Assembly (NCBI GenBank): GCA_003170315.1
Contig: PNAH01000010.1
Location: 34,437-98,436, forward strand
Direction: 5' to 3'
Length of the DNA: 64,000 nt
Origin: Acidimicrobiaceae bacterium
GTDB taxonomy: Bacteria > Actinomycetota > Acidimicrobiia > Acidimicrobiales > RAAP-2
Program-made: the position numbers and the translations under genes
In this document: one piece after another, positions 1 through 64,000 of the stretch
Layout: every line of letters begins with the position of its first letter
Numbering within the stretch: the stretch's first letter is position 1
The notes under the pieces: model-generated
The model's database searches: none
What the model was told of the DNA's origin: nothing
What the model saw: only the letters and a program-made list of their open reading frames with translations

Positions 1-704
1 AACGTGACGCACCGACCGCGATAGGCCAGTGCCGTGAGGCTCTTTTGGAGGTTTTCTCCGCCCACCGAATCGAGGATGACGTCGGCACCCCTGTTGTTGG
101 TGAGTGAACGAACTTCGGCCACGAAGTCCTTCTCGCGGTAGTTGATGCCGTCATCGAGACCGAAGTCCCGAAGGCGCTCGAGGCGCTCGTCGCTTGAGGC
201 CGTCGCGATGACCCGCGCGCCGGCGCGCTTGGCCATCTGAATGGCCGCCAGTCCCACGCCGCCGGCGCCGGCGTGAATCAGTGCCGTCTCTCCTTCGGCC
301 AGACGCCCGAATTCGAAGAGTCCGTCATGGGCCGTCCCGTAGGCCACGGGCACGCAGGCCGCAAGTTCGGTCGCGAGTCCGTCGGGAATCTTCCAAGTGG
401 TGAGCGGATGCGCGACGCGAAGCGCGGCGTGCGATCCGTGAAAGGCGAGGGAGACGACGCGGTCCCCGACCGCGAAACCCGAGACGTCTGGTCCGACGCT
501 CAATACGGTTCCGGCGCATTGGTAGCCGACGACGTGGGGAACGCTGACCAGTGGTCCGCCCAATCGATTCAGCGTGTCGCCACCTTCGATGCTGACGACC
601 TCGACACCGATCAGCATCTCGCCGAGTCCGGGGACCGGGTCGGGTACCTCTTCGTAGCGAAAGACACTCGGGGCGCCATTCTCGTAGTAGACCGCGGCTT
701 TCAT
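1..704 (-). CDS. Zinc-type/quinone oxidoreductase (MDR superfamily), truncated by the left edge
   Basis: Reading leftward from the ATG at 704, the protein begins MKAAVYYENGAPSVFRYEE and continues through a Rossmann motif (AGAGGVGLAAIQMAK) typical of NADPH:quinone reductases of the medium-chain dehydrogenase superfamily. About 234 residues are inside the window; the C-terminal third is missing. An AGAGGAG-type ribosome site lies just upstream of the start. The family reduces quinones or alpha,beta-unsaturated carbonyls with NAD(P)H in the cytoplasm. It is divergent from the monooxygenase gene at 885. The substrate cannot be read from the sequence. Confidence 0.88.
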   Translation of the reverse strand, partial: MKAAVYYENGAPSVFRYEEVPDPVPGLGEMLIGVEVVSIEGGDTLNRLGGPLVSVPHVVGYQCAGTVLSVGPDVSGFAVGDRVVSLAFHGSHAALRVAHPLTTWKIPDGLATELAACVPVAYGTAHDGLFEFGRLAEGETALIHAGAGGVGLAAIQMAKRAGARVIATASSDERLERLRDFGLDDGINYREKDFVAEVRSLTNNRGADVILDSVGGENLQKSLTALAYRGRCVT

Positions 705-884
705 GGCTCCTCTTTCTGTCTCGTGCGCCAAGACTCTAACGCGGAGCAATGCGCGCTCTTCACCAATGACGTGACGAAGGAGCAACATCACTCGGCGTCA
801 GATTCGCGCGCCGGTTAATCTCCAATTGAGGCGGACCGAGAGCACGACGCCGTTGTCGCTGACGCGGACCCGGAGAGGACGACG

Positions 885-2387
885 ATGAGCACGACCATGG
901 AGCGCGAAACAACCAAGGACCAGGCGATCGAGCACTTCGACGTCGCCATCGTGGGCGCCGGCATCTCGGGAATCGGAACGGCCTATCACTTGCAAACGCA
1001 GAATCCCGATCGAAGTTTCGTCATACTCGAGGCCCAAGAGAGTTTCGGCGGGACCTGGCACACGCACCGCTACCCCGGGATTCGTTCCGACAGCGACCTC
1101 TACACCTTCGGGTACCGCTTCAAGCCGTGGACCAGTGCGCCAATCGCGACGGCCGCCGAGATTCAGAAGTACCTGAGCGACGTCATCGCCGAGAACGACC
1201 TGAGCCGCCACATTCGCTACGGGCACCACATCGACTCGGCGTCGTGGAGCAGTGCCGACAACCGCTGGACCGTGCGCGCGACGCGCGCGGACACCGAGGA
1301 CGCGGTCTTCATCAGCGCCAACTTCCTTTGGATGTGCCAGGGCTACTACCGCCACGCCGAGGGGTACACGCCCGATTGGCCGGGCATGGAGAGGTTTCGG
1401 GGCACGATTGTCCATCCCCAAACCTGGCCGGAGGACCTGGACTACCGCGATAAAGAAGTTCTCGTCATCGGTTCGGGCGCAACCGCGGCCACGCTGGTGC
1501 CGGCGATCGCCGATGACGTCGAGCACGTCACGATCCTCCAACGCTCGCCGACCTATTACTTCACGGGTGAGAACCGAAATCTTCTGGCCGATCATCTGCG
1601 CGAACTCGACGTTCCCGAAGAGTGGGTCCACGACATCGTGCGTCGCGAGAACCTCTTCAACTTGCGCGCACTCACCCAGCTGGCACTCGAAGAGCCGGAG
1701 TTCGCCAAGGAGGCACTGATCGACCTGGTTCGCGATGCCCTGCCACCGGGCTTCGACGTCGCGACGCACTTCACGCCGCGCTACCTGCCGTGGCGCCAGC
1801 GAATCGCCTTTCTGCCCGACGGCGACCTGTTCAAAGCCATCAGCGCCGGCCAGGTTTCGATGGTCACCGACGAGATCGAAACCTTCACGGAAGGAGGCGT
1901 CGCGCTTAAGTCCGGAAGCGAACTGGACGCGGACATCATTGTGACGGCGACCGGATTCAACCTGAGCGTCTTGGGCGACATCTCGTTTTCGATCGATGGC
2001 GCGCCGTTGGACTTCGCCGACACGGTCACCTACCGCGGCATGATGTTTTCCGGCGTGCCCAATCTCGTGTGGGTCTTCGGTTACTTCCGCGCCAGCTGGA
2101 CCCTGCGCGTCGACCTCGTCAGCGATTTCGTCAATCGAATGCTCGCGCACATGGACGAACTCGGCGCGACGCGCGTCACTCCGCAACTGCGCGCGGTGGA
2201 CCGCGACGATCCGTGGTTGGAATGGGTCGACGTGGAGTACTTCAACCCGAACTACCTGATGCGTTCGATGCACCTCATGCCGAAGCGACTCGAGAAGCCG
2301 GAGTGGCGTCACACCCAGGACTACTGGGCCGAACGAGACGAACTCCCGTTGGTCGACCTCGACGAAGGCTGTCTGGTCTTCGAATGA
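885..2387 (+). CDS. Flavin-containing/Baeyer-Villiger-type monooxygenase
   Basis: 500 residues. The FAD-binding motif GAGISG is at 24-29, followed by GGTWHTHRYPG, and the second nucleotide-binding motif GSGAT is at 196-200. Residues 171-182 (FRGTIVHPQTWP) match the Baeyer-Villiger fingerprint FxGxxxHxxxWP exactly. The enzyme should use FAD, NADPH and O2 to oxygenate ketones to esters or to oxidise heteroatoms; it resembles the EthA group in length and motif order. The start at 885 follows a GGAGAGG site; an in-frame ATG at 897 is possible. The alpha/beta hydrolase gene starts 12 bases after its stop, which fits a ketone-to-ester-to-acid route. The substrate is not predictable. Confidence 0.9.
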   Translation: MSTTMERETTKDQAIEHFDVAIVGAGISGIGTAYHLQTQNPDRSFVILEAQESFGGTWHTHRYPGIRSDSDLYTFGYRFKPWTSAPIATAAEIQKYLSDVIAENDLSRHIRYGHHIDSASWSSADNRWTVRATRADTEDAVFISANFLWMCQGYYRHAEGYTPDWPGMERFRGTIVHPQTWPEDLDYRDKEVLVIGSGATAATLVPAIADDVEHVTILQRSPTYYFTGENRNLLADHLRELDVPEEWVHDIVRRENLFNLRALTQLALEEPEFAKEALIDLVRDALPPGFDVATHFTPRYLPWRQRIAFLPDGDLFKAISAGQVSMVTDEIETFTEGGVALKSGSELDADIIVTATGFNLSVLGDISFSIDGAPLDFADTVTYRGMMFSGVPNLVWVFGYFRASWTLRVDLVSDFVNRMLAHMDELGATRVTPQLRAVDRDDPWLEWVDVEYFNPNYLMRSMHLMPKRLEKPEWRHTQDYWAERDELPLVDLDEGCLVFE

Positions 2388-2399
2388 CGCGAAGCACCT

Positions 2400-3302
2400 G
2401 TGCCGTTCGCCTCTAACGGCCCCGTTGAGCTGTACTACGAAACGTTCGGGCAGCCGGGCGACGAGCCACTGCTGCTCGTCAGTGGGCTGGGCGGCCAGTG
2501 CGTCAGCTATGACGTTGAGTTCTGCCAAAGGTTCGTGGAGCTGGGTTTCTTCGTGATCCGCTTTGACAACCGCGACGTCGGACTCTCGAGCAAACTTGAT
2601 GAGTTCACACCGCATCTCAAAGACGTCGCGGCCGCTCTTCGCGAAGGTCGTGCCGCCGACGTCCCGTACCGCCTGTCGGATATGGCCGCTGACGCCATCG
2701 CCGTTCTCGACGCCCTCGACGTGGAGAGGGCCCACGTCGCGGGCGTGTCGATGGGCGGAATGATCGTCCAGCAATTGGCGATTGACCACGCAAGTCGGCT
2801 GCGGTCAATGACCTCGATCATGTCCACGACGGGCGACCGCGACGTGGGACAGGCCAGTCCCGAGGTCGCCGCCTTGTTCTACGCGCCGCCGGGTCAGGAC
2901 CGGGCCACGGTCATCGCCCGAAGTCAAACGCTCCAACGGCTCACCAGCCCGACGGCGTTCGACCCGGACCGAGTCGCCCAACGCGTGGGTGACGCCTTCG
3001 ATCGCTGCTTTTGCCCGCGCGGCGTCGCGCGACAGTTGGCGGCCGTAATGGCCTCGGGCAGCCGCACGCAGTCACTTCGTAGCGTCGACGTGTCCACGCT
3101 GGTCATCCACGGCGACGCCGACGCACTGATCGACATCAGTGGCGGGGTTGGCACGGCCCAATGCATCCCCGGAGCGCGATTCCTGGCTATCGCCGGCATG
3201 GGCCACGACCTCGCGCCGCGCGACTGGGCGACGATCGTCGAGGCGATCAGCGACCACGCCCGGTCGACGACCGAAAGTACGAAGAACCTTGGCACGACCT
3301 AA
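2400..3302 (+). CDS. Alpha/beta-fold hydrolase (esterase-like)
   Basis: 300 residues from a GTG start. The nucleophile elbow GVSMGG sits near residue 116, a candidate acid lies in HGDADALI, and the C-terminal histidine in GMGHDL completes the triad. The overall layout is that of the 3-oxoadipate enol-lactonase/esterase branch of alpha/beta hydrolases. It starts 12 bases after the monooxygenase gene and is very probably co-transcribed with it, so hydrolysis of the ester or lactone produced by that enzyme is a reasonable inference. No signal peptide is seen, so it acts in the cytoplasm. The ribosome site is weak. Confidence 0.88.
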   Translation: MPFASNGPVELYYETFGQPGDEPLLLVSGLGGQCVSYDVEFCQRFVELGFFVIRFDNRDVGLSSKLDEFTPHLKDVAAALREGRAADVPYRLSDMAADAIAVLDALDVERAHVAGVSMGGMIVQQLAIDHASRLRSMTSIMSTTGDRDVGQASPEVAALFYAPPGQDRATVIARSQTLQRLTSPTAFDPDRVAQRVGDAFDRCFCPRGVARQLAAVMASGSRTQSLRSVDVSTLVIHGDADALIDISGGVGTAQCIPGARFLAIAGMGHDLAPRDWATIVEAISDHARSTTESTKNLGTT

Positions 3303-3332
3303 AGATTTTTTCGAATTTCAGTTGCTTCTTAC

Positions 3333-3348
3333 GTAAGCACTCGCTTAC
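3333..3348 (+). promoter_or_regulatory. Inverted-repeat operator in front of arsR-type gene
   Basis: GTAAGC-ACTC-GCTTAC is a perfect 6-base inverted repeat with a 4-base centre. It lies between a TTGCTT -35-like hexamer (3322-3327) and the TACACT -10 hexamer (3346-3351), overlapping the latter, as expected for an autoregulating ArsR repressor. Confidence 0.6.
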
Positions 3349-3351
3349 ACT
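3346..3351 (+). promoter_or_regulatory. -10 hexamer TACACT, leaderless promoter of the ArsR gene
   Basis: TACACT ends 6 bases before the ATG at 3358, which puts the transcription start on the start codon. TTGCTT lies 18 bases upstream. Confidence 0.6.
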
Positions 3352-3357
3352 GAAGCG

Positions 3358-3681
3358 ATGGACACCGCGCTCAAGGCGATCGCCGATCCCCGACGTCGCG
3401 AGATTCTGCGACTCGTGTGGTCGAGCGAAATGCCCGCCACCGACATCGCTTTGCACTTTCACGACGTCACGCGTTCGGCAATCTCCCAGCATCTAAGTGT
3501 GTTGCGACAGGCGAATCTCATTTGTGAACGTCGTGCCGGCAACCGTCGGCTCTACCGCGCCAACGTCGAGGAGATGGTTCGACTGCGCACGTTCCTCGAC
3601 CAGTACTGGTCCGGTGGCCTCGATCGACTCAAAACCGCCGCGGAAGCGGCCCAACAAAAAAAGGAAAATAGACATGGCTGA
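3358..3681 (+). CDS. ArsR-family winged-helix repressor
   Basis: 107 residues. The opening IADPRRREILRLV and the recognition region SAISQHLSVLRQANLI are characteristic of ArsR-family winged helices. No cysteine pair for metal sensing is visible in the alpha-3 position; like other ArsR proteins paired with SRPBCC proteins, it probably senses an organic ligand or acts with its partner. The SRPBCC gene overlaps its 3' end by 8 bases. An inverted-repeat operator lies directly in front of it, so autoregulation is likely. Confidence 0.92.
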   Translation: MDTALKAIADPRRREILRLVWSSEMPATDIALHFHDVTRSAISQHLSVLRQANLICERRAGNRRLYRANVEEMVRLRTFLDQYWSGGLDRLKTAAEAAQQKKENRHG

Positions 3682-4087
3682 ATTAACGCGCGAGGTCCTG
3701 GTGAAGGCCGATCCGTCGACGATCTTTGCCCTCTTGATAGAGCCCGGGATGCAATCGTGGTTGGGCACCGACGTAGAGTTCGACCCTCGACCCGGGGGCC
3801 TCTACAAGCTCAACGTCGGTGGCGATCATCCCGCCCGGGGTGAGTTCGTGGAAGTCACGCCGAACGAAAAAGTGGTCTTCACCTTCGGCTGGAACGAACC
3901 GGGCCATCCGATCCCGGCCGGATCGACCAAGGTCGCCATCACGCTCCTCGCGAAGGGTGACGAGACGCTCGTGCGACTGGTGCACAGCGGGCTCCCGGAC
4001 GACGCCATCAGTGACCACGAAGAGGGCTGGGAGCACTTCTTGGACCGTCTCGCCACGGTCGCCGTCGGCGGACAACTGGTCGACTGA
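3674..4087 (+). CDS. SRPBCC (AHSA1/START-like) domain protein
   Basis: 137 residues. The start is the ATG at 3674, preceded by AAGGAAAA and overlapping the end of the ArsR gene. The sequence has the SRPBCC pattern: a first strand (LTREVLVKADPSTIFALL), the WLGT loop, a glycine-rich turn (FDPRPGGLYKLNV) and a C-terminal helix (EGWEHFLDRLATVAV). These helix-grip proteins bind hydrophobic ligands in a deep cavity. ArsR-SRPBCC operons are common in actinobacteria, but the ligand is unknown. A second such pair, in the same gene order, occurs at 60722-61578. Confidence 0.9.
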   Translation: MAELTREVLVKADPSTIFALLIEPGMQSWLGTDVEFDPRPGGLYKLNVGGDHPARGEFVEVTPNEKVVFTFGWNEPGHPIPAGSTKVAITLLAKGDETLVRLVHSGLPDDAISDHEEGWEHFLDRLATVAVGGQLVD

Positions 4088-4144
4088 ATCCTTCGGACGT
4101 GACGTCGCTCGTTGCGTACGATGTGCTGAACGTAGAGGGAGATC

Positions 4145-4777
4145 ATGAGCGACAACACTCACACCTGGAAGATGATTCACGACGAACGAACCCGGGCCGC
4201 GGACATGCTGGAATCGCTGTCGCCCGAGCAGTGGACGGCCGACACCCTCTGCAAGGGCTGGAACGTTCATCTAGTGGCGGCCCACATGATGGTCGCCAGC
4301 GAACAGTCGACGGGGCGTTTCATGAAGGGCCTCATCTCCAGTGGCTTTCGTTTCGACGTCATGACGGATCGAGACGTTCGCGGCGCCGCCCAGGCGTCAC
4401 CCAGTGACATCGTCGCGCGCATTCGCGCCCGAACGACGACCACCAACAAGCCGCCGGCCCCGGCGATGGCCATGCTCGGCGAAGTCGTGGTCCACGGCAC
4501 GGACATTCGTGAACCCCTCGGCGTTGCTGATAACACGTCGATGGACGCCAAGCTGGCGTGTCTCGACATGTTCAAGGGATCGAACTTTCCGGTCGCGGCT
4601 AAGAAGACCATCGCGGGACTGCGCCTGCGCGCTACCGACGCGGACTGGTCCTACGGAGAGGGTCCCGAAGTCGCGGGACCGGCGTTGGCCCTGGTGATGG
4701 CGATGGCCACGCGACCGCTGTTTATGTCGCTCAGCGGTGCGGGCGTCGACACACTTCGCGGTCGCCTCAATAAATAG
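4145..4777 (+). CDS. Maleylpyruvate isomerase-family, mycothiol-dependent-type protein (DinB/MDMPI fold)
   Basis: 210 residues with a GAGGGAGATC ribosome site. The N-terminal helical bundle has the metal-ligand pattern of the TIGR03083/MDMPI family: a first histidine early in the bundle, HLVAAH near residue 40, and EVVVHGTDI near 118. The family contains actinobacterial mycothiol-dependent isomerases and S-transferases, normally with a divalent metal held by three histidines. The real substrate is unknown. It follows the ArsR-SRPBCC pair on the same strand after 57 bases and may be read from the same promoter. Confidence 0.82.
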   Translation: MSDNTHTWKMIHDERTRAADMLESLSPEQWTADTLCKGWNVHLVAAHMMVASEQSTGRFMKGLISSGFRFDVMTDRDVRGAAQASPSDIVARIRARTTTTNKPPAPAMAMLGEVVVHGTDIREPLGVADNTSMDAKLACLDMFKGSNFPVAAKKTIAGLRLRATDADWSYGEGPEVAGPALALVMAMATRPLFMSLSGAGVDTLRGRLNK

Positions 4778-4803
4778 CTGAACACGTTCGAAAAGGAGTT
4801 TAG

Positions 4804-5199
4804 GTGGCCAAGGGCACGAAGAGCGACCCGTGGGAGTTGACGACACCGCCCGGATCGTCGAAGTATTCGATGTACCGCGACGACGATCCTCCGGCGCTGG
4901 TGTGCGTGGTGGGATCCACGACGCTGAAGTATCACCTTTCGGCGATCGACGACCTACACGCGTGGCTCCTCGCCCAGGGGGACTGGGTCGCTCTGGGCGC
5001 GGCTGACGAGAACAAGCCGGCCGCCGACGGCACGGTCGAAGCGTGGGGACGATCGTCGACCAATCCGGTCGGTGGGTGGTACGGACTGCGCAAGGGATAC
5101 CGCGGTCGATTCGGGATGTATCTCCCTCCGTTGCTCGAGGCACTGGGACTGGCCGAGGTCACGCACGACCCACGCAACAACCGGATGCGAGCGCTCTAA
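4804..5199 (+). CDS. Small conserved protein of unknown function
   Basis: 131 residues from a GTG preceded by AAAAGGAG. The protein is rich in conserved-looking aromatic and glycine positions (DPWELTTPPGSSKYSMYRDD, GWYGLRKGYRGRFGMYLPP). It resembles a small actinobacterial family found beside DinB/MDMPI proteins that I recall as DUF6855, though the number needs checking. No signal peptide or membrane segment is seen. It lies 26 bases after the MDMPI-like gene and is probably in the same operon. Function is unknown. Confidence 0.75.
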   Translation: MAKGTKSDPWELTTPPGSSKYSMYRDDDPPALVCVVGSTTLKYHLSAIDDLHAWLLAQGDWVALGAADENKPAADGTVEAWGRSSTNPVGGWYGLRKGYRGRFGMYLPPLLEALGLAEVTHDPRNNRMRAL

Positions 5200-5221
5200 G
5201 AGAGTCCGAATGCGCCGTGGT

Positions 5222-6271
5222 CTAAGCGACGCGACGGCGCAGCCACCAGTAACTGAACGCGCATAGGGCAACGCCAGCGCCGAGGAAGATAGAACCTTCG
5301 ATCCACTGGAACGGCCAGAAGCGACTTGCCGGCTGATACGTCAGGACCTGATGGAAATTCGCCGCAATCTTGTCGACGCACTCACTGAAGGCTTTAGGTG
5401 CACCGTTCCCTTTTATACCGACGCCGGTGCGCCCCCCGACCGGCGACACGTGGATCAACAACTTTGGGCAATTCGTCTGCAACCACTGTGAGGTCACTCT
5501 CGCGCCGTGCTTACCCTTCACGACGGCATTGAATACGAGCGCGTTGGGCAGATTCTCAGCGCCGACTATGAAATGAAGCCCGTTGGGCGTCTGTTCGAAG
5601 CCGTAGCCACCGGCTCGGGACAACTTGCTGACCAGTTTCACTGGCGACAACAGGTCAGGACGTAGCTTCTGAGCGAAAGTGATCCGCGCCGCGACGAAGA
5701 CGACGAGCGTCGTAGCCATCGCCGGCAACGTGCGACGCCAGAGCACCCCGGCGGCAACGCCGACGGCGAACGCGAATGCCGCGTAGCCGATGGGCACAAT
5801 GTAGTGAGTGTCGTAGATCTGCGTACCGAAGCGGTTCGCGTTGACGGTATCGATCGGACTCGACCACCACGTCAACATCCAGCCCATGAGTCCCGCGGCG
5901 ACCATGCTCGCGACACCAACGACCGCCAATTTGCAACCGATCCACTTCGATCTAGTCACCCCCTGGGACCACGCAAGTCGATAGGTACCGGTTTCCAGTT
6001 CGCGCGCGAACAACGGTGCGCCCCAGAAGATTCCGATGATTGCCGGAAACACCAGATTGGTCGCCGTCATGAAGTTGTCAATATCGCTGTTCGAAGTTCC
6101 AATCGCCGTCGTCAGAAAACTGCAGTCGTTCTTGCTCTTGCAGTTCTTCAACTCCCCGAACAAGTGGGCCATGTGGGGACCGGTGATGAGCAGTACGACG
6201 GCGACGGCGACCAAGAGGCCGGACACGACGAGGACCTGCAAACGAAATTGACGCCATGCGAAGCGAATCAT
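5222..6271 (-). CDS. ABC-type exporter, permease subunit
   Basis: About 349 residues with roughly six membrane segments: one near residues 12-32, a cluster in the first two thirds, and a last one near the C-terminus. A large extracytoplasmic loop lies between segments 5 and 6. It follows the ATPase gene with a TGATG overlap, choosing ATG at 6271; a GTG at 6274 is also possible. Together with the ATPase and the YtrA-type GntR regulator it forms an exporter of the ABC-2 kind, often linked to cell-envelope stress or peptide antibiotic response. The substrate is unknown. Confidence 0.85.
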   Translation of the reverse strand: MIRFAWRQFRLQVLVVSGLLVAVAVVLLITGPHMAHLFGELKNCKSKNDCSFLTTAIGTSNSDIDNFMTATNLVFPAIIGIFWGAPLFARELETGTYRLAWSQGVTRSKWIGCKLAVVGVASMVAAGLMGWMLTWWSSPIDTVNANRFGTQIYDTHYIVPIGYAAFAFAVGVAAGVLWRRTLPAMATTLVVFVAARITFAQKLRPDLLSPVKLVSKLSRAGGYGFEQTPNGLHFIVGAENLPNALVFNAVVKGKHGARVTSQWLQTNCPKLLIHVSPVGGRTGVGIKGNGAPKAFSECVDKIAANFHQVLTYQPASRFWPFQWIEGSIFLGAGVALCAFSYWWLRRRVA

Positions 6272-7164
6272 CACGTACCGCCTTTCAAACGAACCAGATC
6301 ACGGCGCTGCTGTTCGGCCTGACCCATGTAGGCCAGCACCAAATCCTCCATCGTCAGCGGCTCGACACTCCATACGGGATCGAGAATCGGATCGACACTT
6401 CGCACCGTCACCGTGGTTTGGCGATCGGTGTGACTCGCTTCGACGACGTGCACAGTGTCGGGCAAGTTGTCAAGGTCACGACGCGGTCCAACGAGACGAT
6501 GGTGGGTCGACAATAGGTCGTCGATGTCGCCATTCACTTGCACTCGTGACGCTGCGAGGACCACGAGGTGATCACACACTCGTTCGAGATCGGCCACCAA
6601 GTGCGAGCTGAGAATGACGCTGACGTTGTGTTCTGCGACCACGTCCATCAGGATTGCGAGAAACTCTCGTCGCGCGAGCGGGTCCAGACTGGCGACCGGT
6701 TCGTCCAACAAGAGAAGCGACGGTCGTTTGGCAATTGCCAGAGTGAGCGCGAGTTGTGCCCGTTGCCCACCGGAAAGTCGACCCGCGTGCTGCTTGGGAT
6801 CTAGTCCGAGGTCGCTGATTCGGCGCTCCGCGATTTGCATGTCCCAGGAGGCGTTTAGCGCCGCTCCCATTTGCAAGTGGGCGGCGACACTAAGACCGGC
6901 GTACACCGGCGTGTCTTGAGCGACGAAACCGATTCGTCCAAGTTGCTGCGCGCTGCATGCCGGCACTTGGTCGAGAACAGTGATCGAACCGGTACTAGGT
7001 CGTAAAAGTCCCACAGCCAGGTGGAGAAGTGTGGTCTTGCCCGCCCCGTTCGGGCCTACCAGGCCGACCACGCGACCGGCCGGAATGTCCAACGTACACT
7101 TGCTCAACGCCCACTTGCGTCCGTAGCGCTTGCCGAGGTCGATCGCGGCAAGTGCAGAGCTCAT
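6271..7164 (-). CDS. ABC-type exporter, ATP-binding subunit
   Basis: 297 residues with Walker A GPNGAGKTT near 37-45, signature LSGGQRAQLAL, and Walker B LLLLDEPVASLD. The C-terminal third (RLVGPRRDL...LVLAYMG) matches the accessory region of ABC-2 exporter ATPases. The start ATG overlaps the regulator's stop codon by four bases (ATGA), and the permease follows with an overlap, so the three genes form one translationally coupled operon. The enzyme hydrolyses ATP at the inner face of the membrane. Confidence 0.93.
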   Translation of the reverse strand: MSSALAAIDLGKRYGRKWALSKCTLDIPAGRVVGLVGPNGAGKTTLLHLAVGLLRPSTGSITVLDQVPACSAQQLGRIGFVAQDTPVYAGLSVAAHLQMGAALNASWDMQIAERRISDLGLDPKQHAGRLSGGQRAQLALTLAIAKRPSLLLLDEPVASLDPLARREFLAILMDVVAEHNVSVILSSHLVADLERVCDHLVVLAASRVQVNGDIDDLLSTHHRLVGPRRDLDNLPDTVHVVEASHTDRQTTVTVRSVDPILDPVWSVEPLTMEDLVLAYMGQAEQQRRDLVRLKGGT

Positions 7165-7553
7165 CGGACTAGTTCCTTCGGCGCGAAGAGAAACGTGTCG
7201 ACGAAGAGCGCTTCAATGCTTTCGTCGTCCAGTCCAGCCCGACGTGCCTTTTCTATCCACACTTCGAGGGACCGCCGGAGCGTTCGCTGGGCAGCGTAGG
7301 TCGTCTCGTCGAAAGTGTTCACTACGAAGGTCCCGATACCCGGCCGGGCCGCCACGAGACCCTCGTGTTCGAGCTCGCGGTAGGCCTTCAACACCGTGTT
7401 GGGATTTATGGCGACTTTGCCGACCACTTCTTTGACGGTCGGCAGCTGGTCGCCCACGCGAAGTCGCCCGAGGCGAAGAGCACTCTTCACCTGCTGGACG
7501 ATTTGCTGGTACGGCGAGACGCCGCAATTACCATTCAGTCGGAACTCAATCAC
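7161..7553 (-). CDS. GntR-family regulator, YtrA subfamily
   Basis: 130 residues from a GTG start. The N-terminal winged helix (YQQIVQQVKSALRLGRLRVG, then NPNTVLKAYRELEHEGLV and RPGIGTFV) is typical of GntR proteins. The C-terminal part is short, about 50 residues, as in the YtrA subfamily, whose members usually repress their own ABC-transporter operon. That is exactly the arrangement here: regulator, ATPase and permease overlap in order. A short inverted repeat at 7569-7588 is a candidate operator. Confidence 0.9.
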   Translation of the reverse strand: MIEFRLNGNCGVSPYQQIVQQVKSALRLGRLRVGDQLPTVKEVVGKVAINPNTVLKAYRELEHEGLVAARPGIGTFVVNTFDETTYAAQRTLRRSLEVWIEKARRAGLDDESIEALFVDTFLFAPKELVR

Positions 7554-7568
7554 GAAATCACACTTTCA

Positions 7569-7588
7569 CTAGGACGGTAGATACCTAG
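7569..7588 (-). promoter_or_regulatory. Candidate YtrA-type operator/promoter
   Basis: CTAGG and CCTAG flank a 10-base centre that contains TACCGT (read on the minus strand), a fair -10 hexamer, with GTGACG 16 bases upstream. The dyad in the promoter region suits autoregulation by the GntR protein. Confidence 0.35.
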
Positions 7589-7779
7589 AGTATTACGTCA
7601 CCGCGTTCTATAGTGCCATCCGGAAGAACCCTGACGTCGAACTTTTTTGGTTGGGATTCTCCCAGGGCCCTATCTCGTATTGATCCTCGTCAAACTCGAC
7701 GGTTCGAAGGTGGTCGATCTCAACGGTGACGAGACCCTTCCCGGATTGGTATTTCCCTTGATTCACTGGCGATTGAAGG

Positions 7780-7809
7780 TTGAAAATAAGGTGTACGATA
7801 CGGTACAGT
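7780..7809 (+). promoter_or_regulatory. Promoter of the tetR-MFS operon
   Basis: TTGAAA at 7780-7785 and TACAGT at 7804-7809 are separated by 18 bases. The -10 element is inside the palindrome at 7791-7813. Confidence 0.5.
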
Positions 7810-7813
7810 ACAC
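7791..7813 (+). promoter_or_regulatory. TetR operator palindrome
   Basis: A 23-base palindrome has outer arms GTGTAC and GTACAC and inner arms TAC/GTA; 18 of the 22 non-central positions are self-complementary. It covers the -10 element and lies 27 bases before the TetR gene. Its size and symmetry are those of a TetR-family binding site. Confidence 0.7.
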
Positions 7814-7840
7814 ATTCACGACGAAGAGATAGGGCGGCAC

Positions 7841-8488
7841 ATGGATCACACCGAAGTCGTCAATCGTCGTTTGGAACTCCAGGACGGCCACGGCATTCGT
7901 CATCGCGGTCATCCACTGGACACGAGTCGCGACGTCGCGATCCGCGACGCGGCGCTCGATCTGCTCTCCGAGATTGGTTACGACCGACTGACCATGGACG
8001 CCGTCGCGGCGCGCGCTCACGCCAGTAAGGCGACGATCTATCGCCGTTGGCAAGGAAAGGCCGCGCTCGTCGTGGACGCCCTCAACTGTTCAAAGGGTTC
8101 GATGGTCGATCCGGACACGGGATCACTCGAGAGTGACTTGGCCGCTCTCGGTCAGGGATTCTGCAGTCAGGAAAGTCGATTCAACGCCCAGATCATGTTG
8201 GGTCTTATCACCGCCCTCGCCCACGACGCAGAACTGCGCGACGTCTTTCGCGAACGAATGATCGAGCCGCGAACGCGTCTGATCCGCTCGATCTTTGAGA
8301 GGGCGGTTGCGAGGGGCGAGGTTTCGACCGAACGCAACCTTGATCTGCTCGTTTCGCTTTTGCCGGCACTCATGATTCAACAGGTGCTGATCACCGGTGA
8401 ACTACCGGACACTAACTTCTCGCGGCGCGTTATCAACGACGTAATTCTCCCCCTCGCCACCGCTCCGACCAATCCCGTCCACGACTAA
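7841..8488 (+). CDS. TetR-family repressor
   Basis: 215 residues. The helix-turn-helix is at about 35-75 (AALDLLSEIGYDRLTMDAVA, then HASKATIYRRWQGKAALV), and the rest is the helical ligand-binding domain with a TetR_C_16/AefR-like layout. The MFS gene starts 16 bases after its stop, so both are one operon, and the palindrome at 7791-7813 lies in front of them. The expected logic is that a toxic ligand releases the repressor and induces exporter and repressor together. Confidence 0.93.
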   Translation: MDHTEVVNRRLELQDGHGIRHRGHPLDTSRDVAIRDAALDLLSEIGYDRLTMDAVAARAHASKATIYRRWQGKAALVVDALNCSKGSMVDPDTGSLESDLAALGQGFCSQESRFNAQIMLGLITALAHDAELRDVFRERMIEPRTRLIRSIFERAVARGEVSTERNLDLLVSLLPALMIQQVLITGELPDTNFSRRVINDVILPLATAPTNPVHD

Positions 8489-8504
8489 CTCCAAGGAACT
8501 CCCA

Positions 8505-9995
8505 ATGTCAACCATCGAAGCGCCGGAAATGACAGGCAGCAACACTGAAGGTAAGAACCTCGGACTCGCCCTGGCGGTCATCGCCGGCGCGCAGCTCATG
8601 ATCATCCTCGACGCAACGATCGTGAACGTGGCCTTGCCCACCATTCATCGCAGCCTGAACTTCTCGGTCAACAACCTCGAGTGGCTCATTACCGCGTACT
8701 CGCTGACCTTCGGCGGACTCTTGCTCTTCGGAGGTCGCACCGGCGACCTCTTCGGCAAGCGTCGAATGTTCATGATTGGCATTTCGATTTTCGCGGTGTC
8801 GTCACTGTTCGGGGGCTTCGCCACGACCGATATTTGGCTGATCATCACCCGAGCGTGTCAGGGCGTGGGCGGCGCCATTGCCGCCCCGACCGCGCTCTCG
8901 CTCATCGCGACGAACTTTCCCGAAGGTCCTCAGCGCAATCGGGCCATGGGCGTGTACGCCGCAATGGCCGGCGCCGGCGGCGCCGTAGGCCTGCTCCTCG
9001 GTGGATTGCTGGTGGATCTGGTGTCGTGGCGTTGGATCTTCTTCGTCAACGTACCCATCGCGGCCGTCATCCTCTTTCTGGCTCCACGCGCCCTGAATGA
9101 ATCCTCGACGACGTCGGGCAAGCTCGACGTTCCAGGAGCCCTCAGCGCTACCGGGGGCATGCTCGCCCTGGTCTACGGTCTTTCAAATGTCGCGGCGCAT
9201 AGTTGGACCGCGACCAGCACGCTTATCCCCTTGATCCTTGCGGCGGTCTTGCTCATCGCCTTTGTACTGATCGAGACTCGAACGGTGGAAGCGTTGATGC
9301 CGCTGCACATCTTCGCCAACCGCAACCGATCCGGCGTCTACGGCATGATGCTCTGCATCGGCACGGCCATGTTTTCGATGTTCTTCTTCCTCACCCAGTT
9401 CCTTCAGAACGTGTTGGGTTGGAGCGCTCTCAAGACCGGTGTCGGCTTCTTACCCATGACGCTCGGCATCATCACGGCCGCCGTGCTCGCCTCGCGACTC
9501 GTCGGACGAATTGGTATACGTCTTCCCTTGCTCGTCGGTCCGACGGCGGCCTTCGTGGGTCTGGAACTCCTCACGCGTCTCACGATCCACAGTGGGTACG
9601 GGACCCTTCTCGTGCCGTTGCTCATCGTGTCGCTCGGTATGGGACTCTCGTTCGTCCCGTTGACCTTGGCCGCCGTGTCCGGAGTGCCGCCGAACGAAGC
9701 CGGGCTCGCGTCCGCACTGCTCAACACCACCCAGCAGGTGGGCGGTGCGCTCGGTCTCGCCATTCTCTCCACCATCGCGTTTGACACTTACAAGTCGAAG
9801 TTGTCCAGTATCGCGAGTGCTTCGCACGGCGTCGTCTCACGACAGGCCATGAACATCGCCACGACCCATGGCTATACGACAGCGTTCCAGGTCGCGGCGT
9901 TCATAGCTTTGGCCGGCCTGCTTGTTTCGGCGATCGTGATTCGAACGCCCGAGGCTTTGGTCTCAGACGCCAGTCCGGTCCACGCAGGCGTTTGA
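8505..9995 (+). CDS. MFS drug exporter, DHA2 (EmrB/QacA) family
   Basis: 496 residues with about 14 predicted membrane segments. The family motifs are visible: DATIVNVALPTIH in the first segment (motif D1), GGRTGDLFGKRRMF after segment 2 (motif A), and the glycine-rich GAGGAVGLLLGG of segment 5 (motif C). DHA2 proteins are drug/proton antiporters. AAGGAACT precedes the start. It is co-transcribed with the TetR gene and presumably exports the compound that TetR senses. Confidence 0.93.
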   Translation: MSTIEAPEMTGSNTEGKNLGLALAVIAGAQLMIILDATIVNVALPTIHRSLNFSVNNLEWLITAYSLTFGGLLLFGGRTGDLFGKRRMFMIGISIFAVSSLFGGFATTDIWLIITRACQGVGGAIAAPTALSLIATNFPEGPQRNRAMGVYAAMAGAGGAVGLLLGGLLVDLVSWRWIFFVNVPIAAVILFLAPRALNESSTTSGKLDVPGALSATGGMLALVYGLSNVAAHSWTATSTLIPLILAAVLLIAFVLIETRTVEALMPLHIFANRNRSGVYGMMLCIGTAMFSMFFFLTQFLQNVLGWSALKTGVGFLPMTLGIITAAVLASRLVGRIGIRLPLLVGPTAAFVGLELLTRLTIHSGYGTLLVPLLIVSLGMGLSFVPLTLAAVSGVPPNEAGLASALLNTTQQVGGALGLAILSTIAFDTYKSKLSSIASASHGVVSRQAMNIATTHGYTTAFQVAAFIALAGLLVSAIVIRTPEALVSDASPVHAGV

Positions 9996-10040
9996 TAGGG
10001 ACCTCACGAGGCCCGAAGTTATTCAGTACGGGGAAATCCC

Positions 10041-10985
10041 CTATCCATCAAGAGATGAGTGCTTCAGTGCCACCGATTGGGCAATCCTGATCGTCCCGAC
10101 GGAGGCGACCGTCAAGCCGGCGAACATCAGGAATACCGCGGCGACCAGTGGTAGCGGAAGGACGTTGGACGTCGCGAGGAGTCCACTTCCTAAGAACCGG
10201 GGAGCGTAGTGAGCCAAAACAGTCCACCAGATGATCGTTCCCACCGCAACACCCAGCATGAGAACTGTCAAGGCGGTGGCCATTGTCCCCAACAGGCGAA
10301 GCACTCGTCGCGACAATGAGGTCTGGTGCGCCACGGCGGCCGCGGCCGCCGTGGCCATGAAGAGTGCAATCACTATCGTCAGACCCCACAGGACGAATAT
10401 CAAACCGTGAAAGAAGAATCCTCCGTTTCGCTGATGTGGGCTGAGATGGTGGGACCAAATCAGAATCGCGACAGTGGCGATGGATGCGATGACTCCCGTC
10501 GCCATCGATCGAAGCACCGGACGTCGAATCTCCGGCCACCTTCCGGCTCGCAGCAATTCCAAGAATCCCGGTAACGAGATAGCAGCGGCAATCACGACGA
10601 TGAAACCCCCGAGTCCGCCGGCGAGCTGCACCACTCCGAATGCGACACGGGGAAGTGATCGATGTGTCGCCGGAACGGCCGACTCCCAATGTTCACCGAA
10701 TTTTGCGACCATCGCCCCCGCCACCATGAAAAGTGCCCACCCCCAAAGAACGAGTAGCGATCCGGCGCGGGTCAGGTTCGGGCCGTCCAAGGAGTTCCCG
10801 AAGAGACCAAATGCTCGAGCTCGTTCGATCGAGCCGCGTCTCGCCAATGAGAATTGAACACCGAGGGGAACTTTGGCCGTACCGTGCGTGTCGTGGAGGA
10901 GCGTCGTCAACTCCTCCCCGTATCGAGCCCGCCAGGAGGCGGGGTACCAGCGGATCAGGTGTTCGAAGCGGTCCCGTTCGCTCAT
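10041..10985 (-). CDS. PadR-associated multi-pass membrane protein
   Basis: 314 residues. The N-terminal 30 residues (LIRWYPASWRARYGEELTTL) match a cytoplasmic motif seen in actinobacterial membrane proteins next to PadR regulators. About six membrane segments follow, including LLVLWGWALFMVAGAMVAKF and pairs further down. The start overlaps the end of the PadR gene by four bases. Function is unknown. Membrane proteins paired with PadR often serve envelope or drug response, but no export motif is visible here. Confidence 0.78.
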   Translation of the reverse strand: MSERDRFEHLIRWYPASWRARYGEELTTLLHDTHGTAKVPLGVQFSLARRGSIERARAFGLFGNSLDGPNLTRAGSLLVLWGWALFMVAGAMVAKFGEHWESAVPATHRSLPRVAFGVVQLAGGLGGFIVVIAAAISLPGFLELLRAGRWPEIRRPVLRSMATGVIASIATVAILIWSHHLSPHQRNGGFFFHGLIFVLWGLTIVIALFMATAAAAAVAHQTSLSRRVLRLLGTMATALTVLMLGVAVGTIIWWTVLAHYAPRFLGSGLLATSNVLPLPLVAAVFLMFAGLTVASVGTIRIAQSVALKHSSLDG

Positions 10986-11362
10986 GGCATCGATCCAAGG
11001 ACGCGAGATCCGCCGCCGACTGAACGCGCGAGCGTCCGAAGCCCGAGCCTTTGCTCGCCGGTATCCGCCAACGTGCGCATCTCTCGAATCGCTTCAGTGA
11101 GCGCGGCCCGCCCGTGGGCCGAAATTCGATACGGTCGTCGGCGTTCCTCGACCGGCAATGGCTCAATCAATCCGCGCTCCTCGAGGCGAGTGATAGCGCC
11201 GTACAACGTGCCGGGGCCGAGCGCGACGCCCGAGAACTCCTCGATGTCCTTCGTGAGGGCCCACCCATGCTTGGAACCCGACACGAGGCTGGTCAGAATG
11301 AGCACCGATGGATCGTTGGATCGCACCGAAAGGTGTGCCGGTAATGCCGTCCGTCGTGCCAT
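10982..11362 (-). CDS. PadR-family regulator
   Basis: 126 residues. The winged helix LILTSLVSGSKHGWALTKDIEE...GPGTLYGAITRLEERGLIEPL is a close match to PadR proteins of the short, single-domain type. A TAGTAT hexamer ends 6 bases before the ATG, so the mRNA would be leaderless. A TACGT/ACGTA dyad overlaps the region just upstream. The downstream membrane protein is translationally coupled and is the likely target of regulation along with the gene itself. Confidence 0.92.
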   Translation of the reverse strand: MARRTALPAHLSVRSNDPSVLILTSLVSGSKHGWALTKDIEEFSGVALGPGTLYGAITRLEERGLIEPLPVEERRRPYRISAHGRAALTEAIREMRTLADTGEQRLGLRTLARSVGGGSRVLGSMP

Positions 11363-11368
11363 GTTTTG

Positions 11369-11374
11369 ATACTA
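11369..11374 (-). promoter_or_regulatory. -10 hexamer TAGTAT, leaderless promoter of padR-type gene
   Basis: The hexamer (minus strand) is separated by CAAAAC from the ATG at 11362. Confidence 0.55.
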
Positions 11375-11375
11375 C

Positions 11376-11388
11376 TACGTATCACGTA
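11376..11388 (-). promoter_or_regulatory. Candidate PadR operator
   Basis: TACGT-ATC-ACGTA is a perfect 5-base dyad with a 3-base centre, sitting directly upstream of the -10 hexamer of the PadR gene. Flanking ACTAC repeats extend the partial symmetry. Confidence 0.45.
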
Positions 11389-11421
11389 CTACGCGCACCC
11401 CGCGCCGCAACCGTCGATCGA

Positions 11422-11853
11422 CTAGTGGTCTTCGCGCACTACCAGCACCGGACAGTGCGAGTGGTGCACGCACTGGGTAGAGACCGAACCCATCATGAGG
11501 CCCATGAAACCGCCGACGCCCCGTGAACCGATCACCAGCAGAGCCGAACCGCGACTCGCCTCAATGAGGACCTCGGCGGGGTTACCCGGCACGGCCAGCC
11601 ACTCGACCTCGAGTCCGTCGGTCGACGGCGCCTTGGACATGATGTCCTCCATGAATGCGCGGGCGTCGGCCTCCACCTGTTCGTAATAGTCCTTGCCGGT
11701 CGAACCGGTGACCGGCCTTTCCATGACCGGGTAGGCGTAGGTGACCTGCAGATGGCCGTGGCGCAGTTGCGCCTCCTCGACGGCGAACTCGAGCGCGTTC
11801 GTCGCGAGGGCCGAACCGTCGACACCGACGACGATGCGAGGGTTATTAGTCAT
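11422..11853 (-). CDS. Universal stress protein (UspA family)
   Basis: 143 residues in a single Usp domain. It begins RIVVGVDGSALATNALEFA and carries the ATP-binding signature G-x2-G-x9-G-S near the C-terminus (GSRGVGGFMGLMMGSVS), so it should bind ATP. The permease gene ends 18 bases upstream on the same strand, so both are one operon. Usp-permease pairs occur widely in actinobacteria, where the Usp may gate or modulate the transporter; that is inference here. Confidence 0.93.
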   Translation of the reverse strand: MTNNPRIVVGVDGSALATNALEFAVEEAQLRHGHLQVTYAYPVMERPVTGSTGKDYYEQVEADARAFMEDIMSKAPSTDGLEVEWLAVPGNPAEVLIEASRGSALLVIGSRGVGGFMGLMMGSVSTQCVHHSHCPVLVVREDH

Positions 11854-11871
11854 AGTCCCTGCTTTCTCACT

Positions 11872-13440
11872 TCAGTCGACCGGATCGGCCTGGGTAGCGA
11901 ACTCTTCGGTCACGAGCGTCGGTGAATCGCGCGTCAACGTCTCACCACGGAAGAAGGCCGGGCGGAACACATTCATCGTGAACATCAAGATCACACCAAG
12001 CAAGAGCGCGCCCACGTCCAGCGTGAACGTTCCACCGATGTCGCGACCAAAGAGTACGAAGTGGGTGTAGCTGTTGGTGGGATTCCAGTAGTACCAGAAC
12101 GTCCAGCCGAGAATGGACCAGAGAATCAGTCCGCCGGCAAGCGGCATGACGCCCTGGATGAAAAAGTTGTGCACGCTCTTGGTGAGTTGCTTGCGGTAGT
12201 ACCAGAAGCACGAGAATCCGGTCAGTCCGTAGTAGAAGGCAATCATCGTGCCGAGCGAGTCCACCGAGTCCGTGATGACGTGACCGGCGGAGATCGAATT
12301 CATCACGACGTAGAGCGCGATGGAGGCGACTCCGAAGCTAATCGTCGCGACCGTCGGAGTGAGGAATCGCCGGTGCATTTTCTTGAAGACGTCCGGCAGC
12401 GCCTTGTGCACTGACATCGAGAGCACCGTGCGCGCCGTGGGTAAGATCGTCGTCTGGGTCGAGGCCGCGGCCGAGGAGAGAACCATCAAGAGCAAGAGGT
12501 GGTCGAGGACCGAGGCCAACGTGGAGTGACCGAAGATCGCCGGCCCGAGGATCGACAGTACGTCGTTCGTATGGTTCGGATTGCCGAGGCCGATGCCGTG
12601 GCTGCCAATACCGGCGAAGGACTCGGTGGCGAGTATGACGAGCGCGTAGATCCCCAGCAGTATGAAGGTCGAGTAGATGCCGGCCTTGCCGGGAATGTTT
12701 GTCGCGTCCTTTGACTCCTCGTTCAAGTTCAGAGCGGTGTCCCAGCCCCAGTAGATGAAGAGCATGTCCGACAGACCGATGACGAAGTAACTGAAATGTT
12801 TGATCGCGAAGGGATTGAACCACGACGCGGCGACGGCGATGTGCCCGACCGGGGCCGAACCGTCGCCCACGCGAATGAGGGCCCACACCGACATGACGAT
12901 CAGCATGGTCAGTTCAACACCCAGCAGAGCTTTTTGAAAGTTAGCCGAGATCTCGATGCCCACGTAACAGATCCCCGTCATGGCGACGATCCAGGCGATG
13001 CCGACGAGCAGCACCCACACGCTCGACGCGTCGTTACCGATGCCGTTGGCATTGAAGAGGTCGAAGACGTACTGTCCGGCTATTTGCGCCAGGCTCGACA
13101 TGACGATGATGTCGGCCACGAGAACACCCCAACCACCCATCCAGCCCACACGGGGGCTGAAGGCCCGAGTCGCCCAAGTGAAACTGGCGCCGCAGTCGGG
13201 GTCGGCCTTATTCATCTGCTGAAAGGCGAGTGAGACGAAAAACATCGGGACGAAAGCCAGAATCGTGACGATGGGTGCCTGGAGGCCAATCGCCACCACG
13301 ACAAAACCGAGGGTGGCGGCCAGGCTATAGGCAGGGGCCGTTGAGGCGATGCCGATAACCGTGCTGGAGATCAGTCCCAGTGCGCCGCTTTTGAGTCCTT
13401 TTTCCGGCGCCCGGTTAGCCGGTTCCACGAACAATGACAC
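11872..13440 (-). CDS. APC-superfamily amino acid permease
   Basis: 522 residues from a GTG preceded by GAGGGGGG. The N-terminus (KSGALGLISSTVIGIASTAPAY) is the first unwound helix typical of the APC family, and about 12 to 14 membrane segments follow. The family imports amino acids or polyamines with protons or by exchange. It precedes the universal stress protein gene by 18 bases. A TAGTAT hexamer at 13491-13496 (minus strand) may be its promoter. The substrate is not predictable. Confidence 0.9.
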   Translation of the reverse strand: MSLFVEPANRAPEKGLKSGALGLISSTVIGIASTAPAYSLAATLGFVVVAIGLQAPIVTILAFVPMFFVSLAFQQMNKADPDCGASFTWATRAFSPRVGWMGGWGVLVADIIVMSSLAQIAGQYVFDLFNANGIGNDASSVWVLLVGIAWIVAMTGICYVGIEISANFQKALLGVELTMLIVMSVWALIRVGDGSAPVGHIAVAASWFNPFAIKHFSYFVIGLSDMLFIYWGWDTALNLNEESKDATNIPGKAGIYSTFILLGIYALVILATESFAGIGSHGIGLGNPNHTNDVLSILGPAIFGHSTLASVLDHLLLLMVLSSAAASTQTTILPTARTVLSMSVHKALPDVFKKMHRRFLTPTVATISFGVASIALYVVMNSISAGHVITDSVDSLGTMIAFYYGLTGFSCFWYYRKQLTKSVHNFFIQGVMPLAGGLILWSILGWTFWYYWNPTNSYTHFVLFGRDIGGTFTLDVGALLLGVILMFTMNVFRPAFFRGETLTRDSPTLVTEEFATQADPVD

Positions 13441-13614
13441 ACTGCCCCCCTCAAGACATCGCGCCGCAGGCGCCGATCAGAATGTGCCAAATACTAGGGC
13501 ATGACGAGCGAGCGTGAAGGGTTGCGACGAGGTGTTTGCGACGACATCGAGCCCGCCTGTTGCCAAAACGCAAGTGGGGCCGCCCTCTGGCAGAAAGAGT
13601 GCCGTTGAGGCGTA

Positions 13615-14502
13615 ATGGTGACGTTCCAAATGACGAGGAAAGTAGGGGCAATGCCTGGCGGGCCAGAATGGGGTGCTGCGTTCGCGGCGGCATCGACCGA
13701 TGCGATGAGCTTCTACGACGAGATCATGGTCCCGAGACTGTTCGCACCATGGTCCGAAATACTGCTTGACGAGTTGAAGCCGCAACGGGGACAGGCCGTT
13801 CTCGATGTCGCGTGTGGTCCGGGGACAGTGACTCGGCAAGCCGCCCTTCGCGTTGGTCCCTCGGGGAGGGTAACGGGTTGTGATTTCAGCCCAGCCATGC
13901 TGGAACTGGCTCGTTCGAAGACGCCCCTTGATGCCAGCGCTCCAACCGATTATCTGGAGTGTCCGGCAGATTCGCTTGAGGTCCCCGACGATGACTTCGA
14001 TATGGTCACGTGTCAACAGGGCGTACAGTTCTTCCCCGACCGACGAGCGGCGTTGGTAGAAATGCGCCGGGTGTTGCGACCCTCCGGCCAACTGGGCATT
14101 GCCGTGTGGTGCGACCTTGATACCTGTCCCCCGTTCGCCGCCCTCGGGCGTGCCCTGGGACAGGTGCTGGGTAACGAAACCGCAGATGCCTACGCGGCGG
14201 GTCCCTGGGGCTTTGGCGATTCGAACAAGTTGGTTGATCTCGTCACCGAGAGTGGATTTATCAATGTCCAAGTGCGTAGATGCGAATTGCCGGTTTTCTT
14301 CGAAGGAGGCCCCGATCAACTCATGTTGACCTTGCGTGCCGCTTCGGTATCGACGGTCCTCGCCCAGCTTTCTGAGGACCGGCTATCGGCACTCGCCGCA
14401 GCCGTCAAAGATGCAACGCGTCCGATTACTTTTGACGGAATCGTTCGCTCACACGCAACCTCGAACATCGTGACGGCGACAGTCGGCGACGGGAAAGTTT
14501 GA
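13615..14502 (+). CDS. Class I SAM-dependent methyltransferase
   Basis: 295 residues. Motif I is VLDVACGPGTVTRQ near residue 63, motif II is GRVTGCDFSPAML, and post-motif FDMVTCQQGVQFFPD follows, as in the UbiE/Methyltransf_11 group. The C-terminal 100 residues probably hold the substrate. The start is uncertain: ATG 13615 gives the longest form, while ATG 13651 has the better ribosome site (GAGGAAAG). It faces the XRE-Fic pair convergently. The substrate is unknown. Confidence 0.85.
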   Translation: MVTFQMTRKVGAMPGGPEWGAAFAAASTDAMSFYDEIMVPRLFAPWSEILLDELKPQRGQAVLDVACGPGTVTRQAALRVGPSGRVTGCDFSPAMLELARSKTPLDASAPTDYLECPADSLEVPDDDFDMVTCQQGVQFFPDRRAALVEMRRVLRPSGQLGIAVWCDLDTCPPFAALGRALGQVLGNETADAYAAGPWGFGDSNKLVDLVTESGFINVQVRRCELPVFFEGGPDQLMLTLRAASVSTVLAQLSEDRLSALAAAVKDATRPITFDGIVRSHATSNIVTATVGDGKV

Positions 14503-14560
14503 ACCAGTTAACTGCCTCATCCACGGACGAGCGACCGACAATTTGCGCGTCGCGTCGAAA

Positions 14561-15301
14561 CTACGAAAGCGCAATCGACACCAGTGGCGCGAAATCGCCC
14601 TCGCTGTCCGCAAGGTGAAGAGCGTCAAGGTATTCACGACGTAGTTTCTCCTCATGGCCGCGGCCCGCTTCACTGCCCCACGTGAACGGGTTATCACCGA
14701 GTCCGAGCAATCGCCCGAGTTCATTAGCCACGATGCGCGCGTGCCGGCCGTTCCCATTGGGAAAACAATGAATCGCTAGCATGCGACGATGTAATCGGAC
14801 ACAAATCTCCGCCGGTTCATACGTGGAGTTCGCGATTTGCCAATTCGCGTCTCGCAACGCGTCCTCCCACTGGATAACGATCTGGTGCGGATCGACCCCC
14901 ATATTGGTCTCGCGTTCGCGAATCTGTCCAGCCCATGTCCACACTTCACCAAACATTCGGCGGTGCAGCATGCGAAGGACGGTCTGATCTAGAAGCTCGC
15001 CGTGCGCCAAAAACGGATTCGCCTCTAACCACTCCGCAGCCGTGGCAATGTTGTTCGACTCCGCAAAATTCAGTTCGTCCTTCGTCACAATGTCTCGAAA
15101 CGCGGGTGTCAGGAATTCTCGCGCGTCCTCGTCAATTGGCGTCTCGCCGAACTGCGTGTAATGTAGATCCCACTCACGATCAAGTGAGCCCGGCGTGGCC
15201 TCGGAGTTCGGTGTTTTATCATCCGGCAGGGACTTGGCCCCCTTACCAACACCTTCGGACCTGTGTTGATTGGCTCCGAATCCATCGCCTGTTTGACTCA
15301 T
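14561..15301 (-). CDS. Fic-domain AMP-transferase, mobile mystery protein B type
   Basis: 246 residues. The Fic core HCFPNGNGRHAR (histidine at 178) matches HxFx(D/N)GNxRxxR, so the catalytic histidine and phosphate-binding arginines are intact. The segment DELNFAESNNI before the Fic fold and the pairing with a small XRE protein match the 'mobile mystery protein B' family. Fic enzymes transfer AMP or other nucleotide groups to target proteins. The start overlaps the XRE gene by four bases. Toxin-antitoxin-like behaviour is an inference from the arrangement. Confidence 0.9.
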   Translation of the reverse strand: MSQTGDGFGANQHRSEGVGKGAKSLPDDKTPNSEATPGSLDREWDLHYTQFGETPIDEDAREFLTPAFRDIVTKDELNFAESNNIATAAEWLEANPFLAHGELLDQTVLRMLHRRMFGEVWTWAGQIRERETNMGVDPHQIVIQWEDALRDANWQIANSTYEPAEICVRLHRRMLAIHCFPNGNGRHARIVANELGRLLGLGDNPFTWGSEAGRGHEEKLRREYLDALHLADSEGDFAPLVSIALS

Positions 15302-15642
15302 CGCAGAGCAGCCACCCTTCGGGCCACAGAACGAGTTACTAATTCTTCGACCGCGTTGTCGGAGATGTTCTGAGCTTCGAGCGCCATCGTCCAGCGCACA
15401 CGCCCGACGGAAGCGCGCGCGTCGCGAACGATGCCGTTGAGCACTTCAGCCGGCAGAACCACATCCCAACGTGCAAGGCCGAGTGCCTCAAGCGCGCGAT
15501 CAACCGTCTGAGGTTTGGCGGATCCGCTCTCGTCATTCAACTCAAGTGATGAGACTGAAGGGACCGTGACACCGAGGCGTCTAGCCAGCTCCTTCATGCT
15601 GACGCCGGATTCTTGACGTGCTTTTCTTAGTGTCGTACGCAT
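15298..15642 (-). CDS. XRE-type helix-turn-helix protein, mobile mystery protein A type
   Basis: 114 residues. An N-terminal helix-turn-helix (ARQESGVSMKELARRLGVTV, then PSVSSLELND) is followed by a short helical region. It precedes and overlaps the Fic gene, as expected for the A/B 'mobile mystery' pair. It is probably the repressor, and possibly the antidote, of the Fic protein. A TATTAT hexamer ends 6 bases before the ATG. Confidence 0.87.
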   Translation of the reverse strand: MRTTLRKARQESGVSMKELARRLGVTVPSVSSLELNDESGSAKPQTVDRALEALGLARWDVVLPAEVLNGIVRDARASVGRVRWTMALEAQNISDNAVEELVTRSVARRVAALR

Positions 15643-15648
15643 AAGAAC

Positions 15649-15654
15649 ATAATA
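15649..15654 (-). promoter_or_regulatory. -10 hexamer TATTAT, leaderless promoter of the XRE-Fic pair
   Basis: The hexamer (minus strand) is followed by GTTCTT and then the ATG at 15642. The same GTTCTT spacer precedes the substrate-binding protein gene at 35309. Confidence 0.55.
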
Positions 15655-15889
15655 CTACACCCTTATTGCCAGTGATACGCGTAGTCGTACGAGCGTCACT
15701 ACGCAGTTCCGCTACTCAGATCCCCGACTGAACTCCCTTATCAGCCGTACTATCCTCCCCGATGTCACGTAGGTGCCAGACGGAAATACCCTACATTTCG
15801 ACCTTTTCGGACTCAGCCGGACGGCTCAAACACCTCGAATCATCCTCGTCAGCCGTTGCAGTGTTCACCCCAAGCGGTGATGGATTCCC

Positions 15890-15906
15890 GGCGGACTAGG
15901 TCCGCC
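15890..15906 (-). terminator. Short hairpin downstream of luxR-type gene
   Basis: Perfect 7-base stem GGCGGAC/GTCCGCC with a 3-base loop. It lies about 220 bases after the LuxR stop. A terminator role is weakly supported because no U-tract follows on either strand. Confidence 0.3.
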
Positions 15907-16123
15907 CTGGTGATTCGAGTATTTACCAGATCAGCAAACTGAAGCCCAGCCCTTCTCCTACGAATGGGAAATCGTGAACTTCGGATGCGAGGTCAGCAGC
16001 CCGGATTCGAAACGGTTCCACGGAAGACGGATGCACGGTGACAGGCATTGACCCCCCATTGGTCGCGATTCTGTATTGGCGCTGCTGTCTTCGACCGACA
16101 TTCACACTCACCGACGGTGGCTC

Positions 16124-17218
16124 TCACCTGGACTCGGCGGCATGGCGAGAAGGCGAGTAGTGCGTAGCAAAGATTCTCCCGAGAAAGTCGCCGCGGCTTC
16201 GCGAACCAGTCTTGTCGAAGATGGCCTTGATGTGGTCGTTCACAGTGTGTGCCGAAATACTGAGAGCGGTGGCGATTTCCTTGGTGGGTGCGCCCAAGAG
16301 GAGACGCTGGGCGACCTGGCTCTCGCGGGCTGTGAGGCCATAGGCAGCGATAATCAGAGGAGCGAGGTCGTGCCGATCCGACGGTTCGACCACGATGACC
16401 ACTTCATTCCGGTTGCCAGAGAGGTATGACCCGTGAAGCGTGAGCCATCGACCCGACGGGGCTCGTACCCGGACGCTGGGAACGATCCCATTCGCGAGAT
16501 CATCAGCGCACAAGCAACGGAGTTTCTCGACCACCGCGTATACCGAGATTGGCAGATTGCCTCGTGGCGCCTCCTCCTCCGCGAGTTCAGTTAGCCATTT
16601 TTTCGCGGCGAGAGTCGCTGAACCGAGCGACCAATCGGATGCGATGGTGAATACGCCGGGACCATCAATCTCCGTAACAATCGACACCGTCTCGGCCACC
16701 GCGCACCTGCGGAGGCCAGCCGCTAGGTGGGGCACAAGCGAGGAGACGAACGCGGCGTCGTCGCCGGTAAAGCCACCCGAGCCGTCTTGGCGGTGAAGGC
16801 ACATGAATCCCCAACACCACCCGTCAGCGCGAATGGCAGCCCGCAGTTCGTCACCGAAGCCGATCGGACGCATGACCTCCCGGTATCGGGGGCTGAGCTC
16901 GCGATCACCGGCCGTGGCCCGGTCGAGCCAGTTGACCGGTTGTGTGGCTGTCGCAAGGTAGCGGATCTTATTAACGTCGTCCTGCGCGAACTCATTGTGC
17001 AAGAAACGGGGAGTGACCTCGGTTGGCATTCCTTCTCGTAATGCGCTTGCATACAGAAGTGTCGACGGGTCGACCGTGGCAAAGAATGCTCCATCGACCG
17101 ACACGACCTTGCGCAGGCTGACCAAAGCCTCACGGCGGAGGGTCATCGAATCGGTCCCCTGGTAACAGAGTTCAACGATGTCGCGACGAACGCGCTCCCG
17201 CCGATCGGCTCCGTCCAC
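16124..17218 (-). CDS. LuxR-family regulator with an N-terminal sensor-like region
   Basis: 364 residues from a GTG start. The C-terminal 60 residues (LTARESQVAQRLLLGAPTKE, then IATALSISAHTVNDHIKAIF) form a complete LuxR/GerE DNA-binding domain. Residues 1-190 resemble a GAF-like sensor fold, with EALVSLRKVVSVDGAFFATVDP and a later region around GFGDELRAAIRADGWCWG. No phospho-acceptor receiver domain and no ATP-binding motif are visible. It stands alone; a TAGCGT hexamer lies 7 bases before the start. The ligand and targets are unknown. Confidence 0.87.
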   Translation of the reverse strand: MDGADRRERVRRDIVELCYQGTDSMTLRREALVSLRKVVSVDGAFFATVDPSTLLYASALREGMPTEVTPRFLHNEFAQDDVNKIRYLATATQPVNWLDRATAGDRELSPRYREVMRPIGFGDELRAAIRADGWCWGFMCLHRQDGSGGFTGDDAAFVSSLVPHLAAGLRRCAVAETVSIVTEIDGPGVFTIASDWSLGSATLAAKKWLTELAEEEAPRGNLPISVYAVVEKLRCLCADDLANGIVPSVRVRAPSGRWLTLHGSYLSGNRNEVVIVVEPSDRHDLAPLIIAAYGLTARESQVAQRLLLGAPTKEIATALSISAHTVNDHIKAIFDKTGSRSRGDFLGRIFATHYSPSRHAAESR

Positions 17219-17225
17219 TCCCGCG

Positions 17226-17231
17226 ACGCTA
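17226..17231 (-). promoter_or_regulatory. -10 hexamer TAGCGT before the LuxR gene
   Basis: The hexamer (minus strand) ends 7 bases before the GTG at 17218, giving a leaderless or nearly leaderless mRNA. Confidence 0.4.
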
Positions 17232-17330
17232 CTCCTCCTTCTCTGCCACCGATACCCCCAGTTCTAGGGATTGTGCGAGGGGCTTCGGCGGTGTTGGCTG
17301 GACCCAACCAAGCCACCAAGGAGAATTGCC

Positions 17331-17882
17331 ATGGCAACCGCGACCAGCTTTCCGCCCAACGATATGAACCGCGCGAGCCAGCAGGCAGTTCCGGGGGCTC
17401 GGGCGACGCCGGGTGTCGTCGGAGCGCTTTCCGGCTCTTCGAACGAAGGGCCCGAAGCTGCTGGCGCACTGGTCTTGCTCCACACAACTTTTGCCGATGA
17501 TGACGGAGCTCAACGTGGCTACCAACTCTTCAGCGAGATGAAGTCGCACATATTGTCCTCACCCGGATTCCTGCACTGGTTCACCTTCAGCGATGGCCCC
17601 AATGGGTACGCCCTGGGTCTGTGGCGCTCGCCCGAAGACGCGTCTGCGTTCGTACATTCCGACGCCCATCAAGCCATGGTCAGAGAACAACAACAGCGGC
17701 CATTCGAGTACAGCCAGTTCGCCGGGATGTGGACGGCATCCAACCTCGGCACCCGATGGATTTACTGTGAACAGTGCCACAAAGCCACCGCCGCGCCAAC
17801 GCAGCATTGCTCGAACTGCAATAATTCTCTCGACGACACGTTTGCTGAAACCGACTCCGACCCTGGGGTTGGCCCGGCTTGA
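17331..17882 (+). CDS. ABM-like (dimeric alpha-beta barrel) domain fused to a zinc ribbon
   Basis: 183 residues from the ATG at 17331, which has AAGGAG 7 bases upstream. Residues about 45-125 resemble the antibiotic-biosynthesis-monooxygenase/haem-degrading alpha-beta barrel (LHWFTFSDGPNGYALGLWRS, then HSDAHQAMVREQ). Residues 136-153 have CxxC-x10-CxxC, a zinc ribbon. The N-terminal 40 residues are rich in Ala, Gly, Ser and Pro and look disordered. The barrel family includes oxygenases and dimerisation modules; the ribbon suggests binding to nucleic acid or protein. It is divergent from the LuxR gene. Function is not known. Confidence 0.75.
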   Translation: MATATSFPPNDMNRASQQAVPGARATPGVVGALSGSSNEGPEAAGALVLLHTTFADDDGAQRGYQLFSEMKSHILSSPGFLHWFTFSDGPNGYALGLWRSPEDASAFVHSDAHQAMVREQQQRPFEYSQFAGMWTASNLGTRWIYCEQCHKATAAPTQHCSNCNNSLDDTFAETDSDPGVGPA

Positions 17883-17970
17883 CTGCGTAAAGAAAGTTCT
17901 CTCACGCTGTGTTGTCCCCGTTTGTCGAAGTACTCAGTCAACGATGCGGTTCGCGCACTGTCGGGGTCGG

Positions 17971-18044
17971 TGGGCGCTGGGGGACTCGAACCCTCGACCT
18001 CAGCCGTGTGAAGGCTGCGCTCTAACCAACTGAGCTAAGCGCCC
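17971..18044 (-). tRNA. tRNA-Val (CAC anticodon)
   Basis: On the minus strand the 74 bases fold as a tRNA: acceptor GGGCGCT pairs with AGCGCCC, the D-arm contains TAGCTCAGTTGGTTAGAGC, the anticodon stem CAGCC/GGCTG encloses TTCACAC with anticodon CAC, and the T-arm has GGTTCGAGTCC. The discriminator is A and no CCA is encoded. One A-C mismatch is seen in the T stem. Confidence 0.95.
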
Positions 18045-18093
18045 GGAGAACCAATCCTAGTTCGCACAGTGGTCACCAGTTTCTACATCGTTG

Positions 18094-18099
18094 TAACCT
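18094..18099 (+). promoter_or_regulatory. -10 hexamer TAACCT, leaderless promoter
   Basis: TAACCT ends 6 bases before the GTG at 18106, the start of the membrane-protein/PlsC operon. Confidence 0.5.
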
Positions 18100-18105
18100 G
18101 CGACC

Positions 18106-18762
18106 GTGCCCGACAACGTTGATTCATCTTCCAAACGCTCGCGGTTCCAGCGTCGGGGACGAAGAACGTCGATGGTAGCGCGCGAAGTTGTCTTTGGAAT
18201 TGACCCCATTGAACGCAAGGTAAGTCTCTTCGCCGTCGGCCTCGCCATGGTGATCTCGATCCTCTTTGGCATCAATTGGGTGGGGAAGGCGGCATGGGCT
18301 AGCAGTCAGAAATTCGTGAAGGGGAAAGCTTGTCCTTCGGCTTTTCCAAATCACGTTAAGGACTTTTGTGCCTTAGTGAACGCTCAGAGTCATTGGGCGA
18401 CTCAATTCCTCTTCGTCTTCGTAATTGGACTGGTCATTCTGTTCTTTGCTCTTCGACGAAAAAGGGCCGGCGTCGCCTGTTTCGCCTGTTTCTTGGGCAT
18501 CGCTCTGGGACTCTACGGTGTCGTTTTCTTATTCTTGGGCGTGTGGCTCATCGTGCGGGCCTTTCGTCTGCAGCGCTACGGAGAAGCGTCATGGACCGCA
18601 TCAAACAAAGTGGCCCGTGAGATGGCCCAAGCGAGGAAAGAGGGACGTGATCCAACGCCCAAGGCCTCAGCCACGAAGGCTCCCGCTGCCACTCCCGGTC
18701 CGGTAGCACCGCCATCGGCCTCGAAGCGCTACACCCCGAAGCAGAAACCGCGCAAGCGTTGA
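18106..18762 (+). CDS. Membrane protein of unknown function
   Basis: 218 residues from a GTG start. A basic N-terminus (KRSRFQRRGRR) is followed by three to four membrane segments, near 40-60, 98-115 and 120-148. The C-terminal 50 residues are rich in Ala, Pro, Lys and Arg and look disordered. Two cysteines in the first loop (residues about 76 and 87) could form a disulfide. The PlsC gene starts 3 bases after its stop, so it is probably co-expressed with phospholipid synthesis. I do not recognise a family. Confidence 0.75.
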   Translation: MPDNVDSSSKRSRFQRRGRRTSMVAREVVFGIDPIERKVSLFAVGLAMVISILFGINWVGKAAWASSQKFVKGKACPSAFPNHVKDFCALVNAQSHWATQFLFVFVIGLVILFFALRRKRAGVACFACFLGIALGLYGVVFLFLGVWLIVRAFRLQRYGEASWTASNKVAREMAQARKEGRDPTPKASATKAPAATPGPVAPPSASKRYTPKQKPRKR

Positions 18763-18765
18763 ACC

Positions 18766-19503
18766 GTGCCAAACCTCGGTCTTGACTATTCCACCAAATG
18801 GGGCCGTTCCCCCGGGATTCGAGTCGTCCGCAACCTGATTCAAGGGGCGTTCCTGGTTCCCTACACGCGCTATCTCTCCACGCTCGAGGTCCGCGGTTTG
18901 GAGAAGATTCAAGGGGACGGTCCGTTCATTTTCACGGCCAACCACACGAGCAACATGGACACCCCGCTGGTCATCGCCGCTCTGCCCGGCGCCATTCGTC
19001 GCCGTCTGGTCGTCGCCGCGGCCATGGACAACTTCTTCATGGACGCCGGACGTGCCTTTCGAACGGTCCTCGTGTTCAACGCCATACCGATTGACCGACA
19101 CAAGGTGAATCGGCGCAGCGCGCAGATCGCCTTCGATCTGGTGGAGGAGAATTGGAATCTGCTCATCTATCCCGAAGGCGGTCGTTCACCCGACGGTGAA
19201 CTGCACGAGTTCAAGGGCGGCGCGGCCTACCTCGCCGAACGCTCCATGAAGCCCGTCATCCCGGTGTACATTCACGAGTCGGGCTGGCTCCAGGGTCCCA
19301 AGTACGCCAAGGCCGCCAAGTTCGCCTCCGCGCCCGACCGGCATCGTCATCACGTCATCGTGACCTTCGGCGACGCCATGCACGTAGAAGAGGGCGAGAA
19401 CATACGACGTTTCAACAATCGGATCGTCGACGCCGTCGAGCATTTGGGGCGCGAAGTGAGCGGCGACGTCACCTACGGCGTCAAGCCGGCCGAAGGACTT
19501 TAA
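18766..19503 (+). CDS. plsC: 1-acyl-sn-glycerol-3-phosphate acyltransferase family protein
   Basis: 245 residues from a GTG. The PlsC motifs are present: NHTSNMDTP (the HX4D catalytic pair) near residues 49-57 and YPEGGRSPDG near 131-140. These enzymes transfer an acyl group from acyl-CoA or acyl-ACP to lysophosphatidic acid at the membrane face. The gene follows the unknown membrane protein by 3 bases and meets gatD convergently, overlapping by four bases. The gene symbol reflects the family; a paralogue with another acyl acceptor is possible. Confidence 0.88.
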   Translation: MPNLGLDYSTKWGRSPGIRVVRNLIQGAFLVPYTRYLSTLEVRGLEKIQGDGPFIFTANHTSNMDTPLVIAALPGAIRRRLVVAAAMDNFFMDAGRAFRTVLVFNAIPIDRHKVNRRSAQIAFDLVEENWNLLIYPEGGRSPDGELHEFKGGAAYLAERSMKPVIPVYIHESGWLQGPKYAKAAKFASAPDRHRHHVIVTFGDAMHVEEGENIRRFNNRIVDAVEHLGREVSGDVTYGVKPAEGL

Positions 19504-20177
19504 GAGCTCAGTACTCGACAGCGCTCTTGATAGAGCAGGTCGGCCGCGCTCGTTAACGGATCGAGTTCGGCGCCCACGACCGAGGCGAGGATCTCGTCGC
19601 AGAACCAGGGGTTCATCGCGAGCACCGGTCCGTGGGCGTAGGTCGCCCAAATATTCTTGGTGCGATAACCGTCGAATTTGCCGTCGTTGCCGCGACCTTT
19701 GACGACGGTTCCCAGCGCTTCGATGCCGCCGCTGAGCGTGGTTCGTCCCCCGTGATTCTCGAAGCCAACGAGTAGTCGACCGTCGACGCGCGTCGAGAGT
19801 TCACCGACCGAGCGGCGTTCACCGCGACTCGTCACGACATCGACTAGACCGAGCCCTTCAAACTCGTCGTCGCCTTCGACACAAAAGGTCATGCCAAGTA
19901 TTTGCAGTCCGGCACAGACCGCCGCGACCTTCGCGCCATCTTGCACGCGAGAGACGAACGAGGACCTTCGAAGGAGGTCCGTGGCCAGGCGTTGAGGTCC
20001 GTCTTCTCCTCCGCCCAGCAGATAGAGTGCCGCGTCCGGGACGTCGTCGTTCAGTCCGGCGCTGACGAGTTCCACGTCGATGCCGCGGCGGCGCGCCCGC
20101 TCGGTCACGGCGAGACCGTTGCCGCCGTCCCCGTAGGTGCCGAGGAGTTCGGGGTAAAGCAGGCAGATCGTCGTCAC
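19500..20177 (-). CDS. gatD: Lipid II isoglutaminyl synthase, glutamine amidotransferase subunit GatD
   Basis: About 225 residues. The class I amidotransferase (CobB/CobQ-like) catalytic region is visible: nucleophile in AVCAGLQILG and histidine in ATYAHGPVLAMNP. The start is taken as the GTG at 20177, which overlaps the murT stop (GTGA); a longer form from 20198 is possible. With MurT it amidates the alpha-carboxyl of D-glutamate in lipid II, giving D-isoglutamine in peptidoglycan, a trait of Gram-positive bacteria. GatD supplies ammonia from glutamine. Confidence 0.92.
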   Translation of the reverse strand: MTTICLLYPELLGTYGDGGNGLAVTERARRRGIDVELVSAGLNDDVPDAALYLLGGGEDGPQRLATDLLRRSSFVSRVQDGAKVAAVCAGLQILGMTFCVEGDDEFEGLGLVDVVTSRGERRSVGELSTRVDGRLLVGFENHGGRTTLSGGIEALGTVVKGRGNDGKFDGYRTKNIWATYAHGPVLAMNPWFCDEILASVVGAELDPLTSAADLLYQERCRVLSS

Positions 20178-21391
20178 GCTTCGGACCTCGCCAACCAATC
20201 GTGGAAGGCCGTGTAGTTCGCCAACAGTGAGATGGTCTCTTTCGACGTCGGCACCAAATCATCGTTGTCGACCACGATGTAGTCAACCCGTCCGTAGTCG
20301 AGACGCGTCGCCAAATCCAGGCGCCGATCGCCGAAGCAGTAGACCCGATGTCCGCGCAACATCTCAAAGGGCACGTCGTAGAGCCACGACGGGTCATGAC
20401 CGTCGGCCACTCGGGCGTTGATCGCGACCCAGACGTCCGATCCATCGTCGCGCAGTGTCGCCAGCATCGCGGCGAATCCCGAAGGGTTCTTGGCCAACAA
20501 GAGACGCAGTACGTGACCATTCCAACGTCGGACACTGAATCGACCGACGACACTTTGAATGGCGTTGACTCGACGCACGGCCTCATCGAGATCGACCCGG
20601 ACGCAGGCCAACGCGGTCAGGGCCATCGCGGCGTTGGACCGGTTGAACTCTCCTGGCATCGAAAGCTCGAGCATTACGCTCTTACCCGAAATAACAAGGT
20701 CGTCGCCGAGAACTGAAGTGATCGTTGTGGGCTTCGCGAAGCCGCACGCACAGTGCCACGAGTTGCCGACGTGACTGATGGCGAGCGTGCACTTGGGACA
20801 CGAGAGCGCGTCGGCGATCCAGGTCGTGGGCACATCGCACCAGACGGTATTGGCACCCACTTCGGCCGCGTACACCACAAGCGGATCGTTGGCGTTGGCG
20901 ACCACGATCAATTTTCCGTCTTCGCGTAACGCGAGCGCTTGGCGCCATCGCTCGGCCAGGTGGCGCACTTCGTTGGCCCGGTCCAATTGGTCGCGAGAGA
21001 GATTCAACAAGACCACGACGTACGGACGAGTGGATTTCAACGTGTCGGCCAGCCACGCCTCGTCGACTTCGAGGGCGACGTGCTCGTTCCTCGATTCGAC
21101 GAGCGCCGCTAAGTGTCCCGCGGGCATATTGGCACCGGTTTTATTCGTCGTCACGTTCCCACCCCAGCCGGCGGCCACCATAGAAGTCGTGGTGGTCTTT
21201 CCGTTGGTGCCGCTCACGAGAATGATCGTGCGCCCTTCAGCCAGTGTGGAAATCAGATCCGGGGCGATGGTCATGCCGACTCGGCCGCCGATGACGGTGC
21301 CGGAACCTCGGCCGGTCATTCGCGAGACCCGATTGACGGTTCGTACCGCCGCAGAGGCCAGCTGATCTCTCAACGTCGACGCTTTGCCCAT
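20174..21391 (-). CDS. murT: Lipid II isoglutaminyl synthase, Mur-ligase-like subunit MurT
   Basis: 405 residues. The ATP-binding loop GTNGKTTTTSM is near residues 61-71, a four-cysteine zinc ribbon (CPKC...CACG) lies near 200-220 in the central domain, and the C-terminal DUF1727 domain carries DGHDPSWLYDVPFE, which includes the aspartate proposed to complete the GatD active site. It activates the D-Glu carboxylate of lipid II with ATP. It is translationally coupled to gatD. A TAGCGT hexamer ends 7 bases before the ATG. Confidence 0.94.
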   Translation of the reverse strand: MGKASTLRDQLASAAVRTVNRVSRMTGRGSGTVIGGRVGMTIAPDLISTLAEGRTIILVSGTNGKTTTTSMVAAGWGGNVTTNKTGANMPAGHLAALVESRNEHVALEVDEAWLADTLKSTRPYVVVLLNLSRDQLDRANEVRHLAERWRQALALREDGKLIVVANANDPLVVYAAEVGANTVWCDVPTTWIADALSCPKCTLAISHVGNSWHCACGFAKPTTITSVLGDDLVISGKSVMLELSMPGEFNRSNAAMALTALACVRVDLDEAVRRVNAIQSVVGRFSVRRWNGHVLRLLLAKNPSGFAAMLATLRDDGSDVWVAINARVADGHDPSWLYDVPFEMLRGHRVYCFGDRRLDLATRLDYGRVDYIVVDNDDLVPTSKETISLLANYTAFHDWLARSEA

Positions 21392-21398
21392 TCATTCA

Positions 21399-21404
21399 AC
21401 GCTA
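21399..21404 (-). promoter_or_regulatory. -10 hexamer TAGCGT before murT
   Basis: The hexamer (minus strand) ends 7 bases before the murT ATG at 21391. The expected -35 region falls in the hairpin at 21422-21450. Confidence 0.4.
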
Positions 21405-21421
21405 GGTCTCGAGAAACACAA

Positions 21422-21450
21422 AAGGGCCAACCGGGGGGTGGTTGGCCCTT
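21422..21450 (-). terminator. Strong hairpin with minus-strand T-rich tail, just upstream of murT
   Basis: AAGGGCCAACC and GGTTGGCCCTT form a perfect 11-base stem around a 7-base loop. On the minus strand the stem is followed by TTTTGTGTTT counting its last bases, which is the pattern of an intrinsic terminator. No minus-strand gene lies directly upstream; the next gene is the divergent LysR gene. Confidence 0.65.
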
Positions 21451-21544
21451 CTGCAAAACCAGTGCTTCGACAATTGGGGGAATTGAGCGAAGCAGGCTGT
21501 AATAAGTATGGCGTTAGGGTCCGTATCACACAACAGCATGTCGC

Positions 21545-21559
21545 AGATAGTTCGTATCT
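21545..21559 (+). promoter_or_regulatory. Candidate LysR box
   Basis: AGATA-GTTCG-TATCT is a 15-base dyad of the T-N11-A kind, placed just upstream of the TATAGT hexamer of the LysR gene. Autoregulation is likely. Confidence 0.5.
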
Positions 21560-21560
21560 G

Positions 21561-21566
21561 TATAGT
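21561..21566 (+). promoter_or_regulatory. -10 hexamer TATAGT, leaderless promoter of lysR-type gene
   Basis: TATAGT is followed by CGATAT and the GTG at 21573. Confidence 0.55.
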
Positions 21567-21572
21567 CGATAT

Positions 21573-22499
21573 GTGGAGATACGCCAACTTGAGGCCCTCA
21601 TAGGGATTGCCGACCACGGTTCGTTCTCCGGCGCGGCCGAAGTCCTCGGCACGGTCCAATCGAATATCTCGAATCGCATCGCTCATTTGGAAAGAGAACT
21701 CGGCACCGAATTGGTGAATCGCTCCAACGGCCTGCTCACCGAATCGGGCGAGATCGTGGTGGATCGAGCTCGACGGATTCTCGGAGAACTTCGTGGCATC
21801 GCTTCGGACGTGTCCGAGCTGAATGCCGAGATACACGGCCAGGTCGTGCTCGGCATGATCGGGTCGGCCGGTCGCTGGATCGTACCCCTGTTGCTCGAGG
21901 CGTTGAAGGAGAACTACCCCCACATCGCGCTGCACATAGTGGAGGGCACCAACTCCGTTATCGAACCTCAGTTAGTGAAAGGTCAACTCGACCTGGCCGT
22001 CCTGGCGTGGCCGATATCCGCCCCAGAACTGAGTGGTGTCGACATCTTCCATGAGGACCTGGTCTTGATCGTCAACAAGGAGCACCCGCTGGCCACGCTC
22101 CCCGAGCCCCTCACCTTTTCGACGCTGGCCGAATACGAGATACTCCTCCCCTTCCGTGGTACCCCAATTCGCCGAGAGATCGACGAGGCCAGTCGTCTGG
22201 AGGGCGTCGAATTGAAGCCGCTGATCGAGCTCGACGGACTTCGGACCATCGCGTCACTCACCTTCGACGGGTACGGTCCGTCGATACTCCCAGCCACCAT
22301 GTTGTCTCGGCACCTGCGCGACAAATTCGTCGCTCGCCACATTGACAAGATCGCCAAGCGCCGAGTGATGTTGGCGACGCGACGCTTTGGTTTCCCCGCG
22401 GCGCCCGTGCGGGCGATTCACGCACTGATCATCGACGTCGTGCGTCACGCGACCAACGTGCCCGACGGCGTGTACCTTGGCAAAGCACCCACTCTGTAG
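21573..22499 (+). CDS. LysR-family transcriptional regulator
   Basis: 308 residues from the GTG at 21573, which places the start at the usual LysR N-terminus (VEIRQLEALIGIADHGSFSG). The winged helix spans 1-60 (AAEVLGTVQSNISNRIAHLE). The co-inducer domain begins QVVLGMIGSAGRWIVPLLLE. No obvious target operon is adjacent: the divergent neighbour is murT and the downstream gene is a DNA glycosylase. The co-inducer is unknown. Confidence 0.9.
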   Translation: MEIRQLEALIGIADHGSFSGAAEVLGTVQSNISNRIAHLERELGTELVNRSNGLLTESGEIVVDRARRILGELRGIASDVSELNAEIHGQVVLGMIGSAGRWIVPLLLEALKENYPHIALHIVEGTNSVIEPQLVKGQLDLAVLAWPISAPELSGVDIFHEDLVLIVNKEHPLATLPEPLTFSTLAEYEILLPFRGTPIRREIDEASRLEGVELKPLIELDGLRTIASLTFDGYGPSILPATMLSRHLRDKFVARHIDKIAKRRVMLATRRFGFPAAPVRAIHALIIDVVRHATNVPDGVYLGKAPTL

Positions 22500-22502
22500 G
22501 GT
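22497..22502 (+). promoter_or_regulatory. Possible -10 hexamer TAGGGT before the glycosylase gene
   Basis: TAGGGT ends 6 bases before the ATG at 22509. It includes the LysR stop codon, so the match may be fortuitous. Confidence 0.3.
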
Positions 22503-22508
22503 GCGGGA

Positions 22509-23141
22509 ATGCCCAATCAGAAGCCCGAAGAAGTCGCCTTGTTCATCGCGACACGCGACCGGGCCTTTAGGCCGATCATCGCCCTCGCCGGACCGCCGCC
22601 GCTTCGTCGACGGGCCGCGGCCGTCGACGTTCGCTTCCCCTCACTCGTGCGATCGATCACCCATCAACTGTTGGCGACGAGCGCCGCAACCACGATTCAC
22701 GGGCGGGTCGTGGAGGCCTGCGGCGGTGTCGTCAACGTGCACACGATCATTGCCACCGGTCCCGAAAAGCTTCGCGGCGTCGGCCTGAATCGAACGAAAG
22801 CCCAGGCCATGGTCGACCTCGCCCATGACGTACGTGACGCTCGCGTCAATTTGTCTCGTCACGGGCGAATGAGTGACGACGAGATCGTGCGCGACGTCGC
22901 GTCAGTACGCGGGATCGGACCGTGGACCGCTCAGATGTATCTGATCAGCACGATGTCGCGTCCCGACGTCTGGCCGATCGGCGACTACGGCGTGCGCGTT
23001 GGCTGGTCACTGCTGCACGGACTCGATGAGACCATCAGCGAAAAAGAGCTGCTCGTCGCCGGGGAACGCTTCGAAGGTGCACGAACCTCGGTCGCTTGGT
23101 ACTGCTGGGAGGCGGTTCACTGGTCTAAGGCGGCGAAGTAA
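22509..23141 (+). CDS. DNA-3-methyladenine glycosylase II-like protein (HhH-GPD superfamily)
   Basis: 210 residues. The helix-hairpin-helix is VRGIGPWTAQMYLI near residues 134-147, and the catalytic aspartate lies in WPIGDYGVRVG near 158. The layout is that of the AlkA C-terminal domain without the N-terminal beta domain. It should excise alkylated purines by base flipping. It lacks the iron-sulfur cysteines of the Nth group. The M20 peptidase gene follows after 9 bases. Confidence 0.9.
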   Translation: MPNQKPEEVALFIATRDRAFRPIIALAGPPPLRRRAAAVDVRFPSLVRSITHQLLATSAATTIHGRVVEACGGVVNVHTIIATGPEKLRGVGLNRTKAQAMVDLAHDVRDARVNLSRHGRMSDDEIVRDVASVRGIGPWTAQMYLISTMSRPDVWPIGDYGVRVGWSLLHGLDETISEKELLVAGERFEGARTSVAWYCWEAVHWSKAAK

Positions 23142-23144
23142 TCT
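23139..23144 (+). promoter_or_regulatory. Possible -10 hexamer TAATCT before the M20 peptidase gene
   Basis: TAATCT ends 6 bases before the ATG at 23151 and includes the preceding stop codon, so chance cannot be excluded. Confidence 0.28.
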
Positions 23145-23150
23145 CGCTAA

Positions 23151-24554
23151 ATGCCTCTACTTGACCTCGCTGACTTCGAACGTGACGCCCTCGAAACGCT
23201 CGAAACCTTTGCCACCATTCCGTGCCTTTCACCGAGTTTCGACACCGAGTGGGTCCAACACGGGCACATCGATCGGGCAATCGAACTGCTCTCGGAATGG
23301 GCGCTCGCGCGAAGCTTCGCCGACTTTGACGTCGAGATTCATCGCCTCGAAGACCGAACACCGGTCCTAGTCGTCACCATCGCGGCCACGGCCACGGCCC
23401 CGGGCGACGGCACGGCCGTGCTGTACGGACACCTCGACAAGCAGCCTCCGCTCGGGAACTGGTCCGACGGCCTCGGGCCCTACGATCCGGTTCGCCGCGA
23501 TGACCGGATCTACGCTCGCGGCGTCGGTGACGACGGCTACTCCACATTCTCGGCGTTGCTCGCCGTTGAGGCGATGGAAGCCAACGACATCGCGCACAGT
23601 CGTTGCGTCATCCTGATCGAGGCCAGCGAAGAGAGCGGTAGCCCGGACTTGGAGGCCTATCTCGATCATCTGAAGGACCACCTCGGCAAGGTCGAACTGA
23701 TGATCTGTCTCGACTCCGGCGCACTGACCTACGACCGGCTGTGGGTGACCACGTCACTGCGCGGCGTGGTGAACGTCGACCTGGAAATCGAAGTCTTGTC
23801 CCAGGGTCAGCACAGTGGATCGGCGAGTGGCGTCGTGCCGTCGTCGTTTCGGATTCTTCGCGAACTGCTCGACCGCGTCGAAGACGCGACGACCGGTGAG
23901 GTTCTGGTTCCGCAGCTGACGGCGAAGATCCCAGACGCTGACGTTCGTGCCGCGTCGGAGCTGGCTGCGGAGTTTGGCGACATCATCGGGCGTGAACTAC
24001 CGACCCTCGAGGGAGTGGAGTTAATGGGCGCGAGCGCCGAAGAGCGGATTCTTCGCCGGACGTGGTATCCCACGCTCTCGATCGTCGGTCTCGGCGGAGC
24101 GCCGTTGCCCGAAATCGCCGGCAACGTCCTTCGACCATCGACAACAGCGAAGCTCTCGTTTCGACTCCCGCCGAGCGTTGACGCCGAAACCGCACGTGAC
24201 GCTCTCATCCCCGTGCTGACCACGGACGTTCCGTCATCGGCTCGGGTCACGTTGAAGAACTGGGAGATCGGCAGTGGCTGGAACTCCCCGCCGTTGGCGC
24301 CGTGGCTCGCCGAGTCATTGGACCGTGCCTCCAAAGAGGCCTTCGGCCGTGCGCCCGGTTTCACCGGCGAGGGTGGGTCGATTCCCTTCCTCGCCTCGTT
24401 GGGAAAGCGATATCCCGATGTGCAGTTCGTCGCCACCGGTGTCATGGGTCCGCAGTCCAACGCGCACGCCATTGACGAGTTTCTCGACCTACCCATGACG
24501 GTTGGCGTCACTAATTCGGTTATTACCGTGTTGAGTGCGTACGCCAATCACTAG
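23151..24554 (+). CDS. M20-family metallopeptidase (dipeptidase/carboxypeptidase type)
   Basis: 467 residues. The metal ligands of the M20 family are in place: YGHLD (His94, with Asp96), GVGDDG (Asp127), EASEESGS (catalytic Glu160 and ligand Glu161), CLDSG (Asp188) and NAHAIDE near the C-terminus. The lid dimerisation domain is inserted in the middle. It should hydrolyse dipeptides or small amides in the cytoplasm with two zinc ions. The next gene starts 9 bases later. Confidence 0.92.
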   Translation: MPLLDLADFERDALETLETFATIPCLSPSFDTEWVQHGHIDRAIELLSEWALARSFADFDVEIHRLEDRTPVLVVTIAATATAPGDGTAVLYGHLDKQPPLGNWSDGLGPYDPVRRDDRIYARGVGDDGYSTFSALLAVEAMEANDIAHSRCVILIEASEESGSPDLEAYLDHLKDHLGKVELMICLDSGALTYDRLWVTTSLRGVVNVDLEIEVLSQGQHSGSASGVVPSSFRILRELLDRVEDATTGEVLVPQLTAKIPDADVRAASELAAEFGDIIGRELPTLEGVELMGASAEERILRRTWYPTLSIVGLGGAPLPEIAGNVLRPSTTAKLSFRLPPSVDAETARDALIPVLTTDVPSSARVTLKNWEIGSGWNSPPLAPWLAESLDRASKEAFGRAPGFTGEGGSIPFLASLGKRYPDVQFVATGVMGPQSNAHAIDEFLDLPMTVGVTNSVITVLSAYANH

Positions 24555-24563
24555 GAGCGAATT

Positions 24564-25166
24564 GTGAGCCAACAAGTTGATCTTTGGGTGGACCCGGCCT
24601 GTCCCTGGGCTTGGATCACGTCACGCTGGTTACTCGAAGCGGCGGCGGTTCGCGACCTCGACGTCCGTTTTCACGTCATGAGCTTGGCTGTACTGAACGA
24701 GAATCGCGAACTCTCACCGGAGTACACGGAGTGGTTGAAGACCGCCTACCGACCGGTGCGCGTATTGATAGCCGCTGAAGAGCGTCACGGCAACGGCGTC
24801 GTCGAAGGGCTCTACTCGGCGATGGGTACCCGCCGCCACGTTCGCCAGGAGAAGGACTGGGACGAGATCATCGCCAAGTCGCTCGCCGACGTCGGTCTCG
24901 AAGTCGATCTCATATCGGCCGCGGACGACAGGAACTTCGACGAAGCGCTGCGACGCAGTCACGCCGAAGGCATGGACCCCGTCGGTTACGACGTCGGTAC
25001 GCCGGTCATCCACGTGGATGACATCGCCTTCTTCGGACCGGTTGTCACGCCAGCTCCAAAGGGAGAAGTCGCGGGAAGACTCTACGACGGCGTCATGATG
25101 GTCGCCGGCACACCCGGCTTCTTCGAGATCAAGCGCGCCCGCTTAGACGAACCTTCCTTCGAATGA
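24564..25166 (+). CDS. DsbA-fold protein related to mycothiol-dependent nitroreductase Rv2466c
   Basis: 200 residues from a GTG with TAGGAG upstream. The start DLWVDPACPWAWITSRWLLE, the segment RFHVMSLAVLNENRELSPEY, and VGTPVIHVDDIAFFGPV follow the Rv2466c family along its length. In that mycobacterial enzyme the active site is CPWC; here it is CPWA (Cys13, Ala16), so the resolving cysteine is missing. A monothiol mechanism with mycothiol is the likely consequence. The dienelactone hydrolase gene overlaps its end by four bases. Confidence 0.85.
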   Translation: MSQQVDLWVDPACPWAWITSRWLLEAAAVRDLDVRFHVMSLAVLNENRELSPEYTEWLKTAYRPVRVLIAAEERHGNGVVEGLYSAMGTRRHVRQEKDWDEIIAKSLADVGLEVDLISAADDRNFDEALRRSHAEGMDPVGYDVGTPVIHVDDIAFFGPVVTPAPKGEVAGRLYDGVMMVAGTPGFFEIKRARLDEPSFE

Positions 25167-25858
25167 GCGAACCGCCTGCGGGCTTTCCGGTATACGCATC
25201 GGGAAAGACCGATGCGCCGCGGGCCGTGATCGTGGTCCAAGAGGCCTTCGGCGTGAACGCCCACATTCGAAGCGTCGCGGATCGTTTCGCTGACGAGGGC
25301 TACCTCGCGGTGGCGCCGCAGCTCTTCCACCGCGACGGCTCGCCCGAGATCCCCTACGACGACTTCGCCTCGGCCATGCCACTCATGGCGAACCTGACGA
25401 TGCAGGGCATCACGAACGACCTCAACGCCACGACGGACTTCCTCGCCACGCTGGGATTTCACGCGGCGAACATCGCTACCGTCGGGTTCTGCATGGGAGG
25501 GACCGTGGCCTTCTTTGCCGCCACCCTCGGCACCGTTGGGGCCGCGGCCAGTTTCTACGGCGGCGGTGTGGCGACCGGTCGATTTGGCTTCCCGCCCTTG
25601 GTGGAGCTCGCCGCCGATCTCAAGTGCCCGTGGCTCGGTCTCTACGGCGACCTCGACCAGAGCATCCCCGTCGAACAGGTCGAGGCGCTGCGCGAGGCGA
25701 CGAACGCGGTATCGGTGCCGACCGAGATCGTGCGCTACGCCGAGGGCCAACACGGCTTCCATTGCGACGCGCGACCGGACGCCTTCAACGAGGCCGCGGC
25801 GTCGGACGCCCGTGCGCGCGCGCTGGGCTTCTTCGCCGAGCACCTTCGCGACAAGTAA
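25163..25858 (+). CDS. Dienelactone hydrolase-family protein
   Basis: 231 residues. The cysteine nucleophile is in GFCMGG (Cys110), the acid in YGDLDQSIP and the histidine in EGQHGFH; VVQEAFG carries the glutamate that primes the cysteine in this family. The enzymes open dienelactone or related lactones and esters. It is translationally coupled to the Rv2466c-like gene (ATGA). Its stop codon is directly followed by the stop of the convergent acyl-CoA dehydrogenase gene. Confidence 0.92.
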   Translation: MSEPPAGFPVYASGKTDAPRAVIVVQEAFGVNAHIRSVADRFADEGYLAVAPQLFHRDGSPEIPYDDFASAMPLMANLTMQGITNDLNATTDFLATLGFHAANIATVGFCMGGTVAFFAATLGTVGAAASFYGGGVATGRFGFPPLVELAADLKCPWLGLYGDLDQSIPVEQVEALREATNAVSVPTEIVRYAEGQHGFHCDARPDAFNEAAASDARARALGFFAEHLRDK

Positions 25859-27058
25859 TTAACTTCGCGGAACGTCCTTCCACGAGACGTCCTTGTCGTT
25901 TCTAGGTTCGCCCGGCAATCCGAGGACCCGTTCGCCGATGATGTTGCGCATCACTTCGCTGGTGCCGCCCTCGATCGAATTCGCGCGCATGCGGATGAAG
26001 GCCTTTCGCATGTCGCCGCCTGTCATCGCCGATTCGGTCGGGCGAATTTGCGGGTAGTTCGAACCGTAGAGCATGCCTTCGGTGCCCATTAGGTCCACGC
26101 AGAGTTCACTGGTCTTCTGGTTCTCCTCGGCGAAGGCCAATTTGGCGACCGAACCTTCGGGACCGGGCGTGCCGGCCTTACGCAGATCGCTCGCGCGCCA
26201 ATTCGTGAGACGACCGACTTCGTTGCGCACCCAGGACTGCATGAGTTCACTGCGCACGGCCATTGCGTGCGCGTCCTCGCGACCGGTCCAGTGCTTCTTC
26301 CAGATCTTCACCGCTTCACCGATGAGACCTGAACCGCGTGGGGGCACCGTGCCGCCAATGGAGACACGCTCATTCATCAACGTGGTGATCGAGACGCCCC
26401 AGCCTTCGCCGACGCCGCCCAGGCGCTGGCTGTCGGGCACGCGCGCGTCGACGAAGAAGCACTCGTTGAACTCGGCCTCTCCGGTCGCTTGAAAGAGCGG
26501 ACGAATTTCCACCCCGGGGGCCCGCATGTCGACGAGGAACGCGGTGATGCCGCGATGCTTGGGCACGTCGGGATTGGTGCGTGCGAGTATGAGTCCAAAG
26601 GCCGACTGGTGGGCCAACGTCGTCCACACCTTTTGACCGTTCAAGAGCCACTCGTCACCGTCTTTTTCGGCGCGACAGGCGAGACCGGCGACGTCGGATC
26701 CGGCACCGGGTTCGGAAAACAACTGGCACCAGATCTCCTCACCCGTGAACAGCGGGCGCAGGAATCGATTCTTCTGTTCTTCGGTCCCGTGCGTGACCAC
26801 GGTCGGGGCGACCATGCCGTAGCCAATGACGTTGCGGCCCAGGGCCGAGGGCGCACCAGTCTTCGAGATCTTGCGCATGGCGTACAGCTGATCCGAGGGC
26901 GTGCCACCGAGTCCGCCTTCGCCGAGCGGAAAGTGCACCCAGGCGAGCCCTCGGTCGAACTGCTCACCTAAGAACGTGACGGGCTCGGTCTCTTTCGGTG
27001 GGAATGACGTCACCAGGTCGTCAACGAGTTCATCAATCTGGGCTTCACTCGTCGCCAT
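25859..27058 (-). CDS. Acyl-CoA dehydrogenase
   Basis: 399 residues from ATG 27058, which has GAGGAG upstream. The FAD-binding signature ...WCQLFSEPGAGSDVAGL and the C-terminal RANSIEGGTSEVMRNIIGER, which contains the conserved TSE region, are typical of the large actinobacterial FadE group. It dehydrogenates an acyl-CoA at the alpha-beta position. It stands alone and no electron-transfer flavoprotein is nearby. The chain-length or substrate class is not predictable. Confidence 0.92.
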   Translation of the reverse strand: MATSEAQIDELVDDLVTSFPPKETEPVTFLGEQFDRGLAWVHFPLGEGGLGGTPSDQLYAMRKISKTGAPSALGRNVIGYGMVAPTVVTHGTEEQKNRFLRPLFTGEEIWCQLFSEPGAGSDVAGLACRAEKDGDEWLLNGQKVWTTLAHQSAFGLILARTNPDVPKHRGITAFLVDMRAPGVEIRPLFQATGEAEFNECFFVDARVPDSQRLGGVGEGWGVSITTLMNERVSIGGTVPPRGSGLIGEAVKIWKKHWTGREDAHAMAVRSELMQSWVRNEVGRLTNWRASDLRKAGTPGPEGSVAKLAFAEENQKTSELCVDLMGTEGMLYGSNYPQIRPTESAMTGGDMRKAFIRMRANSIEGGTSEVMRNIIGERVLGLPGEPRNDKDVSWKDVPRS

Positions 27059-27148
27059 GGCACTCCTCATCGATCAATCGACGTTCGAATACTAAAGAGT
27101 AACGCGCACGCAGTCGGAGATCGTTCGACCGTCGGTTAGAAAGGTGAG

Positions 27149-27886
27149 GTGAAAACACCACGAATCTTGGCCACGTCCGGTGGCTACGTCGCCGGGCCGG
27201 TGCAGATGTCCGGGCGACTCGGCACCATGCTTCTCGACGCCCTCACCTCGACCGACAAGGTCCGACCGCGCGTCTGTCTGGTGAATACCGCAACGGGCGA
27301 CAACCTCATGAATTACGCGATCGCCTACGAAGCGTTCAACGCGGCCGGCTGTGACGTGACCGAACTGAAGGTCTTCCCGCAACCCTCGGCCGACCCCGAA
27401 GAACGGCTCTGCGGCAGCGACCTCGTGTGGGTGGGCGGCGGCTCGGTCGCGAACCTGCTCGCCCTCTGGCGACTCCACGGCATCGACGGTGCCATGCGCA
27501 GCGCGTGGGAGCGGGGGGTGATCCTGGGCGGCGTCTCGGCCGGCAGCCTCTGCTGGCATCTCGGCGGCACGACCGATTCCTTCGGTCCGATCCTCCAACC
27601 GGTCACCAACGCTTTGGGATTCTTGCCCTACGCGAACGGGGTCCACTACGACGCCGAAGCGCAACGACGTCCGATGCTGCACCAACTGATGAAGAGCGGC
27701 GTGCTCTCGCCCCTCGCCTACGCCACCGACGACACCGTGGGTATCTGGTACGAGGGCATCGAAGCGACGACCGTCGTTTCGGACACGCCGGTTGACCCCA
27801 AGACCGGTCCGGCCGCGTACAAGGTCGAACTCGTTGACGGCGACGTCGTCGAGACGCGCGTCGGTGTCGGCGGTTCCTTCCGATGA
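27149..27886 (+). CDS. Peptidase E-like (S51) serine peptidase
   Basis: 245 residues from a GTG with AAGGTGAG upstream. The nucleophile motif GGVSAGS places the serine at about residue 130; WVGGGSVANLLALW and ATDDTVGIWYEG match the S51 family, which includes dipeptidase E (cleaving Asp-Xaa) and cyanophycinase. The length fits peptidase E. It is divergent from the acyl-CoA dehydrogenase gene. It acts in the cytoplasm, as no signal peptide is visible. Confidence 0.88.
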   Translation: MKTPRILATSGGYVAGPVQMSGRLGTMLLDALTSTDKVRPRVCLVNTATGDNLMNYAIAYEAFNAAGCDVTELKVFPQPSADPEERLCGSDLVWVGGGSVANLLALWRLHGIDGAMRSAWERGVILGGVSAGSLCWHLGGTTDSFGPILQPVTNALGFLPYANGVHYDAEAQRRPMLHQLMKSGVLSPLAYATDDTVGIWYEGIEATTVVSDTPVDPKTGPAAYKVELVDGDVVETRVGVGGSFR

Positions 27887-27973
27887 CCGTTTTGAGGACC
27901 GATAGAATTGGTCTCGTAACACTCGGCATTTGAGTACTTCACTGCGAGTGCCGACCAGGAGAGATGCACCGCA

Positions 27974-28615
27974 ATGATCATCGCCACCTCCACGATCACT
28001 CGAACCTTCGGGATCGTGGCCCCGACGTTGACCATATTGCAATGCCTGGCGCAGGCCAATCGCATCCGCACGACCGGGGCCCGGGGCGTCTCGTTGGCCA
28101 CCTGGATTCTCTCGGCGTTCATGTCCCAGATCTGGTTTTGCTACGGCCTCATCTTTCACGTTACGGCCGAACTAGTGGCGAACCTTCCGGCGATCGTTGT
28201 GTCCTTAGTGGTGGCCTTCCTCGCCGCCCGGAGTCAAGACAAGATGGCGCGCAGCGTGATGGGCTACCTCTCGGCGACCGTGATCACGATCCTCGCCACC
28301 TACGTGGGATCGTTCCACGACCTGCGCTGGGTGTTGGCGACGGTGGCCGTGGGGAGTTCCATCATCATCTATATGCCGCAGCTGGCCCTGGTGATCCGAC
28401 CGAAGGACCTGAGTGGGGTGTCAATCATCAGCTGGTGCCTCGCCTGCCTCACGTCCCTCGGATGGCTGGTCTACGGATTCTTGATCCACCAGCCACCACT
28501 CGCCATTCCCAGTTTCGTGATGCTTCCGTCGGCGTTCACCATTTTCGTGCAGGCCTCACGACACCGAATCAAGAACAACTCGCGCACCGGATTACAGGCG
28601 CCACTCGTCGAGTAG
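27974..28615 (+). CDS. SWEET/PQ-loop-like membrane protein with two repeats
   Basis: 213 residues with about seven membrane segments and GGAGAG before the start. The second half has a clear PQ-loop (YMPQLALVIRPKDLSGVSII) followed by SWCLACLTSLGWLVYGF. The first half repeats the layout (LAQANRIRTTGARGVSLATW, then FMSQIWFCYGL), with the PQ pair changed to AQ. The 3-1-3 helix plan is that of full-length SWEET sugar carriers, whereas most bacterial relatives are three-helix SemiSWEETs. Sugar transport is an inference; other PQ-loop roles are possible. Confidence 0.75.
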   Translation: MIIATSTITRTFGIVAPTLTILQCLAQANRIRTTGARGVSLATWILSAFMSQIWFCYGLIFHVTAELVANLPAIVVSLVVAFLAARSQDKMARSVMGYLSATVITILATYVGSFHDLRWVLATVAVGSSIIIYMPQLALVIRPKDLSGVSIISWCLACLTSLGWLVYGFLIHQPPLAIPSFVMLPSAFTIFVQASRHRIKNNSRTGLQAPLVE

Positions 28616-28620
28616 GCAGC

Positions 28621-29286
28621 TCAGCGCGTCGGTAGCGGCAGCGCAGCGCGAACCGCGTCCATCCTTTTCGAAAGCGCCTCTGACTTCTCGAGCGCACCGG
28701 TCGAACCGCACTCGTGGAGCCAGTTCGCGAGCATCCGGTAACCGTCTTGGGTCAACACCGACTCCGGATGGAACTGAACGCCTTCGAGTGGCAAGGACCG
28801 GTGCCGCATGCCCATGATGAGACCGTGCGACCGGGCGGTCACCGCGAAGTCCTTTGGAAGGCCTTCGTCTTCGACGACCAAGGAGTGGTAGCGCCCGACC
28901 ACTAGCGGATTGCTCACCCCCGTGAACACGCCCTGGCCCTCGTGGTCCACGAGGCTCGAGCGGCCGTGGAGCAGTTCCGGCGCGCGGTCGATGGTCGCAC
29001 CGAAGGCCTCGCCGAGCGCCTGATGACCGAGACAGACCCCGAACATCGGGATCTGTTTTTCCGCGCACACGCGGATGATCTCCACGCAATTGCCCGCGTC
29101 GCGAGGATGCCCGGGGCCCGGCGACACCAGCACGCCGTCGGGCATGAGTTCCGCCACTTGCGCGGCCGTCACTTCGTCGTTGCGAAGGACCGTCACTTCG
29201 GCACCTAATTCGGCGATGTACTGGACGAGGTTGTAGACGAACGAGTCGTAGTTGTCGACCACGAGGATTGACGGCGCGGCGCTCAT
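28621..29286 (-). CDS. trpG: Anthranilate/aminodeoxychorismate synthase component II (glutamine amidotransferase)
   Basis: 221 residues. The class I amidotransferase triad is clear: GVCLGHQ (Cys85) and FHPESV (His173, Glu175). The opening ILVVDNYDSFVYNLVQYI is the TrpG/PabA signature. It supplies ammonia to the chorismate-using subunit. It lies head to head with trpE across 40 bases, so it most likely serves TrpE and may also serve PabB. The C-terminus has about 25 residues beyond the usual end. Confidence 0.93.
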   Translation of the reverse strand: MSAAPSILVVDNYDSFVYNLVQYIAELGAEVTVLRNDEVTAAQVAELMPDGVLVSPGPGHPRDAGNCVEIIRVCAEKQIPMFGVCLGHQALGEAFGATIDRAPELLHGRSSLVDHEGQGVFTGVSNPLVVGRYHSLVVEDEGLPKDFAVTARSHGLIMGMRHRSLPLEGVQFHPESVLTQDGYRMLANWLHECGSTGALEKSEALSKRMDAVRAALPLPTR

Positions 29287-29292
29287 TGAGAA

Positions 29293-29298
29293 ATTCTA
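29293..29298 (-). promoter_or_regulatory. -10 hexamer TAGAAT, leaderless promoter of trpG
   Basis: The hexamer (minus strand) is followed by TTCTCA and the ATG at 29286. It faces the trpE promoter in the same 40-base gap. Confidence 0.55.
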
Positions 29299-29314
29299 GG
29301 TCCGAGTCAGTTAC

Positions 29315-29320
29315 TAACAT
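29315..29320 (+). promoter_or_regulatory. -10 hexamer TAACAT, leaderless promoter of trpE
   Basis: TAACAT is followed by CTCCCA and the ATG at 29327. No leader-peptide or attenuator space exists between it and the start codon. Confidence 0.5.
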
Positions 29321-29326
29321 CTCCCA

Positions 29327-30838
29327 ATGGAGCCGATTGACCTCACGTCGTTTCTCGGTCGCGTCCAGCAGGGCTTCAACGTGGTGCCGCTGTCAGAAAC
29401 ACTCCAGCTCGACCGCGAGACTCCGGTCTCGCTGTATCAGCGATTCAGCGCTCGAGCGATCTTTCTGCTCGAAAGCGCCGCCCTTGGCGAAGCCACCGGC
29501 CGCTACTCATTCATCGGACTCGATCGCCGCTGGCGGGTGACGACGCACGAAGGAGCGACGGTGGTCGAAGGAACCAACGGTGGTGACTCGTCGCTGGCTC
29601 CCCTCGACACGCTTCGCCACATCCTGGCCCACTACCGGACGCACACGCCTCGAAGTCTCCCCGATTTCTTCGGTGGCGCCGTCGGATTCGTCACCTATGA
29701 CTACGTGCGTCGACTCGAGCGCCTTCCGCGCGCGGCGGTGACCGACATGTGGCCCGACGTGGACTTCTCTTTTCCCGGAGCGGTCCTGATCTGTGATCAC
29801 GTCCAACACTCGACCACCGCCGTAGTGAACGCCGTCATCGAAGATGGCGAGGATCCGAGCGCCGTGTACGAACGCGCCCGCGACCAACTGCAGGCCATCG
29901 TCGAGGTCTTGTTGGGCGTGGAACCTCCCAGCGACCCCGCGACGGAACGCCTCGTCGCGACGGCGCCGAGCCAGCGGGCAGCGATTGACATTCGAACCAT
30001 CGCCAAGGGTCTCTCCAATTTCACCGGCGCCGCGTACGGCGAAGTCGTTGAACGCGCGCGCGAGCACGTGTTCGCCGGTGACGTCTTTCAGGTCGTCCCG
30101 AGTCAACAGTTCCAACGACCCAGTACCGTGAATCCACTCACCCTCTATCGGGTGCTGCGCGCACTGAATCCCTCTCCGTACATGTACCTCCTAGATTCCG
30201 GTGACATTCAGATCGTCGGTGCGTCGCCGGAGATGTTGATGCGCGTCCACGACGGGCTGGTCAGTTATCGCCCGATCGCGGGCACGCGGGCCCGGGGGGT
30301 CAACGAAACCGAGGACCTCGAACTCGAACAGGAGCTTCTGCACGACGAAAAGGAGATTGCCGAGCACGTCATGCTGGTCGACCTCGGCCGCAACGACGTG
30401 GGCCGAGTGGCGACGCCGGGGACGGTGCGCGTCGACCGGTTGGCCCACATCGAGCGCTACTCCCACCTCATGCACCTGGTCTCCCACGTCGAGGGCCGAC
30501 TGAAGGAAGGCCTGGACGCCTTCGACGCCTTCGACGCGCTCTTTCCGGCGGGCACTCTGACCGGCGCGCCCAAGGTGCGCGCCATGGAACTGATTGACGA
30601 GTTCGAACCGGTCTTTCGCGGACCGTACGGTGGCGCCGTCGGCTACTTCTCACTCTCGGGGAACGCCGACTTCGCGATCACCATCCGGACCGTGTCGTTA
30701 CGCGCTGGCGTGGCGACGGTACAGGCCGGCGGCGGGGTCGTGGCCGACAGTCAGCCGGAGTTGGAGTACGAGGAATCGATCAACAAAGCGTCGGCTCCGC
30801 TACTCGCCCTCGAGATCGCCGACCCGCTCTCGTCCTAG
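29327..30838 (+). CDS. trpE: Anthranilate synthase component I
   Basis: 503 residues. The N-terminal domain contains FLLESAALGE, the LLES element of the tryptophan feedback site. The chorismate-binding core is complete: PIAGTRARG, YSHLMHLVSHVEG, FPAGTLTGAPKVRAMELIDE, GPYGGAVGY and VQAGGGVVADS. With TrpG it converts chorismate and glutamine to anthranilate, the first step to tryptophan. No other trp gene is in the window. Its stop is 3 bases from the convergent rsgA stop. Confidence 0.94.
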   Translation: MEPIDLTSFLGRVQQGFNVVPLSETLQLDRETPVSLYQRFSARAIFLLESAALGEATGRYSFIGLDRRWRVTTHEGATVVEGTNGGDSSLAPLDTLRHILAHYRTHTPRSLPDFFGGAVGFVTYDYVRRLERLPRAAVTDMWPDVDFSFPGAVLICDHVQHSTTAVVNAVIEDGEDPSAVYERARDQLQAIVEVLLGVEPPSDPATERLVATAPSQRAAIDIRTIAKGLSNFTGAAYGEVVERAREHVFAGDVFQVVPSQQFQRPSTVNPLTLYRVLRALNPSPYMYLLDSGDIQIVGASPEMLMRVHDGLVSYRPIAGTRARGVNETEDLELEQELLHDEKEIAEHVMLVDLGRNDVGRVATPGTVRVDRLAHIERYSHLMHLVSHVEGRLKEGLDAFDAFDALFPAGTLTGAPKVRAMELIDEFEPVFRGPYGGAVGYFSLSGNADFAITIRTVSLRAGVATVQAGGGVVADSQPELEYEESINKASAPLLALEIADPLSS

Positions 30839-30841
30839 TCG

Positions 30842-32044
30842 CTACTCGTCCTCGTCGTCGAAGGACGGCGCCGGCTTCGGCTTCGCGCCACGTCCTTTCT
30901 TCTTTCGCGACGAAACCTCTTGCTCGCGGCTCAACTCTTGTTGGATCATCTCGTCGCGAATGGTGCGCCAACTCTCGAGGCGACGGGGTGACAGTTCTCC
31001 ACTCGCCACTGCCGCTTCGACGGCGCAGCCCTCGTCCCCGCTGTGCGCGCAGTCTGAGAATCGACAGTTCCTAGCCAGGGCGGTGATGTCGGCGAAGGCG
31101 TCGTCGAGACCTTGTTGACCGATGGTGAGGTCGAGCAATCGGATTCCGGGAATGTCCAGTAACACTCCCCCGCTGGTGAGTCGATATAGCCGTCGGGTGG
31201 TGGTGGCGTGACGACCTTCGCCGCTGCGACTGACCGACGCGGTCAACTCGCTCGATCCCTCCAGGGCGTTCAGCAGCGACGTCTTACCGGCCCCGGACGC
31301 TCCCAGCATGACCGCGGTCACCCCCAGATGGAGTAGCGCTCGTAGCTCTTCGATGCCGTGACCGCTGGCCGAACTGGTCGTCATGACCTCGACGCCCGGG
31401 ACGGTTTCCTCGGCCGCGGTGACGATCGAATCCACGACGTCGGAGCCGTCGGATTTCGTGAGCACCACGATCGGCGTGGCGCCGCTGTCGAAGGCCATGA
31501 CCGCCAGTCGCTCGAGCATGAGGACGTTCAACTCGCGATCAATCGGTACGACCACGAGCACCAGGTCGACGTTCGCGGCGAGCACCTGCACGTCGCCGGG
31601 TGTCGCGCCGGGACGTCGCAGTTCGGTCGTGCGTGGCGACACCGAGATCACGTAGCCGTCTCGGACGCTCACCCAGTCACCCGCGACCGGACTGAGGTTC
31701 AAGGTGGTGGCGAATTGACTCGTCGACGTCGTCTCGTGACCGAACTGGTCGCACCAAATCACGTCGGCGGTCGTGCCGTGCACGATGCTGACGCGACCCG
31801 GATTCGAATCGGCCGAGAACTCGACGTCCGCGCCGATGGCGAGTCCCAGGGTACGCAACACCCCCGCAACGATCTCGCTCAACGGCGCACTCGACGGCAG
31901 TGATTCCAAGTTGTCCTTATCGACGAAAGACCGTGCGGTCTCGAAGTCAGTACAGTCCTCCAAGGCTATTGGAAGCCTCGCCGGTCGTTGGATCCCCGTG
32001 GACGGTTCCCGAAATGGACCGGGTTGGGTGGAATGATTGACCAT
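30842..32044 (-). CDS. rsgA: Ribosome small-subunit-dependent GTPase A
   Basis: Up to 400 residues. An OB-like region (VSIVHGTTADVIW...SPVAGDWVSV) precedes a circularly permuted GTPase domain with motif order G4 (VVLTKSD), G1 (GASGAGKTS), G3 (DIPG). A zinc knuckle (NCRFSDCAHSGDEGCAVEAA) follows, all typical of RsgA/YjeQ, which helps mature the 30S subunit. The tail alternates basic and acidic runs (KKKGRGAKPKP, DDEDE). The start is uncertain: ATG 32044 overlaps the divergent DUF1003 start, and TTG at 31963 or further in is possible. Confidence 0.88.
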   Translation of the reverse strand: MVNHSTQPGPFREPSTGIQRPARLPIALEDCTDFETARSFVDKDNLESLPSSAPLSEIVAGVLRTLGLAIGADVEFSADSNPGRVSIVHGTTADVIWCDQFGHETTSTSQFATTLNLSPVAGDWVSVRDGYVISVSPRTTELRRPGATPGDVQVLAANVDLVLVVVPIDRELNVLMLERLAVMAFDSGATPIVVLTKSDGSDVVDSIVTAAEETVPGVEVMTTSSASGHGIEELRALLHLGVTAVMLGASGAGKTSLLNALEGSSELTASVSRSGEGRHATTTRRLYRLTSGGVLLDIPGIRLLDLTIGQQGLDDAFADITALARNCRFSDCAHSGDEGCAVEAAVASGELSPRRLESWRTIRDEMIQQELSREQEVSSRKKKGRGAKPKPAPSFDDEDE

Positions 32045-32537
32045 GAGCAAAACCGGTTGGCCCACGTTCTGGCACCTGCACCCGGGGGTGCGGAAGCACG
32101 AAGAACTCTCCCTCGGTGAGCGCGCCGCCGACCGCATGCGCAACATCATGGGATCGTGGCCCTTCGTCTTCAGTTTCTTTGGCGTCATGATCCTCTGGGC
32201 GGCGGTGAATACCTACTTCCTCCAACGGGTGATTCACCACAAGGCCTTCGACCCGTATCCCTACATCCTGCTGAACCTCTTTCTTTCGATGTTGGCGGGC
32301 GTGCAGGCGGCCGCACTCCTCATTGCCGCCAAACGCACCGACTCGATCGCCTCGGAGATTGCCCTCCACACGGTAAAGAACACCGACGACATCCGGACCC
32401 TGTTGGACGAGAACACGAACCTAGTCAAAGAAGTCAAGATCGCCACCGACCTGCTCGACGAGATTCATCGCCACGTGGCGGCCCTGAGCCCCCACGCCGG
32501 TCGGTTTCCGCCCGGCGGGTCACCACCTCCTTCGTAG
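32043..32537 (+). CDS. DUF1003 membrane protein
   Basis: 164 residues. The pattern ERAADRMRNIMGSWPFVFSF...WAAVNTY and FDPYPYILLNLFLSMLAGVQ, with two membrane segments and a following acidic/basic helix, matches the DUF1003 family. The C-terminal third is probably a coiled helix (DIRTLLDENTNLVKEVKIAT). The start codon shares bases with the most upstream possible start of the opposite rsgA gene. Function is unknown. Confidence 0.88.
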   Translation: MSKTGWPTFWHLHPGVRKHEELSLGERAADRMRNIMGSWPFVFSFFGVMILWAAVNTYFLQRVIHHKAFDPYPYILLNLFLSMLAGVQAAALLIAAKRTDSIASEIALHTVKNTDDIRTLLDENTNLVKEVKIATDLLDEIHRHVAALSPHAGRFPPGGSPPPS

Positions 32538-32609
32538 CCGCGGTGCACGGAAACGCCGAGCGCCCGATGCAGCCGTGACGGAGTGATTCTCACGTGACAG
32601 GCTGGGGCC

Positions 32610-33383
32610 ATGACTGACGAACCCGTACACGTTGAACTCATCGGTACCACTTTGGTGGTCGCCATCAATCGTCCCGAAGTTCGAAACGCCGTCAACGGTT
32701 TAGTCGCCGCCGCGCTCGCTGAGGCCTTTCGCGCGTTCGAAGAGAACGACGACGCCAAAGTCGCGGTGCTAGCGGGCGAAGGAGGAACCTTCTGCGCCGG
32801 GGCCGACCTGCGCGCCCTTGGTACGCGCGACGCCAACCGAGTGACCAGCGACGGTGATGGTCCGATGGGGCCAACACGGATGACCCTGCGCAAACCGGTC
32901 ATCGCCGCGATCGACGGCTACGCCGTCGCCGGCGGATTGGAGCTCGCGCTGTGGTGCGATCTGCGGGTGATGGAAGAAGACGCGACCTTGGGAGTCTTCT
33001 GTCGACGCTGGGGCGTGCCGCTGATCGACGGTGGTACGGTCCGACTCCCGAGAATCGTCGGCGTCGGTCGGGCCCTGGATCTGATCCTCACCGGTCGAGC
33101 GGTCGGCGCCACCGAGGCGCTCGCCATCGGCCTCGTGAATCGCGTCGTCGAACGCGGTCACGTCCGAGCGGCCGCGCTGGACTTGGCCGAAGAGATCGCC
33201 TCGTTTCCCGAAGTCTGCCTGCGAGAAGATCGGCTTTCCCTGTACGAAGGTCTCGGTCGCTCCGAAACCGAGGCGATGTCGATTGAGTTGGCCCACGGCC
33301 AAACCTCACTGCGCGCCGACGTGCGTGAACACGTGAGCCGCTTCGTGTCCGGCGAGGGGCGCCACGGCAGCTTCACCAAATGA
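32610..33383 (+). CDS. Enoyl-CoA hydratase/isomerase-family (crotonase) protein
   Basis: 257 residues. The oxyanion-hole region GGTFCAGADL near 58-67 and AAIDGYAVAGGLELALWCDL near 98-117 are conserved. Catalytic glutamates of true hydratases are not cleanly placed: the position after AGGLELALW aligns, but the second loop reads RRWGVPLIDGGTVRLPR. The product may be a hydratase, isomerase or other crotonase. A hairpin follows the gene and separates it from the convergent binding-protein gene. Confidence 0.88.
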   Translation: MTDEPVHVELIGTTLVVAINRPEVRNAVNGLVAAALAEAFRAFEENDDAKVAVLAGEGGTFCAGADLRALGTRDANRVTSDGDGPMGPTRMTLRKPVIAAIDGYAVAGGLELALWCDLRVMEEDATLGVFCRRWGVPLIDGGTVRLPRIVGVGRALDLILTGRAVGATEALAIGLVNRVVERGHVRAAALDLAEEIASFPEVCLREDRLSLYEGLGRSETEAMSIELAHGQTSLRADVREHVSRFVSGEGRHGSFTK

Positions 33384-33439
33384 TCAATGCCACCCGAGCC
33401 CGGTTGGAATGGTCCGGGACTCGAGTGGCACGGTGATCA
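33381..33439. terminator. Long interrupted hairpin between convergent genes
   Basis: Nested stems pair TGATCA with TGATCA, GCCAC with GTGGC, CGAG with CTCG, and CCCGG with CCGGG, around a 10-base loop at 33404-33413. It begins on the crotonase stop codon. It lies between the crotonase (+) and substrate-binding protein (-) genes and probably stops transcription from both sides, although no T-run is present. Confidence 0.55.
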
Positions 33440-33467
33440 ACATTACTGAGTGTGGCGAATTAATTCC

Positions 33468-35309
33468 TTAGAAGTAGTAGTACTCGGGCATGAAATTCAA
33501 TAGCGGACTTCCGGTCCAACCGATGGTGCTGTGCAAGGTCTTGATGGTCTCGACCGTCGGCGCGCTCTCCGGTTCGTACAGGACCGGGAGGTTCTGCGCG
33601 GCGAAGGTGGCGTAGCTGGTCAGGTTCGACTTGCCGAAGTCCGTGCCCTTGATGAGCGTGGTCATGGTCGTATTGGCGTAGTCACCGGGGTTGAAGCCAC
33701 CCCCGACGGCGAACAGCGTCTCGCCGGTCGGGAAGTAGTTCGGCGCGAAGGTCCAACCGCCGCCCCACATGCAGAGTTGGAAGCCGGCGCCACTATTGCA
33801 GTCGGCGACCACGCTGTTGAAGGACTCGGTCGACGTCCCGACCTTGATGCCGACGAGGGCCCAGTCGGCCACCTCGGCGGTGATCTCTTGGGTCAGCGAC
33901 GGTGAGCCGCTGGCGTAGACGAAGGTGAAGGTCAACGTGTAGCCCTGAGTGATGCCAGCGCCGCACTGTGTCGATCCGGTTCCCGGGTTCACACAGGTCT
34001 GGACGCCGTTCTCGATCTTCCAACCGTGCGAGGACAGCAACTTCTTCGCCGAACTCAGATTGAACTGGTACGGGTTGGCGATCGGCGCGGAGTACTTGGC
34101 CGGCACCACGGCGGGCAGCGCTGTATAGGACGGGAAGCCGTAACCCTTGTCGACGTTCTTGATAACCCCCGACTGGTCGGTCGCCTCCTGCAGGGCTTGG
34201 CGGATGTAGAGCTGACTCACGGCCGCCACCTTCGGGTCCTTCTTGTTGAAGTTGAACGGCGCGTAGTTGAAGCCCCAGATGGTGCCCGTCGAGAGGTTGT
34301 ACTTACTGGTCAAGTTGGCCCAGTTCGGTCCCACCTTGCCGGGCGAGGGCGCCGGTGAGGTGAGGACACCCGGGTCCACGAATCCGATGTCCACTTTGCC
34401 GGCTTGCAGGTCGTTCTCTTCGGCCTGGGTCGTCGTGTAGGCAATCTCCTTGACGAAGGCGACCTTGGCCTTCACTGGACCGGAGTACTTGGTGTTCGGC
34501 TGCAACGTCAGGTTGCCCAGATTGTCAAAGGAAGTCAATCGCCACGGCCCGTCGTCGCCGCTCTGCCAGAGGGCGTCGGTGTAGGTCGCGGTCTTGCTCG
34601 AAAGGCCATTCAAGTAGTTGTACACGGCGGTGCAGGCCTTGTCGGTCGACTTCGCTCCCCACAGGCCGGTCGCGCAACTCTGCTTTTGCGTGGGAGAAGA
34701 AACGTCCCACTTGTCCGTGAACGGCGTGATCTGGTTGAGGTAGTTATTGGTGATCCACAGGGGATTGACGGTCGTCTTGAAGTTGATCGTGACGGTCATG
34801 CCCTTCCCGGTGATGCTCGAGACCTGGTCCGGGATGCCGTAGCCGGGGTTGTAGCCCCAGAAGTCGGCCGGGAGCGCCTTGTACATGTTCAAGAAGAACA
34901 TGACCGATTGGGCGTTGACCGTCTGGCCGTCGGCGAACTTCCAGCCCTTGAGCTTCATGGTGACGGTCTTGTCGTGGTTCGAGTACACCGGGTTGTAGGC
35001 CAGTGACAGCGACGGGACGAGCGAGACGCTGCCGCCGACGCCGAACCAGTACATGGGCCGGAACATCTCGTCTTGGAACTGGTTGATGTTGTCGACCGAA
35101 CAGTACTGGCACGACTCGTAGGGGAAGATCCAGTTCGGATTAGCCGTGGCACCTTCGGCGAAGGTGAGGGTGCCCGAGACCTTGCCGTTGTTCGGCGGGC
35201 CGCCCGCTTTCGGCTTCCCTCCTCCGGACACCGCAACGATTACCACGATGATCAGGGCGACTACAACGAGGCCGGAGATGATTTGGATGAGACGCTTTTT
35301 ATTGTTCAT
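33468..35309 (-). CDS. ABC-type peptide/oligopeptide substrate-binding protein (SBP family 5), membrane-anchored
   Basis: 613 residues. One N-terminal hydrophobic segment (residues 8-27) follows KKRL; no lipobox cysteine is visible, so it is held by a membrane anchor rather than by lipid. The mature part has the SBP_bac_5 layout, with tract YNPGYGIPDQ, IWGFNYAPFNFNKKDPKVAA and the region GYGFPSYTALPAVVP. It binds peptides or nickel-like chelates for import. No permease or ATPase genes are adjacent, so its transporter must be elsewhere. Confidence 0.9.
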   Translation of the reverse strand: MNNKKRLIQIISGLVVVALIIVVIVAVSGGGKPKAGGPPNNGKVSGTLTFAEGATANPNWIFPYESCQYCSVDNINQFQDEMFRPMYWFGVGGSVSLVPSLSLAYNPVYSNHDKTVTMKLKGWKFADGQTVNAQSVMFFLNMYKALPADFWGYNPGYGIPDQVSSITGKGMTVTINFKTTVNPLWITNNYLNQITPFTDKWDVSSPTQKQSCATGLWGAKSTDKACTAVYNYLNGLSSKTATYTDALWQSGDDGPWRLTSFDNLGNLTLQPNTKYSGPVKAKVAFVKEIAYTTTQAEENDLQAGKVDIGFVDPGVLTSPAPSPGKVGPNWANLTSKYNLSTGTIWGFNYAPFNFNKKDPKVAAVSQLYIRQALQEATDQSGVIKNVDKGYGFPSYTALPAVVPAKYSAPIANPYQFNLSSAKKLLSSHGWKIENGVQTCVNPGTGSTQCGAGITQGYTLTFTFVYASGSPSLTQEITAEVADWALVGIKVGTSTESFNSVVADCNSGAGFQLCMWGGGWTFAPNYFPTGETLFAVGGGFNPGDYANTTMTTLIKGTDFGKSNLTSYATFAAQNLPVLYEPESAPTVETIKTLHSTIGWTGSPLLNFMPEYYYF

Positions 35310-35315
35310 AAGAAC

Positions 35316-35321
35316 ACACTA
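35316..35321 (-). promoter_or_regulatory. -10 hexamer TAGTGT, leaderless promoter of the binding-protein gene
   Basis: The hexamer (minus strand) is followed by GTTCTT and the ATG at 35309. Confidence 0.55.
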
Positions 35322-35574
35322 AGTACACCGTGGTCACATCACTCATCAGGTGGTCACTTAAAGGACACTTCTCACCCATTTATAAGGTAGGGCCCACGAA
35401 CGCTCCGGACGCAAAACGCCTACGAAAGACCGTATCTCCCCGATTGACTGACTCACCACCGTCCTTCGTCATCAAATTGTCATCGGAGACAACCAAGATT
35501 CGACGCTCGTGGCTTGGATCACGACGGACAGCACAATTCAGCACTGATGTTCCACCACCGACGAGGGCGCGTTG

Positions 35575-35580
35575 TAAATT
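35575..35580 (+). promoter_or_regulatory. -10 hexamer TAAATT, leaderless promoter of the S11 peptidase gene
   Basis: TAAATT is followed by CACTGG and the GTG at 35587. Confidence 0.5.
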
Positions 35581-35586
35581 CACTGG

Positions 35587-36738
35587 GTGACTCGGCGTAC
35601 GCTCCATTGGTTGGGACGCGGTGCGCTTTCGTCAATTGCGCTGAGCGCGTTGGTCATCGCGACATCCGCCACCTCCACGGCGGCCCACGACAATCCGGCG
35701 ATATCGCCCACGACCACCACCACGGTACTTAGTTCGTGTGCCTCGTCCACCCCACCGACCACGACCACCACCACGACCGTTTCGTCCACCACGACCGTGG
35801 CCACGACGACCTCGACGTCGACGTCGACTTCCACGACCACGGTGCCCACTTCCACGACTACGACGACGACCACGACCACGATTCCCAAGAAGACGGCGAT
35901 CGCGTGGCCGGCGCACGTAAGCGCCGCCGTGGCGATTCCTCGACTCTGCGTGGCCGCCGCCTCGTCGTACCAACCACGTGTACCAATCGCGAGTCTGACC
36001 AAGATGATGACGGTCTGGGTCGTCTTGCATCAGCTGCCCCTGACCTTTCAAGAGCGCGGACCCTGTCTCGTCGTCAATGCGAACGACGTCGCGCTGTATA
36101 AGTACGACGTCGAATCCGGTCAGTCGAACGCACGCATCGTCCTCGGTGAGAAGATCTGTGAAGGGACGCTCCTGCGCGGCCTGCTCGTACACTCCGCCGG
36201 CGACTATTCACAGTTGCTCATGAGCATCATCGGCTGGAGTCCGAGCACCTTCGTACGCGTAATGAATAAGGACGCGCGGGCACTGGGGCTCTCGCGAACT
36301 CACTACGTCGATCTCACCGGCATTGCCCCCGGGGACCAGTCGACCGCAACGGATCAGGCGACGCTCGCGGTCGATCTCATGACCGATCAACCGATCGTGG
36401 ATCAAATCGTCGTCTTGACGCACGTGGCACTCCCCTACAACGGCGTCGTCGTCTCTTACACGCCACTCATTGGTTTGGCCAACGTCGTCGGCATCAAGTC
36501 CGGTTTCACCAATCCCGCCGGCGGATGTGACGTGATGGCCGTCAAGGTCACCATCGGCAACAACACGTTCTTGACCTACGCGGTCGTACTCGGTATTCGC
36601 GGAGGGAACTCGATTGGGATCGCGGGCGACGACGCGCTCGCGCTCACGAGGTCCTTGCGTCCGTCAATCAAACAGGTGCGAACTCCGTCTGGCGTGGAAC
36701 TGGAGTGGACCGGACCGCTCGCGGACGTAAAGCGTTGA
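35587..36738 (+). CDS. Secreted D-alanyl-D-alanine carboxypeptidase-like protein (S11) with a Thr-rich linker
   Basis: 383 residues. A signal peptide (about 1-33) is followed by a low-complexity Thr/Ser/Pro linker (42-99) and a penicillin-binding fold. SxxK is SLTK (Ser136, Lys139) and the third motif is KSG (304-306), but the position of SxN reads SAG (203-205), so the usual Asn is a Gly. It may be a peptidoglycan DD-carboxypeptidase with an altered active site or a derived serine hydrolase. It is exported. Confidence 0.85.
   Translation: MTRRTLHWLGRGALSSIALSALVIATSATSTAAHDNPAISPTTTTTVLSSCASSTPPTTTTTTTVSSTTTVATTTSTSTSTSTTTVPTSTTTTTTTTTIPKKTAIAWPAHVSAAVAIPRLCVAAASSYQPRVPIASLTKMMTVWVVLHQLPLTFQERGPCLVVNANDVALYKYDVESGQSNARIVLGEKICEGTLLRGLLVHSAGDYSQLLMSIIGWSPSTFVRVMNKDARALGLSRTHYVDLTGIAPGDQSTATDQATLAVDLMTDQPIVDQIVVLTHVALPYNGVVVSYTPLIGLANVVGIKSGFTNPAGGCDVMAVKVTIGNNTFLTYAVVLGIRGGNSIGIAGDDALALTRSLRPSIKQVRTPSGVELEWTGPLADVKR
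35710..35883 (+). repeat. Threonine-codon low-complexity tract
   Basis: Most codons in this stretch are ACC or ACG, with some TCG/TCC, encoding the Thr/Ser linker of the S11 protein. The reverse strand reads as long Val-rich or Gly/Arg-rich open frames that are artefacts of this composition. Confidence 0.85.
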
Positions 36739-36743
36739 CCGCT

Positions 36744-37871
36744 CTAGGACAACGCTTGTCGAAGGTCCTCGAGTAGATCGTCGGCGTCCTCGATGCCAAC
36801 ACTTAGTCGCACCAAGTTTTCCGGGATCTCCAACAACGATCCGCTAGTGGACATGTGGGTCATTTGCGCCGGCAATTCGATCAGACTCTCCACCCCACCA
36901 AGGGATTCGGCCAAGGTGAAGACCTTGGTCTTCTCTACGAACGCCTTGGCGCCCGCGGCACCGCCGGCCACTTCGACACTCACCATGCCGCCGAATCCCC
37001 GCATTTGATCGAGGGCAACCTTGTGATTCGGATGGGTCTCCAAACCCGGGTACCAGACTCGTTCGATCTTCTCGTGTTGCGCGAGCATGTGAGCCACCTG
37101 CGCGGCGTTTGCCTGATGTCGGTCCATGCGAACGGCGAGCGTTCGGATCCCGCGCATGATCAGGTAGCAGTCCAAAGGTCCGGGTATCGCTCCCACCGCG
37201 TACTGAAAGAACTTCAGGCGAGCCGCGAGTTGCGCATCATTGGTGACCAGCATTCCGCCGATGGCGTCGGAGTGTCCCCCGAGGTACTTCGTCGTCGAAT
37301 GCATCACGACGTCGGCGCCGAGCGTGAGCGGCGTTTGCAGGTAGGGCGTGGCGAACGTGTTGTCGATCACGAGTTGCGCGCCGTGGCGATGGGCCACTCC
37401 GGCCAGCGCCGCGATGTCGGCGATCCGTAGCCAGGGATTACTCGGCGTCTCGGCCCACACCAGCTTCGTGCCATCGTGCCACGACGACTCGACGGCATCA
37501 ATGTCCGACAGGTCGACGACGTCGGTCTCGATCCCCCACGGGCCGAAGATTTTCGTCAACATTCGATACGTGCCGCCGTAGGCGTCGGACGACAGCGTGA
37601 CTCGGTCCCCCGGCGACAAGGTGCGGAGCATGGAGTCGGTCGCCGCGAGACCCGAGGAGTAGGCGACCGCGAACTGCGCCTCTTCGAGACTGGCCGTAAC
37701 CGCTTCCAGGGCCGCGCGCGTGGGATTGTCCCCCCGTCCGTAGTCGGCGAACTTGACGACACCGACCGACTCCTGGGCGTAGGTCGAGGTGAGGTAGACC
37801 GGCACGTTGACCGCGCCGGTCTCTTGATCCGGCTCTTGTCCCACGTGGATGGCCCGGGTGGAGAAGTTCAC
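36744..37871 (-). CDS. Cystathionine gamma-lyase/gamma-synthase (PLP)
   Basis: 375 residues from a GTG preceded by AAAGGAAAG. The PLP lysine lies in MHSTTKYLGGHSD near 198, and AVAYSSGLAATDS binds the cofactor phosphate. The family covers gamma-synthase (metB) and gamma-lyase (mccB/cth), which sequence by eye cannot separate. It starts 14 bases after the cbs gene, so reverse transsulfuration (homocysteine to cystathionine to cysteine) is favoured, which means gamma-lyase. Confidence 0.92.
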   Translation of the reverse strand: MNFSTRAIHVGQEPDQETGAVNVPVYLTSTYAQESVGVVKFADYGRGDNPTRAALEAVTASLEEAQFAVAYSSGLAATDSMLRTLSPGDRVTLSSDAYGGTYRMLTKIFGPWGIETDVVDLSDIDAVESSWHDGTKLVWAETPSNPWLRIADIAALAGVAHRHGAQLVIDNTFATPYLQTPLTLGADVVMHSTTKYLGGHSDAIGGMLVTNDAQLAARLKFFQYAVGAIPGPLDCYLIMRGIRTLAVRMDRHQANAAQVAHMLAQHEKIERVWYPGLETHPNHKVALDQMRGFGGMVSVEVAGGAAGAKAFVEKTKVFTLAESLGGVESLIELPAQMTHMSTSGSLLEIPENLVRLSVGIEDADDLLEDLRQALS

Positions 37872-37885
37872 TACTTTCCTTTCAA

Positions 37886-39265
37886 TTACGAGTCGGGTGC
37901 GTTGTTCGAGAGGAATCGAAGGACGTCCGAGGCCGTGATGACGCCGCGAGGCCGACCGTCGGCGAGTACTAACAAGGCCGGGGTCGTGGCGAGACGTCGC
38001 GTCACGGATTCGAGCGGTTCCCCGACGCCGATCGTCTCGAGGATCGGTCCCATGACCGCTTCGATTGGTCGATCGAGCATCGTGGGATCCTTGAAACCGA
38101 GTTCCATTAGGTCGAGCTCGATCGCCGTGCCCACGACTTCTTTCGCGGCGAGCGGCAACTCGTCGGTGACGGCGATGACCACCTGAGAGACCCCGCGTTC
38201 ACGCATGAGGTCGGTGACTTCGCGCACGCTCTTCTCGGTCGTCGCCAAGATGAGGTCCGTCGCGTTCGCCCCCTTGACGTCGAGGATGTCGCCGGCGGTG
38301 GGACCGCTCTCTGTCGTCAGAAAGCCGTAGCCCCGCATCCAATCGTCGTTGAATATCTTCGAGATATAGCCGCGCCCCGTGTCGGGCACCAGCACGACCA
38401 CGCACGATCCCGCGCGAGCCGACTCGGCGACCCGCAACGCCGCGACGACCGCCGTCCCGCCCGATCCACCGATGAGCATCCCCTCTTCGTGAGTGACGCG
38501 TCGCGCCATTTCGAAGGCGTCCGCGTCGCTCACCGCGATCACTTCGTCCACCAGGCTCGGGTCGTAGTTGGCAGGCCAGAAGTCCTCGCCGACGCCCTCG
38601 GTCAGATACGGTCGGCCCTCGCCACCGGAATAGACCGACCCTTCGGGGTCGGCCGCGATGACTCGGATCGCGGGATTCTGCTCCTTGAGATATTTCGCGA
38701 CGCCGCAGATGGTGCCGCCGGTCCCGGCGCCGGCCACGAAGTGCGTGACCGTGCCGTCGGTGTCGCGCCAAATCTCGGGGCCGGTCGTCGTGTAGTGCGC
38801 GAAGGGGTTGGCGGGATTCGAGTACTGATCGGGTCGAAACGCGCCGGGCGTCTCCTTGGTCAATCGCTCGGCGGTCGAGTAGTACGAGTCGGGGTCTTCG
38901 GGCGCCACCGCGGTCGGGCAGACGATCACTTCGGCGCCGTAAGCCTCGAGGAGTCGTACCTTTTCGACGGCCATCTTGTCGCTCATGACGAAGATGCACC
39001 GGTAGCCGCGTTGCGCCGCGACGATGGCCAAGCCGACGCCGGTGTTCCCACTGGTGGGCTCGACGATGACGCCTCCGGGCTTCAACAGGCCATCACGTTC
39101 GGCGGCGTCGATCATCGTGAGCGCCGGTCGGTCCTTCGAACTCCCACCGGGATTCATCGACTCCAGTTTCACCAGCACCTGAACGCCCTCGGGCGTGGCC
39201 AATCGATTGAAGCGTACGAGCGGCGTTTCGCCAATGAGGTCCAGCAAGGAGTTCGCCACGCGCAT
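37886..39265 (-). CDS. cbs: Cystathionine beta-synthase
   Basis: 459 residues. The PLP lysine is Lys44 in GGSSKDRPAL, and the phosphate-binding motif PTSGNTGVG follows. After the catalytic core a tandem CBS-domain pair occupies about 335-455, as in full-length CBS and unlike plain cysteine synthases. It condenses serine and homocysteine to cystathionine. No haem-binding extension is present. A TAGGGT hexamer ends 6 bases before the ATG, and the gamma-lyase/synthase gene follows in the operon. Confidence 0.93.
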   Translation of the reverse strand: MRVANSLLDLIGETPLVRFNRLATPEGVQVLVKLESMNPGGSSKDRPALTMIDAAERDGLLKPGGVIVEPTSGNTGVGLAIVAAQRGYRCIFVMSDKMAVEKVRLLEAYGAEVIVCPTAVAPEDPDSYYSTAERLTKETPGAFRPDQYSNPANPFAHYTTTGPEIWRDTDGTVTHFVAGAGTGGTICGVAKYLKEQNPAIRVIAADPEGSVYSGGEGRPYLTEGVGEDFWPANYDPSLVDEVIAVSDADAFEMARRVTHEEGMLIGGSGGTAVVAALRVAESARAGSCVVVLVPDTGRGYISKIFNDDWMRGYGFLTTESGPTAGDILDVKGANATDLILATTEKSVREVTDLMRERGVSQVVIAVTDELPLAAKEVVGTAIELDLMELGFKDPTMLDRPIEAVMGPILETIGVGEPLESVTRRLATTPALLVLADGRPRGVITASDVLRFLSNNAPDS

Positions 39266-39271
39266 GACTCC

Positions 39272-39277
39272 ACCCTA
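39272..39277 (-). promoter_or_regulatory. -10 hexamer TAGGGT before cbs
   Basis: The hexamer (minus strand) is followed by GGAGTC and the ATG at 39265. The GGAG could also act as a ribosome site, so leaderless status is less certain here. Confidence 0.4.
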
Positions 39278-39317
39278 TTTGGGACGGCGACCGCTTAGGG
39301 GCGACCACCATCGCGGG

Positions 39318-40382
39318 TCAGTGATCCGTCACTCCAATGACCGAGCTCTCGTGCGCTTCGCCGGCGACTCGGCGAACTCGCCATTCGATGATCGCGATAG
39401 CGATCCCACCGACGGTAATGACCAGCCAGAACGTCAAGAATCGATAGACCAGTACGACCGCCAGCGCCGGAGCCCGGTGGGCCCCGTAGGCGACGAGGAT
39501 GACGGCCAAACTACCTTCGACGAGGCCGATGCCACCGGGGATGAACGGCAGGGACGCCACGATCTGGGCCACCCCGAAAGCGAGCAACACACCACTCCAG
39601 GGAACAGCTGCGTGCACCGCCCCGAAACAGCAGATCAGAATCAGAAAGTCGGTGAACCAGAGCGCGGTGGCCATGGTCACGAGTTTCATCACTTTCACCG
39701 TCGACAGCGGTATCTCGCGCATCCGCGTCAGAGTCGACTCGATGCGGGCCATGACCTCGCCTCGAGGGTGTCCGGTAAGGCGTTGGAAAAGTCGCGCGGC
39801 GAATCCCAGGAATCGAAGCAATGAATCTCGACGAACTAGCAGCACTCCGGCGAGGAGCACCACGAACAGTCCGACGATGACCGTCCCGCGCGCTTCGATG
39901 CCCGCGTGGCCGGTTAGGGCCACGAGTACTCCGACGAGGAGTAGCAGCGACATGCCGATGGCTTGGGCGATCAAGATCGTCAGAATTGTCCAACCGGCGC
40001 TGGCTCCACTGGTGCCGTGCCGTCGAAAGAATCGATACCGATAGGCGCTGGAGACGGCGGGCTCCCCGGGGACGGTGTAGGCGATGGCGTTATTGGCGAG
40101 CGAGACCAGGGTGAGCAAGGCTAAGGAGATCTCGCTGCCGCTCCACAGCAGAACCCTCTGTTGGAGGAATCCGTAGCCCACGATCGACAGCACTTCGGCC
40201 ACTACCGCCCCGGAGGCCCAGAGTGCGTCGAGGTGGGCCACGTGATGGAGTGCGGCGACCAACTCACCACGCTTATCCACGAGCAACGAGAGAATCAATA
40301 CGCCCACACCAATGCCGATCACGTAGCGAACGATCAGCAACCAGGTTCGACGCGCTCGCGACGGTGATGGTTCGTCGGTCAC
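39318..40382 (-). CDS. Lysylphosphatidylglycerol synthase/flippase-like membrane protein (UPF0104)
   Basis: 354 residues with about eight membrane segments. The region NAIAYTVPGEPAVSSAYRYR and the later ASLPFIPGGIGLVEGSLAVI match the AglD/MprF N-terminal (UPF0104) family; PGGIGLVE is its best-conserved motif. There is no C-terminal synthase domain, so a lipid or glycolipid flippase-like role is the best inference. The gene starts at GTG 40382 and is divergent from the oxidoreductase gene. Confidence 0.85.
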   Translation of the reverse strand: MTDEPSPSRARRTWLLIVRYVIGIGVGVLILSLLVDKRGELVAALHHVAHLDALWASGAVVAEVLSIVGYGFLQQRVLLWSGSEISLALLTLVSLANNAIAYTVPGEPAVSSAYRYRFFRRHGTSGASAGWTILTILIAQAIGMSLLLLVGVLVALTGHAGIEARGTVIVGLFVVLLAGVLLVRRDSLLRFLGFAARLFQRLTGHPRGEVMARIESTLTRMREIPLSTVKVMKLVTMATALWFTDFLILICCFGAVHAAVPWSGVLLAFGVAQIVASLPFIPGGIGLVEGSLAVILVAYGAHRAPALAVVLVYRFLTFWLVITVGGIAIAIIEWRVRRVAGEAHESSVIGVTDH

Positions 40383-40388
40383 GAATTC

Positions 40389-40394
40389 ACACTA
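40389..40394 (-). promoter_or_regulatory. -10 hexamer TAGTGT, leaderless promoter of the UPF0104 gene
   Basis: The hexamer (minus strand) is followed by GAATTC and the GTG at 40382. Confidence 0.5.
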
Positions 40395-40476
40395 TCGACG
40401 ACGTGATGACGTCTTGGAACACGCCGGCGGCGTACGGACCTGCGCACGACGCGCGCTGACGCGAACCCTTGACCAC

Positions 40477-40482
40477 TACGAT
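40477..40482 (+). promoter_or_regulatory. -10 hexamer TACGAT before the Gfo/Idh/MocA gene
   Basis: TACGAT ends 5 bases before the ATG at 40488. Confidence 0.4.
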
Positions 40483-40487
40483 TTGCC

Positions 40488-41627
40488 ATGGCCGAGAGCG
40501 ATTCCGTCGCATTCACTCCTATCGACCGTCCGGTGCGTACGGCGATCATTGGGCTCGGACGCGTCTTCGACCTCAACGTCCGCGCCTACGTCGACAATCC
40601 CGAAGCCGAAATCGTGGCAATCGTCGATACCAGTGAACCGCGCCGAACTCAACGCCAGATCGAATGGCCGGCGGCGAAGGCCCTGGCCTCGGTGGAGGAG
40701 TTGATATCGAGTGACCTCGAGATCGATGCCGTGGAGTTGCTCCTCCCGACCACCCAAAACGAAGCGGTGGTGATGGCCTGCCTGGCCCACGGATGGCACG
40801 TCAATCTGCAAAAACCCTTCGCCAACGATTTGGCGAGCGCGTCGAGGATGGCACACGCAGCGATTCAACGTGGCCTCCAACTCCGGGTGATGGAGAACTA
40901 TCTCTTCTATGAACCGCTGCTCAAATTGAAAGTGACGGTCGACTCCGGCGAACTCGGACCGATCAGCGGGTACCACATGAAAATGGTCGCCAGCGGACGA
41001 GGCGGTTGGGAGGTGCCCGGCGATTCGTACGAGTGGCGATTCCAGCAAGCACGCGACGGTCGCGGTCCCCTCTTCTTCGACGACGGGTGGCACAAACTCT
41101 CGACCGCCCTTTGGCTGTTCGGCCCGGTCAAGGAAGTGCGCGCTTGGATCGGCGTGACGGAAGTTATTCCCGGTATCGAGTTGGACGCGCCGACCACGGT
41201 GATGTGGGAACACGAAAGCGGCGTGCGCGGGGTGTGGGACCTCACGTTGGCCATCGACATGTACCTACGTTCCGATTACTACACCAACGACGAGCGCTGG
41301 GAGGTCACCGGTCAACGAGGTTTCGCCCGGGTAAATCGCTGCACCGGTCGTGGAATCCAAGAACCGAGTTTCGAGAAGTACCTCGACGGAGAGATGCGTT
41401 CGTTCCACGCTCTCGACGACGACTGGGCGAGCAGCTTTCGCGACTCGGGGCGCCATTGGATCGACGCGTTGCGGACGGGACGCGGTCCGCTCCTCTGGGG
41501 CGCCGAAGACGCCCTCGACGTCCTTCGATTGGCGCTCGCCACGTACGAGAGCAGCGCCAACGGCGGGATCGGCGTGAATCCGAAATCACTCGACGTCAAA
41601 CGGGAACGAAATGCAACTGAGAGGTAA
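40488..41627 (+). CDS. Gfo/Idh/MocA-family oxidoreductase
   Basis: 379 residues. The N-terminal Rossmann fold opens RTAIIGLGRVFDLNVRAY (a relaxed GxGxxx), and HVNLQKPFA holds the catalytic lysine (QKP instead of the common EKP). DDGWHKLSTALWLFG corresponds to the conserved DxGxHxxD region. These enzymes oxidise or reduce sugars, inositols or related compounds with NAD(P). The substrate is not predictable and no sugar operon is adjacent. Confidence 0.88.
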   Translation: MAESDSVAFTPIDRPVRTAIIGLGRVFDLNVRAYVDNPEAEIVAIVDTSEPRRTQRQIEWPAAKALASVEELISSDLEIDAVELLLPTTQNEAVVMACLAHGWHVNLQKPFANDLASASRMAHAAIQRGLQLRVMENYLFYEPLLKLKVTVDSGELGPISGYHMKMVASGRGGWEVPGDSYEWRFQQARDGRGPLFFDDGWHKLSTALWLFGPVKEVRAWIGVTEVIPGIELDAPTTVMWEHESGVRGVWDLTLAIDMYLRSDYYTNDERWEVTGQRGFARVNRCTGRGIQEPSFEKYLDGEMRSFHALDDDWASSFRDSGRHWIDALRTGRGPLLWGAEDALDVLRLALATYESSANGGIGVNPKSLDVKRERNATER

Positions 41628-41686
41628 CCGCCTCGGCCCAAAAGTGGTCACGCGGTGCATTCCATCGGCAACGAGTTCGTGAGCGA

Positions 41687-42457
41687 GTGGTAAACGAACT
41701 CGACGACGTCACGACGCGCTTGGCCGACGCCGGGTTCATCGCCGCTCGCGAAGAGGCCGAGGAACTCCTGGAGTATGCAGAGGGTGATGACCTCGTTCTT
41801 GCGTCCATGATCGAACGGCGACTCCGTGGCGAACCGCTCGCGTGGATCACTGGCTTCGCCTTGTTTTGCGGAATGAAAATCCGAATCGATCGTGGCGTGT
41901 ACGTACCACGCTGGCAGAGCGAACCATTGGCCCGTCGTGCCGCCACGCGACTGCCAGCACGGGGAATTGCCATTGATCTTTGTACGGGTTCCGGAGCGAT
42001 TGCGAAGATTCTTCAACTCGCACGACCCAACGCACGGATTCTCGCTTCCGATCTCAACGATGGGGCCGTGCAATGCGCTTCTTCAAATGGCGTGGAGGTT
42101 TACCCGGGTGACCTCTTCGAACCGCTGCCACGCGGTCTCGAAAGAACAGTCGACGTCGTCGTCGGCATCGTGCCGTATGTGCCGACCAAGAGCATGTCGC
42201 TTCTGTCACGCGACACATTGACCTTTGAATCAACATTGTCATATGACGGCGGTAACGATGGCGCCGACGTCCTTCGTCGTGTGGTGAGCGATAGCAGCCG
42301 CTATCTCCGATCCGGAGGTGCTCTACTCATCGAACTCGGAGGTGACCAGGTCGACGTACTAATGGGCGACTTGATACGACATCGATTCACGGACATCAAG
42401 ACTCTTATCGATGATGAAGGAGACGTTCGAGGACTCGAAGCCACCCTGCACACGTAG
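41687..42457 (+). CDS. PrmC/HemK-like methyltransferase with altered catalytic motif
   Basis: 256 residues from a GTG. The helical N-terminal domain ends in RRLRGEPLAWITGFALFCGM, as in PrmC, and the SAM motif is AIDLCTGSGAIAKILQ. In PrmC the next motif is NPPY; here the position reads IVPYVP, so the Asn that positions the glutamine is missing. It belongs with PrmC-related proteins of unknown target, not the true release-factor methyltransferase. Its codon use is slightly less GC-biased than its neighbours. Confidence 0.82.
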   Translation: MVNELDDVTTRLADAGFIAAREEAEELLEYAEGDDLVLASMIERRLRGEPLAWITGFALFCGMKIRIDRGVYVPRWQSEPLARRAATRLPARGIAIDLCTGSGAIAKILQLARPNARILASDLNDGAVQCASSNGVEVYPGDLFEPLPRGLERTVDVVVGIVPYVPTKSMSLLSRDTLTFESTLSYDGGNDGADVLRRVVSDSSRYLRSGGALLIELGGDQVDVLMGDLIRHRFTDIKTLIDDEGDVRGLEATLHT

Positions 42458-42672
42458 CGGTCGGTCGCCCGCTCGTTCTCTCCACAGGTGTTTAACTTCG
42501 GACGAACTCCAAGGCGGCAGTGAGCGGCCCTGTGGTCGACGGCGGCGTTCAGCGTGGATAGACCTCCGGAGACAGTCGACTCCCCCTATTGGAATCCACT
42601 TCGACGCGACTACGACCACGCAATGGGAGAATGTCAGAATGCGTTCCGACGAACTCAAAGATCACGGACCGA

Positions 42673-43599
42673 ATGACTGAAGTAGGCGGTGACTCCGATC
42701 ACTCACAGGCAGTCTCTTCGACGAGTGACATGCGCTTCGTTCTCGTCGCGCTCGTATTGATCAGCGCTTTTCTCGTCGGTGAGGTCGTCGCCGCAGTGCT
42801 GGGCCATTCTCTTGTTCTGTTCGCCGACGCCGGGCATATGTCGACCGATGTCGCGGCACTCGCTCTCAGTGCGTGGGCCATTCGCCTCGCGAGACGTCCG
42901 GCCGAGGGACGTTGGACCTTCGGTCTTCAACGCGCGGAGATCCTCTCGGCGGCGGCCAACGGCGTTGCGCTCGTGGCGATTTCTCTGCTCATCGCCATCG
43001 ACGCCATCGAGCGACTCATCAGCCCGCATCGAGTGCACGGAGGCCTCGTTCTGATCGTCGCGGGAGTGGGTGCACTCATCAACGTCCTCGCCACGTGGGT
43101 GCTGTCCAAAGCCAACCGACGAAGCCTCAATTTACGCGGTGCCTACGTGCACATCTTGACTGACCTTTATGCCTTCATTGGGACGGCGATCGCCGGGCTC
43201 GTCATTGTGCTCACCGGGTGGAATCGCGCGGACTCGATCGCGTCGCTCGTCGTCGTGGTGCTGATGGTTTATGCCGCGTGGGGATTACTGCGGGACGCTG
43301 GTCGAATCTTGCTCCAAGCGGCTCCGGAGAGTTTGGTCCTCGCCGACATCCGATCGCATCTGTGTGGCGTAACTCACGTCCTCGATGTTCATGATCTCCA
43401 CGTGTGGACCTTGACCTCAGGGTCTCATACCGTATCGGCGCACGTCATTGTGGAAGATCACTGTTTCGACACTGGTCACGCCCCGCGGATACTCGACGCT
43501 CTCCAGAGTTGTCTCGTTGAGCATTTTGACGTGGAGCACGCCACCTTTCAGCTGGAGCCGGCATCACACGTGAATCATGAAGGTAACTTGCACCCCTGA
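42673..43599 (+). CDS. Cation diffusion facilitator (CDF) metal exporter
   Basis: 308 residues from ATG 42673; an in-frame ATG at 42631 gives 14 more. Six membrane segments carry the CDF metal site: HSLVLFADAGHMSTD in segment II and HILTDLYAFIG in segment V, each with the H-x3-D spacing of zinc-type CDFs. The C-terminal cytoplasmic domain (VHDLHVWTLTSGSHTVSAHV) is the metal-sensing ferredoxin-like fold. It exports zinc, cadmium or cobalt in exchange for protons. No ribosome site is strong. Confidence 0.9.
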   Translation: MTEVGGDSDHSQAVSSTSDMRFVLVALVLISAFLVGEVVAAVLGHSLVLFADAGHMSTDVAALALSAWAIRLARRPAEGRWTFGLQRAEILSAAANGVALVAISLLIAIDAIERLISPHRVHGGLVLIVAGVGALINVLATWVLSKANRRSLNLRGAYVHILTDLYAFIGTAIAGLVIVLTGWNRADSIASLVVVVLMVYAAWGLLRDAGRILLQAAPESLVLADIRSHLCGVTHVLDVHDLHVWTLTSGSHTVSAHVIVEDHCFDTGHAPRILDALQSCLVEHFDVEHATFQLEPASHVNHEGNLHP

Positions 43600-43797
43600 A
43601 CCCAGTGCGTGCGGGTACCCGAAGAAGCCTCGATGATGTGGCCCGTTTGAATGGTGAGCCAGCTGATCGCTTCCCACCTTGGGACGATACTGATACGGAG
43701 ATCCTGTATCTCGACAATTTTGACCCAAGCGAGAGATCTATTGAGGCAAATGCACCGTATACCTGTCGCGATGACCAGCCACGGTGACCTTTTATCA

Positions 43798-44715
43798 ATG
43801 CGCCAACGTGCGTTTCGGAATATGTCAGCGTCGGCCCCCCTTCGGGCGCGGTCCAACGGAACGTGGAATCTCCTGCGTATCGGCGGCAGCGTGTCGCTAA
43901 TCGCGACCGGCGCAATTCATCTCGATCTGTACCTCACCGGGTACCGGACGATTCCCACGATTGGATGGTTATTCCTGTTGCAAGTGATCGCCGATTTTGT
44001 GATCAGCACCGCGGTGATCGTGTCGGACTGCCGATTGGTGTCGGCCGCTGGAGCCGGGCTGGTGATGTTCACGCTGTTGGGGTATCTCCTGGCATTGCGA
44101 ATCAGCCTCTTTGGCTTTCGCGAGGTGCGCACCACCGCGGGCATCATCGCTGGCGCGATCGAGATCGCCGGATTCGCTCTGCTTGCGGCCTTCGCGTTGC
44201 GTCCGCACGGTGCAAGCAAGATTCCAAAGTCATCGGTGCAGGAACGCCACTCGAGCGTGGTTCGAAACGTAGCGCTCCGAGCGAGCCGGTGGGTGGCCGG
44301 GATTCTAACGGCGCAGGCCGCCATCTCCTTGGGCCTGCTCTTGCCCAATCCGGGCGCGGCGTCAACGAACACCGGCGGTTCGGCGGTCCTGATTAAGGTC
44401 GCTGAAGTTCACGGGGTTTCGATTCTCACCAACGCTCACGGCTACACCTTGTACTGGTTCGCGCCGGATTCGTCCACCGCGTCGCGCTGTTACGGAACCT
44501 GCGCGGCGTACTGGCCTCCGCTGCTCGGCGTGTCCTCGGCCACGGGCGTCGCCGGATCCTTCGCCACGTTGCATCGATCAGGTGGAGCGATGCAGGTCAC
44601 CTACAACGGACATCCGCTCTACACCTACGTCGGGGACTCCGAACCGCGACAAGCGAGCGGCAACCGTATCAACTTGAACGGAGGCTGGTGGTACGAGATG
44701 AAGGCGTCGAGCTAG
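43798..44715 (+). CDS. Multi-pass membrane domain fused to a COG4315 secreted-repeat domain
   Basis: About 305 residues. The first half holds four to five membrane segments (LLRIGGSVSLIATGAIHLDL, then IGWLFLLQVIADFVISTAVI and others). The last 125 residues are a COG4315-type domain: HGYTLYWFAPDSSTASRC, CYGTCAAYWPPLL and HPLYTYVGDSEP, the aromatic-rich Yx(FWY)xxD repeats of the family. The domain should face outside. The start is uncertain (ATG 43750, 43771, 43798 or 43822). It meets the ICMT-like gene convergently. Confidence 0.8.
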   Translation: MRQRAFRNMSASAPLRARSNGTWNLLRIGGSVSLIATGAIHLDLYLTGYRTIPTIGWLFLLQVIADFVISTAVIVSDCRLVSAAGAGLVMFTLLGYLLALRISLFGFREVRTTAGIIAGAIEIAGFALLAAFALRPHGASKIPKSSVQERHSSVVRNVALRASRWVAGILTAQAAISLGLLLPNPGAASTNTGGSAVLIKVAEVHGVSILTNAHGYTLYWFAPDSSTASRCYGTCAAYWPPLLGVSSATGVAGSFATLHRSGGAMQVTYNGHPLYTYVGDSEPRQASGNRINLNGGWWYEMKASS

Positions 44716-44742
44716 TACGATTCGACGTCGCTCCCATCGCCG

Positions 44743-45480
44743 TCACCACACGCCCGGGAGCAACCTCCAACGAACCTTTGACCGATACTCGTTGTAGCCG
44801 CCACTGGAAACGAGCAGTCGCTCTTCGACGAGGGCTCGTCCCACGTTGCAGCTGCAAATGAATGTCACGACGATTGCGTTTTGGACCGAAAGGCTTTGCA
44901 GCAGATAGCCGATTTGAAGAAAGAAGTAAGAGGCGTAAATCGGGTGGCGAACGACCGAGTACGGTCCGCGTTGTTTCAAGCCGCGGTCGGCGGCGGCGAA
45001 GCCGAAGGAGCGACCGAGGGCCACGAACGACGCCACACAGAGAACGAGGCCAATCAGCTGGACGTCGAATCCGGCGACGACGCCCCAGTGCGGATGAGCA
45101 CCGTTGGGCCGTAGTAACACGCCGCCGAAGGTGCCGCCAAAGGCGAGGAGCCAGTCGAGCGGTCGCTGACTCACCACGCGAGCCGGACGCCGCACCAAGT
45201 AGGCGCCGACGACCCACATCTCTTCGGCGAGGAATATGGCGCCGATCAGGGAGTGCGTGCGAGCGTAGTACTCGAAGCCAGCCCGAGCGAAGAGCGCCGC
45301 ACCGAATGCGGCGACGATATTCGCCGTGAGGCGTACGGTCATGACAGTTCGCGATGAACGATGCGGCGTCTCGCGCGCTACGCCCTTCGAATGGAGTTTC
45401 TCGAGCTCGTTGAGCGCGGACCCGTGGCCATCGGAACGCGACCGCGCGCGTTCTCGTTCACGGTACGTGTTCGGCGTCAT
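44743..45480 (-). CDS. Isoprenylcysteine carboxyl methyltransferase-like membrane protein
   Basis: 245 residues from ATG 45480, which overlaps the DoxX stop codon (TGATG). The N-terminal 45 residues are charged. The rest has several membrane segments and the ICMT/PEMT signature KQRGPYSVVRHPIYASYFFL with a following EERLL, the SAM-binding region of membrane methyltransferases. An internal ATG at 45342 would remove the charged lead. Bacterial members methylate lipids or small hydrophobic acceptors; the acceptor is unknown. Confidence 0.82.
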   Translation of the reverse strand: MTPNTYRERERARSRSDGHGSALNELEKLHSKGVARETPHRSSRTVMTVRLTANIVAAFGAALFARAGFEYYARTHSLIGAIFLAEEMWVVGAYLVRRPARVVSQRPLDWLLAFGGTFGGVLLRPNGAHPHWGVVAGFDVQLIGLVLCVASFVALGRSFGFAAADRGLKQRGPYSVVRHPIYASYFFLQIGYLLQSLSVQNAIVVTFICSCNVGRALVEERLLVSSGGYNEYRSKVRWRLLPGVW

Positions 45481-46001
45481 CAACCGGTCGACAACATCGA
45501 ACGACTGAATCGGCGCTCGATGAGCGCGTCAACACTCACTCGGCCGGGCCCGAGAAACACGATTACCAGGGCCATGACGGCGAGCGCCATGTTGAACTCG
45601 TATCCCGGCGTCAATGACTCCGAGTTGATTCCGTTCACCCAGGTGACGGTGATCATCGCCATCACCTGATCTCCGAATAGGGCCAGTCCGGCCAAACGCG
45701 AGCCCAGGCCGAAAACGAGAGCGATGGCACCGCCGAATTCAATTATCCCACCGAGAACGGCGAAGAATCCGCCGGGGTGCAGGTGCGCGGTGTTCGAGAA
45801 AAAGAGGGACGTTTGGTGGATCCCCGGACCGTTGAACGCTCCGAACAGTTTCCCGGCGCCGTAGTAGATGAAAATCCACGCGAGAGCGACGCGCACGGCA
45901 ATGAGAGCGGCGTCGCTGGCACTCGTTGTGGGACGGGTCGAGAAGACCATCGAGAATAGGGCGCGAGCGCGTCGATTCGGCTCGTGCAACGCCGCCGACA
46001 T
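45480..46001 (-). CDS. DoxX-family membrane protein
   Basis: 173 residues with four membrane segments. RVALAWIFIYYGAGKLFGAF, GGIIEFGGAIALVFGLGSRL and the later GYEFNMALAVMALVIVFLGP follow the DoxX pattern. The start overlaps the stop of the desaturase gene by one base (TAATG). DoxX proteins occur in thiosulfate oxidation and in actinobacterial redox-stress membrane complexes. Here the coupling to a membrane hydroxylase and a methyltransferase suggests an electron or quinone role, which is inference. Confidence 0.9.
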   Translation of the reverse strand: MSAALHEPNRRARALFSMVFSTRPTTSASDAALIAVRVALAWIFIYYGAGKLFGAFNGPGIHQTSLFFSNTAHLHPGGFFAVLGGIIEFGGAIALVFGLGSRLAGLALFGDQVMAMITVTWVNGINSESLTPGYEFNMALAVMALVIVFLGPGRVSVDALIERRFSRSMLSTG

Positions 46002-47128
46002 TAATGAGTTCCGCCGCGAGCGGTCTCGTGAAGCGAGTCACGCACTCCGACTTCCACGGGAGCGATGGTTGAAGTGTCGTTGAAACTTACGAACGCCGAG
46101 CGATCACCGACGATTTCCTCGCGAACCTCGAGCGGTCGAAAGGGACCGAGGAGTTGCGCGACGAAGACCGAGAGGTGGCGCGCGCGTGGCGCGCTTTGCT
46201 CGACGGCGAGCGGCCGGCCCGGGAGACCGGTGTCGATGCGGATCGTCTCTTTCGTGGGGAATACCGCGCGGCCGGAGAGCTGGTCCCAGACGGTAAGAGC
46301 GAAACCGAGGTTGACGTCCTGGCGTCCCTCGACCCGGTGGTGGATTCGGTGATAGTTCGGACTGCAAAAGATCCGATTCAAGGGACCGAAGCTGAGATTC
46401 GTATTCGAGTGCTCGAAGGCGACGACGGCGGCGTAGGCGACCAACAACGTGGTGGTCACCGCACCATTGGCGACGAGCACGATTCCCGGGATCAACGCGA
46501 TGAGGTAGGACACGTGAATCAAGGGATGGGTGCGAAAGACGGTGAGCACGCTCATGTCTTCTTGCGAGTGGTGCAACTCATGGAATCGCCACAGCATTCG
46601 GACCCGGTGATTGGCCATGTGCGCGGTCCAGTTGCACGCGTCCATGGCTACGAAGATGAGCGCAATGACTAGCCAACGAGGCAAAAACTCGAAACGAGGT
46701 ACGACGATCCAGGGCAGTGAGTGCCGGGCGACCTCGGCGAAGGAAAGCGAGAGCGCCACGACGAGGGGAACCACGAGGGTCACGTTCAACACCGTGTACA
46801 AGACGTCCTGTCGATGCCCACGGGCGAAGAACGCCCGGCGTTGCGCCGGCCGCAGTCGCTCCACCACCATGAACAGCAAGAGGATCACTATCGTCACCGG
46901 TCCCACGACGACCACGCGTTGATTCGTCATCGACGCGGCGAATCCAGAACCTCCCCAGCGACTTGACAGACCTATGGCCACCAGAACGATCGCCACCGCG
47001 ACAATCGAGAGAGCGGGCAGGTAGATGCGCGACGAGATCGCGCGCCGGCGACTCTCCGCGAGGACGCGGGACTCGGATGGGCTCGCGGTATCGGGCGGAC
47101 GGTTCGACGAGATGATGACGGACGACAT
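46001..47128 (-). CDS. Sterol desaturase/fatty acid hydroxylase-superfamily membrane protein
   Basis: 375 residues from ATG 47128, which follows GAGGAGG. About five membrane segments surround the di-iron histidine boxes: HMANHRVRMLWRFHELHHS holds HX4H-like and HELHH clusters, and NYHRIHHR gives the third. These proteins use O2 and electrons to hydroxylate or desaturate lipids in the membrane. It is tightly coupled to DoxX. The lipid substrate is unknown. Confidence 0.88.
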   Translation of the reverse strand: MSSVIISSNRPPDTASPSESRVLAESRRRAISSRIYLPALSIVAVAIVLVAIGLSSRWGGSGFAASMTNQRVVVVGPVTIVILLLFMVVERLRPAQRRAFFARGHRQDVLYTVLNVTLVVPLVVALSLSFAEVARHSLPWIVVPRFEFLPRWLVIALIFVAMDACNWTAHMANHRVRMLWRFHELHHSQEDMSVLTVFRTHPLIHVSYLIALIPGIVLVANGAVTTTLLVAYAAVVAFEHSNTNLSFGPLNRIFCSPNYHRIHHRVEGRQDVNLGFALTVWDQLSGRAVFPTKETIRIDTGLPGRPLAVEQSAPRARHLSVFVAQLLGPFRPLEVREEIVGDRSAFVSFNDTSTIAPVEVGVRDSLHETARGGTH

Positions 47129-47156
47129 ACTGGCCTCCTCGTTCACAACCTAGGTA

Positions 47157-47693
47157 TCAGAACCCGACTCCGCCACCACCACCAGCGACGGTCGTCGTGG
47201 TTGTCGGCTTACCCTTGGGCTTCACGGTCACGACGTCGGACCACTTGCCCCAGGTGTCGGTGACGTTACCCTTTACCTGTCCCGGAGCTTTGTCCAGGTA
47301 GAAGTAGTAAAGAGATTTGCCGCCGTAAGTCACCTGCAGTTTCCCGCCGGTTCCCTTCACGGTTCCGAGCTTGGCGGCGCTCACGCCCGAGCCGGCGGTT
47401 GCTTTGGTGACGCCCTTGGGCAAGACGACCGCGGCCCAGAACTTCAGGCACGCCGTGGTGCACTTGATGGAGTTGGGCGTCAAGGTGTAGACGGTCTTGC
47501 CGCTCACCAGGATGGTGCCGAACTTGGCGGTCTTGAGAGTCGAAATGACGACACTCTGTGCGTGGCTGTGCACCGCACCCGACGCGCTCGACGCGCCGAC
47601 CGTGAGGCCGAGGCCCCCGACGACGAGGAACGCGCCCGCGACGCGTCCCCTCAAGTTCGCGCGCGATACAAGGTCAATTGATGTTCGGGCCAT
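47157..47693 (-). CDS. Secreted COG4315-type repeat protein
   Basis: 178 residues from ATG 47693, which has AGGAG upstream. A signal peptide (about 1-37, with GAFLVVGGLGLTVGASSASG) precedes the COG4315 region: KTVYTLTPN, CTTACLKFWAAVVLP with two cysteines, and KSLYYFYLDKAPGQ. The tail is threonine- and glycine-rich. COG4315 proteins are small extracytoplasmic proteins of unknown function, often near ECF sigma factors. It sits between the anti-sigma gene and the desaturase-DoxX-ICMT genes. Confidence 0.85.
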   Translation of the reverse strand: MARTSIDLVSRANLRGRVAGAFLVVGGLGLTVGASSASGAVHSHAQSVVISTLKTAKFGTILVSGKTVYTLTPNSIKCTTACLKFWAAVVLPKGVTKATAGSGVSAAKLGTVKGTGGKLQVTYGGKSLYYFYLDKAPGQVKGNVTDTWGKWSDVVTVKPKGKPTTTTTVAGGGGGVGF

Positions 47694-47851
47694 GTCGTGT
47701 GTCTCCTGAAGGTTGGTTTCGAATGAAAAGGCTGATGTGGGATTCGTGGAACCGAGTGTGAGATTCCGCACCCGGCGCCTTCACTGCTTCATTGCTATTC
47801 GGTACTACGGACGGTTGGTACGTAGGGATCATTTCGATCTCGTAGGGACGG

Positions 47852-48529
47852 TCACGTCGCAAAGGTGGCCCGCGCGAGCACGGTACCGTGCGTGTTCACG
47901 AGACGGGCGGAACGAACCAGACTGCCCGGTGATTTAATCGGAGCGATCCACGAGCCGTAGCCGTGTGAGAGGGTGAACTTCCCGACGGTCTCTACTCGCC
48001 CATCGGCCAGTGTGACTTCACACCACACGAGGCCCGACAACTTTCCCGCGTCCACGTCCATGATCATCCACGAGGGACTCCCGGACGAAATGGTCACGTG
48101 GCCGACCACTACGCCGTCCGCCGTTAGTTGACTCGACGTCGGTCGCACCGTCGTCGAAGGGTTGGTCGCGCCGCCATGAGTCGTGAGCACGGCGTCAACA
48201 CCAATTCCGAGCACCGCGACGAGTACCGCGGCCACGGCCAAGACGCTGGCTCGGCGTCGTCGAACGGTCAGACGACGAGTGTCGCTCGCTCGGTACCTTT
48301 CAATGAGACGCGTCTCGAAGCCCAAGGAGGGTTCGGCCTCGGGGGCGAGCCACAGCATCGTGTCGACGACTCCGGCCAAGGATTCCAACTCCGCGTCGCA
48401 GTGCGCGCAGGACTCGAGGTGGTCGAGGACCTGTGACCGGCTTCGACCGGAAAGTGTGCCGAGGGCGAATTCGATCAGGTCGTCGCTGATGGCTTCACAC
48501 TTCATTGATTCCTCCGGTTGACGACTCAT
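47852..48529 (-). CDS. Anti-sigma factor with zinc-type N-terminus (RskA-like)
   Basis: 225 residues; ATG 48529 overlaps the sigma gene (ATGA), while ATG 48505 has a better ribosome site (GGAGGAATCA). The HxxxCxxC zinc motif is HLESCAHC (His37, Cys41, Cys44). A single membrane segment lies near 92-115, and the outside part (SWMIMDVDAGKLSGLVWCEV) resembles the RskA C-terminal domain. It should hold the sigma factor at the membrane until an external signal arrives. Confidence 0.92.
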   Translation of the reverse strand: MSRQPEESMKCEAISDDLIEFALGTLSGRSRSQVLDHLESCAHCDAELESLAGVVDTMLWLAPEAEPSLGFETRLIERYRASDTRRLTVRRRRASVLAVAAVLVAVLGIGVDAVLTTHGGATNPSTTVRPTSSQLTADGVVVGHVTISSGSPSWMIMDVDAGKLSGLVWCEVTLADGRVETVGKFTLSHGYGSWIAPIKSPGSLVRSARLVNTHGTVLARATFAT

Positions 48530-49104
48530 GGGGCCTCCATGATCGCGGCGGCCTCGCGAAGCTTGGCCAAGCCCAATCGAATCCGACTCTTGGCGGTACC
48601 CAAGGGAATCGCCTCCAGTGAGGCGACCTCGGAAGCCGTCCTTCCGTACATCACGGCGAGCACGATCGCTCGCCGTTGATCGTTGGGCAGTGCGGCGAGC
48701 GCGAAGCGCGCTTGCGTCACCGATTCCGACATCGACGCGGCGTCGTCGGGGGAACGATCATTGCTGATCAGTGAGAGAAACGTGCGATCCTCGGGAGCGG
48801 TCGGTATGGGTCGTCGAACTCGCACCGCATCAATGGCGAGATTGCGCGTGATCGTAAGCGTCCACGTAGCGACCGAACCGCGACGCGCGTCGTAGACGGC
48901 CGCGTGGCGCAGTATGCGGATGAAGGCCTCCTGGGCCACGTCTTCGGCCATACCGGGATCACCGACGATCCCGAGGGCCAATCCGAACAACCGTCGTTGA
49001 TAGCGCCGGACGAAAGCGAGGACCGCCCGATCGTCACCGACCGCCACACCCGAAAGCAGGGCTTCGTCGGAAGCCTCGTCGTTGTAACTTCCGTGCGTTC
49101 TCAT
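48526..49104 (-). CDS. ECF RNA polymerase sigma factor (SigK-like)
   Basis: 192 residues. Region 2 (LFGLALGIVGDPGMAEDVAQ, then EAFIRILRHA) and region 4 (LPNDQRRAIVLAVMYGRTAS, then IPLGTAKSRIRLGLAKLREA) are complete. The pairing with a zinc-type, RskA-like anti-sigma factor places it near the SigK group. A TACTAT hexamer ends 6 bases before the ATG, so basal expression probably uses the housekeeping sigma. The genes downstream to 44743 are candidate targets. Confidence 0.93.
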   Translation of the reverse strand: MRTHGSYNDEASDEALLSGVAVGDDRAVLAFVRRYQRRLFGLALGIVGDPGMAEDVAQEAFIRILRHAAVYDARRGSVATWTLTITRNLAIDAVRVRRPIPTAPEDRTFLSLISNDRSPDDAASMSESVTQARFALAALPNDQRRAIVLAVMYGRTASEVASLEAIPLGTAKSRIRLGLAKLREAAAIMEAP

Positions 49105-49408
49105 CTCCAGATAGTACGGCTGAGGTGCTGATTGAGATCAATCGCACACTGATTCTTGTCCGAAACCACTTCGTTTCGGTGCTCTCGGCACAGTTGGCGC
49201 CACTCCCGTGATACAAACAGGTCATCTTCTCGGATCGCCGCGACGTCGGCGGCACTGGCTATCGGTGGGCGAGAAACGAGTTGGGACGCACTCCGTCTTC
49301 AACAGTCCGGCTCCCGATTCCAATGAATCGAGCAAGGGGCCAACAATGGTTAACGTTTTCTCTAGTGGTTCGTAACGCCGGACCAAGTGAAATCGGGGAC
49401 CCAATTCG
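49105..49408. other. 304-base divergent intergenic region
   Basis: It holds the sigma-factor promoter at its left end and presumably the promoter of the secreted hydrolase at its right end. I see no gene, tRNA or strong hairpin in it. Confidence 0.5.
49111..49116 (-). promoter_or_regulatory. -10 hexamer TACTAT, promoter of the ECF sigma gene
   Basis: The hexamer (minus strand) is followed by CTGGAG and the ATG at 49104. TTGATC lies 19 bases upstream as a loose -35. Confidence 0.5.
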
Positions 49409-50548
49409 ATGGATATGAGCTGGTGCATCCGATCAACCGCCCGTCGACTTCGCAAGAGCACGGCCCAACGGGGCGCGATTACCATTCTGACGACTCTCGT
49501 GGTGGGGTTCGTTCTGGCCGCTCCCTTCGGCGCCGACACCAGTCGGGCCACCGCGGCTCCCCTCTTCGGGGTTGGGATCACACGCTGCACGTTCGTTGAT
49601 CACTCGCGCTCCGTGCTCAACTATGCGACGACGCCTTATCGCGTCTCATCATCGAGTCGCGTCCTGGTGACCGAAATTCGATATCCTACCCAGTTTCTCG
49701 CCGGAGGACCGACCGAAAGTGTCGGCGCCACGCCCGTGCCTCATAGCGGCGGTTACCCGATGGTCGTCTTCGCCCACGGTTATGACGTGACGCCCGATAC
49801 GTACGCGGCCCTCTTGGACGCGTGGGTGCGAGCCGGATTCATTGTCGTTGCGCCAATCTTCCCGGACGAGAGCGCCTACGCCGTCGCCGCGCAGCACGGC
49901 GCGAACACGGAGAACGATCTCGTCAACGAACCCGGCGATCTCGCATTCGTCACCAGCGCCGTTCTTCGGGCGTCGGCGACTGCAACGTCGAACTGCCCCG
50001 TCGCCTTCGGTCTGGTTGACCACTCGGAGATCGCGCTGGCCGGGCACTCCGACGGTGCCGAAGCGGTAGGTATGCTGGCCTACGATCACGGCCTCGACCC
50101 CCAAGGCGCTAACTACGCCAGCCTGCGAACGGGAATCGACTATCGGGCGGTGATCATCCTGTCCGGCGCCGAGGACACGTACCAGTCGTACGCCGCCGAG
50201 GCCAGTCGACCGGACCTTCTGGTCGTGCAAAGCCGCGCGGACCAGTGCAATCCCATGAGCCACGGCCTGCTGCTGTACGACGCAATTCACCAACCGAACA
50301 AGTGGTTCCTCGAACTGCTCACGGCCCACCACCTCCCTCCATTCGACGATACGGACGCGGCGGCTTATGGCGTGGTGAGCGCCACGACAGTGCGCTTTCT
50401 CCAAATCTCACTCGGAGGGGCCGCACCCGCGAGCAACCTTACGACCCTGGGCAATCAGCGTCCCACGATCGCTCGGATGTACGTCGGCGCCAACGGACCT
50501 TTAATGAAGAACGTGGCGCCCGTGAAGGAGAGTTGCGGCCCTAACTAG
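49409..50548 (+). CDS. Secreted alpha/beta hydrolase (chlorophyllase/PAF-acetylhydrolase-like)
   Basis: 379 residues. A signal peptide (about 21-50: AITILTTLVVGFVLAAPFGA) is followed by an alpha/beta hydrolase fold with VVFAHGYDVTPDTYAALLDA as the oxyanion strand and LAGHSDGAEAVGM as the nucleophile elbow. The acid and histidine are less clear (HHLPPFDDTDAA may carry the histidine). It acts outside the membrane on esters or lipids. The first ATG is used; a second lies two codons on. Confidence 0.85.
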   Translation: MDMSWCIRSTARRLRKSTAQRGAITILTTLVVGFVLAAPFGADTSRATAAPLFGVGITRCTFVDHSRSVLNYATTPYRVSSSSRVLVTEIRYPTQFLAGGPTESVGATPVPHSGGYPMVVFAHGYDVTPDTYAALLDAWVRAGFIVVAPIFPDESAYAVAAQHGANTENDLVNEPGDLAFVTSAVLRASATATSNCPVAFGLVDHSEIALAGHSDGAEAVGMLAYDHGLDPQGANYASLRTGIDYRAVIILSGAEDTYQSYAAEASRPDLLVVQSRADQCNPMSHGLLLYDAIHQPNKWFLELLTAHHLPPFDDTDAAAYGVVSATTVRFLQISLGGAAPASNLTTLGNQRPTIARMYVGANGPLMKNVAPVKESCGPN

Positions 50549-50562
50549 GGGACTGACATACC
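50539..50562 (+). repeat. Left copy of an imperfect inverted repeat flanking the SIMPL gene
   Basis: Core TAGGGGACTGA plus ATAC matches, in inverse orientation, the copy at 51472-51495; 19 of 24 positions agree. It includes the stop codon of the hydrolase. Confidence 0.4.
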
Positions 50563-50585
50563 AGACACACCCGGCGCAGCGCCCA

Positions 50586-50611
50586 ACCCTCATCGGTTCA
50601 TCGTTGAGGGT
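50586..50611. terminator. Hairpin between convergent hydrolase and SIMPL genes
   Basis: ACCCTCA and TGAGGGT form a perfect 7-base stem around a 12-base loop, in the gap between two convergent genes. Confidence 0.45.
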
Positions 50612-50623
50612 GAGGACCACTTA

Positions 50624-51403
50624 CTAAGTTGAATAGGTGGCGTAAACCACCACCGAGACGACCTTGGGAATCGAGCTGGTGTTGAAGTCTCCGCTGCCGT
50701 AATTGACGGACCCGGGCGCATCCACGGACACTTGTCCCACCGTGATCGAAATCGGCTTCCCCAACTTGACTTGTTTGCCCAACGCGGCTTGGGCACGCTG
50801 TCGAGCGTTTGCGGCCGCCTCTTTCGTGAGAGCGGGTCGCAGTTTCTTCAATCCATTGAAGGTGTACTGCGGTTGTTGGGCGATGAACGGAACGTTGTTG
50901 GCGAGCAGGTGATTACTGACGCCCAGAACACCCTGCATGGCGTTCAGGCGAGAGGACTGCACGGTGATCGTTTGGCTCATAGTGAAACTGGTCACTTGAC
51001 CGGTGGCCTGTGAATTGGGTTGCACATCTACCGTGCCAATTGAGATTTCGCCGTTGAGAGCTCCGGCGGCGATAAGCGCATTGCGAATCTGACCGGTCCA
51101 TCCGTTCAATTGCGCCAGTGCCGCCGAGGTTGTTGGCTGCGTACTGGCGACACTTGCCATCCATTGGAATGTGTTGGACGTGACTGCCTGTTCAGCAGAA
51201 CCAGTAATCGTGATCTGGTTGGTCTGCGGTAGATTTCGGTTTCGGATCCCCGATGCTACCGAGAACGATCCGATGATGAACGCCGCCGAGAGGAAGATCA
51301 TTCCGATCAACTGCTCATGTGACCGAATCGAGCCTTTCTTCCGGGACGTTGGTTCTTGGCCCTTATTCTCGATGCCGATGTCGGCTCCCTCTTCGGCACT
51401 CAC
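50624..51403 (-). CDS. SIMPL (DUF541) domain protein, membrane-anchored
   Basis: 259 residues from a GTG. One membrane segment (about 34-52) anchors an outside SIMPL domain: ITITGSAEQAVTSNTFQWMA at its start, a central repeat-rich beta/alpha region, and LTKEAAANARQRAQAALGKQ followed by KPISITVG, the best-conserved part of the family. Members are periplasmic or outer-face proteins of unclear role. It is flanked by a pair of imperfect inverted repeats. A TAACGT hexamer ends 6 bases before the start. Confidence 0.88.
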   Translation of the reverse strand: MSAEEGADIGIENKGQEPTSRKKGSIRSHEQLIGMIFLSAAFIIGSFSVASGIRNRNLPQTNQITITGSAEQAVTSNTFQWMASVASTQPTTSAALAQLNGWTGQIRNALIAAGALNGEISIGTVDVQPNSQATGQVTSFTMSQTITVQSSRLNAMQGVLGVSNHLLANNVPFIAQQPQYTFNGLKKLRPALTKEAAANARQRAQAALGKQVKLGKPISITVGQVSVDAPGSVNYGSGDFNTSSIPKVVSVVVYATYST

Positions 51404-51409
51404 GGGTTC

Positions 51410-51415
51410 ACGTTA
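51410..51415 (-). promoter_or_regulatory. -10 hexamer TAACGT, leaderless promoter of the SIMPL gene
   Basis: The hexamer (minus strand) is followed by GAACCC and the GTG at 51403. Confidence 0.5.
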
Positions 51416-51471
51416 TCCCAACGCTTACCCCATTTTTCTGACCACCTCGCCGCGAACTGCCGGGTGTATCT

Positions 51472-51495
51472 CGTATATCAGTCCCCTAACTAGAG
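51472..51495 (-). repeat. Right copy of an imperfect inverted repeat flanking the SIMPL gene
   Basis: It pairs with 50539-50562 and carries CAGTCCCCTA. The sequence CCCTAACTAG is also present at both sites in direct orientation. Confidence 0.4.
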
Positions 51496-51532
51496 CGCGA
51501 GACCCATCGTCCGCACGGCAGCTCCGATCGAA

Positions 51533-53719
51533 TCACCCCTCGAACACCGACGTCACTGGCGAAACACCTTCTCCGGTCGTAAGACTCTTGGAGGAGCGAT
51601 TGACGAAAAGTAGTCGCCCAAAGCGACTCGGGAACCACCAGTTACGTTTCCCGAACAACGTGACCAACGACGGAACGAAGAGTGCCCGAATTATCGTGGC
51701 GTCAAGCAGAATACCGATCCCCAGACCCGTCGCCAAGATCTTCACGTCGGTGAGCGGAGCCGACGCGAGGCTGATAAACGCCAAGAACAAGATCAGAGCT
51801 GCGCTCGTCACCAGTCGGCCAGTGCGGCCGAGACCTTCGACGAGGGCTTGATTCGTCGAATGCCCGGCGTCGTACTCCTCGCGCACTCGCGTGAGGATGA
51901 AAACCTCGTAGTCCATGGAGAGTCCGAAAAGAAACGCGAAGACCGTAATGGGTACCCAGATCGTCACGGCGCCCGTTGCCGGTATGCCAAAAATGGGCGA
52001 CGAACCGTGGCCGTCCTGCCAGAACCAGGTGAGAATCCCAAAGGTGGCCGCGAGCGACACGACGTTGAGGATCACGGCCTTTAGTGCGAGGATGATGGAA
52101 CGCAACGCCCGCGCCAATAATAGAAACGTCAGAATCGCCAAGACCCCGAGCATCAATGGGATGTTGCCATAGACGGCTGAGGTGAACGCCTGTTGTCCCG
52201 GGCCTTCGCCGGTCACGCCAACGACGCCGCGCATTTGGCGCAACGCCCTTTCGACGGAACGAGTGGGACCGAGCGTTGCGCTATTGAGCGTCTCAATGGT
52301 GGGAACCACGACGACGTCGGCAAAGCCGGCCCTCGTGCCCGCGGTGCCCGATGCCAAGGCCACGGTTTCGACACCGTGTACCGTGCGCAAGGTTTGGATC
52401 GTTGACTGAGCTCGTGTTGCGTCGACCAAGACTTCCATCGGCGTAATGACGCCGGCGGGCACTTTGCCCGAAAGCAGGTCTTGGTACTGCTGGTGAGCCG
52501 GACCACTCTGTGCTTCCGCCTGGGCGGAGGTCTGACCGACGCGCAGGTGGAACACCGGCGAGATGGCAATACCTAGGATGAGAACCGCAGTGAGCAGGCC
52601 GAGCCACGGGTGTTTCGTGATTCCGGTGGCCCACGCCTTCCACCCTCGACTCGCCGAACTTTCGTTGCGAAGCCGCGGCCAGTCCCAGCGCGGACCGACA
52701 CTGGCGAGAATGGCCGGCAACAACGTGAGCACCACCGCGACCGAAACGAGCGGAATCAACATCCCGCCCAGGCCGGTGCTGCGCAAAAAGGGAACCGGCA
52801 AAACTATGAGTGACATCAGTCCGATCGCGACCGTCAAACCCGACAACAACACGGCGCGACCGGCCGTTTCCATCGCCTTCACCAATGCGTCCTCACTGGA
52901 CTCTCCTCGGGCGCGTTCTTCGCGCCAACGAGTGACCAGAAGCAACGAGTAGTCGATCGCGACACCGAGGCCCACGAGTGAAACGAGAAACTGGACGATG
53001 AATGAGACCGACGTGAGATAGGACAGTCCGAGCAACAGAAGGAACGTCGTGAGAATCGATACCGACGCGATAACGAGCGGCAGCACCGCGAGGAATGAAG
53101 CGAAGACGAATGCTAAGACCGCTAACGCGCCGATCCCGGCCAGGAGCGTCTCAATCAGGACACTCGGTCCCTTGGACGATCCCCCGGTACTGAGGGCATC
53201 AATCCCGGTGAGCCCGACGTTGTCGCCCGGCAGAGCTTTTGCGACGCTCGACTCCGTGGCGGCGATGCGCTGGTCGGCCCCGAGACCAGTGTTTGGCGGT
53301 GCGAATAGGTACGCGTACGTCGTGCGCCCATTGGACGTGATGAATTTCGAATCACTCGTGTTGAAGAAGTCAACAATGCGCACTTCGGGATTCGCCCCTT
53401 GCGCGCTGTGATACGCGCTCGCGATCGTCGACCGATCGCCTGTCACGTTCTGACCACCGGGAACCGTGATCACGAGTACCGAAGGAGTTACGTTCCCACC
53501 GTTGCCGTACAGGGCGAGGATCTTCACGCCGGTTTGGTAGGCCGGCTGACCGGGAAGGGAGAAATCGTAGCTGAGTCGATGGGTGAGTTGCGACGCCGCA
53601 TAACCACCGGCGGCGAAGCACACCAACCACGCGAGTATCACGCGCCGGCGGTGACGGATCACCCAACGACCAAGACGACCCAATCCAGACGATTCTTTTG
53701 CGGCTTTTGACGAGGGCAT
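51533..53719 (-). CDS. MMPL-family (RND-type) exporter
   Basis: 728 residues with about 12 membrane segments in two halves, each with an MMPL-type proton-relay helix: SLVGLGVAIDYSLLLVTRWR in the first and AFLFGLSMDYEVFILTRVRE in the second. Two outside porter loops follow segments 1 and 7. Such proteins export lipids, siderophores or drugs using proton flow. The start ATG 53719 has AAGGAATAAG upstream. The divergent MarR gene is the likely regulator. Confidence 0.93.
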   Translation of the reverse strand: MPSSKAAKESSGLGRLGRWVIRHRRRVILAWLVCFAAGGYAASQLTHRLSYDFSLPGQPAYQTGVKILALYGNGGNVTPSVLVITVPGGQNVTGDRSTIASAYHSAQGANPEVRIVDFFNTSDSKFITSNGRTTYAYLFAPPNTGLGADQRIAATESSVAKALPGDNVGLTGIDALSTGGSSKGPSVLIETLLAGIGALAVLAFVFASFLAVLPLVIASVSILTTFLLLLGLSYLTSVSFIVQFLVSLVGLGVAIDYSLLLVTRWREERARGESSEDALVKAMETAGRAVLLSGLTVAIGLMSLIVLPVPFLRSTGLGGMLIPLVSVAVVLTLLPAILASVGPRWDWPRLRNESSASRGWKAWATGITKHPWLGLLTAVLILGIAISPVFHLRVGQTSAQAEAQSGPAHQQYQDLLSGKVPAGVITPMEVLVDATRAQSTIQTLRTVHGVETVALASGTAGTRAGFADVVVVPTIETLNSATLGPTRSVERALRQMRGVVGVTGEGPGQQAFTSAVYGNIPLMLGVLAILTFLLLARALRSIILALKAVILNVVSLAATFGILTWFWQDGHGSSPIFGIPATGAVTIWVPITVFAFLFGLSMDYEVFILTRVREEYDAGHSTNQALVEGLGRTGRLVTSAALILFLAFISLASAPLTDVKILATGLGIGILLDATIIRALFVPSLVTLFGKRNWWFPSRFGRLLFVNRSSKSLTTGEGVSPVTSVFEG

Positions 53720-53782
53720 TCTTATTCCTTCGTAATCGAATTAGTCTTTGCCGAATAGTTCTAGCATGAATCATTCTCAGTG

Positions 53783-53788
53783 TACAAT
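53783..53788 (+). promoter_or_regulatory. -10 hexamer TACAAT, leaderless promoter of marR-type gene
   Basis: TACAAT ends 5 bases before the GTG at 53794, in the 74-base gap shared with the MMPL gene. Confidence 0.5.
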
Positions 53789-53793
53789 AGTTT

Positions 53794-54318
53794 GTGGACC
53801 AAATTCCCGCCGACGAAGAGTCCGCACCTCACGACGCCGGCGTGTCGATGCCTGGGAACTCCGTGGGATTCGCCCTGTCCCAAATTGGCCTCGAGACCTC
53901 GCGCCAGTTCGGTGAGGTAGTCGCCAAATTGGGTCTCGAACCACGCCATTTCGCCGTACTGCACGCCGTCCACCGTGACTTGGGTCAGGCACAACAGACG
54001 ATCGGCGACCTCTTGGCGATTCCCGCGAGCACGATGGTTGCGATCGTTGACCACCTCGAACGTGAGGGACTTCTCGTACGAAGACCGCACCTTACGGATC
54101 GACGAGCTCGGATACTGCATCTCACCGAGCGGGGCGAATCGCTGCTGTCCAAGGCTCAGGCCGAAGCAATGGTCCAAGAAGCTCGCATCTGCGCGGGACT
54201 TCAGCCCCGCCAACGCACGGAGTTGCTCACCTTGCTGCACCGAATCTCTCTGAATCTCGGCGTGTCGTCATCAGCGTTGCCCGATCGAGGCAGTGGCGAA
54301 CGTCCGCAAAAGATCTGA
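53794..54318 (+). CDS. MarR-family regulator
   Basis: 174 residues from a GTG. The winged helix runs through LGQAQQTIGDLLAIPASTMV, VDHLEREGLLVRRPHLTDRR and ARILHLTERGESLL, with the DRR of the wing conserved. MarR proteins usually repress a neighbouring efflux or detoxification gene and respond to phenolic or oxidising ligands. The divergent MMPL exporter, 74 bases away, is the obvious target. Confidence 0.93.
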   Translation: MDQIPADEESAPHDAGVSMPGNSVGFALSQIGLETSRQFGEVVAKLGLEPRHFAVLHAVHRDLGQAQQTIGDLLAIPASTMVAIVDHLEREGLLVRRPHLTDRRARILHLTERGESLLSKAQAEAMVQEARICAGLQPRQRTELLTLLHRISLNLGVSSSALPDRGSGERPQKI

Positions 54319-54416
54319 ATCACTCCCTCACCGCGACTCGTTAGGCGAAGTCTCTTCGAGTGATCGGGCGCGTAACGACGCCAAGATACGAATCAGAAAG
54401 TGGCGATCTCGTCCGC

Positions 54417-55562
54417 CTAGGCGTCCCTCTTCACCATTCGCCAGGCGCCGAGCGCGGTCCAACCGACGAGCCAAGCGATCACGACGCAAATCGCAACGGT
54501 CAAGCTCTCCGGGACCAAGCTCGGCCCACCACCCGGACCACCCCCGCCACCACCTAGGTTGTGCGGGAGCGCCGACGGTTCCAAGTGCGACATCGCGAGA
54601 CCGACGAGGCCCCGCTGAGCGTTGATGAGGTGAGGAATCGCCACTCGCGAGAACAACGGCGTAAGTATGACTTCGAGCACGATCATCAGCACGACCGGGA
54701 CCGTTCTTTGGCCCATCAGCGAGGCCAGACCGAGTCCGACGATGAAGCCAATCGTTGCCTCCAGCTCGATCCACAACCCGGTCCTGATCATCAAGGCGTC
54801 CGACGGATACAAGAACAGTTTCGAGTAGGCCTTGTAGTTCTGCTCGGCGACCTTCACGGCGTCGGCCTTCAGCGTCGCGGGCGAGATGTTCTGGAATCCC
54901 GTGGTGCCGCGCGGAACGACGACCTTCCCCTTGCCGTTGACGTAGCACGGCACGTTATTCGGACCGAAGTTAGGAAGGCCGCATACTGCTTCTTTCGGAT
55001 GGCTCGCCGCCCAATGGTTGAAGCCCGCGGCGCTCAGTCCCGGAGGTACGTTGATGCCCTCGTAGCTCAGCTTGGTGGGAGCGGCGAAGACGCAGACCGC
55101 GCAGACGATGGTGAAGCCCACCGCGACCAGCGGCACGATGATCGCCAGGCCCGCCGGGATTCTCGCGAAATACAGCGCGAGGCGCGATCGGCCGGTGATG
55201 ACGAGATGTCGGAACATCCCGTCGGTGAGGTCGGTCGAGCCGGCCGAGCAGCCCAGCGTGGCCGCGACGATGAAGCCGAGAAAGAACAGGAAGCCGATCA
55301 CCAGGGCCGTGAAGATGTCGTAGCCACCGGCCGGTCCGTAGGACTTGGGCGCCACGGCGTGCGCGATCAATCGAACGAGGAGAAAGATCGTCGGCACCCC
55401 GATGTATACGACGATCAACGCCGCCATGAGGCCTCGTCGTTTGCGCAGCTCCATGATCCTGGTCCTGATCATCGCGCCATTGGGAATCCACGAACCTCGA
55501 TTGTCGCGCGAGTCGGTGTTCGCTTCGAGGGCGGGCGCGGGACCGTTCGCTAGGGACGTCAT
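54417..55562 (-). CDS. ABC-type exporter, permease subunit
   Basis: 381 residues from ATG 55562, which overlaps the ATPase stop by four bases. About six membrane segments, with MAALIVVYIGVPTIFLLVRL as the first. A large outside loop between segments 4 and 5 has two or three cysteines. A glycine-rich stretch (GGGGGGPGGGP) lies before the last segment. It forms an ABC-2 type exporter with the ATPase. The substrate is unknown; no regulator is attached. Confidence 0.85.
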   Translation of the reverse strand: MTSLANGPAPALEANTDSRDNRGSWIPNGAMIRTRIMELRKRRGLMAALIVVYIGVPTIFLLVRLIAHAVAPKSYGPAGGYDIFTALVIGFLFFLGFIVAATLGCSAGSTDLTDGMFRHLVITGRSRLALYFARIPAGLAIIVPLVAVGFTIVCAVCVFAAPTKLSYEGINVPPGLSAAGFNHWAASHPKEAVCGLPNFGPNNVPCYVNGKGKVVVPRGTTGFQNISPATLKADAVKVAEQNYKAYSKLFLYPSDALMIRTGLWIELEATIGFIVGLGLASLMGQRTVPVVLMIVLEVILTPLFSRVAIPHLINAQRGLVGLAMSHLEPSALPHNLGGGGGGPGGGPSLVPESLTVAICVVIAWLVGWTALGAWRMVKRDA

Positions 55563-56536
55563 ACGTTCTCCCCTAATCGACTCGTGACCTGCAAAAACCA
55601 CGACTCGAGCGACACCTGCAGCTCCTCGAGGCGGTAGACGGAAATCCCGTCTTCGACGAGGAGGCGGTTGATCTCGGCGATGGCATCTTTCCCGGTGCCC
55701 GACGGCAGGTGAATCGACAGTCCCGATGCCTCGACGTCGATCTTCTCCCCGAAGGCAGTCGCGGCGAGGACCGTTCGGGCCCGATCGGGGGACGAGCAAC
55801 CAACCTGCACCTCCACGGCCGCGCCGGCGAGCAGTTCGGAAATGGGACCCTGACGTATAACATTGCCGCGGTCCACGATGGCCACGGCGTCACAGGTTCG
55901 TTGAACCTCATCCAAGAGGTGCGAGGAGAGCATGACGGTGCGACCTTCGGCCACCAGCGAGAGGATCATGTCGCGCATCTCGTGCATGCCCGCCGGGTCG
56001 AGCCCGTTCATCGGTTCGTCCAGGATCAAGAGTTGTGGGTCGCCGAGCAGACACGCGGCCACGCCCAGGCGCTGGCGCATGCCCATCGAGTACTTCGACA
56101 CACGGTCGTCGGCGCGGTGCATCAGGCCGACGCGCTCTAACGACGAATCGATGCGATCTCTTGCCGCGCGCTCGCGCGCGGCCGCAAGGATCTCGAGATT
56201 CTGTCGACCGGTTAAGTGACCGTGAAATCGAGGTTCGTCGACGATGGCGCCGACACGTGCGAGTGCGCGGTCGCGATGGCGAGGTACCGGAACGCCGAGC
56301 AGCGACATCGTGCCCTTGTCGGCGTGGGTCAAACCGAGCAGGACACGAATGAGGGTGGTCTTGCCGGCGCCGTTGGGACCCAAGTAGCCGAACGCACATC
56401 CTCGAGGAACGAGTAACTCCACGTCGTTCACCGCCGCGTTGTCTCCGAAGCGCTTGGTCAAGCCGTGCGTCTCGACGGCCCAAGAGTTCTCCGCAGAGTT
56501 CGATTGCGACGTGTCGTCCATATTCACCACACTCAT
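55559..56536 (-). CDS. ABC-type exporter, ATP-binding subunit
   Basis: 325 residues. Walker A GPNGAGKTTL, signature YSMGMRQRLGVA and Walker B LLILDEPMNGLDPAG are complete. The C-terminal extension (after about residue 225) has the domain found in multidrug and lantibiotic ABC-2 ATPases. Its stop overlaps the permease start (ATGA). AAGGTGATG lies upstream of ATG 56536. The gap to the amt gene contains a CCTTAG/CTAAGG dyad. Confidence 0.93.
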   Translation of the reverse strand: MSVVNMDDTSQSNSAENSWAVETHGLTKRFGDNAAVNDVELLVPRGCAFGYLGPNGAGKTTLIRVLLGLTHADKGTMSLLGVPVPRHRDRALARVGAIVDEPRFHGHLTGRQNLEILAAARERAARDRIDSSLERVGLMHRADDRVSKYSMGMRQRLGVAACLLGDPQLLILDEPMNGLDPAGMHEMRDMILSLVAEGRTVMLSSHLLDEVQRTCDAVAIVDRGNVIRQGPISELLAGAAVEVQVGCSSPDRARTVLAATAFGEKIDVEASGLSIHLPSGTGKDAIAEINRLLVEDGISVYRLEELQVSLESWFLQVTSRLGENV

Positions 56537-56849
56537 GTCGACATCACCTTCTCGTAAGTTCCGGCCTCTCAGCCAAGACTAAGTCCAGGCGCGAAAATGG
56601 ACCATCGGGGTAAACCCTTAGCGCCCTAAGGCCGCAAATGAAACTACAAAATTATCTCGAGGTTCCACAGGACGCTCGTCTCGTGTTCAAGTTCTACGTT
56701 GGATCTCACGATTGAAGGGTTCACCAGACACGAAGCTCTCGCTTCCTAGGCCTGATTCACCGCGGCGTCACGCCATCGCGTCACCTGGCGACCTAATCTG
56801 AGTTTCGACGTTCGATTCTGAACGACCGACAGCGTTGTTGGGAGGTCAT
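56537..56849. other. 313-base divergent intergenic region
   Basis: It contains a dyad, CCTTAG-CGCC-CTAAGG at 56616-56631, about 80 bases upstream of the ABC operon, and otherwise only presumed promoters for the ABC operon and the ammonium channel. I see no gene. Confidence 0.45.
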
Positions 56850-58127
56850 ATGCACGTGAACGCCGGTGATACCGCCTGGATGCTCGCGGCGACCGCGTTG
56901 GTCTTTTTCATGATGCCCGGTCTGGCCTTCTTCTACGGAGGACTGGTCGACGAACGGAACGTCCTCTCCACGATGGCCCAGTCCTTCGTCGCGATTGGGA
57001 TCATCTCCGTGCTCTGGATCGTGATCGGTTACTCGCTGGTGTTCGGTCCCGACCACGCCGGGATCATCGGGGGCCTGCAGAACTTCATGTTGCGCGGCGT
57101 CGGCAACACCCCGACGGCGTTCGCACCCAGTATTCCTCCCTTATTGTTCATGGCCTTTCAGATGAAGTTCGCGGTCATCACGCCGGCGCTCATCGCCGGG
57201 GCCTTCATCGGACGGATGCGCTTCTCGGGCTACCTCGCGTTCATCGGACTCTGGTCGCTCCTGGTGTACTGCCCCTTCGCTCACTGGGTGTGGGGCGGCG
57301 GCTTCCTGGGCGCCGGCGGCTTGCACGCCGTTGACTTTGCCGGAGGATCGGTCGTGCATGAGTTGGCGGGAGCCTCGGCTCTGGCGACCGCGATCTACCT
57401 CGGGCGTCGCCACAAAGTCGACCGACCTCACAACGTGCCCTTTGTGCTTCTCGGCGCGGGCATCCTCTGGTTCGGCTGGTTCGGCTTCAACGCCGGCAGC
57501 GCCGGCAACGCCGGGTCGGTGGCCGTCGCCGCACTCGTCAACACCCAGATCGGGGCCTGCGCGGGGATGCTGGCGTGGATGACCATCGAATGGGTCCAGC
57601 GCCGCAAACCGTCGGGCATCGGCATCGCCTCGGGTGCGGTGGCCGGATTGGCCGCCATCACGCCGGCGTCGGGTTACGTACCGACGTGGGCATCGCTCGT
57701 GATCGGTGGCGCCGCTGGATTGCTCTGCTACCTGGCGGTGCGGCTCAAGGATCGACTTCGCTACGACGACGCACTGGACGTGGTGGGCGTGCACATGGTG
57801 GGTGGGTTCGTCGGTGTCGTGCTCACCGGGGTCTTCGCCAGCCTCGCCGTGAACGCCTTGGGTGCATCCGGTGGGACTGTGCAGTTCGGACGCGAGACGG
57901 TCCTGGCGCTCGCTGCGCTGATATTCCCGTTCGTGATGACCTTGATCATCTTGTGGATCGTTGACAAGACCGTCGGGCTACGTGTGAGCATCGCGGACCA
58001 AGACGCCGGGCTCGACATGAGCGAGCACGATGAGGTCGGCTATGACTGGTTATCGCCGAGTTCGAAGGACCGTCAAGCGCCGACCAATGGAGAAGTGTCC
58101 GGTCCAGAATCCCCTAACGACGACTGA
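56850..58127 (+). CDS. amt: Ammonium channel (Amt/Rh family)
   Basis: 425 residues from ATG 56850, which has GGGAGG upstream. Eleven membrane segments are expected. The twin pore histidines are in GGSVVHELAG and DVVGVHMVGG, and the opening WMLAATALVFFMMPGLAFFY is typical. It conducts ammonium into the cell. No glnK gene follows, unlike in many bacteria. The C-terminal tail (ISEHDEVGYDW-like) is the usual regulatory region. A hairpin at 58156-58182 follows. Confidence 0.94.
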   Translation: MHVNAGDTAWMLAATALVFFMMPGLAFFYGGLVDERNVLSTMAQSFVAIGIISVLWIVIGYSLVFGPDHAGIIGGLQNFMLRGVGNTPTAFAPSIPPLLFMAFQMKFAVITPALIAGAFIGRMRFSGYLAFIGLWSLLVYCPFAHWVWGGGFLGAGGLHAVDFAGGSVVHELAGASALATAIYLGRRHKVDRPHNVPFVLLGAGILWFGWFGFNAGSAGNAGSVAVAALVNTQIGACAGMLAWMTIEWVQRRKPSGIGIASGAVAGLAAITPASGYVPTWASLVIGGAAGLLCYLAVRLKDRLRYDDALDVVGVHMVGGFVGVVLTGVFASLAVNALGASGGTVQFGRETVLALAALIFPFVMTLIILWIVDKTVGLRVSIADQDAGLDMSEHDEVGYDWLSPSSKDRQAPTNGEVSGPESPNDD

Positions 58128-58155
58128 CGACTCAACCGAAGGACCAATTTAGGTG

Positions 58156-58182
58156 ATCGCGGCATCAACGAGACGCCGCGAT
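58156..58182. terminator. Hairpin between convergent amt and epimerase genes
   Basis: ATCGCGGC and GCCGCGAT form a perfect 8-base stem around an 11-base loop in a convergent gap. Confidence 0.55.
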
Positions 58183-58190
58183 GACTCGTT

Positions 58191-59069
58191 TCACGACTCG
58201 GGAATGTGATCTCGCCAAGAGTGACGGGGTTGGTAGCCAATAACTTCGCGAGCACGGTCAATGGCGAGCAACGATTCAAACTCTCCGATGTCGCGAGTGA
58301 GCGACACTCCGGGGAACACCTCAGCCAAGAGAGCCGCCGACGGTCGGTTCATCACCGTATCCGCCGCCGCAATGATCAAGCCCGGGCTACTCGCGAGCGA
58401 CTCTGATGGCGCCGTGAGGGATAGGCGGCAGGCGGTCGCGACGTCGCGACCGTCTACGTAGCCCCACAAGTTCCACTTTCGAAGGTGCGGATCGACCCAC
58501 ATCGACGGGAACGCTCGGTAGTCGTCCGGATCCATGATGTTGGAAAAGCGAAGGGCGACGAACGGCATCCCGGACCACTGCGCGATGTGCCCGGCGATAG
58601 TCTCGCTGGCGACCTTCGATAGCGCGTACGTCGAGGTCGGTACTGGGTAGTGATCTTCGTCTACCGGTGCGTACCGAGGAGGAAGACCATTGGTCTCAGT
58701 GAACGGAAGTCCCAGTGTCGTCTCGCTGGAGGCCCACACCACACGACTGAGGCCGCAATGTGCAGCGGCGTGAAAGATGTTGAAGTTCATGGTGATATTC
58801 GTGTTGAACGTGACCGCCGGAGTGTGGATCCCCGGCGCTGGAATGTTGGCGAGGTGAATTACCGCATCGACGTCCTTCAGAACTTCGAGCGCTTGACCGT
58901 AATCGGTGAGGTCCGCTCGGACCGCACCGTTCTCGACCTCGTCTCGCGACGAAGCGATGTCCGTCGCCACGACGTCGTAGCCATGTTCCTTGAGATCGCG
59001 CACCACTGAGCGCCCGGCCTTCCCGCTGGCTCCGGTCACACATATGCGCTGCGTTGTCGATTCAGCCAT
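58191..59069 (-). CDS. NAD-dependent epimerase/dehydratase-family protein (extended SDR)
   Basis: 292 residues from ATG 59069, which follows GAGAGGTGG. The nucleotide-binding loop is CVTGASGKAGRSVV, and the catalytic pair YxxxK is in STYALSKVASE near 150. The layout is that of extended short-chain dehydrogenases acting on nucleotide sugars or related compounds. The gene stands alone. The substrate is unknown. Confidence 0.9.
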   Translation of the reverse strand: MAESTTQRICVTGASGKAGRSVVRDLKEHGYDVVATDIASSRDEVENGAVRADLTDYGQALEVLKDVDAVIHLANIPAPGIHTPAVTFNTNITMNFNIFHAAAHCGLSRVVWASSETTLGLPFTETNGLPPRYAPVDEDHYPVPTSTYALSKVASETIAGHIAQWSGMPFVALRFSNIMDPDDYRAFPSMWVDPHLRKWNLWGYVDGRDVATACRLSLTAPSESLASSPGLIIAAADTVMNRPSAALLAEVFPGVSLTRDIGEFESLLAIDRAREVIGYQPRHSWRDHIPES

Positions 59070-59297
59070 GCCGGCCACCTCTCATCCCGTTGTCGCGGCA
59101 CTACGGACTTGCCGTATGAAGTCCTATCACTTTCGAGGCCGCCCAAACGCAGACAGAGTGCCAAGCGAGGACTGAACTGTTCACGAAGTTATATCAAGGT
59201 TCGGACAGGATCCAAACACTGAAGCAGTGCAGCGCTAAGAACTTATGTGGACAGGTACCTAGTCGAAGAGTGAGATAACACCGTCCGTTGCAAGGTC

Positions 59298-59495
59298 GTG
59301 AAGGTGCGCGAGATCATTAAGGAGATCGAATCCGATGGATGGTTCCTTAGTAGACAGCGTGGAAGTCATCGCCAATTCCATCACCCGACAAAGCTTGGCT
59401 GCGTGACGGTGCCTGGTCATATGTCCGACGAAGTTCCGAGGGGTACTCTCGCTAACATCATGAGACAAGCCGGTTTGAGGGGGCGAAAACAATGA
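59298..59495 (+). CDS. hicA: HicA-type mRNA interferase toxin
   Basis: 65 residues from a GTG. KVREIIKEIESDGWFLSRQR then GSHRQFHHP is the HicA dsRNA-binding-like fold, with the catalytic histidine in GSH (His24), so the toxin looks active. HicA cleaves mRNA in ribosome-independent fashion. The antitoxin gene overlaps its end by four bases (ATGA). The DNA here is poorer in GC than the flanking genes, suggesting transfer. Confidence 0.9.
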   Translation: MKVREIIKEIESDGWFLSRQRGSHRQFHHPTKLGCVTVPGHMSDEVPRGTLANIMRQAGLRGRKQ

Positions 59496-59707
59496 CCGAA
59501 TATACGATCGTAATTGAAGACGCTGGGACGAACTTTGCAGCATACGTGATTGGACTCGACGGAGTCATTACCACCGGCCAGTCCATAGCTGAAATAATTG
59601 AGAACATGCGTGAGGCGATCCCTTTTCATATTGAAGGCATGCGTCTAAGCGGCAACGAGTTGCTCGAACCGATGCCGATTGTCAAGACAATTCAGGTCGT
59701 TTCGTAG
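59492..59707 (+). CDS. hicB: HicB-type antitoxin
   Basis: 71 residues. TIVIEDAGTNFAAYVIGLDG followed by GQSIAEIIENMREAIPFHIE is the partial RNase-H-like HicB fold. It lacks the C-terminal DNA-binding domain of longer HicB proteins, so autorepression by this protein is less certain. It should bind and block HicA. Confidence 0.9.
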   Translation: MTEYTIVIEDAGTNFAAYVIGLDGVITTGQSIAEIIENMREAIPFHIEGMRLSGNELLEPMPIVKTIQVVS

Positions 59708-59792
59708 ACATCGTCACCTCTGCCAGAACTCGGCTCACCTTCTACTAATCGCCGAATACGCTTCTCGAACAGAGCGGCGGAGGCGACAGGAT

Positions 59793-60662
59793 TTATCGCC
59801 AATCTTGGACTGCTCGACCGAGGGTCTCACTCACCTCCGTTCTCAGCTGCGCGGCGAGCGACGCTGCCGTAACCTCGCCGGAGTTGACGGGATCGGTGGC
59901 GTGAAAGCATTCCCAAAAGCGGATCAGTCCGTTCTCACCGTCGGAGTCGAACATTTTGGCCGCGAGACGCTGCCACCGATACTGGTACCAGACGTAGTTC
60001 AGCGGGCTCATCGGGTCGTCACCGCCCGTGTAATGGGCTTCGAGATCCTCTAACGAGCTGTAACCTTCGGCGCGCATCCGATCGTCAAGTCGCGGACTCT
60101 GCGTTCCCACGGTGGAGAGCACCTCAAGCGTGTTCAGACTTTCCGTCTGCTTCGTGGCGACGAACGCGTGGAGAGCCAGGTTGGCGAAGATCTCACCTAA
60201 CCAAAAGGTGGGCAACCGCAGGTCCCCGAGCGTTTCGAATGCGTGGCCGAGCTCATGGATCGTGATGAGGTCGAAGAACGGCTGCAGATCCAAGCCACCT
60301 GCGCCGTCGGGGTAGGTGGCAAGCAATCTCGTATAACCGCGAGGTGACGCCTCGCGAAGGTCTCGCCCCATGGCGATCCAGAAGTCTCCACTTCCGGCGG
60401 GCATCACCACGATGCCGGGGCGGATCTGACCATCGTCGTCGTTGAAGAACGGAAGCCCGTAGGGCTGTCTGCTCTCCCAATCCGCCTCGTCGGCGACGAT
60501 GACGGCGATGTCGGGCTCGACGCCGGAAAAGAGCCGACTGAAGTAGACGTAGGCGTCCGCGGCGACGTCGGCCGCGACCTGTGCGCGCGCCAGTGACCCC
60601 TCGCTGTAGCGCACCTCAAACGGATAGCCGCCAAGATGCGTGAGCCCTGATCCCATCGCCAT
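59793..60662 (-). CDS. Putative HExxH zinc metallopeptidase, no family recognised
   Basis: 289 residues from ATG 60662; ATG 60683 is an alternative. ITIHELGHAF gives HExxH at about 136-140, and LGEIFAN places a glutamate 16 residues after the second histidine, the gluzincin arrangement HExxH-x16-E. No signal peptide or membrane segment is seen. It follows the SRPBCC gene on the same strand after about 60 bases. A TAGGTT hexamer ends 7 bases before 60662. The substrate and role are unknown. Confidence 0.72.
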   Translation of the reverse strand: MAMGSGLTHLGGYPFEVRYSEGSLARAQVAADVAADAYVYFSRLFSGVEPDIAVIVADEADWESRQPYGLPFFNDDDGQIRPGIVVMPAGSGDFWIAMGRDLREASPRGYTRLLATYPDGAGGLDLQPFFDLITIHELGHAFETLGDLRLPTFWLGEIFANLALHAFVATKQTESLNTLEVLSTVGTQSPRLDDRMRAEGYSSLEDLEAHYTGGDDPMSPLNYVWYQYRWQRLAAKMFDSDGENGLIRFWECFHATDPVNSGEVTAASLAAQLRTEVSETLGRAVQDWR

Positions 60663-60669
60663 CTGACAA

Positions 60670-60675
60670 AACCTA
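60670..60675 (-). promoter_or_regulatory. -10 hexamer TAGGTT before the metallopeptidase gene
   Basis: The hexamer (minus strand) ends 7 bases before the ATG at 60662 and is the main reason for preferring that start. Confidence 0.3.
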
Positions 60676-60721
60676 GTGGTCATCAAAAGTCCGGTTGAAT
60701 CGCAGTGCGCGGCGACCGCGT

Positions 60722-61180
60722 TCAAGCGCCGAGTAGGGCGTCCAGTTTGGTGAACGCCTCGGCCCAACCCGCCTCGCTGGGAGACACGTAGTCCTCGCGG
60801 AGCCACTGGCGGATCTCGAGTCGCGTCCGTCCGTCGATCTCGTCGTAGAACTCGACTCGCATCCTCGTCTCGAACGGCTCGAAGCCCCCCGGCAGATCGC
60901 CAGTGACGCGCATGACGCCGTCGAGCAACTCGCCGTCGACGACGTCGGTGAAGTCAATGCGGCCGTGAGTCCAAGCGCCGGGTTCGTCTGGAAAGACCTC
61001 CGTCCAACGCAGGTATCCACCGGGGCGCAGGTCGACCTCGATCTCGTCGCGGGGCAGGGCGTTGCCGATCGGGCCCCACCACGCCGCGAAGTGGTCGGGG
61101 TCCGCGAACGCCTGGTAGACGCGCGCGCGTGGGGCGTCGACGATGCGCGTCAGAGCTAACTGTGGCGTTGTCGTGGTCAT
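60722..61180 (-). CDS. SRPBCC (AHSA1) domain protein
   Basis: 152 residues from ATG 61180, which overlaps the ArsR stop (ATGA). LALTRIVDAPRARVYQAFAD, WWGPIG, DLRPGGYLRWTEVFPDEPG and the C-terminal helix SEAGWAEAFTKLDALL are the AHSA1 pattern. It is the second such protein in the window paired with an ArsR regulator. It should bind a hydrophobic ligand. Function is unknown. Confidence 0.92.
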   Translation of the reverse strand: MTTTTPQLALTRIVDAPRARVYQAFADPDHFAAWWGPIGNALPRDEIEVDLRPGGYLRWTEVFPDEPGAWTHGRIDFTDVVDGELLDGVMRVTGDLPGGFEPFETRMRVEFYDEIDGRTRLEIRQWLREDYVSPSEAGWAEAFTKLDALLGA

Positions 61181-61578
61181 GGGGTACCTCTCTTGGCAGG
61201 AGTCTGGGATTCGGTTTCGGTCAGCGTCGGCGGCCCTGCGGTGAGTCGAGCGAGGTGGTCGTCGAGTCGGTCGAATCTCTCGGCCCAGAGCCGCTCGTGC
61301 AGCGTCAGCCATGTCGCGGCGCTGGCGAGCGACGTCGGAGAGAGTTGCGCGCTGCGCCACCGGCCTTGTTGGCTCCGGGTGATGATCGAAGCACGCTCGA
61401 GCACCTTGAGGTGCCGGGAAATCGCCGGGAGGCTGATGGAGTAGGGAGCTGCGAGCTCCGTGACCGTCGCCTCACCCGCGGCGAGTTGTTCCACGATGCC
61501 CCGGCGGGTGGCGTCGGCGAGCGCACCAAAGAGCAGATCAAGTTCCTCACCCGTGCGTTTCGGCACAACACTTAACAT
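61177..61578 (-). CDS. ArsR-family winged-helix repressor
   Basis: 133 residues. LFGALADATRRGIVEQLAAG and AAPYSISLPAISRHLKVLER are the ArsR winged helix; no cysteine metal site is visible. It is longer than the ArsR protein at 3358 by a C-terminal tail rich in Thr and Pro. It is coupled to an SRPBCC gene. A 12-base palindrome lies one base upstream of the start codon. Confidence 0.93.
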   Translation of the reverse strand: MLSVVPKRTGEELDLLFGALADATRRGIVEQLAAGEATVTELAAPYSISLPAISRHLKVLERASIITRSQQGRWRSAQLSPTSLASAATWLTLHERLWAERFDRLDDHLARLTAGPPTLTETESQTPAKRGTP

Positions 61579-61579
61579 G

Positions 61580-61591
61580 ATAGTTAACTAT
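61580..61591 (-). promoter_or_regulatory. Palindromic operator at the second ArsR gene
   Basis: ATAGTTAACTAT is a perfect 12-base palindrome placed one base before the ATG at 61578 and overlapping the TATAGT -10 hexamer. Confidence 0.6.
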
Positions 61592-61592
61592 A
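61587..61592 (-). promoter_or_regulatory. -10 hexamer TATAGT of the second ArsR gene
   Basis: The hexamer (minus strand) ends 8 bases before the ATG and shares bases with the palindromic operator. Confidence 0.4.
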
Positions 61593-61833
61593 GCGGCCGC
61601 TCAGCCCTCTTACAAGACTGACCTCGACTCTCCCGGCCGCGCGACACCTGCTCCATCACTGTCTTTGGCCCGAGCTCTGCAGGGTCAGGCCGTTCCACGC
61701 CGATTGGCGCGGTTTGGGCCGCGGCGGAGGAAGGCGATGAGCGACTGGACCGGCGTCCGGAGTCCGACCCCGGACTAGAAATCGATTGAGTGCCCTGCGT
61801 GGAGTGTCCCGATGGATTGCGGTGCCAACAGCA

Positions 61834-63996
61834 TCACACAGCCGCGACGCCGGTGTCGCGTTTCACCGCCGATTTGCTCGGGTCCGCGACCGTCACCGAG
61901 TTTTGCGCCGCCTCGTTAAGAAGGAAGACGTCGAGTTCAGCGCTGGTGAGCGGATAGGCGACGAAGTTTCCTTGGATTACGTCGGCACCGACGATGCTCA
62001 GCGCATCGTACGCTTTCGCCGACTCGATGCCCTCGGCGACGATCGTGAGCCCAAGGGCGCGTGCCATCTCAATCATGGAACGTATGAGGGAGATCGCTCG
62101 GCTGTCAGTGTCGAGGGCCATGACGAACGACTTGTCGATCTTAAGTTCGTCCACTGGAAGTTCGAGAAGCTGTGACATCGATGAATACCCGACTCCGAAG
62201 TCATCAATGGAGATCTTGACTCCTAATGATCGCAGCCGCTCGAGACTTCTCTTCGCCAGTGCTGGGTCTTGGGTCAAGCACGACTCGGTGACCTCGAGAA
62301 CCAATCGGTCCGCGGGAAGGTGGTACCACTCGAGCATGCGAGAGATCGAGTCGGGCAACTGCGGGTCCATGAGGTCCCATTGCGAGATGTTCACGCTCAT
62401 CTGGAGCGCGTGCCCGCTTCGATGAAGGCGGGCTAGTTCGTGGATGGCCAGGTCGAGCACCGTCCGGGTCAGCGGCATGATGAGACCGGCTCTCTCGGCG
62501 AGCGGTATGAAACTGTCCGGTTGGAGAAGGCCGAGCGTCGGATGCTGCCATCTCGCGAGCGCCTCCACCCCGTACACCGTCCCGGTGAGCACGTGGCGAG
62601 TCGGTTGAAACTGCAACGTCAGACGGCGGCGTTCGATCGCGGTTCGCAGGTCGCTGATCATCGCCAGGCGTTCCTTGGTGTTGATGTCGATGCCATCGCT
62701 GTAGACGTGCACGGCGTCTCGGCTGCGCTTCGCCTCGTACATCGCGACGTCGGCGCTGCGAACCAGTTCCACGTGCGTCTTGCCGTGCTGGGGCCAAATG
62801 GCGACCCCGATGCTCGCGCTCACGCGGACCTTGGTTCCGTCGAGCGACACCGGTTCGGCCAGGACTCGCGCCAGTTCATTGGCGATCGCAATCGGGTCAG
62901 ATTCGGCCTCGATCACCAACGTGCAGGCGAATTCGTCGCCCCCCGTGCGAGCCATCGGTCCTCGGTCTCCGATTATCTTGGCGAAACGTCGGCCGATGAT
63001 CTTCAAGAGTTCGTCGCCCTGCGCGTGACCCAATGAGTCGTTCACCTCCTTGAATCCGTCGAGGTCGACCAATACGACGACGAGTTGTTCATCCGGTTCC
63101 AGAGAGTTGAGCTTCGACTCACCGCCTTCCAGGAAGTCCCGACGATTGGACAGACCGGTGACGTGATCGGTGCGCGCGTCGACGAAGTGCGAACTTCCGA
63201 GTTGGCGCACCTCACTCTGGGTCATGACCATGCGAAGAACTACCAAGACCAGTGACCCGAGTGCCATGAACGTCGTCGCTCTGGCGGTCGTTCGGTGGAC
63301 GGCGTTGGCGAGTATGGCAATCGACAGGGCTCCGAAGATGACGGGAATGAGATTCAAACTCCAGGGGGAATCAAGCCTCTCGCGAGACTCGCTTCGCCGG
63401 TCGGCCCTCGGCCACGCCGCCATGGCCAGGCACAACATCCCAATGGGGAGTGACGCCGTGACCAACGAGTGCCCGAGGTGCGTCATCGCGACCTGGTTAA
63501 GTGTTACGAAGTCACCGAGACCGATCGAGACGAGTCCGATGATGAGCAACACGGTGGGCCGGTCGGGGCGAAAGTGACTCGGGATGAGACCGGCGATAAG
63601 TAGGACCAGGAGGACGATCACCAGCATGGGATTGAAGATGTTCAATTCGGCGACCAACGGCCGGCCACCCACCTCGATGTACTGGTGGAACCAATAGGTT
63701 GATACGAACGCGGCGAGGGCCAGGCCGGCGATAAGCCCGTCGAGACGAACGCTGATGGCTCGGGGGCCGAAAGACTGCTGCATGACGACGGCGACGGCGA
63801 TGGCGACGGCGCCGTAGGACAAGACCAGCACGACATTGCGAGGTGTCGCGGTGGAGAACGGGTTCACGCCCGCGAGGCTCAGTAGCCGGAGAACGTCCGC
63901 GAAGTCAAAGAGCAGAATTCCCAGACCCATGAGCAGCCAGGCTCCATGGAGCGTCGAGGAGTTTCTGCGACGAGTCAGAATTGGAATGACCGGCAT
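61834..63996 (-). CDS. GGDEF-EAL protein with N-terminal membrane sensor, possibly cut by the right edge
   Basis: At least 720 residues. The first 260 hold about eight membrane segments. The GGDEF domain follows (RTGGDEFACT, intact), then an EAL domain with EALARW, NIS, EVTES, IDDFG and KIDKSF all conserved, so both cyclase and phosphodiesterase activities are possible. The expected QGY reads QGN. No start codon can be confirmed: ATG 63996 is 4 bases from the edge and the frame may continue beyond it. It should control cyclic di-GMP. Confidence 0.9.
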   Translation of the reverse strand: MPVIPILTRRRNSSTLHGAWLLMGLGILLFDFADVLRLLSLAGVNPFSTATPRNVVLVLSYGAVAIAVAVVMQQSFGPRAISVRLDGLIAGLALAAFVSTYWFHQYIEVGGRPLVAELNIFNPMLVIVLLVLLIAGLIPSHFRPDRPTVLLIIGLVSIGLGDFVTLNQVAMTHLGHSLVTASLPIGMLCLAMAAWPRADRRSESRERLDSPWSLNLIPVIFGALSIAILANAVHRTTARATTFMALGSLVLVVLRMVMTQSEVRQLGSSHFVDARTDHVTGLSNRRDFLEGGESKLNSLEPDEQLVVVLVDLDGFKEVNDSLGHAQGDELLKIIGRRFAKIIGDRGPMARTGGDEFACTLVIEAESDPIAIANELARVLAEPVSLDGTKVRVSASIGVAIWPQHGKTHVELVRSADVAMYEAKRSRDAVHVYSDGIDINTKERLAMISDLRTAIERRRLTLQFQPTRHVLTGTVYGVEALARWQHPTLGLLQPDSFIPLAERAGLIMPLTRTVLDLAIHELARLHRSGHALQMSVNISQWDLMDPQLPDSISRMLEWYHLPADRLVLEVTESCLTQDPALAKRSLERLRSLGVKISIDDFGVGYSSMSQLLELPVDELKIDKSFVMALDTDSRAISLIRSMIEMARALGLTIVAEGIESAKAYDALSIVGADVIQGNFVAYPLTSAELDVFLLNEAAQNSVTVADPSKSAVKRDTGVAAV

Positions 63997-64000
63997 CAGG

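Follow-up and report, generated by a model that had tools for sequence, protein, structure and literature searches.

The Mycobacterium SigK-RskA regulon comprises the secreted proteins MPT70 and MPT83 together with adjoining lipid-type genes. Hvf/bufferin operons, which encode peptides and MNIO enzymes and are stress-regulated, place DoxX beside a small secreted protein, and in LPXTG/sortase and PEP-CTERM/exosortase systems a short C-terminal motif that follows a low-complexity linker tracks a membrane enzyme. To our knowledge, no DoxX or tagged secreted partner has been linked to OlsE or other FAH-superfamily lipid hydroxylase systems. The Pfam entry for PF03640/COG4315 reads “secreted repeat of unknown function”. 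In the excerpt of PMC6295645 consulted, the SigU regulon of S. coelicolor lists SCO0930, which makes control of a COG4315-type protein by an ECF sigma factor a known arrangement.

The cluster described here recurs in uncultured soil and peat actinobacteria and combines a stress-type sigma factor, tail-ending secreted proteins and a membrane hydroxylase-DoxX set. It was analyzed in a window (the whole stretch of DNA studied, 64,000 nucleotides) from an Acidimicrobiaceae bacterium. The seven genes given in the preliminary description (sigma, anti-sigma, two COG4315, FAH, DoxX and ICMT-like) were all recovered in place with Pfam and NCBIfam profiles (Table 1), and the TAATG (FAH/DoxX) and TGATG (DoxX/ICMT) stop-start overlaps were found in the sequence. 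The promoter, the C-terminal tail, the mini-lipoproteins and the four-helix membrane partner reported below are additions to that description. We found no description of this sigma/COG4315/FAH/DoxX/ICMT set in the open-licence papers searched. Our tentative reading, which we consider plausible while stopping short of calling it probable, is that of a small envelope-response regulon pairing tail-tagged secreted proteins with membrane oxygenation by FAH-DoxX.

Table 1. Features of the cluster in the window.
Feature	Length	Coordinates	Strand	Basis and remarks
Candidate promoter of membrane COG4315 gene, AGATCT-N16-CGTA		43734..43759	+	sequence pattern
Membrane COG4315 protein	314 aa	43771..44715	+	PF03640; longest ORF from 43651; start ATG 43771 probable (read by eye)
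PEMT/ICMT-like membrane methyltransferase	245 aa	44743..45480	-	optional; start codon shares TGATG with the DoxX stop codon
DoxX membrane protein	173 aa	45480..46001	-	PF07681; start codon shares TAATG with the FAH stop codon
FAH-superfamily membrane hydroxylase	375 aa	46001..47128	-	PF04116; ORF open from 47146; start ATG 47128 probable (read by eye)
Secreted COG4315 protein	178 aa	47157..47693	-	PF03640; ORF open from 47771; start ATG 47693 probable (read by eye)
C-terminal tail GGGGGVGF-COOH of secreted COG4315		47160..47183	-	sequence comparison across loci
Candidate promoter of secreted COG4315-FAH-DoxX-ICMT operon, TGATCC-N16-CGTA		47806..47831	-	sequence pattern
zf-HC2 anti-sigma factor	225 aa	47852..48529	-	Pfam profile; by eye, a single apparent membrane helix
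ECF sigma factor	192 aa	48526..49104	-	Sigma70_r2 and r4_2 profiles
Candidate promoter of sigma/anti-sigma operon, TGATCT-N16-CGTA		49115..49140	-	sequence pattern

The sigma factor matched PF04542 (69.9 bits) and PF08281 (36.6 bits), both above cut-off, with no region 3 match listed; having regions 2 and 4 without region 3, it is of the ECF type. SigK was its best NCBIfam match, and the locus resembles SigK-RskA also in combining secreted proteins with membrane/lipid genes, but the score of 116 bits did not reach the cut-off of 226 and the secreted proteins of SigK belong to another family. The anti-sigma gene overlaps the sigma gene, and its product scored 28.3 bits for zf-HC2 (cut-off 22.2) and 55 of the 100 bits required by the general NCBIfam antisigma model, which is below cut-off.

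A TGATCY-N16-CGTA pattern is common to the sigma gene and the COG4315-FAH-DoxX-ICMT operon, and the membrane COG4315 gene carries the AGATCT form. The gap from CGTA to the ATG of the sigma gene is 10 nt, so the mRNA of the sigma/anti-sigma operon is probably leaderless. At the membrane COG4315 gene, the later start was chosen because the promoter falls inside the longest ORF reading; in three related loci (L066, L067 and L068) this gene has AGATCC-N16-CGTA in front. The third COG4315 gene of the source genome, on another contig, has TGATCG-N16-CGTA, so that 3/3 COG4315 genes carry the site. Across the loci, 24/31 sigma ORFs (window included), 32/66 secreted COG4315 ORFs (34/66 were missed) and 5/11 ORFs with a four-helix part (seven membrane COG4315, four free four-helix) had NGATCN-N16-CGTA close to their 5' ends. 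Elsewhere the counts were 1/81 for FAH, 1/58 for DoxX, 0/27 for ICMT and 3/31 for anti-sigma, and the expectation from overall density was 0.017 per search window. In the source genome, WGATCY-N16-CGTA gave 11 matches vs 2 for the reversed pattern; three of the 11 lie in the cluster and only one other lies outside ORFs >100 aa. A wider search of seven genomes with FAH returned 33 sites in six of them and zero in the seventh (G206), with 1 for the reversed pattern. Thirty of the 33 were inspected, of which 21 fell within an ORF >200 aa, and four of these 21 precede COG4315 genes. On comparative sequence evidence, the promoter appears to be both autoregulated and common to the targets. The shared promoter and the site at all three COG4315 genes make the block look like one small sigma regulon, and support putative control by the sigma factor of both this operon and the gene for the membrane COG4315 protein.

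Relatives were drawn from a collection of 84,980 species. In the loci of the best 80 of 94 relatives, FAH frequently adjoins secreted COG4315, DoxX, methyltransferase and a sigma/anti-sigma pair; much of the same arrangement is repeated, as the preliminary description had anticipated for the linked set. Its view that two COG4315 genes would hardly lie together by chance also held, since two of the genome's three PF03640 genes (four domain matches, one gene under the curated cut-off) sit in the block. In the following counts, which are not independent events because the loci share ancestry and come mostly from similar peat and soil MAGs, “close” denotes the FAH group with at least 54% identity. 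COG4315 lies directly upstream of FAH in 41/50 close loci and DoxX accompanies FAH in 47/53, while a sigma gene lies within 6 kb in just 18/33 complete close and 3/11 distant loci; in G256 it is encoded on a different contig from the FAH cluster. These last figures tell against a sigma regulon, as do the secreted COG4315 ORFs that the promoter pattern misses. ICMT was present in just 25/49 close loci and in 0/20 distant loci with enough flank. The hydroxylase-DoxX-methyltransferase trio, described earlier as coupled, was consequently rejected as the core unit: ICMT is missing from 24/49 close and 20/20 distant loci. As a control, we took 12 of the next 13 best FAH homologues after the orthologues (26-34% identity). 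In the 12 regions around them (191 kb), DoxX, COG4315, anti-sigma, ICMT and the membrane partner were all absent, and there were just three weak sigma matches (45-48 bits).

FAH scored 84 bits for PF04116 (cut-off 31), and its histidines H176-x3-H180, H189-x2-HH, H246 and H266-x2-HH (numbering from 47146) were invariant in 8/8 orthologues. These motifs and a partial match of 70 bits to the OlsE model are reminiscent of OlsE and other FAH-superfamily lipid hydroxylases, but the OlsE cut-off of 475 was not reached. A sequence search of solved structures with FAH gave a single chain, 8qag (“sc-CC-6-95”; E 0.0016 over 42 residues), which was taken as chance. DoxX scored 54.7 bits for PF07681 (cut-off 23.6). 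As in Hvf/bufferin peptide-maturation operons, it lies beside a small secreted protein in a putatively stress-regulated setting; unlike those operons, the identified window genes include no Hvf peptides or MNIO enzymes, and the HvfX model, whose cut-off is 80 bits, gave only 48. The methyltransferase reached the PEMT cut-off (29.8 bits vs 25), fell slightly under that of PF04140 (ICMT; 23.6 vs 24) and scored 29.4 of the 160 bits of the NCBIfam isoprenylcysteine methyltransferase model.

The secreted COG4315 protein consists of a signal peptide (by eye), a COG4315 domain with CxxxC, a T/G-rich linker and the tail. The two COG4315 proteins of the window scored 30.4 and 67.5 bits for PF03640 (cut-off 24.4). 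COG4315 proteins directly upstream of FAH ended in a low-complexity linker and an aromatic residue in 56/56 loci, mostly as GG[VI][GAS][FY]-COOH, a tail and regex defined post hoc, after inspection of the data; the background for an aromatic last residue was 35/531 ORFs. COG4315 proteins without FAH often end in this way too (29/69 class-sample loci, and 6 of 10 listed from relatives without a FAH orthologue); part of the tail is therefore older than FAH. In the seven FAH genomes, the tail DNA pattern gave 10 matches, namely nine COG4315 ends and one mini-lipoprotein end (reversed control, 9), with one or two per genome and a COG4315 or mini-lipoprotein match in 7/7. It was absent from COG4315 and lipoproteins in 22 relatives without a FAH orthologue. 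Tag and enzyme thus co-occur across genomes, with one exception under a looser regex, which the tail GGSGY of G391, a relative without a FAH orthologue, passes. The likeness to LPXTG/sortase and PEP-CTERM/exosortase has limits. No membrane helix was found beside the tail, as the linker is of low complexity and the protein stops right after the motif; neither helix nor basic patch follows it, the matches number one or two per genome in the seven genomes, and the enzyme is an oxygenase-type protein. A role as genome-wide sorting signal was rejected for the source genome, where the pattern matches only the two secreted COG4315 proteins.

All five complete close loci that lack COG4315 encode, near FAH, a very small lipoprotein with signal, linker and similar tail. 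The COG4315 domain was therefore rejected as the constant partner. Only signal, linker and tail are common to these mini-lipoproteins and the COG4315 proteins. A tail protein lies within 4.5 kb of FAH in 46/46 complete close loci, and in distant loci in 6/6 with DoxX and 0/13 without; by the same measure, 1/70 class-sample loci and 0/12 distant-FAH regions had one. DoxX is missing downstream in four complete close loci with tagged COG4315 and in one with a mini-lipoprotein. This replacement, with the co-occurrence of tail and DoxX, indicates that the tail, and not the COG4315 domain, tracks FAH/DoxX. The tail is retained even in loci that have lost the remainder of the secreted protein, and this hints at a tag-and-enzyme system of the cell envelope that has not been described before.

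The link between sigma and COG4315 is broader than the block, because 28/69 class-sample loci have a sigma gene within 600 nt of COG4315, none with FAH or DoxX in the stretch covered. The locus is like SigU-RsuA, where an ECF sigma and anti-sigma govern a secreted COG4315-type protein (PMC6295645), but the FAH-DoxX-ICMT operon and the tail are not mentioned for SigU in the excerpt of that source, and the window proteins scored 46 and 59 bits for the SCO0930 model (cut-off 275). Such likenesses, and the commonly aromatic ends of other COG4315 proteins, would fit ordinary co-regulation, in which envelope stress would induce COG4315 proteins alongside a lipid-modifying operon and the tail would be inherited with no direct link to FAH. 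We think this unlikely, as the mini-lipoproteins adjoin FAH where COG4315 is missing and the form of the tail varies with the presence or absence of FAH/DoxX.

Could the tail instead be a ligand for a PDZ protease? E. coli DegS offers the precedent, in which OMP C-termini (YxF) trigger cleavage of the anti-sigma factor; here a free ...GF/GY-COOH end would do so. The clusters encode tailed secreted proteins along with sigma and its membrane anti-sigma, and 10/28 sigma-linked COG4315 proteins elsewhere in the class have aromatic C-termini. Against this, the GG[VI][GAS][FY] form goes with FAH/DoxX and not with sigma, and COG4315 proteins on the sigma strand mostly lack an aromatic end (2/15 have one). 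A crude motif scan of 81 loci returned one protease-like ORF, and a local protease was set aside as partner of the tail. We regard the PDZ reading as quite unlikely.

The tail may also be a substrate, with FAH-DoxX and, where it occurs, the ICMT, which resembles carboxyl methyltransferases, modifying its aromatic residue or carboxylate on secreted proteins as a membrane-based analogue of peptide-maturation systems. A substrate motif should persist where the COG4315 domain is missing, as the tail does, and the subthreshold HvfX match of DoxX is to a peptide-maturation family. ICMT also occurs in 19/26 close loci with Gly at -2 vs 3/13 that have a different residue there (Fisher p 0.005, uncorrected for phylogeny and so ignoring shared ancestry). 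We nevertheless judge modification of the tail improbable: about half of the close loci have a tail protein and no ICMT, and the tail is exported, whereas ICMT and FAH relatives mostly have lipid substrates or act at the cytosolic face. The broader idea of a new C-terminal tag system, in which the GG[VI][GAS][FY]-COOH end of sigma-induced secreted proteins and mini-lipoproteins would be recognized by FAH-DoxX, with or without ICMT, and chemically modified or used as an anchor, and COG4315 would be just one cargo, seems to us possible, if doubtful.

The gene set, its linkage, the shared promoter, the conservation of the tail and its co-occurrence with FAH/DoxX are all supported by the sequence comparisons, and the regulon that we favor could operate as follows. 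We infer that the membrane anti-sigma would release the sigma factor, which would then bind the TGATCY-N16-CGTA promoters and express (a) its own gene and the anti-sigma, (b) tail-tagged COG4315 or mini-lipoproteins with di-metal FAH, DoxX and often the methyltransferase, and (c) the membrane COG4315 protein. Electrons may reach FAH via DoxX or an alternative four-helix protein. FAH would hydroxylate a membrane substrate. The simplest candidate is a lipid, also the most ordinary guess for the product of the pathway, and the methyltransferase, where present, may O-methylate what FAH makes. In the preliminary description, the trio could act on one lipid or quinone, with the COG4315 proteins as putative external sensors or redox partners. 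The tail would hold the secreted proteins at the FAH-DoxX complex, or the tail proteins would be modified there. This locus supplies PF03640/COG4315 with a probable regulator, with a promoter, with partners in the membrane and with a C-terminal motif that can be put to the test. If FAH-DoxX does recognize the tail, exported proteins would be coupled to a membrane oxygenase in a new way, and the DoxX of the cluster would have a defined partner.

The secreted COG4315 protein was modelled with a 10-residue mean pLDDT of 92-98 over residues 51-160, and Foldseek (E<=0.001) returned no solved relative for it and no match for the membrane COG4315 model. A sequence search of solved structures with COG4315 gave no credible relative (Fab heavy chains at E 0.03-0.06, one dehydrogenase at 0.25), and the table row consulted in PMC8078820 gives no PF03640 structure that could be used. 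The membrane COG4315 protein, in which the tail is absent, has predicted helices at residues 28-58, 62-84, 88-111, 122-142 and 158-190, followed by the COG4315 domain. Its four-helix part occurs free, directly after FAH, in four loci (L121, L122, L126 and L139), so this membrane partner takes two forms, free beside FAH or fused to COG4315.

All seven genes of the preliminary description were borne out by gene calls, domain matches and reading of the sequence. In transcription order, an overlapping pair of sigma and anti-sigma genes comes first, followed by genes for a secreted COG4315 (PF03640) protein, a membrane hydroxylase (FAH, PF04116), DoxX and a PEMT/ICMT-like methyltransferase (ICMT), the last three each overlapping by one base, while the opposite strand encodes a membrane protein carrying a COG4315 domain at its C-terminus. 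The FAH histidine clusters, which are the mark of membrane di-metal hydroxylases and oxygenases, are kept in 8/8 aligned orthologues. The contig carrying the window is 296 kb long, in a genome of 2.35 Mb. The nearest named relative (L067) is an Acidimicrobiaceae MAG with a 95% identical FAH, whose isolate name, palsa_509, suggests a peatland habitat.

The proposed linkage of COG4315, DoxX, hydroxylase and methyltransferase genes held for the first three, with ICMT an optional member. In a search of 395 genomes of the class, the source genome included, seven others had a close FAH orthologue; COG4315 and DoxX adjoined it in all seven (the COG4315 gene of genome G141 being truncated at a contig end and the DoxX of G256 short), and ICMT was present in one. 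Sigma and anti-sigma genes lay inside the region examined in five of the seven. The membrane COG4315 gene was intact in G256 alone, that of G354 being interrupted by an in-frame stop. Of the 13 FAH regions ranking next, 12 were examined, and these had no such partner genes apart from three weak sigma matches.

Scanning named genomes yielded 94 relatives, of which the 80 best were analyzed: 57 close loci, with at least 54% FAH identity, and 23 distant ones, with 37–44%. This set and the class search are not independent, since five of the eight founding loci recur among the 80. Where there was enough flank to count, close loci had COG4315 directly upstream of FAH in 41/50, DoxX in 47/53, ICMT in 25/49 and sigma within 6 kb of FAH in 18/33. 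The figures for distant loci were 7/21, 7/21, 0/20 and 3/11, respectively, and 4/21 had a free four-helix protein. The COG4315-FAH-DoxX order was mostly stable (COG4315 was divergent in L093 and L096), and the sigma/anti-sigma pair was variously upstream, downstream or divergent (L071, L079, L104, L107). One public record titled Candidatus Saccharibacteria (L078) bears this acidimicrobial cluster and is probably mislabelled or contaminated.

Coordinates of features near the cluster and elsewhere (L, individual loci; G, genomes of the class search)
Feature	Sequence	Coordinates	Remarks
Secreted chlorophyllase/PAF-hydrolase-like protein	window	49409-50548	divergent from sigma; kept in L066 and L067, in no other locus
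CDF zinc transporter	window	42589-43599	near cluster; also in L066, L067, L098 and L104, not elsewhere
WGATCY-N16-CGTA match	source genome (L059, L256)	G000:C23:84460-84485	within no ORF >100 aa; about 60 nt upstream of gene for 383-aa secreted NHL-repeat protein
Membrane COG4315 gene	L066 (= L035)	10536-11480	in-frame stop between four-helix and COG4315 parts; promoter retained
Tail-pattern match	L264	G256:C56:14052-14069	end of ~50-aa lipoprotein; contig differs from that of G256 FAH cluster

A shared putative promoter points to common control. In the first loci, TGATCN-16 bases-CGTA was common to the upstream regions of the sigma and secreted COG4315 genes; L039, from G206, had no exact match, and the COG4315 upstream region of G141 falls past the contig end. 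The looser NGATCN-N16-CGTA, counted across the 80 loci and the window, was present near the 5′ end of 24/31 sigma ORFs, 32/66 secreted COG4315 ORFs and 5/11 ORFs with the four-helix part (seven membrane COG4315, four free). Other members had it in 3/31 (anti-sigma), 1/81 (FAH), 1/58 (DoxX) and 0/27 (ICMT) cases, the chance expectation from overall density being 0.017 per window scanned. Only 10 nt separate the sigma promoter from the ATG, so the sigma transcript is probably leaderless.

Genome-wide, WGATCY-N16-CGTA had 11 matches in the source genome (reversed pattern, 2). Three of the 11 are the promoters of the window, seven fall within longer ORFs, and the last makes the NHL-repeat protein gene, judged from sequence, a possible further regulon member (Table). 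TGATCG-N16-CGTA also precedes the third COG4315 gene of the source genome, which is on a different contig; in G256, whose cluster has no adjacent sigma gene, the site precedes both the cluster COG4315 gene and a second one. We read this pattern as suggesting a single small regulon with COG4315 genes at its centre. A class sample drawn from the best-scoring PF03640 matches, and therefore non-random, comprised 69 loci in 68 genomes (a 70th locus, L211, with the membrane form only, was left out); an ECF sigma gene lay within 600 nt of COG4315 in 28/69, and FAH or DoxX in none of the flanks of 1.5–4 kb covered. PMC6295645 lists SCO0930 under SigU in S. coelicolor, which agrees with COG4315 as an ECF output.

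The secreted COG4315 proteins beside FAH share a C-terminal tail, GGGGGVGF in the window. When the best-scoring secreted COG4315 protein immediately upstream of FAH was taken from each locus, the window included, a low-complexity linker and a final aromatic residue were found in 56/56 (46 Phe, 10 Tyr), with Gly at −5 in 54 and at −4 in 53, Val/Ile at −3 in 43 and Gly/Ala/Ser at −2 in 55. By comparison, F, Y or W came last in 35/531 non-overlapping ORFs of at least 300 aa, and the tail was absent from all six membrane COG4315 proteins seen. The DNA pattern GG[VI][GAS][FY]-stop had 10 matches in the seven FAH genomes (reversed pattern, 9), nine of which are COG4315 protein ends; the tenth (L264) ends a lipoprotein that, once mature, consists of nothing but a Gly/Asn/Thr linker and GGIAY.

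A wider pattern gave 29 matches, against 63 reversed, in 22 relatives without an FAH orthologue (two hold a distant FAH); the eight true-stop matches were all short frames and included no COG4315 protein and no lipoprotein. Among ten COG4315 proteins from nine genomes without an FAH orthologue, six ended in other aromatic forms (for example SGY, YGY or GGGW), one of which, the GGSGY of G391, passes the looser regex, and four were non-aromatic. Class COG4315 proteins without FAH (L147-L216) often end aromatic (SGY, YGY, GDY, SGW), and near sigma such ends occurred in 2/15 same-strand versus 8/13 opposite-strand cases.

The tail followed the hydroxylase and DoxX. Among loci in which FAH is flanked by at least 700 nt on each side, a tail protein lay within 4.5 kb in 46/46 close loci (41 with DoxX, 5 without) and in 6/6 distant loci with DoxX versus 0/13 without; the motif was set after inspection of the data, and shared ancestry means fewer independent events than these counts imply. 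The two close loci without a tail protein are truncated by contig ends. Under the same criterion, controls gave 1/70 (class sample; G391) and 0/12 (distant-FAH regions).

The tail also occurred without the COG4315 domain. In L095, L098, L099, L113 and L120, all close loci, the stretch examined lacks COG4315 but encodes a lipoboxed mini-protein near FAH/DoxX, 31–43 residues from the cysteine on and ending SGGAGF, GGGSGF or GGGAAF; that of L098 is preceded by a separate copy of the sigma promoter. In the distant locus L138, a mini-lipoprotein ending GGGVSY is directly upstream of FAH, with a COG4315 gene 2.3 kb downstream. Six mini-lipoproteins searched gave no Pfam match at E 0.1 and no NCBIfam match over its cut-off; two of them resembled, weakly and below threshold, the NCBIfam 'lipo-invert' model of C-terminal anchoring. 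Mini-lipoprotein and COG4315 are both present in L093 and L096, and L079, L087 and L089 have longer low-complexity tailed lipoproteins besides COG4315.

Because a tail protein is present where the COG4315 domain is absent, we think that the tail serves either for docking or as a substrate. DegS-type PDZ proteases offer a precedent for another reading, by analogy, in which a DegS-like protease possibly reads the tail; this suits the distribution less well, as the GG form tracks FAH/DoxX rather than sigma. From family knowledge, DoxX would hand on electrons, the FAH substrate would be a lipid and the methyltransferase would work on the hydroxylated product. Our first choice is docking combined with modification of a lipid, and our second is modification of the tail itself. 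What the sequences support is the regulon and the tie of the tail to FAH/DoxX. ECF regulons, FAH, DoxX and COG4315 are each individually known, and no description of the gene combination or the tail was found in the open-licence literature searched. We regard the block as a putative ECF envelope regulon; the more radical possibility of a C-terminal tag system coupled to a membrane oxygenase, which would be new in kind, is tentative and rather unlikely.

In the predicted structure of the membrane COG4315 protein (mean pLDDT 79.9), a helical membrane part precedes the COG4315 domain. Its four-helix part occurs free, directly after FAH, in four loci lacking DoxX (L121, L122, L126, L139), where we infer that it takes the job of DoxX. 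In L091 and G256 it is found directly after FAH fused to COG4315, which may thus act at the same membrane complex.
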